Source of the DNA: Acidobacteriota bacterium | GTDB lineage: Bacteria; Acidobacteriota; Blastocatellia; UBA7656 | Direction: 5' to 3' | Assembly (NCBI GenBank): GCA_016201275.1 | Contig: JACQDB010000130.1 | Coordinates: 1 to 48,518, forward strand | Length of the DNA: 48,518 nucleotides | In this document: one piece after another, positions 1 to 48,518 of the stretch | How positions within the stretch are numbered: position 1 is the first letter of the stretch | Layout of the letters: the number at the start of each line of letters is the position of its first letter | Notes under the pieces: generated by a model | Seen by the model: only the letters and a program-made list of their open reading frames with translations | What the model was told of the DNA's origin: nothing | The model's database searches: none | Position numbers and translations under genes: made by a program

Positions 1-513
1 AACGAATTCCCGTGGTGCTACCACGGGCTAATTCCCTGTGCGCCTCTGGCGTAAAAACTAAGGGAAGGGGAAAAAAATATATGCCCATGATTCCCGTTGA
101 GCAGCGGTCTCTGACTAAGGAGGGGAAGAAAATATAATCCCCTGATTCCCGTTGAGCAGCGGTCTCTGACCGCTGGCTTGGCTGTGCGCCGACAGCGCAA
201 AAATTAAGCGACCGGCAATTTTCAACCAAGTTGGGTAGTTACTTTTCTTAAAAGTTATAAGTCGTTGATACTGGCTATAGACAGGTCGCTCCTACAAAGC
301 TAAAGCTGCGGCGTTGGCCTCGGCGGAATCGCACTTTTCCTTGCACCCACCTTCTCTGGTTGACGTTTGACCCGCTTGTTTTTTGGTTGGGGATACCGGA
401 AAATCAAGCGCCTTGGTCAGGCGGCGTTTGCCGAAGCCACTCAGTTTGTCCGCAAGGGAATTTGACAGCCTTCCGTCATCTGTTACAAAGTATGCAACGG
501 AGACCATCATCTT
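1..513. repeat. Repeat-rich intergenic region upstream of ppk1
   Basis: No convincing gene is seen here. A hairpin lies at 9-27 (arms CCCGTGGT and ACCACGGG, 3-nt loop). A 28-bp sequence containing GTTGAGCAGCGGTCTCTGAC occurs twice, at 88-115 and 143-170, as part of a 55-bp tandem duplication; it is the core of a hairpin family found elsewhere in the window. Around 272-294 the sequence CTATAGACAGGTCG recurs in reverse at about 7727-7745. The stretch 300-513 precedes ppk1 and should hold its promoter, but I see no strong consensus. A minus-strand open frame at 292-600 overlaps the start of ppk1 and is not supported. Confidence 0.6.
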
Positions 514-2667
514 ATGACTGATGCCAATGTGCAACCGAACACCGAAGAAGAGATCAGCGGCTTTCATAACGTCGAGTTGCCGAAAACGCTCTTCCTGCAC
601 AATCAGCTTTTGCTGAATCGTGAACTCAGTTGGCTCGAATTCAATTATCGCGTGCTGGAAGAAGCCCTAGACACTTCGCAACCGCTGCTCGAACGCTTGA
701 AGTTTCTCGCCATCTTTTCGACCAATCTCGACGAGTTCTTCATGATTCGCGTCTCCGGTTTGAAACAGCAGATCGAATCGAAAGTCACCGAGCTGTCGCC
801 CGATGGCATGATGCCCGCCGCGCAATTGAAAGGCGTCAATCAACGCTTGCGCCCGATGGTGGCCGAACAGACGCGCTGTTTGAAAGAAGAGATTCTGCCA
901 GCGCTGGCCGCTCAAAGCATCATCATCACGCCCTATCAGGCGCTGTCCGACTATCAACGCCGTTCGTTGAATGAATACTTCATCGAAAATGTCTTTCCGG
1001 TGTTGACGCCGCAAGCCGTTGATCCCAGCCACCGCTTTCCCTACATCTCGAATTTGAGTTTGAATCTGGGCATGATGATCGAGCAAGCGGAAACCTCCTC
1101 GAATCGGCTCACCAACGCGCCGAGTTTCATACGCGTCAAGGTGCCGCCCATCGTGCCGCGCCTGGTTCCTGTGGGCGATTCGGGAACCGAGTTCACCTTG
1201 CTCGAAGAATTGATCGCCGCCAATACCGACGCGCTGTTTCCGGGCGTGCGTGTCGGCACTTGTCACGCTTTTCGCGTCACCCGCGATGCCGATATTGAAT
1301 TGCGCGAAGACGAAGCGGGCGACCTCTTGCAGACCATGGAGCGCGAACTTCGCAAGCGCCGCTTCGGTCACGGCGTGCGCTTGGAAGTCTCTTCAACGAT
1401 GCCCGGCGAAATGGTGCGTTATCTGGCCAGCTCCATAGGTCTGACGGCGGATGATGTTTATACGATTGACGGCCCCTTGAACGTGCCGGACTTGATGGCG
1501 CTTTGCGATTTGCCGAAATCGGCGCTGAAAGACAAACCATATATGCCCTCAATTGTCCCGGCCTTCCAGACCGGCGAATCCATGTTCGAGATCATCAAGC
1601 GTCAGGACGTGCTGGTGCATCATCCCTACAATTCGTTTTCCTGCGTCGTGGATTTCATCAATCAGGCGGCCTCCGACCCGGATGTTTTGGCCATCAAGAT
1701 GACGCTCTATCGCACAGGCACGCGCTCGCCCATCGTGCAGGCGTTGATGGAAGCCAGCGAACGCGGCAAACAGGTTGCGGTGCTGGTCGAATTGAAAGCG
1801 CGCTTTGATGAAGAGAATAACATCGAATGGGCTAGACGTTTGGAACGCGCAGGGGTTCACGTTGTCTATGGCTTGCTGGGCTTGAAGACGCATTGCAAAG
1901 TAGCGCTGGTGGTGCGCCGCGAACAACGCTCGTTACGGCGTTATGTGCATATAGGCACGGGAAATTATAATCCGGCGACGGCGCGCATCTACACCGATAT
2001 GGGATTGTTCACCACCAATCAACAGATTGGCGCGGACGTCACCGACCTGTTCAATTATCTGACCGGCTTTTCGCGGCAGACCGAATACCGCAAATTGCTG
2101 GTCGCTCCGGTGAATATGCGCGAGCGTTTGAACGAATTTATTCAACGCGAGATTGCCCATCATCAAGCCGGACGCCCGGCGCGCATCGTTGCCAAAATCA
2201 ACAGCCTGACCGATACCAAAATGATTCGTATGTTGTACGAAGCGTCACAGGCTGGTGTGCCAATTGATTTAATCGTGCGCGGCGTTTGCACCCTTCGCCC
2301 AGGAGTGCCGGGACTGTCGCACACCATCAACGTGCGGAGCATCGTCGGGCGTTATCTGGAACACAGTCGCCTCTATTATTTTGAAAACGGCGGCGACGCC
2401 GAGTTGTACATCGGCAGCGCCGACTGGATGATGCGAAATCTGGATCGCCGCGTCGAAGTCATCACGCCCATTGAAGACGCCAATTTGAAGAAGCATTTGA
2501 AAGAGGAAATCCTCGACATCTGTTTGCGCGACAACAGCAAAGCGCGTCGCCTGTTGGTGGACGGCAAATATGAACGAGTGCGCCCGGCGTTGGGCGAAGA
2601 GAAGATTGACGCGCAAACCCACTTCATGAATTATCACAGCGGCAATCATCTGCAATCGAGCAAGTGA
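514..2667 (+). CDS. ppk1: Polyphosphate kinase 1
   Basis: This 717-aa protein is full length for PPK1, which reversibly transfers the gamma phosphate of ATP to inorganic polyphosphate at the inner membrane. The N domain begins around the motif [11 protein letters not shown] and the central body includes the kinase head ([11 protein letters not shown]). The phosphorylated histidine lies in [10 protein letters not shown] (His about 479), and the second phospholipase-D-like half contains [18 protein letters not shown]. The ATG at 514 follows a GGAG 12 nt upstream, and the family N-terminus fits. thpR follows after a short hairpin-containing gap, so the two may or may not be co-transcribed. Identity is very secure; the exact start is slightly less so because the first 25 residues are poorly conserved in the family. 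Confidence 0.97.
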
Positions 2668-2700
2668 TACCGAACGGCGAAACCGAATGAGACCCGCACA

Positions 2701-2754
2701 GTTGAGAAGCGGTCTGTGACCGCACCTTCTGGCAATCACAGACCGCCTCTCAAC
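2701..2754. terminator. Family A hairpin after ppk1
   Basis: Two 19-nt arms (2701-2719 and 2736-2754) match at 18 of 19 positions around a 16-nt loop. The arm GTTGAGAAGCGGTCTGTGA belongs to the dispersed GTTGAG-GCGGTC family. Its position 33 bp after the ppk1 stop suggests a transcription or mRNA 3'-end signal, though no U-tract follows. Confidence 0.55.
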
Positions 2755-2793
2755 ACCCCTCATTGGATTTCGGATTTTGATCGAACTCGCGCT

Positions 2794-3390
2794 ATGACAC
2801 ATTCCCACGATGACCAAACAAGCAGCCAAACTCTGCGCCTCTTCCTGTGCATAGAGATGCCGGAATCCATCAAAGCGCGCCTCGGAGAATTGCAGAGCGA
2901 GTTGCGCCGCCTTGACGCACCGGCAAGCTGGGTGAAACCGGCCAACATTCACCTGACTTTGAAATTTTTCGGCGACGTGCCGACGACCAAAATTCCTGAC
3001 ATCATTGCAGCCACGCGACACGCAATCGGCTCCTGTAGCCCGTTTCAAGTCACCATAGGCGGCACAGGGGTCTTTCCTTCTGCGCGCAAGCCTGCGGTTT
3101 TGTGGGTAGGTTTTTCGCAATTGCCCGAACCCTTGATGCGCCTGCATCAGTCCCTTGAAGACGAATTGGCAAAGGCCGGATTTGCCCGCGAAAGCAAACG
3201 CTTCAACCCGCATCTGACTATCGCTCGCCTGCGCCAGCCGCGCCACGCGCACTTGCTGGCCGATGCCTTGCTCGCCAAAGGCTTTGCCGAAGAAAGTTTC
3301 ACCGCTCAGGAAATCATTCTCATGCGTAGCCAGCTTTCGCCGCAAGGCTCCCTCTACACCCGGCAAGCGATTTTGCCGTTCCAGAATTGA
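2794..3390 (+). CDS. thpR: RNA 2',3'-cyclic phosphodiesterase (LigT/ThpR family)
   Basis: This 198-aa protein is of the 2H phosphoesterase family, which opens 2',3'-cyclic phosphates on RNA ends. Both catalytic HxTx motifs are present: HLTL at about residue 53 and HLTI at about residue 140, with the usual roughly 85-residue spacing. The typical N-terminal strand LRLFLCIEMP follows shortly after the start. The frame is open further upstream to 2716, but that extension would translate the hairpin at 2701-2754, so the ATG at 2794 is chosen. The coupling to ppk1 is only by proximity. Family assignment is secure; the physiological RNA substrate is not evident from sequence. Confidence 0.92.
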   Translation: MTHSHDDQTSSQTLRLFLCIEMPESIKARLGELQSELRRLDAPASWVKPANIHLTLKFFGDVPTTKIPDIIAATRHAIGSCSPFQVTIGGTGVFPSARKPAVLWVGFSQLPEPLMRLHQSLEDELAKAGFARESKRFNPHLTIARLRQPRHAHLLADALLAKGFAEESFTAQEIILMRSQLSPQGSLYTRQAILPFQN

Positions 3391-4113
3391 ACCGGCTGAT
3401 GCGGCAGCAGGGGTTGATAATGATTGAGAAAAGAGCGCGCTTTTGCGCTTACGATTTCTGTCTCTATTGCAGAATTCAGTCTCTGAACTTGGCACCATTG
3501 CTTACTAGACTTCCTTCTGCTTTGCTCGACTTTGTACAAGTTCAGATTGGTCAGCACCCATCCAGAGTTGCGTTGCGGTTAGCGCATTGAAGTAGTGAAC
3601 TTCAACCTGTTGAAGTGAGATTCACTAATTCCAAGGGGTGAAAGTACAAAGCGGATTCACTCCGGGTGATGCGCCTGTGAGAAGCTTACCAACGGAGCGC
3701 CGAGGCGGTTAGGGAATCCGCCTGAATCCCTCAACGGTAGTTGGGGGATGCTTAAAGTCCAACCTACACCACCGGCAAGCAAAGTTTTTGCAACCCCCCA
3801 ACGGCAGTTGGGGGATGGTTAAAGTCCAGCCTTGAGCCTCGAGCAAGGTTGGACTTTAACCATCCCCCGATTGCCATCGGGGGGATTCGTTTCTCGTTGG
3901 CAGCGTTTTGTAGGTTGGACTTTAACCATCCCCCAACTGCCGTTGGGGGGGTTGGCAAGCTCGGTTCGCCTCTGAAAAATGTACAAAGTCGAGTTTTGGG
4001 TGAGCAAATTTTGTAGCACAGAACTATTGATGCAAGTCCATTGCTTAACTTCTGCATCACCTTCCGAATTGTCTTGCCAGCGCAATTCCTATCATCAGGC
4101 GCGGTGACGTTCT
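3391..4113. other. 723-bp intergenic region between convergent thpR and CHAT genes
   Basis: No gene is supported here. The stretch 3593-3627 can form a stem (TAGTGAA with TTCACTA enclosing CTTCAA with TTGAAG). From 3525 to 3993 lies the inverted-repeat element described separately. Around 3636-3720 the sequence GGGTGAAAGTAC followed by GTGAGAAGCTTACCAACGG vaguely recalls conserved pieces of group II introns, but no reverse transcriptase or domain V is visible. Confidence 0.5.
3525..3993. mobile_element. MITE-like element with terminal inverted repeats and four hairpin units
   Basis: The ends are perfect 14-bp inverted repeats, CTCGACTTTGTACA at 3525-3538 and its complement at 3980-3993. The interior carries four units of about 33 bp, each a hairpin (8-bp stem, 4-nt loop) plus GATGGTTAAAGTCC. 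They start near 3731 (+, diverged), 3794 (+), 3847 (-) and 3912 (-). A second copy begins at 48322 in the opposite orientation and shares at least 200 bp including the sequence between units. There is no ORF inside, so it would be non-autonomous if mobile. No target-site duplication was identified. Confidence 0.55.
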
Positions 4114-7100
4114 TCACTTCCATTCGCCTTGCAATACGAAAGCCGCCCAGAAATAAGGCGCTTGGCGGCGCTTCGTTTTGAACATTGCGAGTTGCGCGGC
4201 GCGCAAGGCTGCCGCCGGACGCAAGCCATCTTTCAACATCCCTTGATAAAATTTTCCCATCAACTCGGCGGTGGCCAGATCATCCACTTGCCACAAACTG
4301 GCTACCACTCTGGGCGCTCCCGCGTACATAAAACCACGGGTCAAACCTACCAGTCCTTCGCCGCGTATGTCTTTGCCTAAAGCTGTCTGGCAGGCTGAAA
4401 GCACCACCAACTCAGCAGGCAATTTCAAGTTGTAGATTTCGTACAAACGCAGAAAGCCGTTTTGCCGACGCCCTGCTTCGTCCACCTGCGATAGCACCAG
4501 TCCAGACCATTCCGGGCGTTCGCTGTTGAGCAAGCCGTGCGTAGCAAAATGCACAATGCGGTACTCGCTCAATTCATTACTCGTAGCCATTGCGCGATTG
4601 GCGCGAAAATCCAGCGCCTTCAAATCTGTGGTATCTGCGGCAATGGCAAAAATCGCTTCGGCCTCCTGACGACTGAAAGGCAAACGCGGCAGACTGCCGA
4701 GATCGCCGCGCATTGCGTTTCGCAAGCCACGCCCGGCGTCTGAAGTTTTCGCCGGCGTTGCGGCTTGCGCTTGGCGGTGTCGTTGCCCACGGTCTGACTT
4801 TGCCGCTGCGCCTCTCATGCGGTCTTGGACTCGCGGGTCATCGTCGCCAAAGACCGGATCGGCAAACACCGCTACGGCTTTTGGATTGGGCTTGCGCCCT
4901 TCGACTTCTCGCCGCAGCACTGCTAAAACGGAAGCCGACGGCAGCGTGACGATTTCGTGATTAAGCATCAGCGGTTGATAATCGGCAGTCGTCATTCCTT
5001 GCGTCAATGGCGCGACAGTCTTGCCCTCAGCCTCCGGCAAACGAGCTGCGACGACCGGATCGGCAAGCGCGGCAAACGGCAAATATTGCAAACCACCAGG
5101 CGCAACAATAAGTAAGCGCTTCGTGCCTAATTGCGCCGCGACCGTGCCGAGCAACAGCTTGCTCAACGCAGCGGCCTCCTCTTTATACTTCGCCTCTTGT
5201 GCCGCTACACTCACGCGCTGTTCTGTAGCGCCGCCGCTTCGTTGACGCGCTGTGAGCAAATCATAAACGCGCCGCACCGCAGTTTCGATCTGCTCGCGTG
5301 GTGGCAGTGCAAAACTTGCGACGGAAGTTGTCGTCACCGCCCACAAGTAACTGCGATTGTCGCCCAGCGCATACTCTAAAAGCATGGTGTCGGCATCGAG
5401 TAAATTTTTTTGTATGTCGGGCGCGCTACTGGGCTGCGGTTCGACGAGCGCCGCGTAACGCGGGCTTTGTTGGCGTATATCGGCCTGCGTTTGACGATAC
5501 TCGTCAGTCAGCGCGGCGATCTCTTTTTCCGCCGTCGTCTGCTGCGCTGCGCTATGTTTGGCGCTTAACAGTTTGGTCAGATTATCAAGCTTGGCGGTGA
5601 TGCGTTCGTTGAGACTGCGTTCGCGTTCCAGCAGTTTAGCGTCAACGCCTTGACGAATATCGAAGCGCGATTCATCAAGTGTTTCCAACAACCCACGCGC
5701 CAGGGTTTTTTCATTGGTACCAAGCGCCGCCAGATCATACCCGGACTTGGGACTCGTCTGGTGCATCTGCATTAACAGGTCTATATATTCTTCGTAATAT
5801 TTCTGCACCTGCGCGAAGAACGAGATACGCAAATCCTGGCGCGTGGCTTTGGTTTTACGCAACGACTCAAGGTTATTGAGAACCCTCTCCATCTTGGCAC
5901 GCGCTTCTTCCAGATTTGCCATGCGGCGATTGACCTGAGCGATACGAAACAGGGTCAGGGTTTCGCCTTCGGGATTGGCGATTGCTCGATACAGGGTCAG
6001 CGCTTGATTCAACAACTCAAGCCCTTTCGGATGGTCGCCCAATCGTGAATAGGTGTCGCCGGTATAAGCCAGGCTGGTGGCTTCTCCGCGACGATTGCCG
6101 ATGGCGCGATGGAGCGTCAGCGCCTGCTGATAAAAAGCGAGCGCCTGCGGATTGTCTTTCATCGCTTGATGCAGCGCGCCTATGGCATTGAGCAAATCGG
6201 CTTCGCCATAACGATCACCGGCAGCGCGATCCATCTGTAGTTCCTGATTAAAATAATCCAGCGCTCGTGGATAATCTTTCAGATGCAGATAGACCGCGCC
6301 GATAGAGCCGATGGCGCGTGCTTCTTTCATCGTGTCTTTGCTGTCGTGACTGATGGTCTTTGCCTGATTCAAGAATTCCAGCGCTTGCGGAAAGTCGCCC
6401 AGCGTGGTGTAGGCATAACCCAGTTCGATCAGCGTATGAGCTTCCAGCGGACGCACGCCGGTGGCGTGAAGAATCGGCAAAGCGCGGTTCAAGTAATCGA
6501 GTGATTCCTGCGTCGCGCCCAGAGCGCTGAAAGCCGCGCCTATATTCATCAGGATACGCGCCTCTGCGGTGCGGTCGCCAAGCGCTTGAAAAATCGCCAG
6601 CGCCTGATGGTAAGATTGAATCGCCTGACGCAGTTCTCCGAGAAAAGCCAAGTCGGAACCGATGGATTGCAGCGAGTCGCCTTCGCCTGTGCGATCACCG
6701 ATAGCGTGTCTGATGGCAAGCGCCTGCTGATCAAATTCAAGCGCCTTTGACGAATCACTCAACAAGCCGTAGGCATAACCTATATCGCTCAAGGTGTCGG
6801 CTTCTTTGCGACGCTGGTTCAAGTCGCGCCATAACGCGAGCGCTTGCTGAAAGCGTTCGATAGCTTTGGCGATGGCTTCCGCTTTGCCTTCGTTGAGCAG
6901 GGCTTCGGCTTCCGCATAAATTTTTTCAGCCGCCAGCCGTTGCCCGTCCGTCGGGGTCGCGGCGCGCAACTCGACTACGGCTATGGCATAACGTCCAGCA
7001 GCGACTTCTTTCTCCAAAGAACGCACCAACACTTTGTAGGTTCCGGTGAGCGCCGCAATCATAGACACTGGCTCCGGCCCCTCAGTGCCGTTGGGGCTGT

Positions 7101-7458
7101 CCACTTCAAGCAGCGGTTCGCCGTTTGGCGTCAACAACGTCACCGCTACATCTATGCCTTTCTGCGTCACCACGACGTGCAGATATTGACCGGCTTCCAG
7201 ATGAATTTGATAAGCGTGCGCTTCGCCTCCCGCCAACTCGCGTTCGATAACTTTGCCGGATTCGAGTTGTGGAAGGGGCGGACTCGTCTGCGCGATAATT
7301 TTCGCTGCGCCGCGTGAGCGCGCAGGCAATTTGGGTTTGGCCTGCACCTGCAACAGCGGCGCGAACAGAAAGATCACGATGACGATTGCTGTCGCGCCGC
7401 GTTGCCGCATTCGGAAAAAAATAGAGCAGCGATAAGGTTGCATGGTAAAGGGCATCAT
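4114..7458 (-). CDS. Exported TPR-CHAT domain protein
   Basis: This 1114-aa protein has a hydrophobic signal-like segment (IVIVIFLFAPLLQVQA, about residues 26-41), then a beta-sandwich region resembling a PPC-type domain (about 65-165). About nine TPR units follow between residues 190 and 520 (repeated GD..GEA..L and A+.Y++QAL patterns), then a helical linker. The C-terminal CHAT domain (about 780-1114) is a caspase-like peptidase fold. The dyad is visible: His in VHFATHG (about 974) and Cys in LSACQTALG (about 1023). The ATG at 7458 has AAAGGA 6-9 nt upstream. It stands alone, convergent with thpR. CHAT proteins are often activated through their TPR part, but the signal segment suggests an envelope or periplasmic location; substrate unknown. 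Confidence 0.9.
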   Translation of the reverse strand: MMPFTMQPYRCSIFFRMRQRGATAIVIVIFLFAPLLQVQAKPKLPARSRGAAKIIAQTSPPLPQLESGKVIERELAGGEAHAYQIHLEAGQYLHVVVTQKGIDVAVTLLTPNGEPLLEVDSPNGTEGPEPVSMIAALTGTYKVLVRSLEKEVAAGRYAIAVVELRAATPTDGQRLAAEKIYAEAEALLNEGKAEAIAKAIERFQQALALWRDLNQRRKEADTLSDIGYAYGLLSDSSKALEFDQQALAIRHAIGDRTGEGDSLQSIGSDLAFLGELRQAIQSYHQALAIFQALGDRTAEARILMNIGAAFSALGATQESLDYLNRALPILHATGVRPLEAHTLIELGYAYTTLGDFPQALEFLNQAKTISHDSKDTMKEARAIGSIGAVYLHLKDYPRALDYFNQELQMDRAAGDRYGEADLLNAIGALHQAMKDNPQALAFYQQALTLHRAIGNRRGEATSLAYTGDTYSRLGDHPKGLELLNQALTLYRAIANPEGETLTLFRIAQVNRRMANLEEARAKMERVLNNLESLRKTKATRQDLRISFFAQVQKYYEEYIDLLMQMHQTSPKSGYDLAALGTNEKTLARGLLETLDESRFDIRQGVDAKLLERERSLNERITAKLDNLTKLLSAKHSAAQQTTAEKEIAALTDEYRQTQADIRQQSPRYAALVEPQPSSAPDIQKNLLDADTMLLEYALGDNRSYLWAVTTTSVASFALPPREQIETAVRRVYDLLTARQRSGGATEQRVSVAAQEAKYKEEAAALSKLLLGTVAAQLGTKRLLIVAPGGLQYLPFAALADPVVAARLPEAEGKTVAPLTQGMTTADYQPLMLNHEIVTLPSASVLAVLRREVEGRKPNPKAVAVFADPVFGDDDPRVQDRMRGAAAKSDRGQRHRQAQAATPAKTSDAGRGLRNAMRGDLGSLPRLPFSRQEAEAIFAIAADTTDLKALDFRANRAMATSNELSEYRIVHFATHGLLNSERPEWSGLVLSQVDEAGRRQNGFLRLYEIYNLKLPAELVVLSACQTALGKDIRGEGLVGLTRGFMYAGAPRVVASLWQVDDLATAELMGKFYQGMLKDGLRPAAALRAAQLAMFKTKRRQAPYFWAAFVLQGEWK

Positions 7459-7740
7459 CTCTATCCTTTCAGGCAGTGGTTGATGAGCGCGGTTCCGGCA
7501 ACCGCGTCATTGCTTTGCCGTCATTCTTATATCAAAGCTCTGCAAACTGTGCGACCTGTTTAGCGTAGGTAGGCGAGATGATGAAGTTGGAAAACCCTTG
7601 ACTGAATGAAAGCCGTGCTACGAAAAAGCAAAGCTGCGCTCTTCGCATCACGGCTTTCAGGTTTGGGTAGAGCTAAAAAGGTGACGCTGAAGCGGGAACA
7701 ATTGAACCTAATGAGTAGTTCCGTAGGCGCGACCTGTCTA

Positions 7741-7817
7741 TAGATAAAGGGTGTCGCATCAATGGATGCTCTGTCCATATATTGTATGTGATGGTTTGAC
7801 CATCCACAACATATGGG
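7741..7817. repeat. Family C dispersed repeat, copy 1
   Basis: This sequence aligns at roughly 80 percent with 41351-41428. Both include GTGTCGCA, CAATGG, TTGTATGTG and a small hairpin ending in ACAACAT. Both lie downstream of GGTAGAGCTAAAAA (7666-7679 and 41335-41348), with about 60 bp of extra sequence in this copy. Confidence 0.6.
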
Positions 7818-7869
7818 CGGTTGCTGGAATTTTGCGACCCACTCTAGATACAGAGTACGCGAAGTTCTC

Positions 7870-7996
7870 TAGAGCGGCTTTGGTTTGAGATTACGGAAAC
7901 CTCAAAGCCGTTGAGCGGCGGTCGAAGACCTTCGCGCGGTCACAGACCGCTGCTCAACGATAGCGCGTTCCGTACACCCATAGGAAAACCGCTCTA
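7870..7996. repeat. TAGAGCGG-bounded repeat with internal family A hairpin
   Basis: The ends are inverted (TAGAGCGG and CCGCTCTA). Inside, GTTGAGCGGCGGTC begins at 7910 and its partner ends with GCTCAAC at 7958. After the hairpin comes GTTCCGTACACCCATA. The same order of parts occurs at 48102-48320, so this is a family of intergenic elements rather than a chance palindrome. Confidence 0.6.
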
Positions 7997-8100
7997 AACC
8001 ATAGATCACTCCTACGGGGCTAAACCATAGGTCGCACCTATGGAGTTAAACCGGCGCAGCTGGTTGCCGGTCGAGCTTACTTGTTTAGCACTACTCTAAT

Positions 8101-8527
8101 TTTTTGGTAGTGGGTCAAAGAGGAGAGAGGGAGTTTGGCGTACCGCCTTTAGACGGTTGTATGGTTTGCGGCAGCCGCCGCCTTCAGGCCAATGGCATGA
8201 AGTGAAGCGGCATAGGTGTACCGCAGGCGGTCTAGCCTGCGGCTGGCAGCAGCGTGCGAAATCCAAGTCTTAGGATGGTGGATGAAATAAGACGCAATTC
8301 TTGAGGTTCGGAGTTACGCCTTTAGGCGTGAGTTGACGCAGACGCTTCACGCCTAAAGGCGTAACTCTGAACTTGTACTTTATTTCATCCACCATCCTGA
8401 GCTTGCCGCTGCCAGCCGCAGACTAGACCGTCTGCGGTACAGCTTTTCTTAACTTAACGCCATTGGCCTGAAGGCGGTACGCCAAACTTTTCTTTTCTCT
8501 CCTCCTTAACCCCCTACCAATTTTTTT
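8101..8527. repeat. Nested imperfect palindrome of about 430 bp
   Basis: Successive arms pair around a centre near 8339. GGTAG at 8106 pairs with CTACC at 8514. AGTTTGGCGTACCGCCTT at 8132-8149 pairs perfectly with 8471-8488. A 15-bp block at 8182-8196 pairs with 8459-8473, and a 33-bp block near 8218-8250 pairs with 8409-8441 at 31 of 33. A 19-bp block at 8272-8290 pairs perfectly with 8380-8398, and the innermost 21-bp block at 8311-8331 pairs perfectly with 8347-8367, leaving a 15-nt loop. A short relative sits at 35098-35222. It lies between the starts and ends of two minus-strand units and has no ORF. Confidence 0.75.
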
Positions 8528-8552
8528 ACCACCACGCGGGGGCGAACAAGTG

Positions 8553-10493
8553 TCAAGGTGCGGTCGGCGCGTCCAACACTTCGCCTACTTTGCGCGCCAA
8601 CACATCAGGGCTGAAGGGTTTTTGCAGCAGCGCCATATAATAGTTTGTCATCTGGCGATGCAAAATTGTGTCGCCAGTGTAGCCGGTCATAAACAGCACT
8701 TTGATGGCGGGGCGCAAGGCGGCAATCTGCTCGGCCAGTTCTACGCCGTTCAAGTGCGGCATAATGACATCGGTAATCAAGAGGTGAATCTCTTCTGCAT
8801 AAGCCGCGCACAACGCTAACGCCGCGCTGCCGTTGCTGGCTTCCAACACGGTGTAGCCCAGCATCGTCAAACTGCGCGACACCATTTGTCGCAACGCCTC
8901 TTCATCCTCGACCAGCAAAATGGTTTCCGTGCCTTGCCGCAAACTCTCCGACGCTTCTCTGAGGTTAGAAGCCGTAGCCGATTCCTCGCAACAGGGCAGG
9001 TAAATTTTGAAGGTGGTGCCGTGTTCCGGCTCGCTATAGACCCATATATGGCCGTTGCTCTGCTTGATGATGCCATAGACAGTTGACAAGCCCAAGCCGG
9101 TGCCTTTGCCCAGTTCTTTGGTGGTGAAAAACGGCTCGAAGATGCGCGACTGCGTGGCCTTGTCCATTCCCGATCCGGTATCGCTTACGGTCAACAGCAC
9201 AAACTCTCCGGCTTTCACTTCGGCGTGGCTCAAGGCATAGCCTTCGTCCAGATGGAGGTTGGCGGTGGTGAGGGTGAGCTTGCCGCCTTTTGGCATGGCA
9301 TCGCGGGCGTTGACGGCCAGATTCATAATGATTTGCTCCATCTGGCCGGGGTCGGCTTTGACTTTGCCAAGCGCAGGCTCCAGTACGGTCAGCAATTCAA
9401 TATCTTCGCCGATGATGCGCGCCAGCATTTGATTCATATCGGTGATGATGGCATTGAGGTCAAGAGTTTCGGCCTGCAAGACCTGCTTGCGGCTGAAGGC
9501 CAGAAGCTGACTGATTAAGGTCGCGGCGCGACGAGCGGCTTTTTCGATCTCTTCGAGTTCCTGGCGGCCTTTCTGGTTTGCCTCAAAGCGATAGAGCAGC
9601 AGGCCGCTGAAGCCGATGATGACGGTCAACAGATTGTTGAAGTCGTGAGCGATGCCGCCCGCCAGTTGCCCTATGGCCTCCATTTTCTGCGACTGCCGGA
9701 ATTGCTCTTCCAGGTGTTTGCGCTCGGTCATATCGCGGTACATCCACAGGTGCGCGAAGCGTTGGTTGCCGATGTGTATTGGCACATAATCGCGTTCCAG
9801 AATGCGCCCGTCGGCTAAGTAAATCTCTTCGGCCATGACAGTTTTGCCGGTCTGCCGATGCGCTTCCAGAGCTTGAAAAAACTCCTGCGGCGCGCTGAAC
9901 AAGTCCTGAGTTTGCTCCAACAGTTCGGCGCTATCCCGGCCTATGAGGGGAGTCGAGTCGGGCAGCGCGAACCATTGGCAAAAGGTTTGATTGTGATTGA
10001 GAATGCGCCGCGCTTCGTCTTCGACCAGCACGCCCATTTGTAAATTTTCAATCAGCGTGGTGTAAAGAGCGAGGTTATCGCGCAGAGCGGTTTCGGCGCG
10101 TTTGCGCTCACGGCGTTCTTTGGCCTCGCGCAGGGCGCGGCTGATGGAAGAGGCCAATCGCGCCATATGTTGTTTCAAAATATAATCGGTCGCGCCGCTT
10201 TTGAGGGCTTCGATCACTGTCTCTTCGCCCAGCGTGCCGGTGACAATCAAAAATGGCAAGTCAGGATAGTTCTCGCGTGCGAAGGCCATCGCCGCAAGCC
10301 CGTCAAAAGTCGGCAACGAATAGTCGGATAGCAACAGATCAAATTCGTTCTCTGCGAGCGCCTTGACGAATTCGGCGCGCGTTTCGACGCGCAAAATTTG
10401 GCAGGAAATTTTATCGTGTTCCAGAATCTCCGTAATCAACTCGGTGTCGAGCGGATTGTCTTCGAGATGGAGTATGCGTAACGGCTCATTCAT
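8553..10493 (-). CDS. Hybrid sensor histidine kinase (REC-PAS-HisKA-HATPase-REC)
   Basis: This 646-aa cytosolic protein has no membrane segment. An N-terminal receiver domain (about 1-120, phospho-acceptor Asp57 in LLLSDYSLP) precedes a PAS domain (about 150-260). The dimerisation domain carries His283 in GGIAHDFNNLL. The ATPase domain has the N box (MNLAVNARDA), G1 (VSDTGSGMD) and G2 (GKGTGLGLSTVYG). The C-terminal receiver has Asp575 in LLITDVIMP. The frame is open to 10559, but the ATG at 10493 is preceded by AAGGAG and begins right before the receiver domain, so it is preferred. It is the last gene of a three-gene unit with a response regulator and a membrane kinase, which suggests a branched phosphorelay. 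The output is not in the window. Confidence 0.93.
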   Translation of the reverse strand: MNEPLRILHLEDNPLDTELITEILEHDKISCQILRVETRAEFVKALAENEFDLLLSDYSLPTFDGLAAMAFARENYPDLPFLIVTGTLGEETVIEALKSGATDYILKQHMARLASSISRALREAKERRERKRAETALRDNLALYTTLIENLQMGVLVEDEARRILNHNQTFCQWFALPDSTPLIGRDSAELLEQTQDLFSAPQEFFQALEAHRQTGKTVMAEEIYLADGRILERDYVPIHIGNQRFAHLWMYRDMTERKHLEEQFRQSQKMEAIGQLAGGIAHDFNNLLTVIIGFSGLLLYRFEANQKGRQELEEIEKAARRAATLISQLLAFSRKQVLQAETLDLNAIITDMNQMLARIIGEDIELLTVLEPALGKVKADPGQMEQIIMNLAVNARDAMPKGGKLTLTTANLHLDEGYALSHAEVKAGEFVLLTVSDTGSGMDKATQSRIFEPFFTTKELGKGTGLGLSTVYGIIKQSNGHIWVYSEPEHGTTFKIYLPCCEESATASNLREASESLRQGTETILLVEDEEALRQMVSRSLTMLGYTVLEASNGSAALALCAAYAEEIHLLITDVIMPHLNGVELAEQIAALRPAIKVLFMTGYTGDTILHRQMTNYYMALLQKPFSPDVLARKVGEVLDAPTAP

Positions 10494-10567
10494 TACAAAG
10501 TCTCCTTCACTGCCTGATCGTGAGCGCTTGAACGGTGTGGGGGAGGGACCATAAAGCAAACCTCATG

Positions 10568-11005
10568 TTATTGGGGAGCGATATTCAAGACTGCCCAGAA
10601 CAAGCCTAACTCCTTGATGGCATCCACGAATTCGTGAAAGTCCACCGGTTTGACCACGTAAGCATTGACGCCCAGTTGATAGCTCTCGACGACATCGCGT
10701 TCCTCGCGTGAAGAGGTCAAGATCACCACCGGAATCAGGCGTAAAGCCGGGTCCGATTTGATCTGTCGCAAGACCTCCATGCCATCCACGCGGGGCATCT
10801 TCAAATCGAGCAGCACCACGGTCGGGTTGCCGGTTTCGCGTCCGGCATATTCACCGCGACTGTACAGATAATCGAGGGCTTCCGCGCCATCGCGGGTGAC
10901 CACGACTTCATTGGCCAGGTGATGTTCTTCGAGCGCCGTAAGCGTCAACTCAATATCATTCGGATTGTCTTCCGCCAGCAGAATGTGTTTTAACTCTCGA
11001 ACCAT
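10568..11005 (-). CDS. Single-domain response regulator, Rcp1-like
   Basis: This 145-aa protein is one receiver domain with the phospho-acceptor Asp67 in VVLLDLKMPR, the acidic pair in LLAEDNPND, the Thr in VILTSS and the Lys in VVKPVD. The YLYSRGEYAG insertion is typical of the Rcp1 subgroup that serves phytochrome-like kinases. There is no output domain, so it passes phosphoryl groups or acts by binding a partner. The ATG at 11005 follows AAGGAG and is better than the in-frame ATG at 11035. It lies 44 bp after the membrane kinase gene and 74 bp before the hybrid kinase gene, consistent with one operon. Confidence 0.93.
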   Translation of the reverse strand: MVRELKHILLAEDNPNDIELTLTALEEHHLANEVVVTRDGAEALDYLYSRGEYAGRETGNPTVVLLDLKMPRVDGMEVLRQIKSDPALRLIPVVILTSSREERDVVESYQLGVNAYVVKPVDFHEFVDAIKELGLFWAVLNIAPQ

Positions 11006-11049
11006 ATCGCTCCTTTCCACAAGCAACAGAGGCACAAGCCGTGAGCGGT

Positions 11050-14000
11050 TTATCCGGCGTTCACCTCGTGCTTTTCTATCGCGGCGGCCTCGGCCTGCGC
11101 CGGTTCGTGGGGCAAAGAAAAATAGAAGGTCGCGCCGTTATCCAGCGTGCTTTCTGCCCACGTTCTGCCGCCGTGCCGATGAATAATGCGCCGCACATTG
11201 GCGAGGCCAATGCCGGTGCCTTCAAACTCTTCGGCGCGGTGCAACCGCTGAAAGACGCCGAAGAGCTTATCTATATAATTTGCGTCAAAGCCGACGCCGT
11301 TATCGCGCACATAAAAAACTTTGGCGTCGGGATGATGATGGGTGCTGCCGATTTCTATGACCGCCTGTGGACGCGGGCGCGTGTATTTGACAGCGTTGGC
11401 CAGCAAATTGACCAGCACCAGACGCAGCATCGCCGGGTCGGCCTGTACCTCCGGCAACGGCGCAATGTGCCAGACGATGTTGCGATCACGCGCCTCTTTG
11501 TGCAATTCGTGACGCACCTCTTCGACCAGTTTCTGCATATTGATCGGGGTCTTTCGCAGATCGGCGCGCCCCATGCGCGAGAACGCCAACAGATCGTCTA
11601 TCAACTGCCCCATGTGTTTGGCGGCTTCCGAAATGATGCTCAAATAGCGCCGCCCTTTGTCATCCAGAGAGGCCGCGTTGGTCTTGTGCAGCATCGAAAC
11701 AAAACCGTCTATGTGACGCAAAGGGGCGCGCAAGTCATGCGATACGGAATAGCTGAAGGATTCCAATTCCTGATTGGCGGCTTCGAGTTGGGCGGCGCGT
11801 TGTTCCAACTCTTCATGGAGCCGACGAATCCGGTCATCGGCCTGTTTGCGCTCGCTGATGTCAAACAAAGTGGAGCGACTGGAAAGATAATTGCCCTCGG
11901 CATCTTTGATCGCTGTAGAGTTCAACAGCACGGTGATGATCTGTCCGTCTTTCCGACGCAGCTGATATTCACGGTCGTGCGCTACGCCGTGTTGTTTGAA
12001 CTGGGCAAAGTTTTGTTGGAAGATGGCCGCGCTCTCCGGCGTCAGCAGTTCGGGCATACGCAATTTGCCGACGACCTCTTCGCGGCTATAACCAAGCCAG
12101 CGCAACTCCGTGTGGTTGATTTGAATGATCGTGCCGTTTTGATCCAGCGAGTGATAACCGCAAGGCGCGTTGTCGTAGAGGTCTTGAATCTCGTCGGCAT
12201 ATTTTTGCAACATCGCTTCGGCGTGTTTGCGTTCGGTGATGTCACGCGAGATGCAGAACATCAAACGGTCTTCGGGCGACCACGAAGCCGAACTGAGCAA
12301 ATCAATCAGGCTGCCATTCTGATGGCGGAATCGCGCTTCATAAGCGCTCACCGGCGCGCTGGTTTTCACTGTCTCCATTAATTGCAACGTGCGTTCAACA
12401 TCTTCTTCGGCGACCAATTCGATAAACTGCCTGCCGATTAATGCTTCGGGCAAATAGCCCAGCGTCTGTAAAGATGCGGGATTGACTTTGACCAATGTAC
12501 CTTCCGCGTCAATCGAACAGATGAGATTTTGGGCGTGATGAATCAACGCGCCTTCTTTGCGTAGGGCTTCTTCAAGCGACTTCGCCATCTTGTGAAAGAC
12601 CTGATCGAGGTGAGCAATTTCATCGTTGCCGGTCAAAGGCGAAGAGAGCGCTGCGCCTCGCGCTAAAGACTGCGCGTTGGCGGTCAGGGTTTGCAGGCGA
12701 CTGCCAATGTTGCGGCTGAACATTAGCACCAGCATCACGCCCAGCAATATTGCCGCAATCGCTCCGGCGACCAGCAACCAGTTCAAGCGCTGCCAGGATT
12801 GTTCGACGCGCTGCCGCCTTTCCGTATCGAGGCGTTCTTCTTCGGCGGTAAAATTTTTGACCTCTTGCAGATACTCTGTCCACACCTCGCGGTTGTAGCT
12901 GGCTTTCATCTGTTCAACGGCCTGCTCTTTGCGACCTTCCCGCATCAGGCGTTCGACCTCGGCCAGAATCGCCATGCGCTGGCTGGCCAACTCGACCAGA
13001 TGCTCGACCTTTGCTGCTTGTAGTGGCTGCTCTTGAACCAGCGTTTGCAGACGGCTGATGGTGTTGGGTAGATTGCGCGCCAGCGGATAATAAGGCGCGG
13101 CAAAGGCGGCATTGTTGGTGGCAACATAAGCCCGCAAAATGTATTGGGCGTTAGCCGGGTCGCGGGATAATTGCTCCGCCAGGGCGATCACTTCTTTGCT
13201 GTGCAAATAGCGATTTTGCGCCTCTTCATTCTCCACTTTGATGCGTATGACCAAGGTGACAAACAGCAAGACGAACAACAGCGGCACCGAAATTAATACC
13301 ATGCCTTTATACGCCAGCTTGACATTCGACAAACGGTAAACGGCATAGCCCAGCAGCGCGATGACCAACAACCCCACAAGCACTTCTATGGATTTGGTCA
13401 AGCGGGAAGCGGTTTGAAAGAGGATGCTGAAGCAGTAAAAGAAGCCCAGCACGGCAATGGTGACGCTGGTCGGTCCCCATTGCCGCAACTCTTCTTCGGC
13501 GCTGGTCGTGCTGCGCCACACATACACCAGCATGGCGCTGCTGTAAAGCGTCAAGGCGAGCGCCGTATGCACCGCCATCTGTATGCCTAGATTGAACGGC
13601 GTCAGATTAAACAAGCCGATGAGATAAGCCGAGAGCGAAATTAAACCGAGCGCCAAGGTGATGATCTGGCCGATGAAAAAAATGATGACCGATTGAGGGC
13701 GCAGAACCATCAATAACAGCCCTAATGCCGAACATAGAAAGCCGATGGCCGTCGGCAATGCCATGCGTCCGGGAATTACCGTGAGGGTCAAATCCCAGGG
13801 CGTAAAGAACAGCGTATCTATGCCGAAAGAATGTCCGCTCAGATATTGCAGCAGATTCACAGCGCTCAAAAATATGACGAGGCTGCTGCCCAGCACCGGC
13901 AAAAAGCGAGACCCGCGTTTGCTGACACCGAACCAGGTGCTGACGCCCAGAAACAGGAAGCAGAGCGCCGTGTTGTACTGCATGGGGATGGTTCCCGATA

Positions 14001-14208
14001 TCACCTGCACCAACCCGCGAAGGTGCAGATACCAGCCGATGATGACGCCGCCGCCGAGCAAGGCAATCAAGACCTGCACCACCATGACTACAATATCCCA
14101 ACGCGGGCGCTTGGTTGGGGGAGTGCGAGGATTTGCTGCGGAGTTCGCTATACTCATGGACTTGCCTGGTTCAGGCTTTGTCGCCAAGACATTGCCGGAA
14201 ACCTTCAC
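11050..14208 (-). CDS. Membrane sensor histidine kinase (7-8 TM, CHASE3-like, HAMP, 2 PAS)
   Basis: This 1052-aa protein starts with about eight hydrophobic segments (about 40-320). A helical extracytoplasmic region of CHASE3 type follows (about 330-470), then another membrane segment (LLVAGAIAAILLGVMLVLMF), a HAMP linker and two PAS domains (motifs NPASLQTLGY and NHTELRWLGY). The kinase core has His824 in SVSHDLRAPLRHIDGF, N box VNLLANAVKYT, G1 RDNGVGFD and G2 GTGIGLANV. This C-terminal type matches phytochrome-like kinases that pair with Rcp1 regulators, as the next gene encodes. The start is uncertain: the longest form uses GTG at 14208 with AGGG upstream; ATG at 14157 (MSIANSA) is an alternative. 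The sensed signal is unknown. Confidence 0.92.
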   Translation of the reverse strand: MKVSGNVLATKPEPGKSMSIANSAANPRTPPTKRPRWDIVVMVVQVLIALLGGGVIIGWYLHLRGLVQVISGTIPMQYNTALCFLFLGVSTWFGVSKRGSRFLPVLGSSLVIFLSAVNLLQYLSGHSFGIDTLFFTPWDLTLTVIPGRMALPTAIGFLCSALGLLLMVLRPQSVIIFFIGQIITLALGLISLSAYLIGLFNLTPFNLGIQMAVHTALALTLYSSAMLVYVWRSTTSAEEELRQWGPTSVTIAVLGFFYCFSILFQTASRLTKSIEVLVGLLVIALLGYAVYRLSNVKLAYKGMVLISVPLLFVLLFVTLVIRIKVENEEAQNRYLHSKEVIALAEQLSRDPANAQYILRAYVATNNAAFAAPYYPLARNLPNTISRLQTLVQEQPLQAAKVEHLVELASQRMAILAEVERLMREGRKEQAVEQMKASYNREVWTEYLQEVKNFTAEEERLDTERRQRVEQSWQRLNWLLVAGAIAAILLGVMLVLMFSRNIGSRLQTLTANAQSLARGAALSSPLTGNDEIAHLDQVFHKMAKSLEEALRKEGALIHHAQNLICSIDAEGTLVKVNPASLQTLGYLPEALIGRQFIELVAEEDVERTLQLMETVKTSAPVSAYEARFRHQNGSLIDLLSSASWSPEDRLMFCISRDITERKHAEAMLQKYADEIQDLYDNAPCGYHSLDQNGTIIQINHTELRWLGYSREEVVGKLRMPELLTPESAAIFQQNFAQFKQHGVAHDREYQLRRKDGQIITVLLNSTAIKDAEGNYLSSRSTLFDISERKQADDRIRRLHEELEQRAAQLEAANQELESFSYSVSHDLRAPLRHIDGFVSMLHKTNAASLDDKGRRYLSIISEAAKHMGQLIDDLLAFSRMGRADLRKTPINMQKLVEEVRHELHKEARDRNIVWHIAPLPEVQADPAMLRLVLVNLLANAVKYTRPRPQAVIEIGSTHHHPDAKVFYVRDNGVGFDANYIDKLFGVFQRLHRAEEFEGTGIGLANVRRIIHRHGGRTWAESTLDNGATFYFSLPHEPAQAEAAAIEKHEVNAG

Positions 14209-14592
14209 AAACCCTGTGAAGAGTAGGTCAATTCAGAATGCAAGCTTGATGAAAAGCTTGTTGGCTAAATGGAATTATAGATTCCAAATTAAGGGGATTT
14301 CACACGAGTCCTTTATAACACAGACCGTGTGAGCAAAGAATAATAATGATGAAAAACGTGGGGAGCAGTGCTGGCCAAGAGGATCGAAACTTTCTCAATC
14401 CCCCGTCATTATTATCTGGATTGTGGTGAAGGCGCAAGTGGGCGAATAACCTGCACGAATTATTTGTAGCGATTTTTCATAGGCATCCGCCTGCTTGAAG
14501 AAAGCTGAGGTTGCAAGAAACGGAGCGCCGACAGAAGGCCCGCGCTCCGTGTTTACAAAACGCCTGTTCTCAACCCAAAAGTGTGCGGACGA
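14209..14592. other. 384-bp intergenic region upstream of the phosphorelay operon
   Basis: No gene is visible. Two weak stems can be drawn: CACACG near 14300 with CGTGTG near 14326, and AATAATGA near 14341 with TCATTATT near 14405. It should contain the promoter of the minus-strand kinase operon and the 3' signal of the M28 gene. I could not identify either with confidence. Confidence 0.4.
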
Positions 14593-16323
14593 TTAAGGTT
14601 TTTGGGCGGCCTGTTTCAACATCGCTTCGCGTTTGGCTTTGAATTCGGTGCCAGGCGACCACTGCGGGTACTTGGCCGTGTTCGCCACTTTGTAACCGAC
14701 CGTGAATAACAACTGCGTGTCTTCGACAGCGCCGCTCAAATCCCAATCGGGTTTTATTTCGTCCGACGGATTATGGTAATCCTTTTCGGTGTATTCATCG
14801 CGCTTCTGCAAGCCGTAGCCTGCCGGTTTGCCGATGAAATCAATGCCTGCTTCGGGGTCTAAAGCCGGTACGCCCTGCTTGGCAAAGTTGAAATGATCGG
14901 AGCGATAATAGAACCCTTTTTCCGGTTCGGCGTCCGGGCGCAACACGCGGCCTTTCGCTGTCGCCGCTTCGCGCAAGACTTCATCGAGCGACGAATTGCC
15001 CAGCCCGATGACGGTTATATCTTTGGTGCGTCCCCATTGATTGACGCCGTCAATGTTGATGTTGGCGACGGTCTTGGCCAATGGATACAGCGGATTTTCC
15101 GCGTAATACTTCGAGCCAATCAAGCCTTTCTCTTCGGCGGTGACAAACAGGAAAAGCAGCGAGCGTTTGGGCGGCGTCGGCAGCGCCTTGAAGGCTTTGG
15201 CGATTTCCAACACCGCCGCGCATCCCGAGGCGTTATCCAGTGCGCCGTTGTAAATTTTGTCGCCTTTGGCATCGGGAAGGCTGATGCCGAAGTGATCCCA
15301 ATGCGCCGTGTAAATCACATACTCATCTTTCATGCGCGCATCTGCGCCTTCGAGTTTCGCCACCACATTCTTTGAATCAATGTAGCGAATCTGGTTTTCG
15401 AGGGTCAGCTTGGCACGGGCTTTCAAATCCACCGGCTTGAAATCTTTGCGGAGCGCGGCTTTTTTCATAGCGTCGAAATTCATGCCTATGGTCGAGAACA
15501 ATTCTCTGGCGCGCTCGTTGGTGATCCAGCCTTCGACATTGACGCGGGACATATTGTTGTCTTTGGCAACGAGGTCGAAATTTTCCACCGAGAAACTGCC
15601 ACGCGGCACCGCCCACGGATAGGCCGCCGGTACGGTTTCGTGAACGATGAAGATACCGGCAGCGCCTTTCTGCGCGGCGATTTCAAACTTGTAGGTCCAG
15701 CGCCCGTAATAAGTCATGGCCTTGCCGCCGAACATTTTCGCGTCGAGTTTGGTCGCGTCGTTCGGATCCGCAACCGGTGGGTCATTGACCAACATGATGA
15801 GAACCTTGCCGCGCACATCCAGGCCTTTGTAATCGTCCCAACCGTACTCCGGCGCTTCGACGCCATAGCCTACGAAAACCATGTCGGCATCGAAAGAGGT
15901 TTGGTTCACGACGCGCACGGTGCGGGCGACAAAGTCATCGCCGAACTTCAATTTGAAATCTTTGCCAGCGGTCTTGATTTTCAATTCGGCGTCGGGTTTG
16001 GTGGTGATGCCGACGAGCGGCACTTTTTGAATGTATGTGCCGTCGGGGTTGCCGGGTTTCAAGCCGAGTTTTTTGCATTGCTCTTCGAGGTACTGTACAG
16101 ACATCTCTTCGCCGTGAGTGCCGGGGGCGCGGCCTTCAAATTCATCCGAGGCGAGCCGTTTGATGTGACTCATCATGCCGTCGGCGGTGATGGCCTGAAG
16201 CGCCGACGGCGGCGGATTGATTGCTGCCGTCATTTTTTTGCCGCCGCTTTTTTGCGCCGCAACGAAGAAGGCGAAACTGCAAAGTACCAGAATAGAGCAA
16301 AGTGAAAAAGCGAATCGTTTCAT
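14593..16323 (-). CDS. Secreted M28 family zinc aminopeptidase with PA domain
   Basis: This 576-aa protein begins with a clear signal peptide ([18 protein letters not shown]). A protease-associated insert covers about residues 130-290. The M28 catalytic part follows: the metal and catalytic residues of TAHWDHFG (His341, Asp343), [14 protein letters not shown], the glutamates in [18 protein letters not shown], and the late His in YRSDHFNF. Such enzymes trim peptides in the periplasm or outside the cell using two zinc ions. The ATG at 16323 is preceded by GGAGG at good distance. Only 19 bp separates it from the upstream PIN-domain gene, so they may share a transcript. Function is well supported by motifs. 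Confidence 0.95.
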
Positions 16324-16342
16324 TTTTCATGACCTCCGATAA

Positions 16343-16852
16343 TCAAATGTCTGTGGGTTGCCAAACGGTGACGCCGGACACGCCGGGGCAATCGTTGTCG
16401 CGGGTAACGATGTCGAAAATGCCGTGGCGTTGCGCTCCGACAAGGTTGAGGGAATCATTGACAAAGAGTCCGTAGCCGTGCCGCAGGGCGTGGCTTGCGC
16501 TGATGTCAGCAAGGGTGATTGCGATGATCTTTATAGGCAATTTCAAAAGGTCTTCAACGTCGGTAATGTAGTCGGTAAGCGACGTGATAATTAAAGGATT
16601 TGCCTTGAGCTTTTTAATCGGTTGACCCGGAGAAATTAAACCCTTGTCCAAGGCCTCTGTCATCATTCGCCGGTGCAGGACTTCAGCAACGATAATGCTG
16701 GTGACATAGGCTTCGAGGTCGCCATCGGCAACTCGATCTAAAAAATCTGTGCATTCGATGGACAAGTCGCTCAGGTGATAAATCAAGATATGGGCGTTTA
16801 TCAGCAACGATGTGTTTGCTGGAATATTTTTAATATCCACACAACTCCTCAT
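16343..16852 (-). CDS. PIN-domain protein, putative toxin with altered first acidic residue
   Basis: This 169-aa protein resembles VapC-like PIN ribonucleases. The first motif reads LLINAHILIYHLSD, where family members normally have Asp at the position of Asn19. The Glu in IIVAEVLHR and the late FVNDSLNLVGA and IVTRDND motifs are kept. Loss of the first metal ligand could weaken or abolish nuclease activity. The coding frame overlaps the upstream antitoxin gene by 23 bp, as usual in toxin-antitoxin pairs. A GTG at 16840 lies 4 nt after AGGAG and could be the true start, giving 165 residues. The M28 gene starts 19 bp downstream. Confidence 0.75.
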   Translation of the reverse strand: MRSCVDIKNIPANTSLLINAHILIYHLSDLSIECTDFLDRVADGDLEAYVTSIIVAEVLHRRMMTEALDKGLISPGQPIKKLKANPLIITSLTDYITDVEDLLKLPIKIIAITLADISASHALRHGYGLFVNDSLNLVGAQRHGIFDIVTRDNDCPGVSGVTVWQPTDI

Positions 16853-17045
16853 CTTCTGCCAACCAGATAATCGTCTCGCGGTCTAAGCCTTTGATTCGTC
16901 CACGAGTCCTTGCCACTGCTTCCAAGGCTTTCTGTTTTTTGTCGGCTTCAATCTCCTGGCGCAATTCGTCAATTAATTGCTGCCGTTGCTCGTCGGGTAA
17001 TTGCCGAGCCGCCTGTAACAGCGATGCAAAGTTCATCTGGCGCAT
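16830..17045 (-). CDS. Small antitoxin-like protein partnering the PIN protein
   Basis: This 71-aa protein is charged and helical, with a central run LPDEQRQQLIDELRQEIEAD and a C-terminal TIIWLAEDEEL. Length, position upstream of a PIN gene and 23-bp overlap with it indicate a VapB-type antitoxin, although no standard DNA-binding fold is obvious by eye. The ATG at 17045 follows GAGG at about 8 nt. The M14 peptidase gene ends 21 bp upstream on the same strand, so the pair sits tightly between two peptidase genes. I assign the role from context. Confidence 0.65.
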   Translation of the reverse strand: MRQMNFASLLQAARQLPDEQRQQLIDELRQEIEADKKQKALEAVARTRGRIKGLDRETIIWLAEDEELCGY

Positions 17046-17066
17046 CGTTGGTTCCTCGCCGTTTCA

Positions 17067-19511
17067 TCATTTTCCGCTGGTCATTATAGCATTGAACAAA
17101 AACGGTAATGTAGCGATGCTTTGGCCGCGATACTGCGGACGAAAGCCGAATAAAATCACCCGACCTTTGCCGCGTCGGGTTTCAACGATAGCGCCTTTCC
17201 CGGCGATTTTTTCCGCGCCTAATAACCAACCCGATAGCAACAACTCTTTGGCGTCGGCAAAGCTGGCGATGACTTTTGCTTCGTTGCCGGTGACTTCAAA
17301 AGCCGGACTGGTCTCGACCCAGGCGATGCTTTCATCTTTCGCATTGGCGAGCGTCGGCGCGTTGCGCGTCAATTCGCTGGCGCTATCGAATTTGATTTTG
17401 AGGATAGAGCCGGGACAGTAATAATCTTTCGGCGGAATGCCTGCGAGGACATTTTTCACCGGCACATTCAAATATTCAATAGCAAACTCCGAAGCGTCGT
17501 TTAAGGTGATAATTGTGCCGCCGTCTTCGATAAATTTTTTCAACGCCTCGACACCATCTTTGCCAATGCCGCCGGAAATTTCTTGCGGATAGCGAGTGCT
17601 TGATAAGCCTTCGACAATGGCTTTGGGGCTTTGGTCTGGAAAGATGAGGCAATCGAATTTGTCGCGCAAATTGCCCACACGAATTTCGCTATCAAGAATT
17701 GATTGATAAGAGAATTTCCCGCCATAAGGGGGCAAATTGTCTTTGTACTGATCGAATATCCAGCGTGTCCAGCCTTCATCCATCGAAGCGGAGTAGCTCT
17801 TGTATAAACCAACACGAGGGGTTGGTGATGACATTCTCCCGCCAGGGAATCCACTAGGATATGGCGGCGGAGCAGGGAATTTGAAAGGCTTATTAATCTG
17901 TACGACATTGACCCCCATCAATAAAGGCAAGGTATGCGCGGTGACATCATAAGGACGAATGGGGGGACCGCCCGGATACTGACGCAAATCAGGATAATGT
18001 TGTCGCTCAAGCAAGGTCTTTGCGAACGCACCATAAGGTTGGGACATAGGGATAATAATTGTTTCTGCCGGATATAGGTTTCCATCTGCTTCAAATGTTG
18101 AGCCAGCCGGTAACATTTGCACCCCGCCTCTGAAGAGAATGGACAGGAGTCTAAAATAGCCTTGTGATCTCCAAGCGTACCCTTCGTCAAAAGCTGGTCG
18201 CGGAATCAAGAAGGCGAAGGGTTCGCCGTCTTTACGTTCGCGCACTGCGTCTTTGCCGATCTGATAAAAATCGCGCAGCCATCTCTCTCGATAACGCGCC
18301 GCGTTTCGCAGCAAGGCCAACGCTCCCGACCGCTGGTATTCAACAATGTCGGCCAACTTCCACTGACCGCCTTGCCACACCACAGGGTAATTCCAACTGC
18401 GCTTTTTGGTGTCCACGTTGACCTGCGGCGTCTGTTTGTCAAACTCCACCGTTGTCGGCGAAGCGAGTCTTGCCGAAGCCGTTTCGCTCAATATGCGTAT
18501 GCCGCCGTGATAATGTTGATAAGCTCGCGCCGGTGTCCACGCATCATAAACGCCATTAATCACAATGCCCGCTTTGCCTTCGCCGAGCATATCCCACGCC
18601 ATTGCCGTGCCCATGAAATTCACCCCTGCCTGCAAGATCGGCGGCACGTTGGGTTCCCACGGTTCAACATACGGTGGTATGAAAAAGCGCGAGCCGGTGT
18701 CGCCCTGTTGATGGATGTCGTGGACGATTTGCGGATGCCAGACATTGTGCAGTTTATCCACCGTGAGTTGGGTTTCGACTTGCGTGAAGGCGTACCAGTC
18801 GCGGTTGTTGTCGTGACCGGTGTAATGATGATAAAGCTCTGGCGGCGGCGTCCCTTCTGCCGCAGTGCCTAGCGTTTTGTCGTACCAATTTTTCACGATG
18901 TCAACGCCATCGGGATTCAACGACGGCACCAGCAAAATGATGCACTGGTCTAAAATGTTCAAGGTGTCCGGCGAATTGTCTGCGGCCAGTTGATAAGCGA
19001 TGTTCATCGAGACCAGATTCGCGCCGACTTCGGTGGAATGAATGCCGCAAGTAATCAACACAATCGTGCGCCCTTCGGCGATTAATTTTTCGGCCTCCGC
19101 GTCGTTGCTGTGGAAGGTGCGCGGGTCGGCAAGTTGGCGTTGAATCTCTTTGTAGCGTTCCAGTTTCGCCAGATTCGCAGGCGCAGAAATCGTTGCCACG
19201 ACCAACGGACGACCGCGCGTGGTCTTGCCGAGTTCTTCCACGATGACGCGATCAGAAGCTTGGTCCAGCGCTTTGAAGTAAGCGTTGAATTGCGCCCACG
19301 ATGCCAGCTTGCGATCATCGCCGGGAGTAAAACCGAGGAGGTCAACGGGCGCAGGCACTTTGGTTTTCGCGGCAACAGGCGCGACTTTTACGGGCTTTTG
19401 TGCGACCAGCGGACGAGCGGCAACTGGCAACAGCAGGGCGCTCACGCTGATGCTGAAAAGCGCGAAACCCAGGGCGCGAATGATATGAGAAGCACGATAG
19501 ACAAATTGCAT
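17067..19511 (-). CDS. Secreted M14 family zinc carboxypeptidase-like protein
   Basis: This 814-aa protein has an N-terminal signal segment (LGFALFSISVSALLLPVAA). The M14 fold is marked by GIHSTEVGAN (zinc ligands His158 and Glu161), VPSLNPDGVD, the third zinc region VHDIHQQGDTGSRFF, and a long C-terminal part that includes a glutamine-amidotransferase-like segment (FDCLIFPDQS and EDGGTIITLND). This domain order is common in large exported peptidases of Acidobacteriota and Bacteroidetes. The ATG at 19511 is preceded by GAGG; the frame extends to a TTG at 19526 that is less likely. Upstream is an inverted repeat (19619-19698) and the BNR lipoprotein gene. Confidence 0.92.
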   Translation of the reverse strand: MQFVYRASHIIRALGFALFSISVSALLLPVAARPLVAQKPVKVAPVAAKTKVPAPVDLLGFTPGDDRKLASWAQFNAYFKALDQASDRVIVEELGKTTRGRPLVVATISAPANLAKLERYKEIQRQLADPRTFHSNDAEAEKLIAEGRTIVLITCGIHSTEVGANLVSMNIAYQLAADNSPDTLNILDQCIILLVPSLNPDGVDIVKNWYDKTLGTAAEGTPPPELYHHYTGHDNNRDWYAFTQVETQLTVDKLHNVWHPQIVHDIHQQGDTGSRFFIPPYVEPWEPNVPPILQAGVNFMGTAMAWDMLGEGKAGIVINGVYDAWTPARAYQHYHGGIRILSETASARLASPTTVEFDKQTPQVNVDTKKRSWNYPVVWQGGQWKLADIVEYQRSGALALLRNAARYRERWLRDFYQIGKDAVRERKDGEPFAFLIPRPAFDEGYAWRSQGYFRLLSILFRGGVQMLPAGSTFEADGNLYPAETIIIPMSQPYGAFAKTLLERQHYPDLRQYPGGPPIRPYDVTAHTLPLLMGVNVVQINKPFKFPAPPPYPSGFPGGRMSSPTPRVGLYKSYSASMDEGWTRWIFDQYKDNLPPYGGKFSYQSILDSEIRVGNLRDKFDCLIFPDQSPKAIVEGLSSTRYPQEISGGIGKDGVEALKKFIEDGGTIITLNDASEFAIEYLNVPVKNVLAGIPPKDYYCPGSILKIKFDSASELTRNAPTLANAKDESIAWVETSPAFEVTGNEAKVIASFADAKELLLSGWLLGAEKIAGKGAIVETRRGKGRVILFGFRPQYRGQSIATLPFLFNAIMTSGK

Positions 19512-19618
19512 GAGAGTTATCCTCAAAGAATGTAATTCAACAGACGCGAGGCCACCAAATCGCTTGCCGGGTTGCTCGACAGCGCTTCTTTGGAGAGCCG
19601 CCGGTGATGACGCACCTT

Positions 19619-19698
19619 AACTACGAAGCACACCCGCAACCCGAAGAACCTCAAAACAGATTTTCAACTTCTTCGGGTTGCGGATGTGCTTTGTGGTT
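19619..19698. terminator. Inverted repeat between BNR lipoprotein and M14 genes
   Basis: Two 30-nt arms (19619-19648 and 19669-19698) match at about 26 of 30 positions with a 20-nt loop. The core CCGCAACCCGAAGAA is perfectly paired. It lies 22 bp after the stop of the upstream minus-strand gene and before the M14 start, so it may end that transcript. Confidence 0.5.
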
Positions 19699-19719
19699 CA
19701 TGGCCTGCACGCGAAAATA

Positions 19720-20991
19720 TTATTCGACGACGCGATGATAGATCGCTGCGCCGCCTGCCGCCCAGACGTGCGTGGCATCAACGCCGTGGATGCGAAAGAG
19801 AAAAACCTCCTGGTCGGCTTGGATCGCTTCGCTGTTCCAATACTGTCCACCATTCACCGTGTAGTAAATATATTTTCCGTAAAGGGGAATGATCCAGCCT
19901 TCATTGGCATTGGTGAAATAGACATCGCGGTAGCCTTCATCTGCGCCGATCAATTTCTTTGCCCACGCCGCGCCGCCATTGCTGGTGCCCAAAACGCGGC
20001 CCTGATCGCGATCATCATTGGTGGCGACCGCAAAGCCGGTCTCGGAGTTCACAAAAGAGACGCCTTCCAGGTTGAATTTTTTCGAGCCTTCGCCGGTTAA
20101 ATCAACCATCGAGCCGACGCCGGGTTCGAGTTCGCTGCGTTGCGTGTCCCAACTTCTGCCGCCATCCGTGGTTTTATAAATCGCGCCGCGCTGCCCGACT
20201 ACCCAGCCTGTGCTGTTGTCGAGAAATTGAATATCCCGCAAGCCGACCGGCAAACGTCGCTGCGATTGCCAGTTTTTGCCGCCATCATAAGTCACCAGCA
20301 AATCGGTGGGGCCAATTTCGTTGTCGGCATCGTTGTCTGTTTCGGCAGTGCTGCCGCCGGATTTGGAGCCGCGTGCTTTTTTCGCCTTGCCTGAAGATGA
20401 CTTGCCGTCTTCCTTCACAAGCGGAATGCCGCCCAGCCAGCCGGTGTTTTCATCCACGAAAAAGATCGCCGTAGGCACTTGTTTGAAATTCACTTTAAGG
20501 GCTTCCCAATGGGCTCCGGCGTCCACGGTTTTTAACACCACGATCTCTTGTTTATCGGTCAAGCCCGCCAGCCAGCCGGTCGTTGCGTTGATGAAATGCA
20601 GGGCGTTGATTCGGGCAACTTTCATCTCCGGGCGTTCGAGGCGCGTTTCCGTCCAACTCTTCCCGCCATCGGTGGTGCGAACAAAGACGCCTATGCGTTG
20701 ATTGCCGAAGGGCATATCGCCAGCGGCAAACACCACCTCGGTTGAAACGGCGCAGATGCAGCTATAGGCATAGAGCGCCTGATATGCCGTCGGCACGGCG
20801 GTGGCTGCTGGCGAATGCCACTGCGCCACCCATTTGCCGACTTTGACTGGCGACGCGCCGTTGGTGGATTGATTGCGGTTTGCTCCGCTGGCTGATTGAT
20901 TGCTGCTGGGCTTGGTGGTTTTACAACTTGCGGCGGTGAAAGTAAGACAGGCCGCTAATAAGATTGTACTGAAAAGTCCTCGCCGACTCAT
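19720..20991 (-). CDS. BNR/YCF48-like beta-propeller lipoprotein
   Basis: This 423-aa protein has a signal sequence ending in a lipobox-like TAASC at about residue 23, so it is probably a lipoprotein. The rest consists of repeats of the BNR/YCF48 type: TTDGGKSW, TVDAGAHW, TYDGGKNW, TTDGGRSW, TSNGGAAW, TVNGGQYW, each followed by a residue pattern like TGW.VG. About seven blades are expected. A Ser/Lys/Asp-rich linker interrupts one blade (around residues 200-225). YCF48-type proteins assist photosystem II assembly in phototrophs; in heterotrophs the role is unknown. It is upstream of the M14 gene on the same strand. Confidence 0.85.
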   Translation of the reverse strand: MSRRGLFSTILLAACLTFTAASCKTTKPSSNQSASGANRNQSTNGASPVKVGKWVAQWHSPAATAVPTAYQALYAYSCICAVSTEVVFAAGDMPFGNQRIGVFVRTTDGGKSWTETRLERPEMKVARINALHFINATTGWLAGLTDKQEIVVLKTVDAGAHWEALKVNFKQVPTAIFFVDENTGWLGGIPLVKEDGKSSSGKAKKARGSKSGGSTAETDNDADNEIGPTDLLVTYDGGKNWQSQRRLPVGLRDIQFLDNSTGWVVGQRGAIYKTTDGGRSWDTQRSELEPGVGSMVDLTGEGSKKFNLEGVSFVNSETGFAVATNDDRDQGRVLGTSNGGAAWAKKLIGADEGYRDVYFTNANEGWIIPLYGKYIYYTVNGGQYWNSEAIQADQEVFLFRIHGVDATHVWAAGGAAIYHRVVE

Positions 20992-21076
20992 GTAAGTATC
21001 CTCAACTGGTCACAAGATAGAGAGCGAGATAGTAACAGAGCGCCAGGAAGCTAGGCAAAAGGCGATTGGCTGAGAC

Positions 21077-21481
21077 CTATGGACGAACTTTCGCTTGCAC
21101 GCGCTTCATGAAGCGGCGGACTTCGACCACGGCGCGAACGTGCACGCCGTCGCCGATCTTCTCTTTTTCATCGTGCGCTTCGACCGCAAAAGTGATGGTG
21201 TGTTCGCCGACCTCTATGACCGTTGCTTTTAATCTCACCTTCGCGCCGACCGGCGTGGCCGCCAGATGGCGCACGTTGACCAACGTGCCGACCGACACAA
21301 ACCCTTCGGGCAGATATTTTTCAATCGCCGCACCGGAGGTCGTCTCCATGTGAAAAATCATGATCGGTGTGCCGTAAACTTCCGGCATACGTTCAACAAA
21401 ATGGGCGACCGTCATTTCACGTTCGACAATCAGTTCGCGGCTCGCTGTCGCGCCCACGGGGATGTTTGCAGTTGCGCTCAT
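21077..21481 (-). CDS. Hotdog-fold thioesterase, FlK-like
   Basis: This 134-aa protein reads like the fluoroacetyl-CoA thioesterase/YbgC-like hotdog family: an N-terminal strand with the start of the fold, TPIMIFHMETTSGAAIEKYL, then GFVSVGTLVNVRHLAATPVG, in which His matches the catalytic position, and ITFAVEAHDE near the end. It probably hydrolyses a small acyl-CoA. It is divergent from lpxC with about 240 bp between the starts. Substrate is not evident; a role in detoxifying an acyl-CoA is inferred from family only. Confidence 0.85.
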   Translation of the reverse strand: MSATANIPVGATASRELIVEREMTVAHFVERMPEVYGTPIMIFHMETTSGAAIEKYLPEGFVSVGTLVNVRHLAATPVGAKVRLKATVIEVGEHTITFAVEAHDEKEKIGDGVHVRAVVEVRRFMKRVQAKVRP

Positions 21482-21719
21482 TCACTAACCTCTAACGGAA
21501 ATTTTTACACTGTCAGCGATTCTAACCATGCGAAAGCAAAAATCCAAGTGTGACTGCCTGCTACAAGGTGTGGAGTATCGGCGACACTTATTACGGTTGC
21601 GGCTTTCAAAAGCCCCGATTTCATTGGGGAAAACGCCGATTTACAATAATGCTCATACTGGCACAACCCTTGCAGCTAACCTAGCGAGTCAAATTTATAC
21701 GAATGATTGAGGAACGCCT
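21482..21719. promoter_or_regulatory. Divergent promoter region, thioesterase and lpxC
   Basis: This 238-bp region separates two divergent starts and must contain both promoters. A possible lpxC promoter is TTGCAG near 21669 with TTATAC near 21695, spaced a little wide. An AAAGCCCCGATTTCATTGGGG stretch near 21609 can form a small stem. No operator is recognised. Confidence 0.35.
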
Positions 21720-22601
21720 TTGCTTCATCAAACAACACTCGCAAGCGTGGTCAAGGCCAGCGGTCAAGGGCTGCACACCGGCGAAATGGTCAACCTCGCG
21801 CTCCATCCCGCCCCAGCTTACACCGGCTATGTGTTTCGCCGCGTTGACTTGAACAATTTTGAAATCCAGGCCGCGCCGCAATATGTAGCGCGCGTTTCTT
21901 ATGCGACGACCTTGATGAAACAGGGCGTGATGATTGCCACGGTCGAGCATCTGTTGTCGGCGCTGCGGGGCAGCCACATAGACAATTGCATCATTGAAAT
22001 TGATTCGCTCGAAGTGCCGATCCTCGACGGCAGCGCCGAACCGTTTATCGAGTTAATCGAACAGGCGGGCATCGTTGAACTGGAAGCGCCGCGCCAGTTC
22101 TTACGCATCTTGAAACACACCGCCGTCGAATACGGCAATCGCCGCATGAGCATCAGCCCTGCCCATCAATTTTCGCTCTCCTGTCTGATCGAGTTTCCCC
22201 ATCCGATGATTGGTCAACAACGCCGCCGCGTGGAAATCGTTGATGGCGAGTTTGCCCGCGAAATCGCCGCAGCGCGCACCTTCGGTTTCTTAGACGAGTT
22301 TGAAGCGTTGCGCGATTCGGGTTTGATTCGCGGCGGCTCGCTTGCAAACGCTGTGGTGTTGACGCCCGAAGGCGGCGTGTTGAATCCGGAAGGTTTGCGC
22401 TTTGCCGATGAGTTTGTGCGCCATAAAATTTTGGACATCATCGGCGATCTGGCGCTATTCGGTATGCCTTTGCTCGGCCATGTAGTAGCCGAACGCACCG
22501 GCCACGGCGTCCATACGGCGCTGGTGTCGCGTGTGCTGCACGACGATTCGGCTTGGGAAATCACCGATTCGCTGTCATTGTCGCAAGCGGTTCACCCCTA
22601 A
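21720..22601 (+). CDS. lpxC: UDP-3-O-acyl-N-acetylglucosamine deacetylase
   Basis: This 293-aa protein is a full-length LpxC, the zinc deacetylase that commits the cell to lipid A synthesis in the cytosol. Zinc ligands are seen in ATVEHLLSAL (His about 77) and HKILDIIGD (His about 235, Asp about 239), and the general acid His in GHGVHT. The N-terminal ASGQGLHTG motif is typical. The only reasonable start is TTG at 21720, with GAGG 7 nt upstream. Its presence shows an outer membrane with LPS or a related lipid. An inverted repeat follows the stop. Confidence 0.96.
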   Translation: MLHQTTLASVVKASGQGLHTGEMVNLALHPAPAYTGYVFRRVDLNNFEIQAAPQYVARVSYATTLMKQGVMIATVEHLLSALRGSHIDNCIIEIDSLEVPILDGSAEPFIELIEQAGIVELEAPRQFLRILKHTAVEYGNRRMSISPAHQFSLSCLIEFPHPMIGQQRRRVEIVDGEFAREIAAARTFGFLDEFEALRDSGLIRGGSLANAVVLTPEGGVLNPEGLRFADEFVRHKILDIIGDLALFGMPLLGHVVAERTGHGVHTALVSRVLHDDSAWEITDSLSLSQAVHP

Positions 22602-22638
22602 ACGTGCGGCAAGGAGCTGTCGTTTTCGTAGAAAGAGA

Positions 22639-22734
22639 AGGAACCACAGATGCACACAGATAAACACCGATATGAAAAATAACGATTCCCAAGCTTTTCA
22701 TATCCGTGTTCATCTGTGTTTATCTGTGGCTCTT
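22639..22734. terminator. Long imperfect inverted repeat after lpxC
   Basis: Left arm AACCACAGATGCACACAGAT and its continuation pairs with GTGTTTATCTGTGGCTC on the right, enclosing ATATGAAAA and TTTTCATAT near the loop. The CACAGAT/ATCTGTG phrase is repeated within each arm. It is followed by a T-rich stretch (CTTTTTTTCCCC), so it is a plausible rho-independent terminator. Confidence 0.55.
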
Positions 22735-22847
22735 TTTTTCCCCTTTAACAAAAATTGCATGACCCGGAAACTGGCGGCGCTGCTTTGCCTGGTGACGCGC
22801 TTGGCTTTGCCAATCGGAAACAGATAAACGATAATCAACGCCGACTT

Positions 22848-25800
22848 ATGCCGGAATATAGCTTTCGTTTGACCGCCATCTTTCAGACTTTTGAAAATGA
22901 TACGCACTTGGCCGAAGCGCTCTTCTTCCCGGAAGTCTCGCGCTTTGGCGCGAATCTGAAAAAGCTGGAAGCGGCGCTACAGGAAAATGCCGCAAACCTG
23001 GTTGAAACTGCACCGGCGCTGACGCTCTATCGTCGTCACGCGACCGGTGAAGTCGAACTCGGCAAGGCGCAAGTCGTCATCCAGCCGCCGCCGAAATCGC
23101 TGGCTTGGCGCAATGCGGTCGAGTTGTCTTTCGATGTGCTGCAATTTCTGCACGGCGACGACGCGGCTATCGCTTACATTCCGGCACTCGGCATCGAAGT
23201 CATCGCCAAAAATCTGCAAGACTTGGCACAAGCGATTCCTGCACAAATTCACGCCCATCTGCTCAGACTCAAGCAGACCACTTCGCTGGGCGCATTGATG
23301 TGGTACGAGCGCATAGAAAAACTCACGCTGGTCAGTTCAACTTATGAAGCGACGCTTCGCACGCCGAAACAGCTTGTTCGCAGCCTTGAGGTCGCAAGCG
23401 AAGAAAAGCCCATCTTGAACGATGTCGCTACCGATTTGACCAAAGAGAAATTGCCGCCTGCTTATGAACTCGACGCCAACGTGCAGCGCCTCGCCGATGT
23501 ATTAGCCGGGCGCAATCCGCGCAGCGTTCTGCTCATAGGCAAATCCGGGGTCGGCAAAACCGCTGCGGTGTATGAACTGGTGCGCCGTCGTCAGGGTTTT
23601 CGTTTAGGCCGCACGCCATTTTATGCGACGAGTGGTTCGCGGCTGGTCGCCGGTATGTCGGGCTTCGGTATGTGGGAAGAGCGTTGCGGCAAAGTGTGGC
23701 GCGAGGCCGCCAAACAACAAGCGATTCTGCATTTCGGCAATCTTCTGGAATTGATGGAAGTCGGCAAAAGCGCCGCGCACGAGCAAGGCATCGCCTCATT
23801 TTTTCGCCCCTACATACGGCGCGGCGATTTGCTGTGCATCGTCGAATGCACGCCCGAACAGTTGCCGATTATCGAACGCGAAGACCCGCATCTGGCCGAA
23901 GCGTTTTTTCACATCAAGGTTGCCGAACCAACCCTTGAACAAGGCCGCACCATTTTGTTGAACTACGCGGTTGCCGCAGGCAAAAAAGGCAACACGCCGA
24001 TTGATTATGACGGCTTGGAAATGCTGGATCGTTTGCATCGCCGCTATGCGAGTTATTCGGCCTATCCCGGACGGCCTCTGCGGTTTTTGAAAAATCTGTT
24101 GCAGGATCGCCAGGACGAAATTATTTCGGCAGGCAAAGTCACCGAGCGCTTTGCCGCCGAGACCGGCTTGCCGCTCTTTCTGCTCGACGATGCGGTGGCG
24201 CTCGATTTGCCGACCACGCAAGCGTGGTTTGGCGAGCGCGTCATCGGCCAACCGGAAGCGGTCAATCTCGTCGTTGATTTATTGGCAACCGTGAAAGCGC
24301 GGTTGACGCGGGCGGGCAAGCCTATCGCGTCCTTGATGTTCATAGGGCCAACGGGAGTTGGCAAAACCGAAATGGCGAAATCGCTGGCGGAATTTTTATT
24401 TCGCAATCGCCATCGCATGATTCGTTTCGATATGAGCGAATACGCCGATGAATTGGCGGTGTCGCGCTTGATTGGCGGCGAGTGGGGCAAAGAGGGTTTG
24501 CTGACTGCCAAAGTGCGCGAGCAGCCGTTTGCAGTGATTCTGTTGGATGAATTTGAAAAAGCGCATACGGCATTCTTCGATCTGTTGTTGCAGGTGTTGG
24601 GCGAAGGGCGCTTGACCGATTCCGTTGGGCGCGTTGCCGATTTCACCAACGCCGTAGTGATTATGACCTCGAACCTCGGCGCGGAAACTTATAAACAGAG
24701 CGCGTTAGGTTTTCGTGAAGCCGCAAGCATGAGCGAAAAAGCCCGCGATCATTTTATGAAAGCGGTGCGCGCTTTTGTGCGTCCCGAATTTTTCAATCGG
24801 CTGGATCGCATCATTCCCTTTGCGCCGCTCGATGAAGCGACGGTGTTGCAGATTGCTCATCGGGAATTGGCAAAGGTGACAAGGCGCGATGGCTTGTTGT
24901 ATCGCGGCGTTGAGGTGCAGTTGAGCGATGACGTGGCGCGTTATCTGGCGCGGCGCGGTTACGATGCGCGCTATGGAGCGCGGCCTTTGAAACGCGCCAT
25001 TGAACGGGAGTTGCTGGTGCCGCTTGCCGATGGCTTGAACCGGCAACCGGCGGAGGTGTCGTTGCGCGCCGATGTCAAAGTGGGGGATGACAAACTCGCG
25101 GTCGAGGTGTCTATAAAGACCGATGAAGCGGGGCGAATGATTTCGTATGCGGCAAAAGGCGCGCCGTTTGCCGAGCTTGCCAAACAGGTAGCCGCGTTGC
25201 GCCGCGACGCGCAGAACTTAAATATGAATGCGGCGGCGGTCGAGATTCGCAACGAGATTTTTACTTTGGAAAGATTGGCGAAACGCTTGGCGCGCAAGAA
25301 ATGGCAAGACGCCGAGCCGACCACTGCGCTGGCGCGTTTGCCGGAACTCAAACGCCAGATACAGAAGTTGGAAGAGATCGTTGAGCGCGTTTCGACTTTG
25401 GAAGATGCAGTGCTGTTGTGCTTTTACGGCAAACAAGAAATTGAGAAAGAGGCTTTGCAGGCACGGCTCATCGAACTTTCCAGAGCGTGGGACGCGGTGT
25501 TGTTGCAGGTTTACGGTTCGCAATTTCGTCAGCCCGATGACGTAACGCTGGCGGTCTTCGGCGAGAACACCGCATGGTTGTTTGAACTGGCGCGTGCGTA
25601 TTACGAGCTTGCCGCCGAAACCAATACCGGCATAGAAGTTTGCGAATTTGTCACGCCGACCTCAGAGGAGAGCGAAGCGATCAAGGCGCGCATCAAGGGC
25701 GGCGAAAAACTTATGGTCTATGTGTTGTTTGATCGCGTGACGGTGAAGCGACCGGTTGAACGGGTGAAAGAGTTTTTGCAGACGCCGCGCTCGACGACGT

Positions 25801-26141
25801 TGGGAATCGCTGTGCGCTTGCAAGGCGAGTTGGTTTTTCCCCGTTACGAACCGGAGCGCGGCCTGCACAGTTTACGAAAAGACACCCAGACGCATAAAAA
25901 TTTGGTGCATACCAGCGACGTGCCGTTGGCCGATTTCGCGCCGCCCAACGGACTGGAAAAACGCGGCAGCATCAATCATCAGGAGCGCCGCCGCGATTAT
26001 AATCGCAACGACGGCACGGTCGAAGATTTGGCCTTGAAAGAAAAGTTTTTCATGTACCGCGATGAGTTCAAGCTGGCGCTCCGTCAGGCCATTGAAAAGC
26101 GCCTCAGCAATGACGCCAAAGCCCTGTTGGAAGAAGCGTAA
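22848..26141 (+). CDS. Clp-like double AAA+ ATPase with release-factor-like C-terminus
   Basis: This 1097-aa protein has a noncanonical N domain (about 1-200). D1 has Walker A GKSGVGKT (about 230) and the pore-loop segment GMSGFGMWEERC, but the Walker B region reads HFGNLLEL, lacking Asp-Glu. D2 is intact: GPTGVGKT (about 497), LLDEFEKAH (about 563), TSNLG, RPEFFNRLD and GARPLKR. The tripeptide LGF (about 618) lies where ClpC and ClpA dock ClpP. Residues about 830-1097 resemble release factor domains 1, 2 and 4: coiled coil, AYYELAAETNTGIEV, GLHSLRKD...HTS (29 residues spaced as in RF2) and RRRDYNRNDGTVEDL; there is no GGQ. ATG at 22848 is used because the upstream frame only offers TTG. It is first in the ATPase cluster. 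Confidence 0.85.
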   Translation: MPEYSFRLTAIFQTFENDTHLAEALFFPEVSRFGANLKKLEAALQENAANLVETAPALTLYRRHATGEVELGKAQVVIQPPPKSLAWRNAVELSFDVLQFLHGDDAAIAYIPALGIEVIAKNLQDLAQAIPAQIHAHLLRLKQTTSLGALMWYERIEKLTLVSSTYEATLRTPKQLVRSLEVASEEKPILNDVATDLTKEKLPPAYELDANVQRLADVLAGRNPRSVLLIGKSGVGKTAAVYELVRRRQGFRLGRTPFYATSGSRLVAGMSGFGMWEERCGKVWREAAKQQAILHFGNLLELMEVGKSAAHEQGIASFFRPYIRRGDLLCIVECTPEQLPIIEREDPHLAEAFFHIKVAEPTLEQGRTILLNYAVAAGKKGNTPIDYDGLEMLDRLHRRYASYSAYPGRPLRFLKNLLQDRQDEIISAGKVTERFAAETGLPLFLLDDAVALDLPTTQAWFGERVIGQPEAVNLVVDLLATVKARLTRAGKPIASLMFIGPTGVGKTEMAKSLAEFLFRNRHRMIRFDMSEYADELAVSRLIGGEWGKEGLLTAKVREQPFAVILLDEFEKAHTAFFDLLLQVLGEGRLTDSVGRVADFTNAVVIMTSNLGAETYKQSALGFREAASMSEKARDHFMKAVRAFVRPEFFNRLDRIIPFAPLDEATVLQIAHRELAKVTRRDGLLYRGVEVQLSDDVARYLARRGYDARYGARPLKRAIERELLVPLADGLNRQPAEVSLRADVKVGDDKLAVEVSIKTDEAGRMISYAAKGAPFAELAKQVAALRRDAQNLNMNAAAVEIRNEIFTLERLAKRLARKKWQDAEPTTALARLPELKRQIQKLEEIVERVSTLEDAVLLCFYGKQEIEKEALQARLIELSRAWDAVLLQVYGSQFRQPDDVTLAVFGENTAWLFELARAYYELAAETNTGIEVCEFVTPTSEESEAIKARIKGGEKLMVYVLFDRVTVKRPVERVKEFLQTPRSTTLGIAVRLQGELVFPRYEPERGLHSLRKDTQTHKNLVHTSDVPLADFAPPNGLEKRGSINHQERRRDYNRNDGTVEDLALKEKFFMYRDEFKLALRQAIEKRLSNDAKALLEEA

Positions 26142-26269
26142 CAATGGATAAAATCTCTTGTTGAGTGAGTGGAATACTTAGCCTTGAACCTTAGACAATA
26201 CGCCCTGACGCTGACTTTTCGACTGCATACTATGAGTAGCGCAAGGTGTCATGCAAAGGATAGAAGAAA

Positions 26270-27232
26270 ATGGTAATTAAAGATCAAGTTTTTATAGGTG
26301 ATTGTCGGGAAGTTCTTCGTGAATTTCCAGAGAATTCGATTTCTGTATGTATTACAGACCCGCCTTACAACTATGAATTCATTGGTCACAAGTGGGATGC
26401 CGCCGAAGTTGATCGCCGATTAAAACGAGTTCAAGATAGTAATACGTTGGTTAAAAATATTCCCTACGGTAGTGGACTTGCCGGAGGCGTTCGTAATGCC
26501 CGTTGGTATAAGAGAGTGAGAGAAAATATACTGGACTATCAACACTGGTGCAGGGAATGGGCAAAAGAAGTTTTCAGAGTATGTAAACCGGGCGGCATCG
26601 TTGCGGCGTTTAACAGCACACGCACTATAGCGCACGTCCAGATTGCTTTGGAAAAGGTAGGTTTTTATACGCGAGATTGTCTGGTTTATCGCCGTTCGAG
26701 CGGCATTCCCAAAGGCTTGAATGTGCAGGCCAAACTCAAAGAGAAAGGCTTGCCTGAGCATCAACAATGGCAGGGCTGGCATAGTTGTCTGAGAAATGAA
26801 TGGGAAGCAATTGTTGTCGTGCAAAAACCGCTGATGAATAATTATCTTGATACAATGCTCCAATATGGAGTTGGTTTATTTCATGCAGTGAATGAGGATG
26901 GTTCTTTTCAGTCAAACATCATCGAGAATATTCCCAGAGAGAAGAATGGAAAATATAATGTTCATTGTACCGTCAAACCTTTAGTCTTGATGGAAAAGCT
27001 AGTTGATTTATTGGTGCCAGCATCCAAAGAGCATATTGTCTTAGACCCGTTTTCTGGCTCCGGTACTACGCTTGTGGCGGCAAAGAAATTAGGCAGAAGT
27101 TATGTGGGAATTGAGATCGTGCCAAAATACGTGGAGATTATTAACCAGCGGTTGTCTGATACCGCCGTAGAGAATCGTAGCCTTAGCGAAGAACCTTATA
27201 CTCTAAAGCTTTGGCCTGAAGGAAAGCTTTAA
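26270..27232 (+). CDS. Type II DNA methyltransferase (beta class, DPPY)
   Basis: This 320-aa enzyme methylates adenine N6 or cytosine N4 using S-adenosylmethionine. The catalytic DPPY is N-terminal (Asp30 in TDPPYNYEF) and the AdoMet-binding motif DPFSGSGTT is C-terminal (about 259), which is the order of the beta class, typical of M.HinfI- and M.RsrI-like enzymes. The ATG at 26270 follows AAAGGA. Base composition is clearly more AT-rich than in the flanking ATPase genes (about 37 percent GC in one 60-base sample). Its 3' end overlaps the convergent endonuclease gene by 50 nt. It protects host DNA against the neighbouring endonuclease; the recognition sequence cannot be read off. Confidence 0.92.
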   Translation: MVIKDQVFIGDCREVLREFPENSISVCITDPPYNYEFIGHKWDAAEVDRRLKRVQDSNTLVKNIPYGSGLAGGVRNARWYKRVRENILDYQHWCREWAKEVFRVCKPGGIVAAFNSTRTIAHVQIALEKVGFYTRDCLVYRRSSGIPKGLNVQAKLKEKGLPEHQQWQGWHSCLRNEWEAIVVVQKPLMNNYLDTMLQYGVGLFHAVNEDGSFQSNIIENIPREKNGKYNVHCTVKPLVLMEKLVDLLVPASKEHIVLDPFSGSGTTLVAAKKLGRSYVGIEIVPKYVEIINQRLSDTAVENRSLSEEPYTLKLWPEGKL

Positions 27233-27746
27233 TCTCAAATCCAGTCAGTTCTTTGATAAATCCGTAGGTCATATCACCGGTGAAAACGGTCCAACCGCCA
27301 GTCTTACAGGCGGTAATTGCCGCCTGTAGATTGTCTTCTCGGACAATTAACAACACCGGTTCATAGCCGTTTTTTCGCAAGAGAGGAGCAGAAGCTTTGA
27401 ACTTTTTGAGAGTTCCTGAATCTCCCGACCCGATACGATATTTTGTATCAATCGCCTGATTGCCCACGATTAAATCGCAAGGCTCATCGGAGCCAAAACG
27501 TAAAGCGGGGCCAAAATCTTGACAAGTTTTTTTACAGACCTCAACAATCAGACGCTGCCAGCACATCCCTAACTCTCGCCCCCAGTATTGACGATTGGTA
27601 CGTTTCAATTCGGGTGTTATCCCAAATACCTCCATCAACAAATCAGTTTCATTCTTTGCTTCATCAAATATCTTATCGGTAAACGAAGTTTGATACTGGC
27701 TGAGAATCTCACCCAGCGTTTTTACCAGATTTTCATTCTCGCTCAT
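27183..27746 (-). CDS. Type II restriction endonuclease, PD-(D/E)XK type
   Basis: This 187-aa protein is the partner nuclease of the adjoining methyltransferase. The likely catalytic core is CDLIVGNQAIDTKYR, an Asp followed by D-x-K, in the usual spacing of PD-(D/E)XK nucleases. Further parts are QYWGRELGMCWQRL and a late hydrophobic strand WTVFTGDM. The frame is open to 27971, but ATG at 27746 overlaps the stop of the controller gene as ATGA, which is the classical controller-endonuclease arrangement. The family name and site specificity are unknown to me. Confidence 0.8.
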   Translation of the reverse strand: MSENENLVKTLGEILSQYQTSFTDKIFDEAKNETDLLMEVFGITPELKRTNRQYWGRELGMCWQRLIVEVCKKTCQDFGPALRFGSDEPCDLIVGNQAIDTKYRIGSGDSGTLKKFKASAPLLRKNGYEPVLLIVREDNLQAAITACKTGGWTVFTGDMTYGFIKELTGFEIKAFLQAKALEYKVLR

Positions 27747-27973
27747 TTCCCCTCTTTCAAGCAGTCGCTGAGTTTTACGCCTAAGGCTTCCGCTATACGA
27801 TTCGCATTTACCAATGTGATATTGCGCTCGCCTCTTTCGACTGCGCCAATATAGGTTCGATGCAAACCTGCTAGGTCCGCTAAAGCCTCTTGCGAAACTC
27901 CCTGTGCCAGTCTTAGTCTCTTGATATTCTGTGCAAATACCTCTGTCACATTCATAGGAGGTATTAAACACAT
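27743..27973 (-). CDS. Restriction-modification controller (C) protein, HTH_3
   Basis: This 70-76-aa protein is a helix-turn-helix regulator of the Xre/C-protein type: QNIKRLRLAQGVSQEALADL, then GLHRTYIGAVERGERN and IAEALGV. Controller proteins delay endonuclease expression until methylation is established. Two starts are possible, ATG at 27973 and ATG at 27955 (MNVTEVF); the second matches the usual family length. Neither has a good ribosome site, and the transcript may be leaderless from the ATG at 27973. The stop overlaps the endonuclease start. Confidence 0.9.
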   Translation of the reverse strand: MCLIPPMNVTEVFAQNIKRLRLAQGVSQEALADLAGLHRTYIGAVERGERNITLVNANRIAEALGVKLSDCLKEGK

Positions 27974-27978
27974 AAGAT

Positions 27979-28008
27979 GACTATTAGGCGACAGACTATT
28001 AGTAGCAA
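27979..28008 (-). promoter_or_regulatory. C-box-like operator and promoter of the controller-endonuclease operon
   Basis: GACTATTAG occurs twice at 27979-27987 and 27994-28002, 15 bp apart. Each copy is ACTA-T-TAG(T/G), a near-palindrome resembling the C-box core of controller operators. On the minus strand TTGCTA (28008-28003) and TAATAG (27986-27981) make a -35/-10 pair spaced 16 nt, and the start site would fall at about 27974, at the ATG. One repeat overlaps the -10 and the other the spacer, which suits autoregulation. ORF2 begins on the other strand only 19 bp away. Confidence 0.6.
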
Positions 28009-28026
28009 TGAGTTTCGGTATATGAA

Positions 28027-30561
28027 ATGAAAATCACTGTCCCGATTTATATTCAAAAGCATTCAGGAAAAGGCGCGCCGCCGCAGACGCATATCTTGCG
28101 CCCGTTGTTTCATCCGCACCTCGAAGTGCGCGGCGAAGACCTCAATCGTGCGATGACCAAGATGGCGCAGAAACTGCGGCGCGAGTGCGGCGAACTCGGC
28201 AGCCAGAGGCGGCACGAACAATTATCCCGCTTCGCCTTTGCGCCTGATCTCGAAGACCACTTCTGCAAATTCAATTTCGAGATGCTCAGTCGTCGAGCGC
28301 GTTGCCATCTGCTGGTGGTTGTCTGCAAGAGCCTGGGGCGCAAGATCGCTTTTTCGCCGAGCCTGCCGAATTTGTGGTTCGAGATTCAGCGCGGCGAAAC
28401 GCTCGCTACCCGCGCCACCGAAGTCTTGACGCAGTACTTCCGCGAGCAAGAAAGAAAACATGGCAAAGAAGCGTTGATGCCGGAAACCCTGTCTTTGGAC
28501 GGCAAAGCCTGGGTGACGACTTTGGAAATCAGCATTCAACCGCCGACCCTCGCGCAGGTCAAACCACCGAATCTGTTCGCTATGCTGGGCGGCGGCGAAA
28601 CCATGAACGGCGCGCAGGAACTGGAAAAGACCGGGCGCTGTCTGGATTATCTATACCCCGACGAATTGCATCGCGTCATTTTTCGTGATGCGGAAGTCGC
28701 GGAATTGAGCGCCATTTTGCAAGGCAAAGATCAACGCCCGGTCTTGCTAATCGGCGAACGACTGGTCGGCAAAACCGCTGTCATACACGAATATGTTTAT
28801 CGCCTGGTCGAACAAAAATCCTCGAAATATTCCGCCAATAAGAAGGTTTGGTTGCTGTCGCCGCAGCGTTTGATTTCGGGAATGTCTTACGTAGGGCAAT
28901 GGGAAAATCGTCTGCTCGCTATTTTGAAAGAGGCGACACTGCGCCAGCACCTGCTCTACTTCGATGATTTGCTGGGCTTGTATCAAGCCGGACAAACAGC
29001 GAATTCCAGCCTCAGCGTTGCCGATGTGTTGAAGCCTTATGTGGAAAAACGCAGCGTGCGCTTGTTGGGCGAAATCACTCCGGAAGCCTACAGGGTTTTG
29101 CAGGAACGCGACCGCGCTTTCGCCGATGCGTTTCAGGTGATAGCCATCAAAGAGCCTGATGAAGAGCAGAGCTTTCGTATATTGCTGCACCTGATGCGGC
29201 AACTCGAACGCCAGCACCGTTGCCGATTTTCGACCGATGTTTTTCCTACCGTGATGGACGTGCAGCGGCGTTATGCACGCGACGCCGCGTTTCCCGGCAA
29301 GGCCGCCGTCTTTCTGCAACAACTCGCTGTCAAGTTTCGCAACGAGCGCGTCACCCGCGAAGAGGTCTTGCAACAATTTCACGCCAAGAGCGGTTTGGCG
29401 CTGACCTTTTTGAATGACAGCACACGAGTGCATAGACAGGAAGCGACCGCAGCCATAGGCCAAGAGGTCATCGGTCAAGACGCCGCGATTGCTGCTTGCG
29501 CCGATGTCGTGTCGCTTGCCAAAGCGCGGCTCAACGACACTGACAGGCCGCTGGCAACCTTCCTGTTTTTAGGACCAACCGGCGTCGGCAAAACCCAATG
29601 CGCCAAAGCATTGGCGAAATATTTATTCAGCGATGCCGACAAGATTCTACGCTTCGATATGAACGAATACGCTTCGGCTTATGCGGCGGCGCGGCTTGTC
29701 GGCACCTTTAATCAACCCGAAGGTTTGTTGACCAGCGCCGTGCGTCGCCAACCGTTTTCCCTAGTCCTGCTTGATGAAATCGAAAAAGCTCATCCCGATG
29801 TTTTTAATCTGTTGTTGCAGGTGATGGGCGATGGGCGCTTGACTGATGCGCTCGGTCGAACCGTTGATTTCACCAACGCGATCATTATTTTGACCTCGAA
29901 TCTGGGCGTCCGGGAAGCTGCGAAAAATCTAGGTTTTCGTCAGGACGAAGCCCGCGAATCGCACGTTTATCTACAGGCCGCCGAAAAATTTTTCAAGCCG
30001 GAATTCGTCAATCGCCTCGACCGCGTAGTGCCGTTTGAACGCCTGACCCGCGCCGATGTGAAGCGCATCGCGCAGGGCTTGATGCAGAATATTTTTGCGC
30101 GGGAAGGTTTGCTGCGGCGCAAGTGCATACTGCAAGTTGACGATGCGGCGATGGCCGCCATCATTGACATGGGCTACCATCCGCAACTCGGAGCCAGAGC
30201 CTTGAAGCGTATGCTGGAGCGTCAATTGACGCAGCCTGTGGCGGCGCGGCTTGCGACTCTGAAGCCCGACGCGCCGACCGTCATCAAAGTTTTTCAGTCG
30301 TCGTATGAACTGGTCGTGGAGGTTGCGGCGTTGATGGGCGCAGCACCGAACGAAGAGACCGCGACAGCGCTGGCGTTGATGGAGCCGCGTCGAATCATCG
30401 AACTGGTTGAAGCGAGCCTTGCGCGCATAGAAGTTGACATCGCGCAATTGCGCCCACAAGGCTTAATCAATCCCGATGACCTAGAGGCGCAGCATCTGGC
30501 TTACTTTCACATCAAGGAGCAGGCCGAGCGCGTGCGCGAAATGTGCAAGCGCTCCACCTGA
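28027..30561 (+). CDS. Clp-like double AAA+ ATPase 2
   Basis: This 844-aa protein has the same plan as the first ATPase: an unusual N domain (about 1-215), then D1 with Walker A GERLVGKT (about 239) and a preserved acidic Walker B, LLYFDDLLGL (about 309), and the pore-loop segment GMSYVGQWENRL. D2 has GPTGVGKT (about 514), LLDEIEKAHPD (about 581), TSNLG, KPEFVNRLD and GARALKR, with LGF at about 634. The final 80 residues are coiled-coil-like. The frame stops at TGA 30559-30561 but stays open beyond it with no further stop into the next gene. It starts at ATG 28027, close to the restriction controller operator, and no Shine-Dalgarno sequence is evident. Confidence 0.85.
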   Translation: MKITVPIYIQKHSGKGAPPQTHILRPLFHPHLEVRGEDLNRAMTKMAQKLRRECGELGSQRRHEQLSRFAFAPDLEDHFCKFNFEMLSRRARCHLLVVVCKSLGRKIAFSPSLPNLWFEIQRGETLATRATEVLTQYFREQERKHGKEALMPETLSLDGKAWVTTLEISIQPPTLAQVKPPNLFAMLGGGETMNGAQELEKTGRCLDYLYPDELHRVIFRDAEVAELSAILQGKDQRPVLLIGERLVGKTAVIHEYVYRLVEQKSSKYSANKKVWLLSPQRLISGMSYVGQWENRLLAILKEATLRQHLLYFDDLLGLYQAGQTANSSLSVADVLKPYVEKRSVRLLGEITPEAYRVLQERDRAFADAFQVIAIKEPDEEQSFRILLHLMRQLERQHRCRFSTDVFPTVMDVQRRYARDAAFPGKAAVFLQQLAVKFRNERVTREEVLQQFHAKSGLALTFLNDSTRVHRQEATAAIGQEVIGQDAAIAACADVVSLAKARLNDTDRPLATFLFLGPTGVGKTQCAKALAKYLFSDADKILRFDMNEYASAYAAARLVGTFNQPEGLLTSAVRRQPFSLVLLDEIEKAHPDVFNLLLQVMGDGRLTDALGRTVDFTNAIIILTSNLGVREAAKNLGFRQDEARESHVYLQAAEKFFKPEFVNRLDRVVPFERLTRADVKRIAQGLMQNIFAREGLLRRKCILQVDDAAMAAIIDMGYHPQLGARALKRMLERQLTQPVAARLATLKPDAPTVIKVFQSSYELVVEVAALMGAAPNEETATALALMEPRRIIELVEASLARIEVDIAQLRPQGLINPDDLEAQHLAYFHIKEQAERVREMCKRST

Positions 30562-30585
30562 CGCCTTGCGAATACGAAAGGTCGT

Positions 30586-31374
30586 TTGACCTCGCGTGCC
30601 AGAGGGCGCAGCATCAAGGCTTCGCAATTCACGCTGCGACAAAGCGGCGCAAGTGAGCTATGGCAACGCCTCGTTGCGGCGGTGGATTTGCGTTCCTTGC
30701 TCAAAGAGTTGGCGACGAATGCGCCGCCGCATGGCGAACGTCTGAACGATTATCTGGCGGAGATGCTGCGGGAAAGCGCTTTGCTGGAAGCGATGGCGGA
30801 AACTCCGGAAGACGATGCAGAGGCGGGCGCAATCATCCTCATTCGTTCGTTGGACGAGGGGCGCAAACGCGAGCGCGAAGCCTTGGTGAAGGCTTATACG
30901 GCGGTGTTCGAGTATAAATTTTCTGCGAAGGTGGATCGCTGGCGCGAGGTTGAAGAGATGACAGCGTTGAATGCCGAAGCGCTGATCGTGCGCGGCGGCA
31001 ATGCCGCAATCGTTGCCGCTGGCGAAGTCGGCACGCATCTGTTTTATGCCGCGCCGGAAGGGCTTGCGCCGCTTCAAGTGCGCGTTTTGCCGTTGCCGAA
31101 AAATGATGCAGCGAAGACATTGCGCGAGGATGTCGAACTATTAAAATCAGGTGCAACGAAACCGCAGAATCAAGAGGGTGAGTCGAATCCTGAAGGGTCG
31201 CCCGCTGCATACGGTGAGTTGTTGCCGGTGGTCAGGGTTTATGAAAGCGAAGGCGCGACGCTTGATTTGCGTTCGGGCTTGATGACCTTGAAAATGCCAA
31301 CCTCGGAAGAGTTGCGTGCCTTGATGCTGGCGATGTTGCCGCTGCCTTACGAGTTTGAAGACGAGTTGAATTAA
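30586..31374 (+). CDS. Release-factor-like protein without GGQ domain
   Basis: This 262-aa protein reads like a bacterial class I release factor stripped of its peptidyl-hydrolysis domain. Comparable pieces are a helical N part, AIILIRSLDEG, ALVKAYTAVFEYKFSAKVD (RF2 domain 2 helix), IVRGGNAAIVAAGEVGTHLF (the G..A...L..E.G.H of domain 2), VRVLPLP, and near the end VVRVYESEGATLDLRSGL, matching the IRSY...KDLRTG stretch of RF2 domain 4. The GGQ motif is absent and the region between is only about 40 residues. It has no ATG; TTG at 30586 (after AAAGG) is the likely start, and the frame is shared with the upstream ATPase. It is tightly followed by the third ATPase (1-bp gap). Confidence 0.7.
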   Translation: MTSRARGRSIKASQFTLRQSGASELWQRLVAAVDLRSLLKELATNAPPHGERLNDYLAEMLRESALLEAMAETPEDDAEAGAIILIRSLDEGRKREREALVKAYTAVFEYKFSAKVDRWREVEEMTALNAEALIVRGGNAAIVAAGEVGTHLFYAAPEGLAPLQVRVLPLPKNDAAKTLREDVELLKSGATKPQNQEGESNPEGSPAAYGELLPVVRVYESEGATLDLRSGLMTLKMPTSEELRALMLAMLPLPYEFEDELN

Positions 31375-31375
31375 G

Positions 31376-33673
31376 ATGCCGACGTATCGTTTCCCCATTT
31401 TAATCTGGCAGGATTTTGAAGGCGGGTTCACGGCGCTGCCGGTCGAGCGCTCTTTCAGCCGATACGCCGCCATCGGGCGCACCGCAAACGATGCGGTCTT
31501 TCAACTGAAAGAGTATTTGACCTACGTGTATGACAAGTACCCTTGGACTGCCGAGCCGGATTTTGCGGACGCCAAATTGATTCACCTCAAAGCCGAAGCG
31601 CGACCCGAATATCAGCTTGAAGAAAGCGTCAACCGGCGTTTGCAGACCAACATCTATCCGGTGGATAAAACTTTCACTTTGCGCGTCGCCTGTGTGCATG
31701 GCAAACAACAAAGCGGCCTGCTGGTCTGCGCTCTGCCGTTGCTCGAAATTCAGTTTTATTACTACGAAGAGAAGACGCTCAGGGAACTGGCGACCACCTA
31801 TGTGCAGGAGAGTTTGAAGGGGTTGACGCCGCGTGAATTGTCGCGGTTTCTGCCGCCCCAATCGTATCAACTCGATGAAATCGTGTTGAGTTTGTCGCAC
31901 CAGGAACGCCGCTACACGTATCAACCCTCGCTTGACACCTTGAGCCGTGTGGCGGAACCGCTCGGCGATAAACAGTTGCGAAAACAATATTCGGCGGCCT
32001 GGGAACGCGATGCCGAGGTCAGAGATTTAGTCCAACGCATAGGCCGCGAAAAAGCCAACGTCATCATCGTCGGCGATGGCGGCATCGGCAAAACGACAGT
32101 GTTGGTCAATGCCGTGCGCGACATTGAAAGACAAACCGAACCGCGAGAAGAAGGCGAGGACGAAATTTTTTACAAGCATCGCTACTGGTTGACGAGCGGC
32201 GCGCGCATCATCGCAGGGATGCAATATTTGGGACAATGGGAAGAGCGTTGCGAAGAGTTAATCAACGAGCTATCCACTATAAATGGTACATTGTGCGTAG
32301 GCAGCATACTGGATATAGTGTTGACCGGTGGGCGCGAGGCGAGCGCCAGCATCGCGGCATTTTTTCTGCCCTTTTTGCAGAGCGGCGAATTGCGTTTGGT
32401 TGGCGAAGCGACGCCTGCCGAACTTGATGCTTGTCGCCGAATGCTGCCGGGCTTTGTCGGGTTGTTTCAGATACTTGATCTGCAACCCTTCAATCGTTCG
32501 CAAGCCACGGCGATTCTCAAACGCGCCGTTGAAACATTCACGCGCAATTATCGCGTTGCAGCGGCGGACCAGCTGCCGGAATTAATCTATCGTCTGTTTC
32601 ATCGCTTCGCGCCGTATCAGGCGTTTCCGGGAAAAGCTATGGCGTTTCTGGAAGGCGGTTTCGAGCGCGCCGAAGTGGATGGCAAAAACACTTTGCGCGC
32701 AAGCGACATCGTGCAGCAATTCATTGACCAGACCGGCTTGCCAGAACTGTTTTTGCGCGATGAACTGCCGCTCGCGCAAGAAGACGCCATAGCGTTTTTT
32801 ACCAGTCGCGTGATTGGACAAGCTGCCGCCTGTCACCAGGCCGCAAGTCTGGTGACGACTTTCAAAGCCGGACTCAACGACCCGCAAAGACCTATCGGGG
32901 TGCAATTATTTTGCGGCCCCACGGGCGTAGGCAAAACCCAACTCGCCAAAGCGCTCTCCGAATATTTCTTCGGACACGGCGAAGAGCGCAATCGTTTGGT
33001 GCGACTCGACATGAGCGAATATGGCACGTTGGGCGCGGCGGAACGCTTGATTACCAACGCCAACGGCGAGCCTAGCGATTTGATTAAGCGCGTCCGTCAA
33101 CAACCGTTTGTGGTGGTATTGTTCGACGAAATCGAAAAGGCGGATGCCCAGGTCTTCGATGTGTTGTTGAGCCTGTTTGACGAAGGGCGCATCACCGACC
33201 GCTACGGGCGCACGACTTCGTTTCGCAGCGCGGTGATTTTGATGACTTCCAATATAGGCGCAGAAAAAGCCGCCAGCATTGGCTTCGACAAAGCCAGCGG
33301 TCGCGCCTTCACCAGCGAGATTCAAGCTTTCTTTCGCCCGGAATTTTTCAATCGCATAGACGCAGTGGTTGCCTTCAACGCCATCAATGAAGCGTCATTG
33401 CTGGCCATCACGCGCAAAGAGTTGGCGGAAATCTCCGCACGCGAAGGTTTGTTGGCTTATGACACAAAATTGCGCTGCACGGAACGCTTGGTGCAGCGCG
33501 TCGCCGAAGCCGGTTATGATGCGCGTTATGGAGCGCGCCCTTTGCAACGCACGATTGAACAAATGGTCGTTGCGCCGTTGTCGCGGTTCCTGCTTGAGCA
33601 TCCCGAAGCGAAAGGCAAAATCGTCGAGGCCGATGTCACCGACGATGGCGTGCGGTTTACGCAATTGTCATGA
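31376..33673 (+). CDS. Clp-like double AAA+ ATPase 3
   Basis: This 765-aa protein has no C-terminal extension. The N domain begins YRFPILIWQDFEGGFTALPV, weakly recalling a HicB-like fold. D1 has Walker A GDGGIGKT (about 229) and GMQYLGQWEERC, but the Walker B region reads LCVGSILDIV with no Asp-Glu pair. D2 has GPTGVGKT (about 512), LFDEIEKAD (about 581), TSNIG, RPEFFNRID and GARPLQRT, with the tripeptide IGF at about 634 where ClpP-binding loops lie. The D2 pore-loop position reads TNANGEPSD rather than GYVG. The start at 31376 follows the previous stop by 1 bp, so translation is likely coupled. Last gene of the cluster. Confidence 0.87.
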   Translation: MPTYRFPILIWQDFEGGFTALPVERSFSRYAAIGRTANDAVFQLKEYLTYVYDKYPWTAEPDFADAKLIHLKAEARPEYQLEESVNRRLQTNIYPVDKTFTLRVACVHGKQQSGLLVCALPLLEIQFYYYEEKTLRELATTYVQESLKGLTPRELSRFLPPQSYQLDEIVLSLSHQERRYTYQPSLDTLSRVAEPLGDKQLRKQYSAAWERDAEVRDLVQRIGREKANVIIVGDGGIGKTTVLVNAVRDIERQTEPREEGEDEIFYKHRYWLTSGARIIAGMQYLGQWEERCEELINELSTINGTLCVGSILDIVLTGGREASASIAAFFLPFLQSGELRLVGEATPAELDACRRMLPGFVGLFQILDLQPFNRSQATAILKRAVETFTRNYRVAAADQLPELIYRLFHRFAPYQAFPGKAMAFLEGGFERAEVDGKNTLRASDIVQQFIDQTGLPELFLRDELPLAQEDAIAFFTSRVIGQAAACHQAASLVTTFKAGLNDPQRPIGVQLFCGPTGVGKTQLAKALSEYFFGHGEERNRLVRLDMSEYGTLGAAERLITNANGEPSDLIKRVRQQPFVVVLFDEIEKADAQVFDVLLSLFDEGRITDRYGRTTSFRSAVILMTSNIGAEKAASIGFDKASGRAFTSEIQAFFRPEFFNRIDAVVAFNAINEASLLAITRKELAEISAREGLLAYDTKLRCTERLVQRVAEAGYDARYGARPLQRTIEQMVVAPLSRFLLEHPEAKGKIVEADVTDDGVRFTQLS

Positions 33674-33812
33674 TTATCGTGAAAATCTTTTGTCTTCACG
33701 GCGCTTTTATGTTGTAAATATGCCTTGCCATTTTTCGTTAAAAATTTTTATCCCATTCAAAAACCTTCGGCATCAAAGCGGGCGTTGAACATCAGCGAGA
33801 GGAAGACTCATC

Positions 33813-35072
33813 ATGGATAAATTCAAGATCACCGGCGGGCAGCGGCTCGAAGGGCGCATCTCGATCAGCGGCGCAAAAAATTCGGCACTGCCGTGCATGG
33901 CGGCGGCGTTGCTGACCCCGGAAAATGTCACACTGCACAATCTGCCGTATGTGCGCGACATCATCACTATGCGAAGATTGCTGGAAGATTTGGGCTGCAC
34001 GGCGTTGATGCCGGAGCTTCGCACCTTGAACATCAATGCTTCGTCGGTTGAAATTTTTGAAGCGCCGTATGAACTGGTTAAAACCATGCGCGCTTCGGTG
34101 CTGGCCTTGGGGCCACTTTTGGCGCGTTTCGGGGAAGCGCGGGTATCGCTGCCGGGCGGTTGCGCTATCGGGCAACGGCCTATTGATTTGCATCTGACAG
34201 GATTTGAAAAACTCGGCGCGGTCGTGTCCATAGAAAGCGGCGATGTCGTGGCGCGTGCCAAACGATTGCAAGGCGCAGAGATTGATTTCAATGTCGTCAC
34301 GGTTACCGGAACCGAAAATCTGATGATGGCGGCGGCGCTGGCCGACGGCGAAACGATTTTGAATAACGCCGCACGCGAGCCGGAGATTGTTGATCTGGCG
34401 GAGTTGTTGAACAAGATGGGCGCACGCATAGAAGGCGCAGGGCGCAGTTGCATACGCATACAAGGCGTCAAACAACTAGGCGGCGCAGAACACACCATCA
34501 TTCCCGATAGAATCGAAGCCGGTACGTTCATTGCGGCGGCGGCCATCACCGGCGGCGCACTCGAAATCGTCAACTGCAATCCCCAACACATTCACTCCAC
34601 CATAGGCAAATTCCGCGACGCCGGTGTGAAGATCGAACAGCCCAACGCCTTTTCATTGATCGTGAAAGCCGCAGACCATACCAAGCCCGCCGATGTGACG
34701 ACGCTAGTGCATCCGGGATTTCCTACCGATATGCAGGCGCAGTACATGGCTTTGATGACCATCGCCGAAGGCACTTCGGTGATTACCGAAACGATTTTCG
34801 AGAATCGCTTTATGCACGCTGCGGAACTGCTCAGAATGGGCGCGAAGATCAAACTCAACGGGCGACAGGCGGTCGTTGAAGGCACAGAGAAATTGATGGG
34901 AGCGCGCTTGCAGGCGTCGGATTTGCGCGCTTCGGCTTCGTTGGTGCTGGCCGGTCTGGCGGCACAGGGCGAGACCATCATTGACCGCGTTTATCACATA
35001 GACCGAGGCTACGAAAAGATCGAAGAGAAACTGCGTGCGGTCGGCGCGCAGATTGAACGCTTCCGCGATTAG
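33813..35072 (+). CDS. murA: UDP-N-acetylglucosamine 1-carboxyvinyltransferase
   Basis: This 419-aa enzyme adds enolpyruvate to UDP-GlcNAc, the first committed step of peptidoglycan synthesis in the cytosol. The family hallmarks are the N-terminal ISGAKNSALP and the catalytic Cys117 in SLPGGCAIGQRPIDLH, so fosfomycin should react. The C-terminal part contains HPGFPTDMQAQ and GETIIDRVYHIDRGYE. The ATG at 33813 has GAGAGGAAG upstream. The stop codon TAG (35070-35072) is the start of the TAGAGCGG end of a dispersed repeat. It is the first of two plus-strand housekeeping genes after the ATPase cluster. Confidence 0.97.
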   Translation: MDKFKITGGQRLEGRISISGAKNSALPCMAAALLTPENVTLHNLPYVRDIITMRRLLEDLGCTALMPELRTLNINASSVEIFEAPYELVKTMRASVLALGPLLARFGEARVSLPGGCAIGQRPIDLHLTGFEKLGAVVSIESGDVVARAKRLQGAEIDFNVVTVTGTENLMMAAALADGETILNNAAREPEIVDLAELLNKMGARIEGAGRSCIRIQGVKQLGGAEHTIIPDRIEAGTFIAAAAITGGALEIVNCNPQHIHSTIGKFRDAGVKIEQPNAFSLIVKAADHTKPADVTTLVHPGFPTDMQAQYMALMTIAEGTSVITETIFENRFMHAAELLRMGAKIKLNGRQAVVEGTEKLMGARLQASDLRASASLVLAGLAAQGETIIDRVYHIDRGYEKIEEKLRAVGAQIERFRD

Positions 35073-35450
35073 AGCGGCTTGCGAGTATGGAACAATGGGT
35101 AGTGGATCAAGATGAGGGCAAGAAAAGTTTGGCGTTCCGCCTTCAGGCGGCGGTTGCCGCAAGCCATCAAACCGCTTGAAGGCGGAACGCTAAACTCCAG
35201 CTCTTCTGATTGATTCACTACCGGAAAAATGAAATTGGTTGAGCGGCGACCGCTAACCGGCGCACGGTCAAAGACCACTGCTCAACCGGCGGATGCACCG
35301 TACACGCTGGTGCCAAGCGCTGCAGTCTGATGAAAAGCAACTCACCGCTAAAAGTCCGCAACCAAGCGCCAACCTTCGCTACAGGAATCTGCTTTACTGT
35401 AGGAAGCCTGTTCAGGCGCAAACCGAAATAGACCTCAGAAAGGATTTGTC
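35073..35450. repeat. Intergenic repeats: family B palindrome and family A hairpin
   Basis: The region begins with AGAGCGGCTT, as at 7871. A palindrome at 35098-35222 is related to the 8.1-kb one: GGTAGTGGATCAA pairs with TTGATTCACTACC, and AGTTTGGCGTTCCGCC pairs with GGCGGAACGCTAAACT (23 of 25 over the longer arm). A family A hairpin (GTTGAGCGGCGAC at 35238 to GCTCAAC ending at 35286) follows. The rest to 35450 is unremarkable; it holds the promoter of the next gene. Nothing codes here. Confidence 0.65.
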
Positions 35451-36767
35451 ATGTCAAAAAAAGCAGTAGAGATTCAAGAGCCGAAAGGCAAACTCGGCGT
35501 CTTGCTCGTCGGCCTGGGCGCGGTCAGCACCACGTTTGTTGCCGGTGTCGAAGCCATCAAAAAAGGATTAGCTGAACCCATCGGCTCGCTTACGCAGATG
35601 GGCACTATACGCCTCGGCAAACGCACCGATAATCGTTCCCCTATGGTTAAAGATTTCGTGCCGCTGGCCGCGCTCAACGATCTGGTGTTCGGCGCTTGGG
35701 ATATTTTCGCCGAAGACGCTTATGAAGCGGCGCTGCACGCCGGAGTTCTTGAACGCGATTTGATCGCCCAAATCAAACCCGAACTACAGGCCATCAAACC
35801 GATGAAGGCGGTTTTCGATCAATATTACGTCAAGCGTTTGAATGGCACGCACATCAAACAGGGCGAGAACAAAATGGCGCTTGCCGAGCAGTTGATGAAA
35901 GACATGGAAGATTTCAAACAGGCGAACGGCTGTGATCGTCTGGTCATCGTGTGGTGCGCCTCGACGGAAATTTTTCTGAAAGCGACACCCGAACACGACA
36001 CCCTTGAATCATTCGAGCAAGCCTTGCGCGATAACAGTCCGACGATTGCGCCTTCGATGATTTATGCCTATGCGGCGCTCAAGAGCAAAGTCGCCTTTGC
36101 CAACGGTGCGCCGAACCTGACGCTAGATGTTCCGGCCTTGATGAAACTTGCGGTGGATAACGGCGTGCCGGTGTGCGGCAAAGATTTCAAGACCGGCCAG
36201 ACCTTGATGAAGACGATTATCGCGCCCGGTTTGAAGGCGCGTTATTTAGGCTTGCACGGTTGGTTTTCAACGAACATTTTAGGCAACCGCGATGGCGAAG
36301 TGCTGGACGACCCGGAATCGTTCAAGACCAAAGAAGAGTCGAAACTTTCGGTGCTGGAATATATTTTGCAGCCCGACACCTACCCGACGCTGTACAAAGA
36401 TTTCAGCCACATCGTTCGCATCAACTACTATCCGCCACGCGGCGACAACAAAGAAGGCTGGGACAACATAGACATCTTCGGCTGGCTCGGTTACCCGATG
36501 CAGATCAAGGTTGACTTCCTGTGCCGGGATTCAATTTTAGCCGCGCCGCTGGTGTTGGATTTAGCGTTGTTCCTAGACCTAGCGCAACGCACCGGTATGC
36601 GCGGCATACAGGAATGGCTGTCGTTTTATTTCAAGAGTCCTATGACCGCGCCCGACTTGTACCCGGAGCATGATTTGTTCATTCAGTTGATGAAATTGAA
36701 AAACACCTTGCGTCATCTGAAGGGCGAAGACTTAATCACTCACCTGGGGCTTGAGTATTACGATTAA
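35451..36767 (+). CDS. ino1: Inositol-3-phosphate synthase
   Basis: This 438-aa protein converts glucose-6-phosphate to myo-inositol-1-phosphate using NAD+. A Rossmann glycine-rich strand (GVLLVGLGAVSTTFVAG) and the catalytic region VCGKDFKTGQT, LHGWFSTNILGNRDG and NYYPPRGDNKEGWDNIDIFGW are characteristic. The product supports inositol lipids or compatible solutes. The ATG at 35451 follows GAAAGG at about 8 nt. It ends in a strong hairpin at 36867-36901 shared with the convergent nth gene. Confidence 0.95.
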   Translation: MSKKAVEIQEPKGKLGVLLVGLGAVSTTFVAGVEAIKKGLAEPIGSLTQMGTIRLGKRTDNRSPMVKDFVPLAALNDLVFGAWDIFAEDAYEAALHAGVLERDLIAQIKPELQAIKPMKAVFDQYYVKRLNGTHIKQGENKMALAEQLMKDMEDFKQANGCDRLVIVWCASTEIFLKATPEHDTLESFEQALRDNSPTIAPSMIYAYAALKSKVAFANGAPNLTLDVPALMKLAVDNGVPVCGKDFKTGQTLMKTIIAPGLKARYLGLHGWFSTNILGNRDGEVLDDPESFKTKEESKLSVLEYILQPDTYPTLYKDFSHIVRINYYPPRGDNKEGWDNIDIFGWLGYPMQIKVDFLCRDSILAAPLVLDLALFLDLAQRTGMRGIQEWLSFYFKSPMTAPDLYPEHDLFIQLMKLKNTLRHLKGEDLITHLGLEYYD

Positions 36768-36866
36768 AGCTGGATTGCGGGGCAAAAGAGAAGAGATTAA
36801 TCACCTGCGTGCTCTTGGCGTTCTTCGTGGTTCGTAAGCTTATAGCGACTTGCCGAGGGGGGCGTT

Positions 36867-36901
36867 GGGTTGAGAGGCGGCCTGTGGCCGCCTCTCAACC
36901 C
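36867..36901. terminator. Perfect bidirectional hairpin between ino1 and nth
   Basis: GGGTTGAGAGGCGGCC (36867-36882) and its exact complement (36886-36901) form a 16-bp perfect stem with a TGT loop. It has the GTTGAG-GCGG core of family A. It sits 100 bp after ino1 and 107 bp after the nth stop on the other strand, so it can serve as terminator for both convergent genes. Confidence 0.65.
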
Positions 36902-37008
36902 AAGTGTCCGGGGGCGTGGGCAAAGGAAATTGGCTAGATTTTATTTTCAATCCTTGCGCCGCTTTCTCGCACGATTCCCCACTGCCGACATAGGATGACG
37001 TCACGCGC

Positions 37009-37680
37009 TTAACGAGGGTCGCGCACGCCGACCTGCTGGCACATCTCCAGCACCGGACAGGTGGAACATTTGGGGCGCGTGCCGGTGCAGATATGTTTGC
37101 CAAAAGGCACCAGGAGGCGATTGATTTCGACCCAATATTTTTGCGGCAGAATTCTCATCAATGCCGCCATAGTTTTTTCTGGCGTCGGCGTCGCCACATA
37201 GCCCCAGCGATTGGTGACGCGGTGAACGTGTATGTCCACGCCTATGCGCGGCTGGTTGCAGGCAATGCCCAAAACCAGGTTGGCGCACTTTGGCCCTACG
37301 CCTTTGAACGACAACAGCAACGCTTCATCGCAAGGCAACTCGCCATCGAATTCTTCCACCAGGCGCTGGGCGATAGCGTGAATCTGCGCCGCTTTGCCGG
37401 CGTGAAAGGTCGAGGCGCGAATGAGTTCATCAATCTCTTGCGGCGCAAGGCTGGCGATTGCTACGGGGGTGCGAGCGCGGGCAAATAATTTTTTTGCCGT
37501 CGGCAACATCACTTCATCGTAAGTACGAATCGAGATGATGCAGGCAACGAGTTGTTCAAATGGCGAAGCGAAACCGGCGGCGGCGAGTTCAAACAACGCG
37601 GCTTTGGTAAACGGCTCGACGGCTTGAGCAAGACGCTGCATGACTTCATCAATAGCAAAGGTGTGCTTGGCGGTTTTCAT
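37009..37680 (-). CDS. nth: Endonuclease III, DNA glycosylase/AP lyase
   Basis: This 223-aa enzyme removes oxidised pyrimidines from DNA and nicks the backbone. The helix-hairpin-helix is LLSFKGVGPKCANLVLG, with catalytic Lys131 and Asp149 (VDIHVHRVTNR) spaced 18 residues apart as in E. coli Nth. Four cysteines near the end (ICTGTRPKCSTCPVLEMC) have the C-x6-C-x2-C-x5-C spacing for an iron-sulfur cluster. The frame continues to 37755 but ATG at 37680 (MKTAKHTF) gives the normal length. It is divergent from tlyA. Confidence 0.95.
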   Translation of the reverse strand: MKTAKHTFAIDEVMQRLAQAVEPFTKAALFELAAAGFASPFEQLVACIISIRTYDEVMLPTAKKLFARARTPVAIASLAPQEIDELIRASTFHAGKAAQIHAIAQRLVEEFDGELPCDEALLLSFKGVGPKCANLVLGIACNQPRIGVDIHVHRVTNRWGYVATPTPEKTMAALMRILPQKYWVEINRLLVPFGKHICTGTRPKCSTCPVLEMCQQVGVRDPR

Positions 37681-37793
37681 CTCTTCAGTGTAGCCAAACG
37701 GCAAGGCGCATTGTAGTGAATTGTTCGGCTCAAGCGAACAACCGCCATTGGACAAGCCGAGGGCTTACGGCAAATTTTTGGGTTAAAAGTTTT

Positions 37794-37832
37794 TTGGTCA
37801 CGCGCAACAAAAACCTGCTATAAAATTTCTGC
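37794..37832 (+). promoter_or_regulatory. tlyA: Putative tlyA promoter with very short leader
   Basis: TTGGTC at 37794-37799 and TATAAA at 37819-37824 resemble -35 and -10 boxes with a 19-nt spacer. Transcription would start almost at the ATG (37833), and no ribosome-binding site is visible, so a leaderless mRNA is possible. Confidence 0.35.
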
Positions 37833-38576
37833 ATGGCCAAAGAGCGCCTAGACAAATTGCTGTTCGAGCGCGGCCTCGCCGCAAGTCGCACGCAGGCGCA
37901 AGCCTTGATCCTTGCCGGTCAGGTGGTGGTCAACGAGCAACGCGTGGACAAAGCCGGACAATTGGTCAACCTCAATTGCGAAATCCGCTTGAAAGGCGAA
38001 ACCCCGCCTTATGTCAGTCGCGGTGGTTTGAAACTCGCCGCCGCCTTGAAAGAGTTTCACCTCAATCCGACCGACAAAGTCTGCCTTGATGTAGGCGCGT
38101 CAACCGGCGGCTTTACCGATTGTTTATTGCAACACGGCGCGGCGCGGGTATGGGCGATAGACGTAGGCCATAATCAACTGGCCTGGAAAATCCGCCAGCA
38201 CGAGCGCGTCACGGTCGTCGAAGGCATCAACGCCCGCCACCTTGCCGCAGAAGCGTTCGGCGTCGCCTTCGATCTGGTCACCATAGACGTTTCGTTCATC
38301 TCTTTGAAATTAATTCTGCCCGGCGTTAAAGCGGTCTTGAAAGCCGAGGGCGACTGCATCGCCTTAATCAAGCCGCAATTTGAAGTAGGCCGTGGCGAAG
38401 TAGGGCGAGGCGGCATCGTCCACGATACGGCCAAACATCAGCGCGTCTTGCAGGAAGTGCGCGATGCCGCCAGCGCTCTCGGCTTTCAAGCTGTTGCGCT
38501 CATCGAATCGCCCATACGGGGAGCCGAAGGCAACCGCGAATTTCTCATTCACCTAACGCGAAAGTCTGTAGTCTGA
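37833..38576 (+). CDS. tlyA: TlyA family 16S/23S rRNA 2'-O-ribose methyltransferase
   Basis: This 247-aa protein begins with an S4 RNA-binding domain (RLDKLLFERGLAASRTQAQALI) and then carries an FtsJ-like methyltransferase fold: CLDVGASTGGFTDCLLQ for AdoMet, AIDVGHNQL, VTIDVSFISL and ALIKPQFEVGRG. It methylates rRNA riboses; some members are linked to capreomycin sensitivity or haemolysin activity. The stop falls in an inverted repeat (38563-38700). It is divergent from nth. Confidence 0.93.
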   Translation: MAKERLDKLLFERGLAASRTQAQALILAGQVVVNEQRVDKAGQLVNLNCEIRLKGETPPYVSRGGLKLAAALKEFHLNPTDKVCLDVGASTGGFTDCLLQHGAARVWAIDVGHNQLAWKIRQHERVTVVEGINARHLAAEAFGVAFDLVTIDVSFISLKLILPGVKAVLKAEGDCIALIKPQFEVGRGEVGRGGIVHDTAKHQRVLQEVRDAASALGFQAVALIESPIRGAEGNREFLIHLTRKSVV

Positions 38577-38722
38577 AACCCGGTGTCCGGTGTCGAAGAC
38601 GAGAACTTTTTAACGCCTTTGTGATTTTCAAAGTCCGGCGTCTGCTGTTGGCAGCACAGACGCCGGACACCGGACTACAGACTACAGACTACAGACTCTG
38701 GACTTCAGACTTCAGACGCCGG
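38563..38722. repeat. Heptamer tandem repeats and inverted partner after tlyA
   Basis: ACTACAG occurs three times in tandem (38674-38694), followed by related heptamers ACTCTGG, ACTTCAG, ACTTCAG and ACGCCGG to 38722. A reverse-complement partner overlaps the end of tlyA (GTCTGTAGTC at 38566 and CCCGGTGTCCGGTGTC from 38579), which pairs with GACGCCGGACACCGG from 38659. The 3' end of tlyA is therefore within the repeat. A possible terminator. Confidence 0.55.
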
Positions 38723-38805
38723 ACTCCCTGCGCTTGTCGCTGCGCGGTGCAATGCGCTAGATTAACGTGGTTGTCGGAGACCATTATCGAGGCGCATTTT
38801 TCTGC

Positions 38806-40011
38806 ATGATTGCTACCTTCACCCATCTGACGGGTTCGCGCAGAGGGCTGTGCGAAAAGTTTCAAGAAGAAGTCATCAGCATCGGGCGGGCGGCGGATAA
38901 CGCCCTTTGTTTCGGCGCTCACGAACGCCGCGTCTCTTCGCATCACGCGCAAATCAATCGTCACGGCGACACCTTTTTGCTGCGCGATCTCGGCTCGACC
39001 AACGGCACCATGATAAATGGTCGCCGCGTCATCATCAGCGAATTGAATGCCGATGATTTAATTGAGGTCGGCGCAGGCGGCCCACTCTTGCGCTTCGGGC
39101 TTGAGCAAGCGGTTGAAGTGCCTCAAACCGCTGCGACTTCTCCCTCGGCAAATGCCCATACCGCTTCGGGCAATTCGCCATTCGCCGCGCCGCCAGCCTC
39201 CTTGACCTTGCTCCTGAAAAATTTTCTCAAGCAGCGCAAAACCAATGTGCGACTGACCTCGGCAATTTTAATCTCCATGATATTCGGCGCTGGTTTCGGC
39301 ATCTGGCTGTCGGTAAACATCAACCCGGCGGATCGCTTTCGCACGGTTGCCGAACGCAACAGCGCAGCGGTGGTCTTCATTCAAACCGAATACGAGTTGG
39401 TGGACAGCAACGGCAAAGTTGTCGCCATTGAATCGCGCACCGGCACGGGCTTCATCATCAACGACCAGGGGTTGATTGTCACCAATCGCCATGTGATACG
39501 CGATTGGGAATACAACCCGCCGCCAGCGGGACTCAATGGGCGCAGCAAAAGTATCTCGGTGGTGCTGGAAGGCCACAAACGCGAGGAGGCGATTGCCGCT
39601 AACGTGGCGCAATTGTCTTCGGATAAAAACCTCGATGTTGTTATACTACGGATTGCTCCGCCGCCTGATGTACCGACGATTTACGGTGTGGAAACCAATG
39701 TGGAGAGGCTTCGGCAAGGCGATGAAGTGGCCACCATCGGCTACCCGCTGGGAATCAGTTTGTTGCCCGACAGTCGCTTGATGACTTCCTTCACCACCGG
39801 CGTCATCAGCCGCATCGGCGCGGATGTCATTCAACTGGATTTGCACGCCTATCACGGCAACAGCGGCAGTCCGGTATTGAATCGCCAGGGCGCAGTAATT
39901 GGCATCGTCACCGCCAATGCGACCGACGCTCCTGAAATAATTTTTTGCACGCCAATCGGCGTGGTTGAGGAAATGATAAGTAGTCATTCGTCCCTAGTCC
40001 TTAGTCCTTAG
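38806..40011 (+). CDS. FHA-domain transmembrane trypsin-like serine protease
   Basis: This 401-aa protein has an N-terminal FHA domain (about 1-105; IGRAADN, SSHHAQI and STNGTMINGR) that should bind phosphothreonine in the cytosol. A Pro/Ala-rich linker and one transmembrane segment (ILISMIFGAGFGIWLSV, about 160-180) follow. The C-terminal trypsin-like protease faces the periplasm and has the triad His229 (TNRHVI), Asp277 (NLDVVIL) and Ser353 (GNSGSP). ATG at 38806 starts right before the FHA domain; GTG at 38767 is less likely. The topology suggests signalling by a Ser/Thr kinase to an envelope protease. The last codons run into a repeat (40000-40110). Confidence 0.9.
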   Translation: MIATFTHLTGSRRGLCEKFQEEVISIGRAADNALCFGAHERRVSSHHAQINRHGDTFLLRDLGSTNGTMINGRRVIISELNADDLIEVGAGGPLLRFGLEQAVEVPQTAATSPSANAHTASGNSPFAAPPASLTLLLKNFLKQRKTNVRLTSAILISMIFGAGFGIWLSVNINPADRFRTVAERNSAAVVFIQTEYELVDSNGKVVAIESRTGTGFIINDQGLIVTNRHVIRDWEYNPPPAGLNGRSKSISVVLEGHKREEAIAANVAQLSSDKNLDVVILRIAPPPDVPTIYGVETNVERLRQGDEVATIGYPLGISLLPDSRLMTSFTTGVISRIGADVIQLDLHAYHGNSGSPVLNRQGAVIGIVTANATDAPEIIFCTPIGVVEEMISSHSSLVLSP

Positions 40012-40022
40012 CTGATTTGAGT

Positions 40023-40063
40023 AGCGCCCTGAAACCGGCTACTGTAGCCGGTTTCAGGGCGCT
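40023..40063. terminator. Perfect 41-bp palindrome after the FHA-protease gene
   Basis: Two 20-bp arms (AGCGCCCTGAAACCGGCTAC and its exact complement) are separated by a single T. It starts 12 bp after the stop codon. Outside it, short CGAATGA repeats occur at 40080-40101. A strong stem without a clear U-tract; it may act as terminator or as a dispersed repeat. Confidence 0.55.
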
Positions 40064-40122
40064 GCCCGTCGAGTGAATAACGAATGACGAATGACGAGTA
40101 AGCAATTATTAGAAAGGATCAG

Positions 40123-41328
40123 ATGACCTCAAAACCATCACCACCCGCGCAAGAGAAAAAAAGATTTCAACCGTTTCAAGTGCCGCCGCGCTTATTGTTT
40201 TCGCCGGGGCCGACGCCGGTTCCGCCCAGCGTTTTACAGGCCATGACGAAAACCGTTCTTGGCCATTTAGACCCGGTGTTTCTGCACTGCATGGACGAAA
40301 TCAAAGCGATGTTGCAAATCGTCTTTGAAACTGCCAACCGCGTCACCTTTCCGGTTTCCGGCACTGGCAGCGCCGGTATGGAAGCGGCGGTCTTCAACGC
40401 CGTAGAGGCTGGCGATGACATAGTGGTTTGCCCTATGGGCGTGTTCGGCGAGCGTCTGCTTGCCATCATCGAGCGGACTCCGGCACACCCTGTTATCGTG
40501 CGCGGCGAATGGGGAGAACCCATTGAGGTCAGCAAAATCGAAGCCGCGTTGCAATCGTGCAGACCGCGTGCGCTGGCGCTGGTTCACGCCGAAACGTCAA
40601 CGGGCGTGGCGCAACGATTGGAAGGACTGGCGGAACTGGCGCATAAATATGACGCCCTGCTGATCGTGGATACGGTGGCGTCATTATCAGGGCAGCCGGT
40701 CGGCGTGGATGAAAATCAAATTGACATATGCTATTCCGGCTCGCAGAAATGTATCGGCGCGCCGCCGGGACTGGCTCCCATTACCTTTTCTGAGCGCGCT
40801 TTGGAACGCTTACGCACGCGCCGCACGCCGGTGCAGAGTTGGTATTTCGATGTCACCGGCATAGAAAAATATTGGGGGCAGGAGCGCACCTATCATCACA
40901 CCGCGCCGATCTCGATGAACTACGCGCTGCACGAAGCGCTGCGGTTGATTTGCGAAGAAGGCTTGGAAGGGCGTTGGGCAAGGCACGAACTAGCGCATCG
41001 CGCCTTGGTTGCCGGATTGGAAGCGATGAACATCCAGATGTTGGTGACGCCGGAACATCGCGCCGTAGTGGTGAATGCGGTTTGCGTTCCCGAAGGCGTG
41101 GACGGAGCGCGGGTGCGCGCTCGTTTGTTGGAAGAACACAATTTGGAAGTGGCAGGTGGACTTGGACAACTGCGCGGCAAAATTTGGCGCGTCGGTTTGA
41201 TGGGCGAAAGCAGTCGCCGTGAACATCTCCTGCGCTTGCTTGACGCGCTGCATCAGGTATTACAGGCCGAAGGTTACGCCTGCGACTCCGGCCTAGCAGC
41301 GGCAGAACAGGTGTATGCCGCCAGTTGA
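40123..41328 (+). CDS. Class V aminotransferase, alanine/serine-glyoxylate type
   Basis: This 401-aa PLP enzyme begins with LLFSPGPTPVPPSVL, typical of alanine- or serine-glyoxylate aminotransferases. The PLP lysine is Lys209 in SGSQKCIGAPPG, preceded by LLIVDTVASLSG with the Asp that contacts the pyridine. It would transfer an amino group to glyoxylate, linking to photorespiration-like or serine-cycle metabolism. ATG at 40123 follows AGAAAGGA. Exact substrate cannot be deduced. It is the only gene between two repeat regions. Confidence 0.9.
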   Translation: MTSKPSPPAQEKKRFQPFQVPPRLLFSPGPTPVPPSVLQAMTKTVLGHLDPVFLHCMDEIKAMLQIVFETANRVTFPVSGTGSAGMEAAVFNAVEAGDDIVVCPMGVFGERLLAIIERTPAHPVIVRGEWGEPIEVSKIEAALQSCRPRALALVHAETSTGVAQRLEGLAELAHKYDALLIVDTVASLSGQPVGVDENQIDICYSGSQKCIGAPPGLAPITFSERALERLRTRRTPVQSWYFDVTGIEKYWGQERTYHHTAPISMNYALHEALRLICEEGLEGRWARHELAHRALVAGLEAMNIQMLVTPEHRAVVVNAVCVPEGVDGARVRARLLEEHNLEVAGGLGQLRGKIWRVGLMGESSRREHLLRLLDALHQVLQAEGYACDSGLAAAEQVYAAS

Positions 41329-41713
41329 ATTTCTGGTAGAGCTAAAAACATAGATAGTGCGTGTCGCACCAATGGGCATTTTGTCCAGATATTGTATGTG
41401 GTGGTTTAATCATCTACAACATCTTGGGAAGTTTCACGCGCCTTACCAGAGCGTCAAAAAAAGATGAAGAAGGGTTCAGCAAACTGCATGGCGGGTAGGC
41501 TATCGAGGCGTCGGCTCAAGGCTGCGCTGGTGATGCGGGTCAAGAAACCGGTATTCGCCTTCCCGCAGGCCCATAACTTGGCACGGTAAGCACCCGGCGC
41601 AGCACCAAACTCAAGGTCATATAGCAATTTGCAATTGCGTGCGTGTCAGTAGCCCGACCGTGAGGGAGGGCTTGGATTCGCACGCAAGCCCTCCCTCGCG
41701 GTCGGGCTACTGA
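41329..41713. repeat. Intergenic repeats abutting a truncated methyltransferase gene
   Basis: No gene is supported. A 77-bp family C repeat (41351-41428) is followed by unremarkable sequence and then a hairpin with 29-nt arms (41645-41673 and 41686-41714, 28 of 29 paired, 12-nt loop). The arm GTCAGTAGCCCGACC gives a very stable stem. The outer arm ends next to the point where homology to a methyltransferase begins. Confidence 0.65.
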
Positions 41714-44044
41714 CATTGGGTCGCAACCGACTGCAATCCGCCTTATGTTCGCCAAGAGCTGATTCCCAAGGCTTCGGAAAAAGGCGTTATTCCAGACCAA
41801 ACAAAAGAACATATTCAACAAACCGCCGAACGCGCTTGGAAAGGCATGAAGCTTTCAGGACAAAGCGACCTGCACATTTACTTTTGGCCTGTTGCCGCGC
41901 AGTTTCTGGCTGATGATGGATGGTTCGGTTTTCTCACCTCTTCAAGCTGGCTGGATGCGCGTTATGGTTTCGCTTTGCAGCGTTGGTTGTTGCTTGAGTT
42001 TCGCATCGTCGCAATCATCGAAAGCCTTGACGAGCCATGGTTTGAGGATGCGCGAGTCAAAACCGCAGTGGCGATTTTGCAACGATGCAAAGACGAAAAG
42101 AAGCGCGAAGAAAATTTGGCTCGCTTCGTGCGACTCAAAAAGAAACTCGTTGAAATACTCGGTGAGCGTGAAGACGAAAGGCAACGGCAAAAAGCGGCTG
42201 AACGATTGCGCGATTTGATCCTTAAAACAACAAGCGACTTCTCAAATGATGACTTGCGAATCATGGTTAAGAGCCAAAGCGATTTGTGGCGCGAAGGGCT
42301 TTCTGTTGCACAGATGTTTGCCAAGCAGAAGGCTCTTGCGGCAGGCGAACTCGATAGCGACGAAGACGATGATACGGAAGACAGCGAATCATTGGCGACG
42401 CCCAAACAAACGCAAAGCCCGCACGTTTTGATGACCGATTACGGTGGCGGCAAGTGGGGAAGATATTTGCGCGCCCCCGATTTTTACTTCGAGATCATGC
42501 GCGAATTTGGTCATCGCTTTACGCGCATAGGTGAAATCGCAACGATCAAGTTTGGTATTAAGAGCGGATGCGATGCGTTCTTTATGCCGCGCAATGTTTC
42601 TGCTGAGTTGCTCGCAAAGTGCAAGACAGAAGACGAGTGGCGCGCTTTGCCTTTGATGAAACGATGCAAACGAGCAGAAGTCGAAAGCGGTGATGTGGTT
42701 ATCGTGAAGTGCGGCGACAACACTTTGCATCCAATTGAATCCGAATATGTGAAGCCCGAAGTGCATAGCTTGATGCAGGTGGACCGCCCGGTTGTCACAG
42801 CCGACCAGCTTGACCGTGTGGTTTTGTGGGTGAATGAGCCTTTGAACCAACTTAAAGGAAAGTATGTTCATCACTTCATCACTTGGGGCAGCAAACAAAC
42901 CTTTGCATCGAACAAGTCAAAGAGTGTTCCCGTTCCAGAGCGTTCTACAATTGCAGGGCGACCAGTTTGGTATGACTTAACAGGTCTAGAACCTGGTATC
43001 GGTTTTTGGCCAAAAGCTCAGCAATATCGCCATATTATTCCAGCCAATACTTATGGTCTAAATTGCAACTGCAATCTCTACGATATTCATTCTTTAACTG
43101 AAAGCTCAATTGCCACACGCGCTTTGATGCCGGTTCTAAACTCAACGCTTATTGCCTTGATGAAAACTTTCTATGGTCGGTACGCCGGAACCGAAGGCAA
43201 TCTCAAAACAGAAGTGGTAGATTCTTTGTTAATAGAAATACCAGACCCGCGCAACGTGACAGCGCCGATTTTGGAGCGGCTGGAAAAGGCTTTCGCTTCG
43301 ATGAAGGAACGCGAAGTCACGCATCTTGTAGAAGAAGCCTTCCGAAAATTCCACACAGCGGAAGAGGTACGCGAGGCAGAAAATATCCCCCTCACTTTAC
43401 CGCTTGAACTAACCCAGGAAGACCGGCGCGAATTAGATGATGCGGTCTTTGAACTTTTGGGAGTGACTGACCCAAAGCGCAGAGAAAAGTTGATTGACCA
43501 ACTCTACCGTGAAGTCATATTACATTTCCGCGCCGTGCGAATCGTTGAAGTTCAAAAGATGGAGCAACGACGACGCGGCAGCGGCAAAGATAAAATCTCT
43601 ATTTCCGACTTGGCTCTTGATGCGTGGAACGAGCTTGAACCGGAATGGCAAAAGCCCTTTGTCGAGTGGATCGCGCAACAAGCAACACAATTAAAAACCA
43701 TTCGTTTGCCCGATGGCGAAGCACGATTGCCTGACGCTACGAACTTCTTTGAAGCCACGACGGTCTATTTCGGCAAGAAACCGGCAGTGAGTTTAGTCTG
43801 CGATAGTCGCGCCGAAGCCGAGTTGGTTTTTGCTATCACCCAAACCGGATTGCACGGCGATATTTCGGTTCCGACGAATGAAAAAGAATGTAGTAAAGTT
43901 GTCCAGGCGCTCGAAACCCGTCTCGCTGAAGGTAAGACCAAACTCGAAGAACTGGCGCAACAACGCGCAGGTTCTGACAAACTGCGCGAGCAGATGATGA
44001 ATATTCTCTATCGCTGGTTTATTCACGGAAAGACTAATGGTTGA
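41714..44044 (+). pseudogene. 5'-truncated type IIG-like DNA methyltransferase (Eco57I/PglX-like)
   Basis: The frame is open from codon 41714 but lacks an ATG until 41846 (732 aa from there). Reading through the upstream part gives TDCNPPYVRQELIP, i.e. the catalytic NPPY motif of a N6-adenine methyltransferase, directly after a stop (TGA 41711-41713) located in the hairpin repeat arm. The AdoMet-binding motif and the nuclease or N-terminal half expected in type IIG or PglX-like enzymes (often 1000-1300 aa) are missing. The remaining body includes FGFLTSSSWLDARYGFALQ and a target-recognition-like region (IATIKFGIKSGCDAFF). From the ATG the protein would lack NPPY, so it is probably nonfunctional or reduced to the specificity part. 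Confidence 0.75.
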
Positions 44045-44111
44045 AATCTGCCGATAAGAAATTGCGTTATGCGATACGGTTTCCTTATGATAGCAGGCAG
44101 AGGTTTTGATT

Positions 44112-44402
44112 ATGCGAAACGGCAAGAAAAAAATGATTACGGAAATGGTCGGTGGCGAGGCATACGAATTTTATCCGATCACCAAACATATTGTTGTCGC
44201 TCCGAAAGTCTGCGGCGGACGTCCGACTTTTAAATACACGCGCATTGATGTGCGTCACGCTTTAGGCTTGCTTGCTGCCGGAAGGAGCATTGCACAGGTA
44301 GCAGAGGGCTACAAAATTCCTGTCAAAGCCGTGCAGGAGGCTTTGTCGTTGGCAACCAAAGCCATGGAACAACGCGGCAAAGAGATAGCCAATCAAGCAT
44401 GA
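44112..44402 (+). CDS. DUF433-family antitoxin
   Basis: This 96-aa protein contains the DUF433 core: HIVVAPKVCGGRPTFKYTRIDV, then ALGLLAAGRSIAQVAEGY and IPVKAVQEALS. The winged-helix-like DUF433 proteins act as antitoxins for PIN-like toxins. ATG at 44112 is used; the frame also allows a TTG at 44106. GCAGAGG lies about 10 nt upstream. Its stop overlaps the start of the next gene (ATGA), as in toxin-antitoxin operons. Confidence 0.85.
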   Translation: MRNGKKKMITEMVGGEAYEFYPITKHIVVAPKVCGGRPTFKYTRIDVRHALGLLAAGRSIAQVAEGYKIPVKAVQEALSLATKAMEQRGKEIANQA

Positions 44403-44812
44403 TGGTTCTCGATGAACAATTACAAGGTCTGGGACTTGAAGAAGAAATATCCCGTTGGTATCGCGGCGCAGTCTTCTTGATTCAAGAGTTGCGACCCTAC
44501 ACGGTAATCAAGGACGAAGCCATTCCGGCGCTCCTGCGAAAAGCTAAGAAACCGACATTTATCACGATCAATCATTCCGACTTTTGGCGAAAATGTCCTG
44601 CCCATCAAGCTTACTGCATCGTATGTTTGAAACTCTCTGCTGAAGATTATGAAGGGATTCCGTTGTTGCTGCGCCACCTATTTCAACTGCCTGAATTTAG
44701 AACCAAAAAATCCCGTATGGGGAAAGTGGCTTTGGTATCTCGTCGGTTGATTCAATTCTATGACTTTCGCAAGAATGTTTTCCATATTTTGAACTTATCA
44801 AAGACTCCTTAA
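44399..44812 (+). CDS. PIN-like toxin candidate paired with DUF433
   Basis: This 137-aa protein begins VLDEQLQGLGLEEEISRWYRGA and has FITINHSDFWRK in the centre. This resembles the DUF5615/PIN-like proteins that partner DUF433, with acidic residues Asp and Glu near the N-terminus and Asp in the SDF motif. Translation is coupled to the antitoxin by overlap at 44399-44402. A second in-frame ATG lies at 44402. Activity as RNase is inferred from the pair; the family match is by eye. Confidence 0.7.
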   Translation: MMVLDEQLQGLGLEEEISRWYRGAVFLIQELRPYTVIKDEAIPALLRKAKKPTFITINHSDFWRKCPAHQAYCIVCLKLSAEDYEGIPLLLRHLFQLPEFRTKKSRMGKVALVSRRLIQFYDFRKNVFHILNLSKTP

Positions 44813-44892
44813 CTCGCTTTGCGTTCTGCGCGGCTTGGCGGTATAAAGCTGTTTCCTTTCTATCTTGACACCATCAAAAGGAGTTTTCCGTT

Positions 44893-47800
44893 ATGAAGAT
44901 GAGCGCTGTACGGCGACAGTCTCTGGCAATCGTTTTAACTTCCATCAGTCTTTTCGTATTCATTCCTCAAGCGCAGGCGCAGCAAAGCGGCTATGATGCC
45001 AATTTAACCAAAGGTCTCAAGTGGCGACAGATTGGCCCCTATCGCGGCGGGCGTTCGACTGCTGTGGCCGGAGTTACGTCGCAACCCAAGGTCTATTATT
45101 TCGGTGCGACCGGCGGCGGCGTCTGGAAGACCAGCGATGGCGGCATCAATTGGGAGCCGGTCTCGGATGGGTTTTTCAAAACCGGCTCGGTGGGCGCTAT
45201 CGGGGTGGCGGAATCAGACCCCAATGTGATCTATGTTGGCATGGGCGAATCGCCGATTCGCGGCAACGTCTCGCACGGCGATGGCGTGTATAAATCTACC
45301 GATGCGGGCAAAAGCTGGAAGCCCGTCGGCCTCGAAAACACGCGCCAGATCAGTCGCGTGCGCGTGCATCCGAAAAATCCCGACATCGTTTATGTGGCGG
45401 CGCAAGGTCACGTATGGGGGCCGAATGAGCAACGCGGCGTTTTCAAATCCACAGACGGCGGCCAGACCTGGAAGAAAATTTTATACAAGAGCGCCAAGGC
45501 CGGAGCCTCGGATTTAATTCTCGACCCGTCGAACCCGAATGTCTTGTACGCGGCGTTGTGGGAAGTCTATCGCAAGCCTTGGACCTTGGAGAGCGGCGGC
45601 GCAGACAGCGGCATACACAAATCCACCGATGGCGGTGAAACGTGGAGCGACTTATCGAAAAATCAAGGCTTGCCCAAAGGCATCATGGGCAACATCGGCA
45701 TCACCGTATCGCCCGTCAATACCGAGCGCCTCTGGGCTATCGTCGAAGCCGAAGATGGCGGCGTCTTTCGTTCCGACAACGGCGGCAAGACCTGGGCGAA
45801 GGTGAACGAATCACGCAACCTGCGCCAACGCGCTTGGTATTACACGCGCATCTATGCAGACCCGCAGGAAGCCGACACGGTGTATGTACTCAACACCGGG
45901 TTCTATAAATCCATAGACGGAGGCCGCACTTACTCGACCATCAACGACCCGCACGGCGACAATCATGATTTATGGATTGCGCCCAACGATGCCAAGCGCA
46001 TGATTAACAGCAACGACGGCGGCGCGAATGTCTCTTTCGATGGCGGCAAGACCTGGAGCGCACAAGATCAACCGACGGCGCAATTTTATCGCGTCGCCGT
46101 AGATCAGGATTTTCCTTATCACATCTACGGCGCGCAGCAAGATAATTCGACGGTGAAGATTGCCAGTCGCAGCAACGGCTTTGGCATAGACAAAGCGGAT
46201 TGGTACGACGTGGGCGGCGGCGAGTCGGGGTGGATAGCGCCCAGCCCGAAAGATTCGGAGATTATTTTCGCAGGCTCTTATGGCGGTTTGATAACGCGCT
46301 ACAATCATCACAACGGCCAAGAGCGCAACGTCAATCCGTGGCCGGATAATCCTATGGGACACGGCGCGCAAGATTTGAAGTTCCGCTTTCAATGGAATTT
46401 CCCCATCGTCTTTTCGCCGCACGATGCCAATACCCTGTATGCCGCCAGTAATGTTTTGCACAAGACCACCAACGAAGGCCAGAGTTGGGAAATCATCAGC
46501 CCCGATTTGACGCGCAACGACAAAACCAAACAGGCTTCATCGGGCGGCGCGATCACCAAAGACAACACCAGCATTGAATATTACGACACCATTTTTACGT
46601 TGATGGAATCGCCGGTGCAAAAAGATTTGCTTTGGGTTGGCACTGATGATGGCTTGGTTCAAATCACCCGCGATGGCGGCAAGGCTTGGGAAAATGTCAC
46701 ACCGAAAAAAGACCTCATGCCGGAGTGGATTCAAATCAATTCACTGGACGCTTCGCCCTTTGACGCGGGGACTTGTTACCTAGCGGCGACCATGTACAAG
46801 CACGACGATTACCAACCCTACCTATACAAGACCACGGACTTCGGCAAGAGTTGGAAGAAGATTATCAAGGGCATTCCCGACGATGCTTTTACACGCGTGA
46901 TTCGTGAAGACCCCAATAAAAAAGGCTTGCTGTATGCCGGAACCGAAACCGGTATGTATGTGTCGTTCGATGACGGCGACAACTGGCAGCCGCTGCAATT
47001 GAATATGCCTGTGGTGCCGATTACCGATCTGGTGATTCACAAGCGCGAGAAAGATTTAATCGCCGCAACTCAAGGGCGCGCCTTTTATGTGCTGGATGAT
47101 TTGCCGGTGCTGCATCAACTGGCGGACGCCGCCAAGGCCGAGGTCTTTTTGTTCAAACCCGAAGCGGCCTATCGTATGCAGGGCTTCGGCGGACAGCTTC
47201 CTGCAAACGCCACCGTCGGCGAAAATCCCGCGAACGGCACCGTGGTTTATTATTACTTGAAGGACAAACCGAAAGAGGTGACGCTGGAATTTTTGGACGC
47301 GGCGGGCAAGTCAATTAAAAAATTCACCAGCGCCGCGCCCACCGCCTTGCCCGGCGGCGCGGCTCCCGCCGGTGAAGGGTTTTTGGGTTTCGGCGGTGGC
47401 GGCGCAGCGCGTGCGACTGCCGAAGCGGGACTCAATCGCTTTGTCTGGGACGGGCGCTACGCTGATGCGACGCGCTTTCCGGGCTTGATTATGTGGGCCG
47501 GTTCAACGACTGGCCCCAAAGCCGTGCCGGGCAATTATCAGGTGAAACTCACCGTGGATGGCAAGACGCAGACGCAGAGTTTCGAGATCAAGCGCGACCC
47601 GCGTATTGAAGCATCGCCGGAAGATTTGGCCAAGCAATTCGATTTCCTGATTAAGGTGCGCGACAAAGTGACCGAGACGCACGAAGCCATCTTGCAGATT
47701 CGTGAAGCGCGCAAACAGATTGATGATGTCGTAGCGCGCACCAAAGAGCAAAAGGGCGGCAAAGAGATTGCCGATGCCGCGAAAGTTTTGAACGCCAAAA

Positions 47801-48099
47801 TGAAAGAGGTCGAAGAGGCGCTGTATCAAACCAAAAATCAAAGTGGGCAAGACCCTTTGAATTATCCGATTCGTTTGAACAACAAACTCGCGGCTTTGAC
47901 CGGTGTGGTCGCCAGCGCCGATGCCGCGCCTACGGCTCAAGCGCAAGCGGTTTATGATGAGCTAGTAGCGCAGATCAATGCTCAGTTGCAGAAACTCGAC
48001 GCCGTACTGAAAACTGATTTACCGGCTTTCAATAAATTGGTCAGAGAGCAGGAAGTTCCTGCCGTAGTGTTGAAGCCGAAAGCGAGCAGCAATAAATGA
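44893..48099 (+). CDS. Large exported BNR/VPS10-like glycosyl-hydrolase-type propeller protein
   Basis: This 1068-aa protein has a signal peptide ending in PQAQAQ (about residue 29). Many BNR/sialidase Asp-box motifs follow: [56 protein letters not shown] and TTDFGKSW, which fold into one or two beta-propellers. A C-terminal part of about 330 residues has a glycine/alanine-rich stretch and coiled coil ([19 protein letters not shown]). Such VPS10/BNR proteins are abundant in Acidobacteriota; their substrate is unknown, and no catalytic residues of true sialidases are visible. ATG at 44893 follows AAGGAG. Confidence 0.88.
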
Positions 48100-48101
48100 G
48101 C

Positions 48102-48320
48102 TAGAGCGGCGTACTATCGAGTAAACTTCAATGTGCCGCTGTTTGAAGATTCAACCAACTGAAGTTGGTTGAATCTTCTCGCCGTACACCTGATAGCCTT
48201 TTGCTTTAGGCGGAAAGAAAAAGTATCCCGTTGAGCAGCGGTCTGTGACCGCTGAACTGGCGGTCCAAGACCGCTGCTCAACGATAGGGGGTTCCGTACA
48301 CACATATGCAAACCGCTCTA
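48102..48320. repeat. TAGAGCGG-bounded repeat after the BNR/VPS10 gene
   Basis: The inverted ends are TAGAGCGG and CCGCTCTA, as at 7870-7996. Inside are an inverted repeat around 48146-48180 (GAAGATTCAACC with GGTTGAATCTTC) and a family A hairpin (48230-48282), then GTTCCGTACACACATA. It begins 3 bp after the stop codon, so it may provide the 3' end of the mRNA. Confidence 0.6.
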
Positions 48321-48321
48321 G

Positions 48322-48518
48322 CTCGACTTTGTACATTTTTCAGAGGCGAACCAGCCTTGCTAATCCCCCCAACGGCAGTTGGGGGATGGTTAAAGTCCTA
48401 CCTACGAAACGCTGCCAACGATAAACCAATCCCCCCGATGGCAATCGGGGGATGGTTAAAGTCCTACCTTGCCCGATGCTCAAGGCTGGACTTTAACCAT
48501 CCCCCAACTGCCGTTGGG
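48322..48518. mobile_element. Second copy of the hairpin element, cut by the window end
   Basis: It starts with CTCGACTTTGTACA (48322-48335) and runs parallel to the reverse complement of 3793-3993 with high identity over about 200 bp, including the text between the hairpin units. Three units are visible (near 48364, 48430 and 48487). The element continues beyond 48518. That two copies share the spacer text shows a dispersed element, not independent hairpins. Confidence 0.6.

Follow-up and report, generated by a model that had tools for sequence, protein, structure and literature searches.

In the window, 48,518 nucleotides of contig JACQDB010000130.1 of an Acidobacteriota bacterium, a gene for a ClpB/ClpA-like ATPase (ATP2) closes with a TGA, beyond which the same frame runs on into a release-factor-like ORF. 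Does this TGA simply end the protein, is it recoded, does it separate two working genes, or is it an error in the sequence? A preliminary description of the locus had offered gene fission, a nonsense mutation, a sequencing error or recoding; the first three cover the likely truth, while recoding was not supported by the analysis presented here. The locus is laid out as follows.

22755..26141, + strand: ATP1, an intact ClpB-like paralogue that carries a fused C-terminal domain of release-factor-like type.
26270-27232, + strand: DNA methyltransferase, between ATP1 and ATP2.
27183-27971, - strand: convergent ORF of unknown product, also between ATP1 and ATP2 (the pair spans 26270..27971).
28027..30561, + strand: ATP2, ClpB/ClpA-like, two AAA modules (AAA_2, 2.9e-47; ClpB_D2-small, 9.7e-12), 844 aa, ending at the TGA.
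30559..30561, + strand: the in-frame TGA, found in this genome only.
30562..30636, + strand: linker leading from the ATPase to the C-terminal domain, predicted to be disordered (pLDDT <50 over its 25 residues).
30562..31374, + strand: release-factor-like C-terminal domain of ATP2, its folded part covering about 30648-31371; no GGQ, from predicted structure and a motif check.
31376..33673, + strand: ATP3, the third of the ClpB-like ATPases, intact at 765 aa; a single base separates its ATG from the stop of the C-terminal ORF.

The geometry of the split was as first described. The ATP2 ORF (28027-30561, 844 aa) is closed by the TGA at 30559-30561, with a C directly 3' of it that completes the TGAC context. 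The next ORF, from the TTG at 30586 to the TAA ending at 31374 (262 aa), lies in the ATP2 frame, the eight codons between them (30562-30585) contain no stop, and reading across the TGA gives the expected 1115 codons. The 1097 aa quoted for the first ATPase counts from the ATG of MPEYSF, which is internal to the 1128-aa ORF that starts with TTG (22755-26141). Taken by itself, a same-frame pair with one stop between is ordinary and not above chance. Mechanically chosen ORFs from the window and 20 stretches of its genome, 445,854 bases in all, gave 76 same-strand pairs no more than 60 bases apart; 17 of these shared a frame, and exactly one stop lay between the members of 13 of the 76, the ATP2 pair counted. 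Of the 16 remaining pairs in a shared frame, five were translated, and by eye none was clearly one broken gene: one was an amidohydrolase pair, one a SecE/NusG-like pair, a third had a polyphosphate kinase ahead of an RNA-ligase-like ORF, and in each of the last two a member was spurious or unclear. Judged by alignment, it is the orthologues, not the geometry, that set the ATP2 pair apart, and they rule out chance same-frame neighbours, which geometry alone could not do.

If the two parts belong together, orthologues should carry them in one frame; orthologues lacking this linkage were the refutation named in the preliminary description, and the outcome was the opposite. A single uninterrupted ORF was found in 47 of 49 near-full-length loci (L030, L034, L037-L082 and L089; matches spanning at least residues 30-740 of ATP2), one of the other two running off its contig end and one being frameshifted. 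Of the 47, L052 has a frame that is still open where its contig stops, after 224 residues; one organism accounts for both L076 and L077. A wider set of 60 loci contained 57 fused genes, two that ran off contigs (L061, L085) and one that was broken (L071); this set leaves aside L094-L098 (29-40% identical, partial, with extensions of just 27-67 residues), loci from genomes that were represented already (L001-L007, L019, L029, L031-L033) and L035 (contig end). We quote the stricter 49 because some of L083-L093 match ATP2 in part only and may be other family members. L071, from a Verrucomicrobia MAG, was rejected as a second true split: its break is a frameshift on a contig of coverage 3.3 on which the ATP1 and ATP3 matches are also fragmented, as expected of assembly noise. 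Among 162 genomes of the class, with up to six candidates scored per genome, 12 had a match at E <=1e-150. The gene was split in the window's genome only; in the others, the frame continues into the C-terminal part in nine and is apparently cut by a contig end in two. These results indicate that ATP2 and the downstream ORF are descended from one fused gene, which is whole in other bacteria.

At the TGA itself, the codon alignment with the nearest relative is gap-free. The column is variable, every one of the 45 aligned orthologues having a sense codon there and none a cysteine, the placement of the column at low identity being alignment-dependent. These 45 were drawn from fused loci, and they inform the residue at the column, not the frequency of fusion. 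Aligning orthologues, a check the preliminary description had suggested, thus indicates that the TGA is derived and private to this genome. As in a nonsense allele, the stop interrupts a frame that is whole in orthologues. The gene is patchy, being present in 12 of the 162 genomes of the class and in two of seven in the family, a sample that covers five genera and in which the window's genus is represented by itself alone.

The downstream half was predicted to have a fold close to that of RF1/RF2, in keeping with its first description as release-factor-like. Foldseek matched it to RF1/RF2 with E 4.6e-07, at a TM-score of 0.37 and an rmsd of 19 over the whole chain, and VIA-align to 5mdw chain 7 gave Z 16.5 and an rmsd of 2.8 over 138 aligned residues. 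Whole-chain TM-scores ranged from 0.28 to 0.45 by query length (Foldseek rows with E <=0.001); such low values suggest that the domains are arranged otherwise or that part is missing, so that only part of the RF1/RF2 fold would be present. The sequence-profile match to RF2 reached just E 0.15, and Pfam searches with 33 C-terminal domains returned 19 families, each from a single member only. No GGQ motif was found in the window's C-terminal domain. Two of the 46 C-terminal parts that were aligned contain the string, one near residue 232 of 275 and the other near residue 10 of 242, which we judged to be chance; it also occurs in two of 24 ATP1 C-terminal parts. In the predicted structure, the TGA is located in the disordered linker ahead of this domain.

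Decay of the downstream part was not apparent: its 270 codons contain neither a stop nor a frameshift, and its rate is not raised. On a tree of 12 sequences, the branch of the C-terminal part was 0.544 for the window and 0.513 for its nearest relative (ATPase, 0.205 and 0.236), and unique changes in the C-terminal part, window to relative, were 12:26, 22:18 and 18:22 by three outgroups. Neutral decay simulated over the whole branch would have produced about 6.7 stops, and none of 400 simulations was free of stops; when decay is limited to 10% of the branch, the absence of stops has P 0.27. The dN/dS of the domain is about 0.27 against the nearest relative, with dS near saturation. Since there is no further stop, frameshift or acceleration, either the event was recent or the domain is still made and selected. 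The intact downstream part is equally compatible with a recent event and with continued use, and we therefore do not call it an established pseudogene.

An intact, unaccelerated gene interrupted at a single codon in a single draft genome (162 contigs) could also be whole in reality, the TGA being an error of sequencing or assembly, or a strain variant of the minority that entered the consensus. PMC1088965 likewise allows for sequencing error where one sequence alone contains a TGA. Against this, the adjoining ATP1 and ATP3 are whole when compared with the nearest relative, and we consider an error unlikely, if a serious contender.

Whether the domain could be made separately depends on the first possible start after the stop.

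30586..30588, + strand: TTG, first possible start past the TGA, Shine-Dalgarno pairing -3.4 kcal/mol.

This TTG is in frame, 24 bases past the stop, with AAAGG just 5' of it. A functional fission would yield two separate proteins, the domain being translated by termination-reinitiation at this TTG and coupled to ATP3, which begins after the one-base gap. The intact, unaccelerated ORF is consistent with this arrangement, as is a pairing score no worse than those of ATP2 (-3.0) and ATP3 (-2.5), and a start inside the disordered linker would leave the folded domain complete. However, 23% of 1000 random positions pair as well, MurA (-6.0) and the methyltransferase (-5.4) pair more strongly, the TTG is the sole start ahead of the fold, and no orthologue split likewise was found among the 60 loci or in the class search of 162 genomes. 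Continued translation of the domain would fit its intactness, its dN/dS and the nearby ATP3 start; as a functional arrangement, fission is improbable to much the same degree as an error.

The remaining question is whether the TGA is decoded. The frame past it closes after nine codons in +1 and after 31 in +2, and the downstream ORF is in frame 0. This excludes a prfB-type frameshift; only same-frame readthrough could join the halves. TGAC is a leaky stop context. TGA terminates 134 of 328 mechanically chosen ORFs and is thus a normal stop, as it would not be if UGA had been reassigned to Trp. Suppression by a short-stem tRNA-Trp, an idea taken from PMC13092985, was rejected because both tRNA-Trp(CCA) that were found have ordinary 5-bp anticodon stems; the only TCA anticodon among the tRNA loci read was that of tRNA-Sec. 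The gene's strongest predicted RNA fold (30446-30606) encloses the TGA, with z -5.1 (40 shuffles) or -3.7 (300 shuffles); -3.5 was reached by 6 of 300 random genome windows, and equal stability by 0 of 300 synonymous recodings. Regulated same-frame readthrough, promoted by the TGAC or another signal and giving a small share of fused protein, could draw on this fold, and PMC7918605 reports a wide occurrence, across bacteria, of in-frame stops in genes still apparently under selection. Yet much of the fold is upstream of the TGA, the nearest relative lacks it (z -0.6), every aligned orthologue has a sense codon and the tRNA-Trp are ordinary, all of which make such readthrough very unlikely. Still less probable is a termination-efficiency switch, with the stable RNA fold as part of its signal, in which slow UGA termination would yield the ATPase plus the domain and fast termination the ATPase alone. 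If true, it would be a same-frame counterpart of RF2 feedback on a family that itself carries the release-factor fold.

Selenocysteine would call for a hairpin after the TGA, and one candidate was seen.

30579..30592, + strand: hairpin AGGTC-GTTT-GACCT, SECIS-like by loose rules only, overlapping the TTG at 30586.

Its loop starts in G, it follows the TGA by 22 bases, and the genome encodes tRNA-Sec (66 bits, anticodon TCA) and SelB (364 bits). Nevertheless, of 563 stops 189 are followed by a hairpin of this quality, as are 565 of 1692 in-frame codons within ORFs, about a third of control positions passing the numerical rules. Selenocysteine was rejected on this unspecific hairpin, the absence of cysteine from the 45-orthologue column and the linker position of the TGA, and we regard it as scarcely credible, despite the machinery being present.

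Our preferred explanation, at somewhat better than even chance, is a recent ordinary nonsense mutation in the fused ATP2 gene, not new decoding. By comparison with orthologues, a sense codon in a variable, disordered linker became TGA in this lineage. The TGA would then most likely act as an ordinary stop, leaving an 844-aa ATPase without the release-factor-like domain, and the domain would be produced, if at all, only by restart at the TTG or by background UGA misreading. Either this happened recently or the domain may still be selected. Partial loss may be tolerable, because the operon is patchy and the link between ATP1 and ATP2 had already been broken by the inserted methyltransferase pair; in the nearest relative, which is without the pair, the ATP1-ATP2 gap is 156 bases.

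The split thus looks like an everyday mutation. For annotation, the small downstream ORF should be described as a C-terminal domain cut off from its Hsp100-like ATPase, rather than as a release-factor-like gene in its own right. The three-ATPase operon occurs in several phyla, with GGQ-less release-factor-like domains on two of its ATPases, and a full-text literature search found no paper on it, off-point returns being judged by title or start of abstract. Should the domain bind ribosomes, the operon would connect an unfoldase with termination or rescue. The window's truncated ATP2 would be a natural deletion of the release-factor-like domain.

Compared with known systems, the locus has several partial likenesses. 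Frameshifting in prfB requires a +1 shift into another frame, with CTT as the codon preceding its TGA and, upstream, a run resembling a Shine-Dalgarno sequence. ATP2 resembles the prfB (RF2) site in having TGAC near a release-factor-like coding region, but its halves share a frame, ACC precedes the TGA and, by eye, no Shine-Dalgarno-like run lies just upstream, so that the likeness on which the recoding hint was based is superficial. Bacterial selenoprotein genes, as described in PMC1088965, share the in-frame TGA, a stem-loop with G in the loop and the Sec machinery, whereas the ATP2 site has no cysteine in homologues, an unshared TGA, a stem-loop at background level and a linker position. 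Belinky et al. 2021 (PMC7918605) describe in-frame stops in otherwise conserved bacterial genes with a focus on stops present in at least two species; ATP2 is alike in its one in-frame stop and a downstream part that still looks selected, but its stop is in one genome only. The class-I release factors RF1/RF2 share the predicted fold of the downstream half, which differs in lacking GGQ, in its low whole-chain TM-score and in being the C-terminal domain of a ClpB-like ATPase. Finally, ATP2 is like ClpB/ClpA (Hsp100) in its two AAA modules and D2-small domain, but it scores far under both cut-offs (for the ClpB equivalog NCBIfam TIGR03346, 396.5 bits against 1232.1), carries a release-factor-like C-terminal extension and belongs to an operon of three paralogues.

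The gene for the second of the window's three ClpB-like ATPases (ATP1, ATP2 and ATP3) ends at a TGA (30559-30561) directly followed by C, and the next ORF lies in the same frame. The preliminary description of this arrangement proved exact when the ORF coordinates and reading frame were checked:

28027-30561, + strand: ATP2 ORF, 844 aa, terminated by TGA
TTG 30586 to TAA 31374, + strand: second ORF, in frame with ATP2, eight sense codons past the TGA

The same-frame, one-stop geometry is common by itself. We sampled the window and 20 further stretches of its genome. Among the 76 closely spaced same-strand ORF pairs in this sample, 17 shared a frame, and a single stop lay between the partners in 13 of the 76, the ATP2 pair counted. 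Five pairs taken from the 16 other same-frame pairs were translated, and none was clearly one broken gene.

To place the stop among homologues, we used a strict ortholog set of 49 loci, each matching nearly all of ATP2. The peptide patterns of the locus scan all fall within the ATPase, and therefore introduce no bias toward fused genes. The ATPase and the C-terminal part formed one uninterrupted ORF in 47 of the 49 loci, which according to their record titles come from Acidobacteria, Planctomycetes, Verrucomicrobia, Eremiobacterota and others. One exception runs off its contig (L061); the other (L071), from a low-coverage assembly of a Verrucomicrobia MAG, is frameshifted in the ATP2 linker and has ATP1 and ATP3 matches in pieces, which looks like low-coverage assembly noise. 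Within the window organism's class, the gene was found at E 1e-150 or better in 12 of 162 genomes; the frame continues into the C-terminal part in 9, appears to be cut by a contig end in 2, and is split only in the window's genome. The nearest relative (G002), a member of the same family, has an open frame of 1114 aa; its ATPase is 70% identical to that of the window and its C-terminal part about 49%, and the codon alignment is gap-free across the TGA. In 45 orthologues the TGA column holds Asp, Glu, Ala, Asn and others, with Cys in none. Because the orthologues are fused, this alignment lacks gaps and the column varies, the TGA is, by sequence comparison, a derived stop in a variable linker, seen in the window's genome only. 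The best-supported reading is that a single fused gene would recently have been hit by a nonsense mutation, so that the ATPase would now be made lacking the release-factor-like domain. A less probable alternative is that the TGA is a sequence error or a strain variant.

The ATP2 product, an ATPase resembling ClpB/ClpA, contains two AAA modules. The second half had no match in Pfam or NCBIfam, and a profile built from 33 homologous C-terminal parts had RF2 as its best PDB match, a weak one (E 0.15). Its AlphaFold model was good (mean pLDDT 83.2) apart from residues 1-25, which are predicted to be disordered. Foldseek matched it to RF2 at E 4.6e-07, but with a low whole-chain TM-score (0.37 for that row), and VIA-align superposed it on a release factor with Z 16.5 and rmsd 2.8 over 138 residues. 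These structural matches indicate that the second half is release-factor-like; it has no GGQ motif. The C-terminal domain of ATP1 (22755-26141; model pLDDT 93.0) likewise matched RF2 (Foldseek 1.1e-08, TM-score 0.42), and thus ATP2 plus the second half was rightly likened to the first ATPase.

Many of the fetched loci have ATP1, ATP2 and ATP3 side by side, in that order. The three paralogous ATPases form an operon at 22755-33673 of the window, and also in Acidobacteria, Planctomycetes, Verrucomicrobia and Eremiobacterota. Release-factor-like domains end ATP1 and ATP2, and ATP3 stops soon past its D2-small domain; the operon is perhaps ribosome-linked. It is patchy, occurring in 2 of 7 genomes of the family, so partial loss should be tolerable, as we infer. 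An insertion separates ATP1 from ATP2:

26270-27971: type II-like DNA methyltransferase and a convergent ORF, between ATP1 and ATP2

The convergent ORF, which had no Pfam, NCBIfam or PADLOC match, is perhaps the nuclease of the adjoining methyltransferase. The pair is absent from G002, where ATP1 and ATP2 are 156 bases apart. The relative also carries a 218-aa ORF between ATP2 and ATP3 (L099, 13159-13815), where the window has one base.

The age of the stop was addressed with C-terminal and ATPase trees of identical topology. The window branch measured 0.544 on the C-terminal tree and 0.205 on the ATPase tree, against 0.513 and 0.236 for the G002 branch; the window branch thus showed no sign of a rate increase after the stop. 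The neutral distance between the two genomes was ~0.85 (four-fold sites, ATPase part). Free decay along the whole window branch would bring about 6.7 new stops into the C-terminal part, and none of 400 such simulations had zero stops; the probability of no stop was 0.04 for decay over 30% of the branch and 0.27 over 10%. Therefore, either the TGA is young or the C-terminal domain is still translated. With dS close to saturation, pairwise dN/dS was about 0.27 for the C-terminal part versus 0.16 for the ATPase.

A live alternative is a functional fission in which the second half is produced by reinitiation. AAAGG lies directly 5' of TTG 30586, with a pairing energy of -3.4 kcal/mol that 23% of random positions match. 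Pairing is stronger at MurA (-6.0) and the methyltransferase (-5.4), but the starts of ATP2 (-3.0) and ATP3 (-2.5) do not surpass the TTG; the pairing test therefore does not decide, and reinitiation is possible. As one base separates the second ORF's stop from the ATP3 ATG, some translation through the stretch may help ATP3.

Two predicted RNA structures lie at the TGA:

30446-30606: predicted RNA fold of unusual stability that includes the TGA
30579-30592: small hairpin downstream of the TGA, with G first in its loop

The TGA-spanning stretch is the gene's most structured part by shuffle test (z -5.1 with 40 shuffles, -3.7 with 300); z was at or below -3.5 in 6 of 300 random genome windows, and none of 300 synonymous recodings was as stable. 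The fold is not common to G002 (z -0.6), and much of it lies upstream of the TGA, in RNA that a ribosome positioned at this stop would already have unfolded. A hairpin as good as the small one was present after 189 of 563 stops; for control positions the count was 565 of 1692.

Dedicated recoding of the TGA is unlikely. The suggested likeness to the prfB site breaks down on frame: the +1 frame closes after nine codons, which rules out a prfB-like frameshift. TGA terminates 134 of 328 mechanically chosen ORFs in the sampled stretches, and both tRNA-Trp genes found have a CCA anticodon and anticodon stems of five pairs. Elsewhere, 28 tRNA genes lie within 5 kb (L180, G000:C94:2500-7600), covering all 20 amino acids, and several of them, e.g. 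that for Trp, have another copy elsewhere in the genome; this array is possibly a mobile or viral element. Selenocysteine machinery is present (tRNA-Sec, 66 bits; SelB, 364 bits), with tRNA-Sec on a 5.2-kb contig (L188, G000:C111) and the selB-like gene on a separate one (L162, G000:C18). The Sargasso Sea selenoproteome study required at least two Cys-containing homologues (PMC1088965); the window's TGA site has none among the 45 orthologues. The recent-nonsense reading fits the account of Belinky et al. (PMC7918605) that in-frame stops of this kind occur widely among bacteria, most of them being short-lived.
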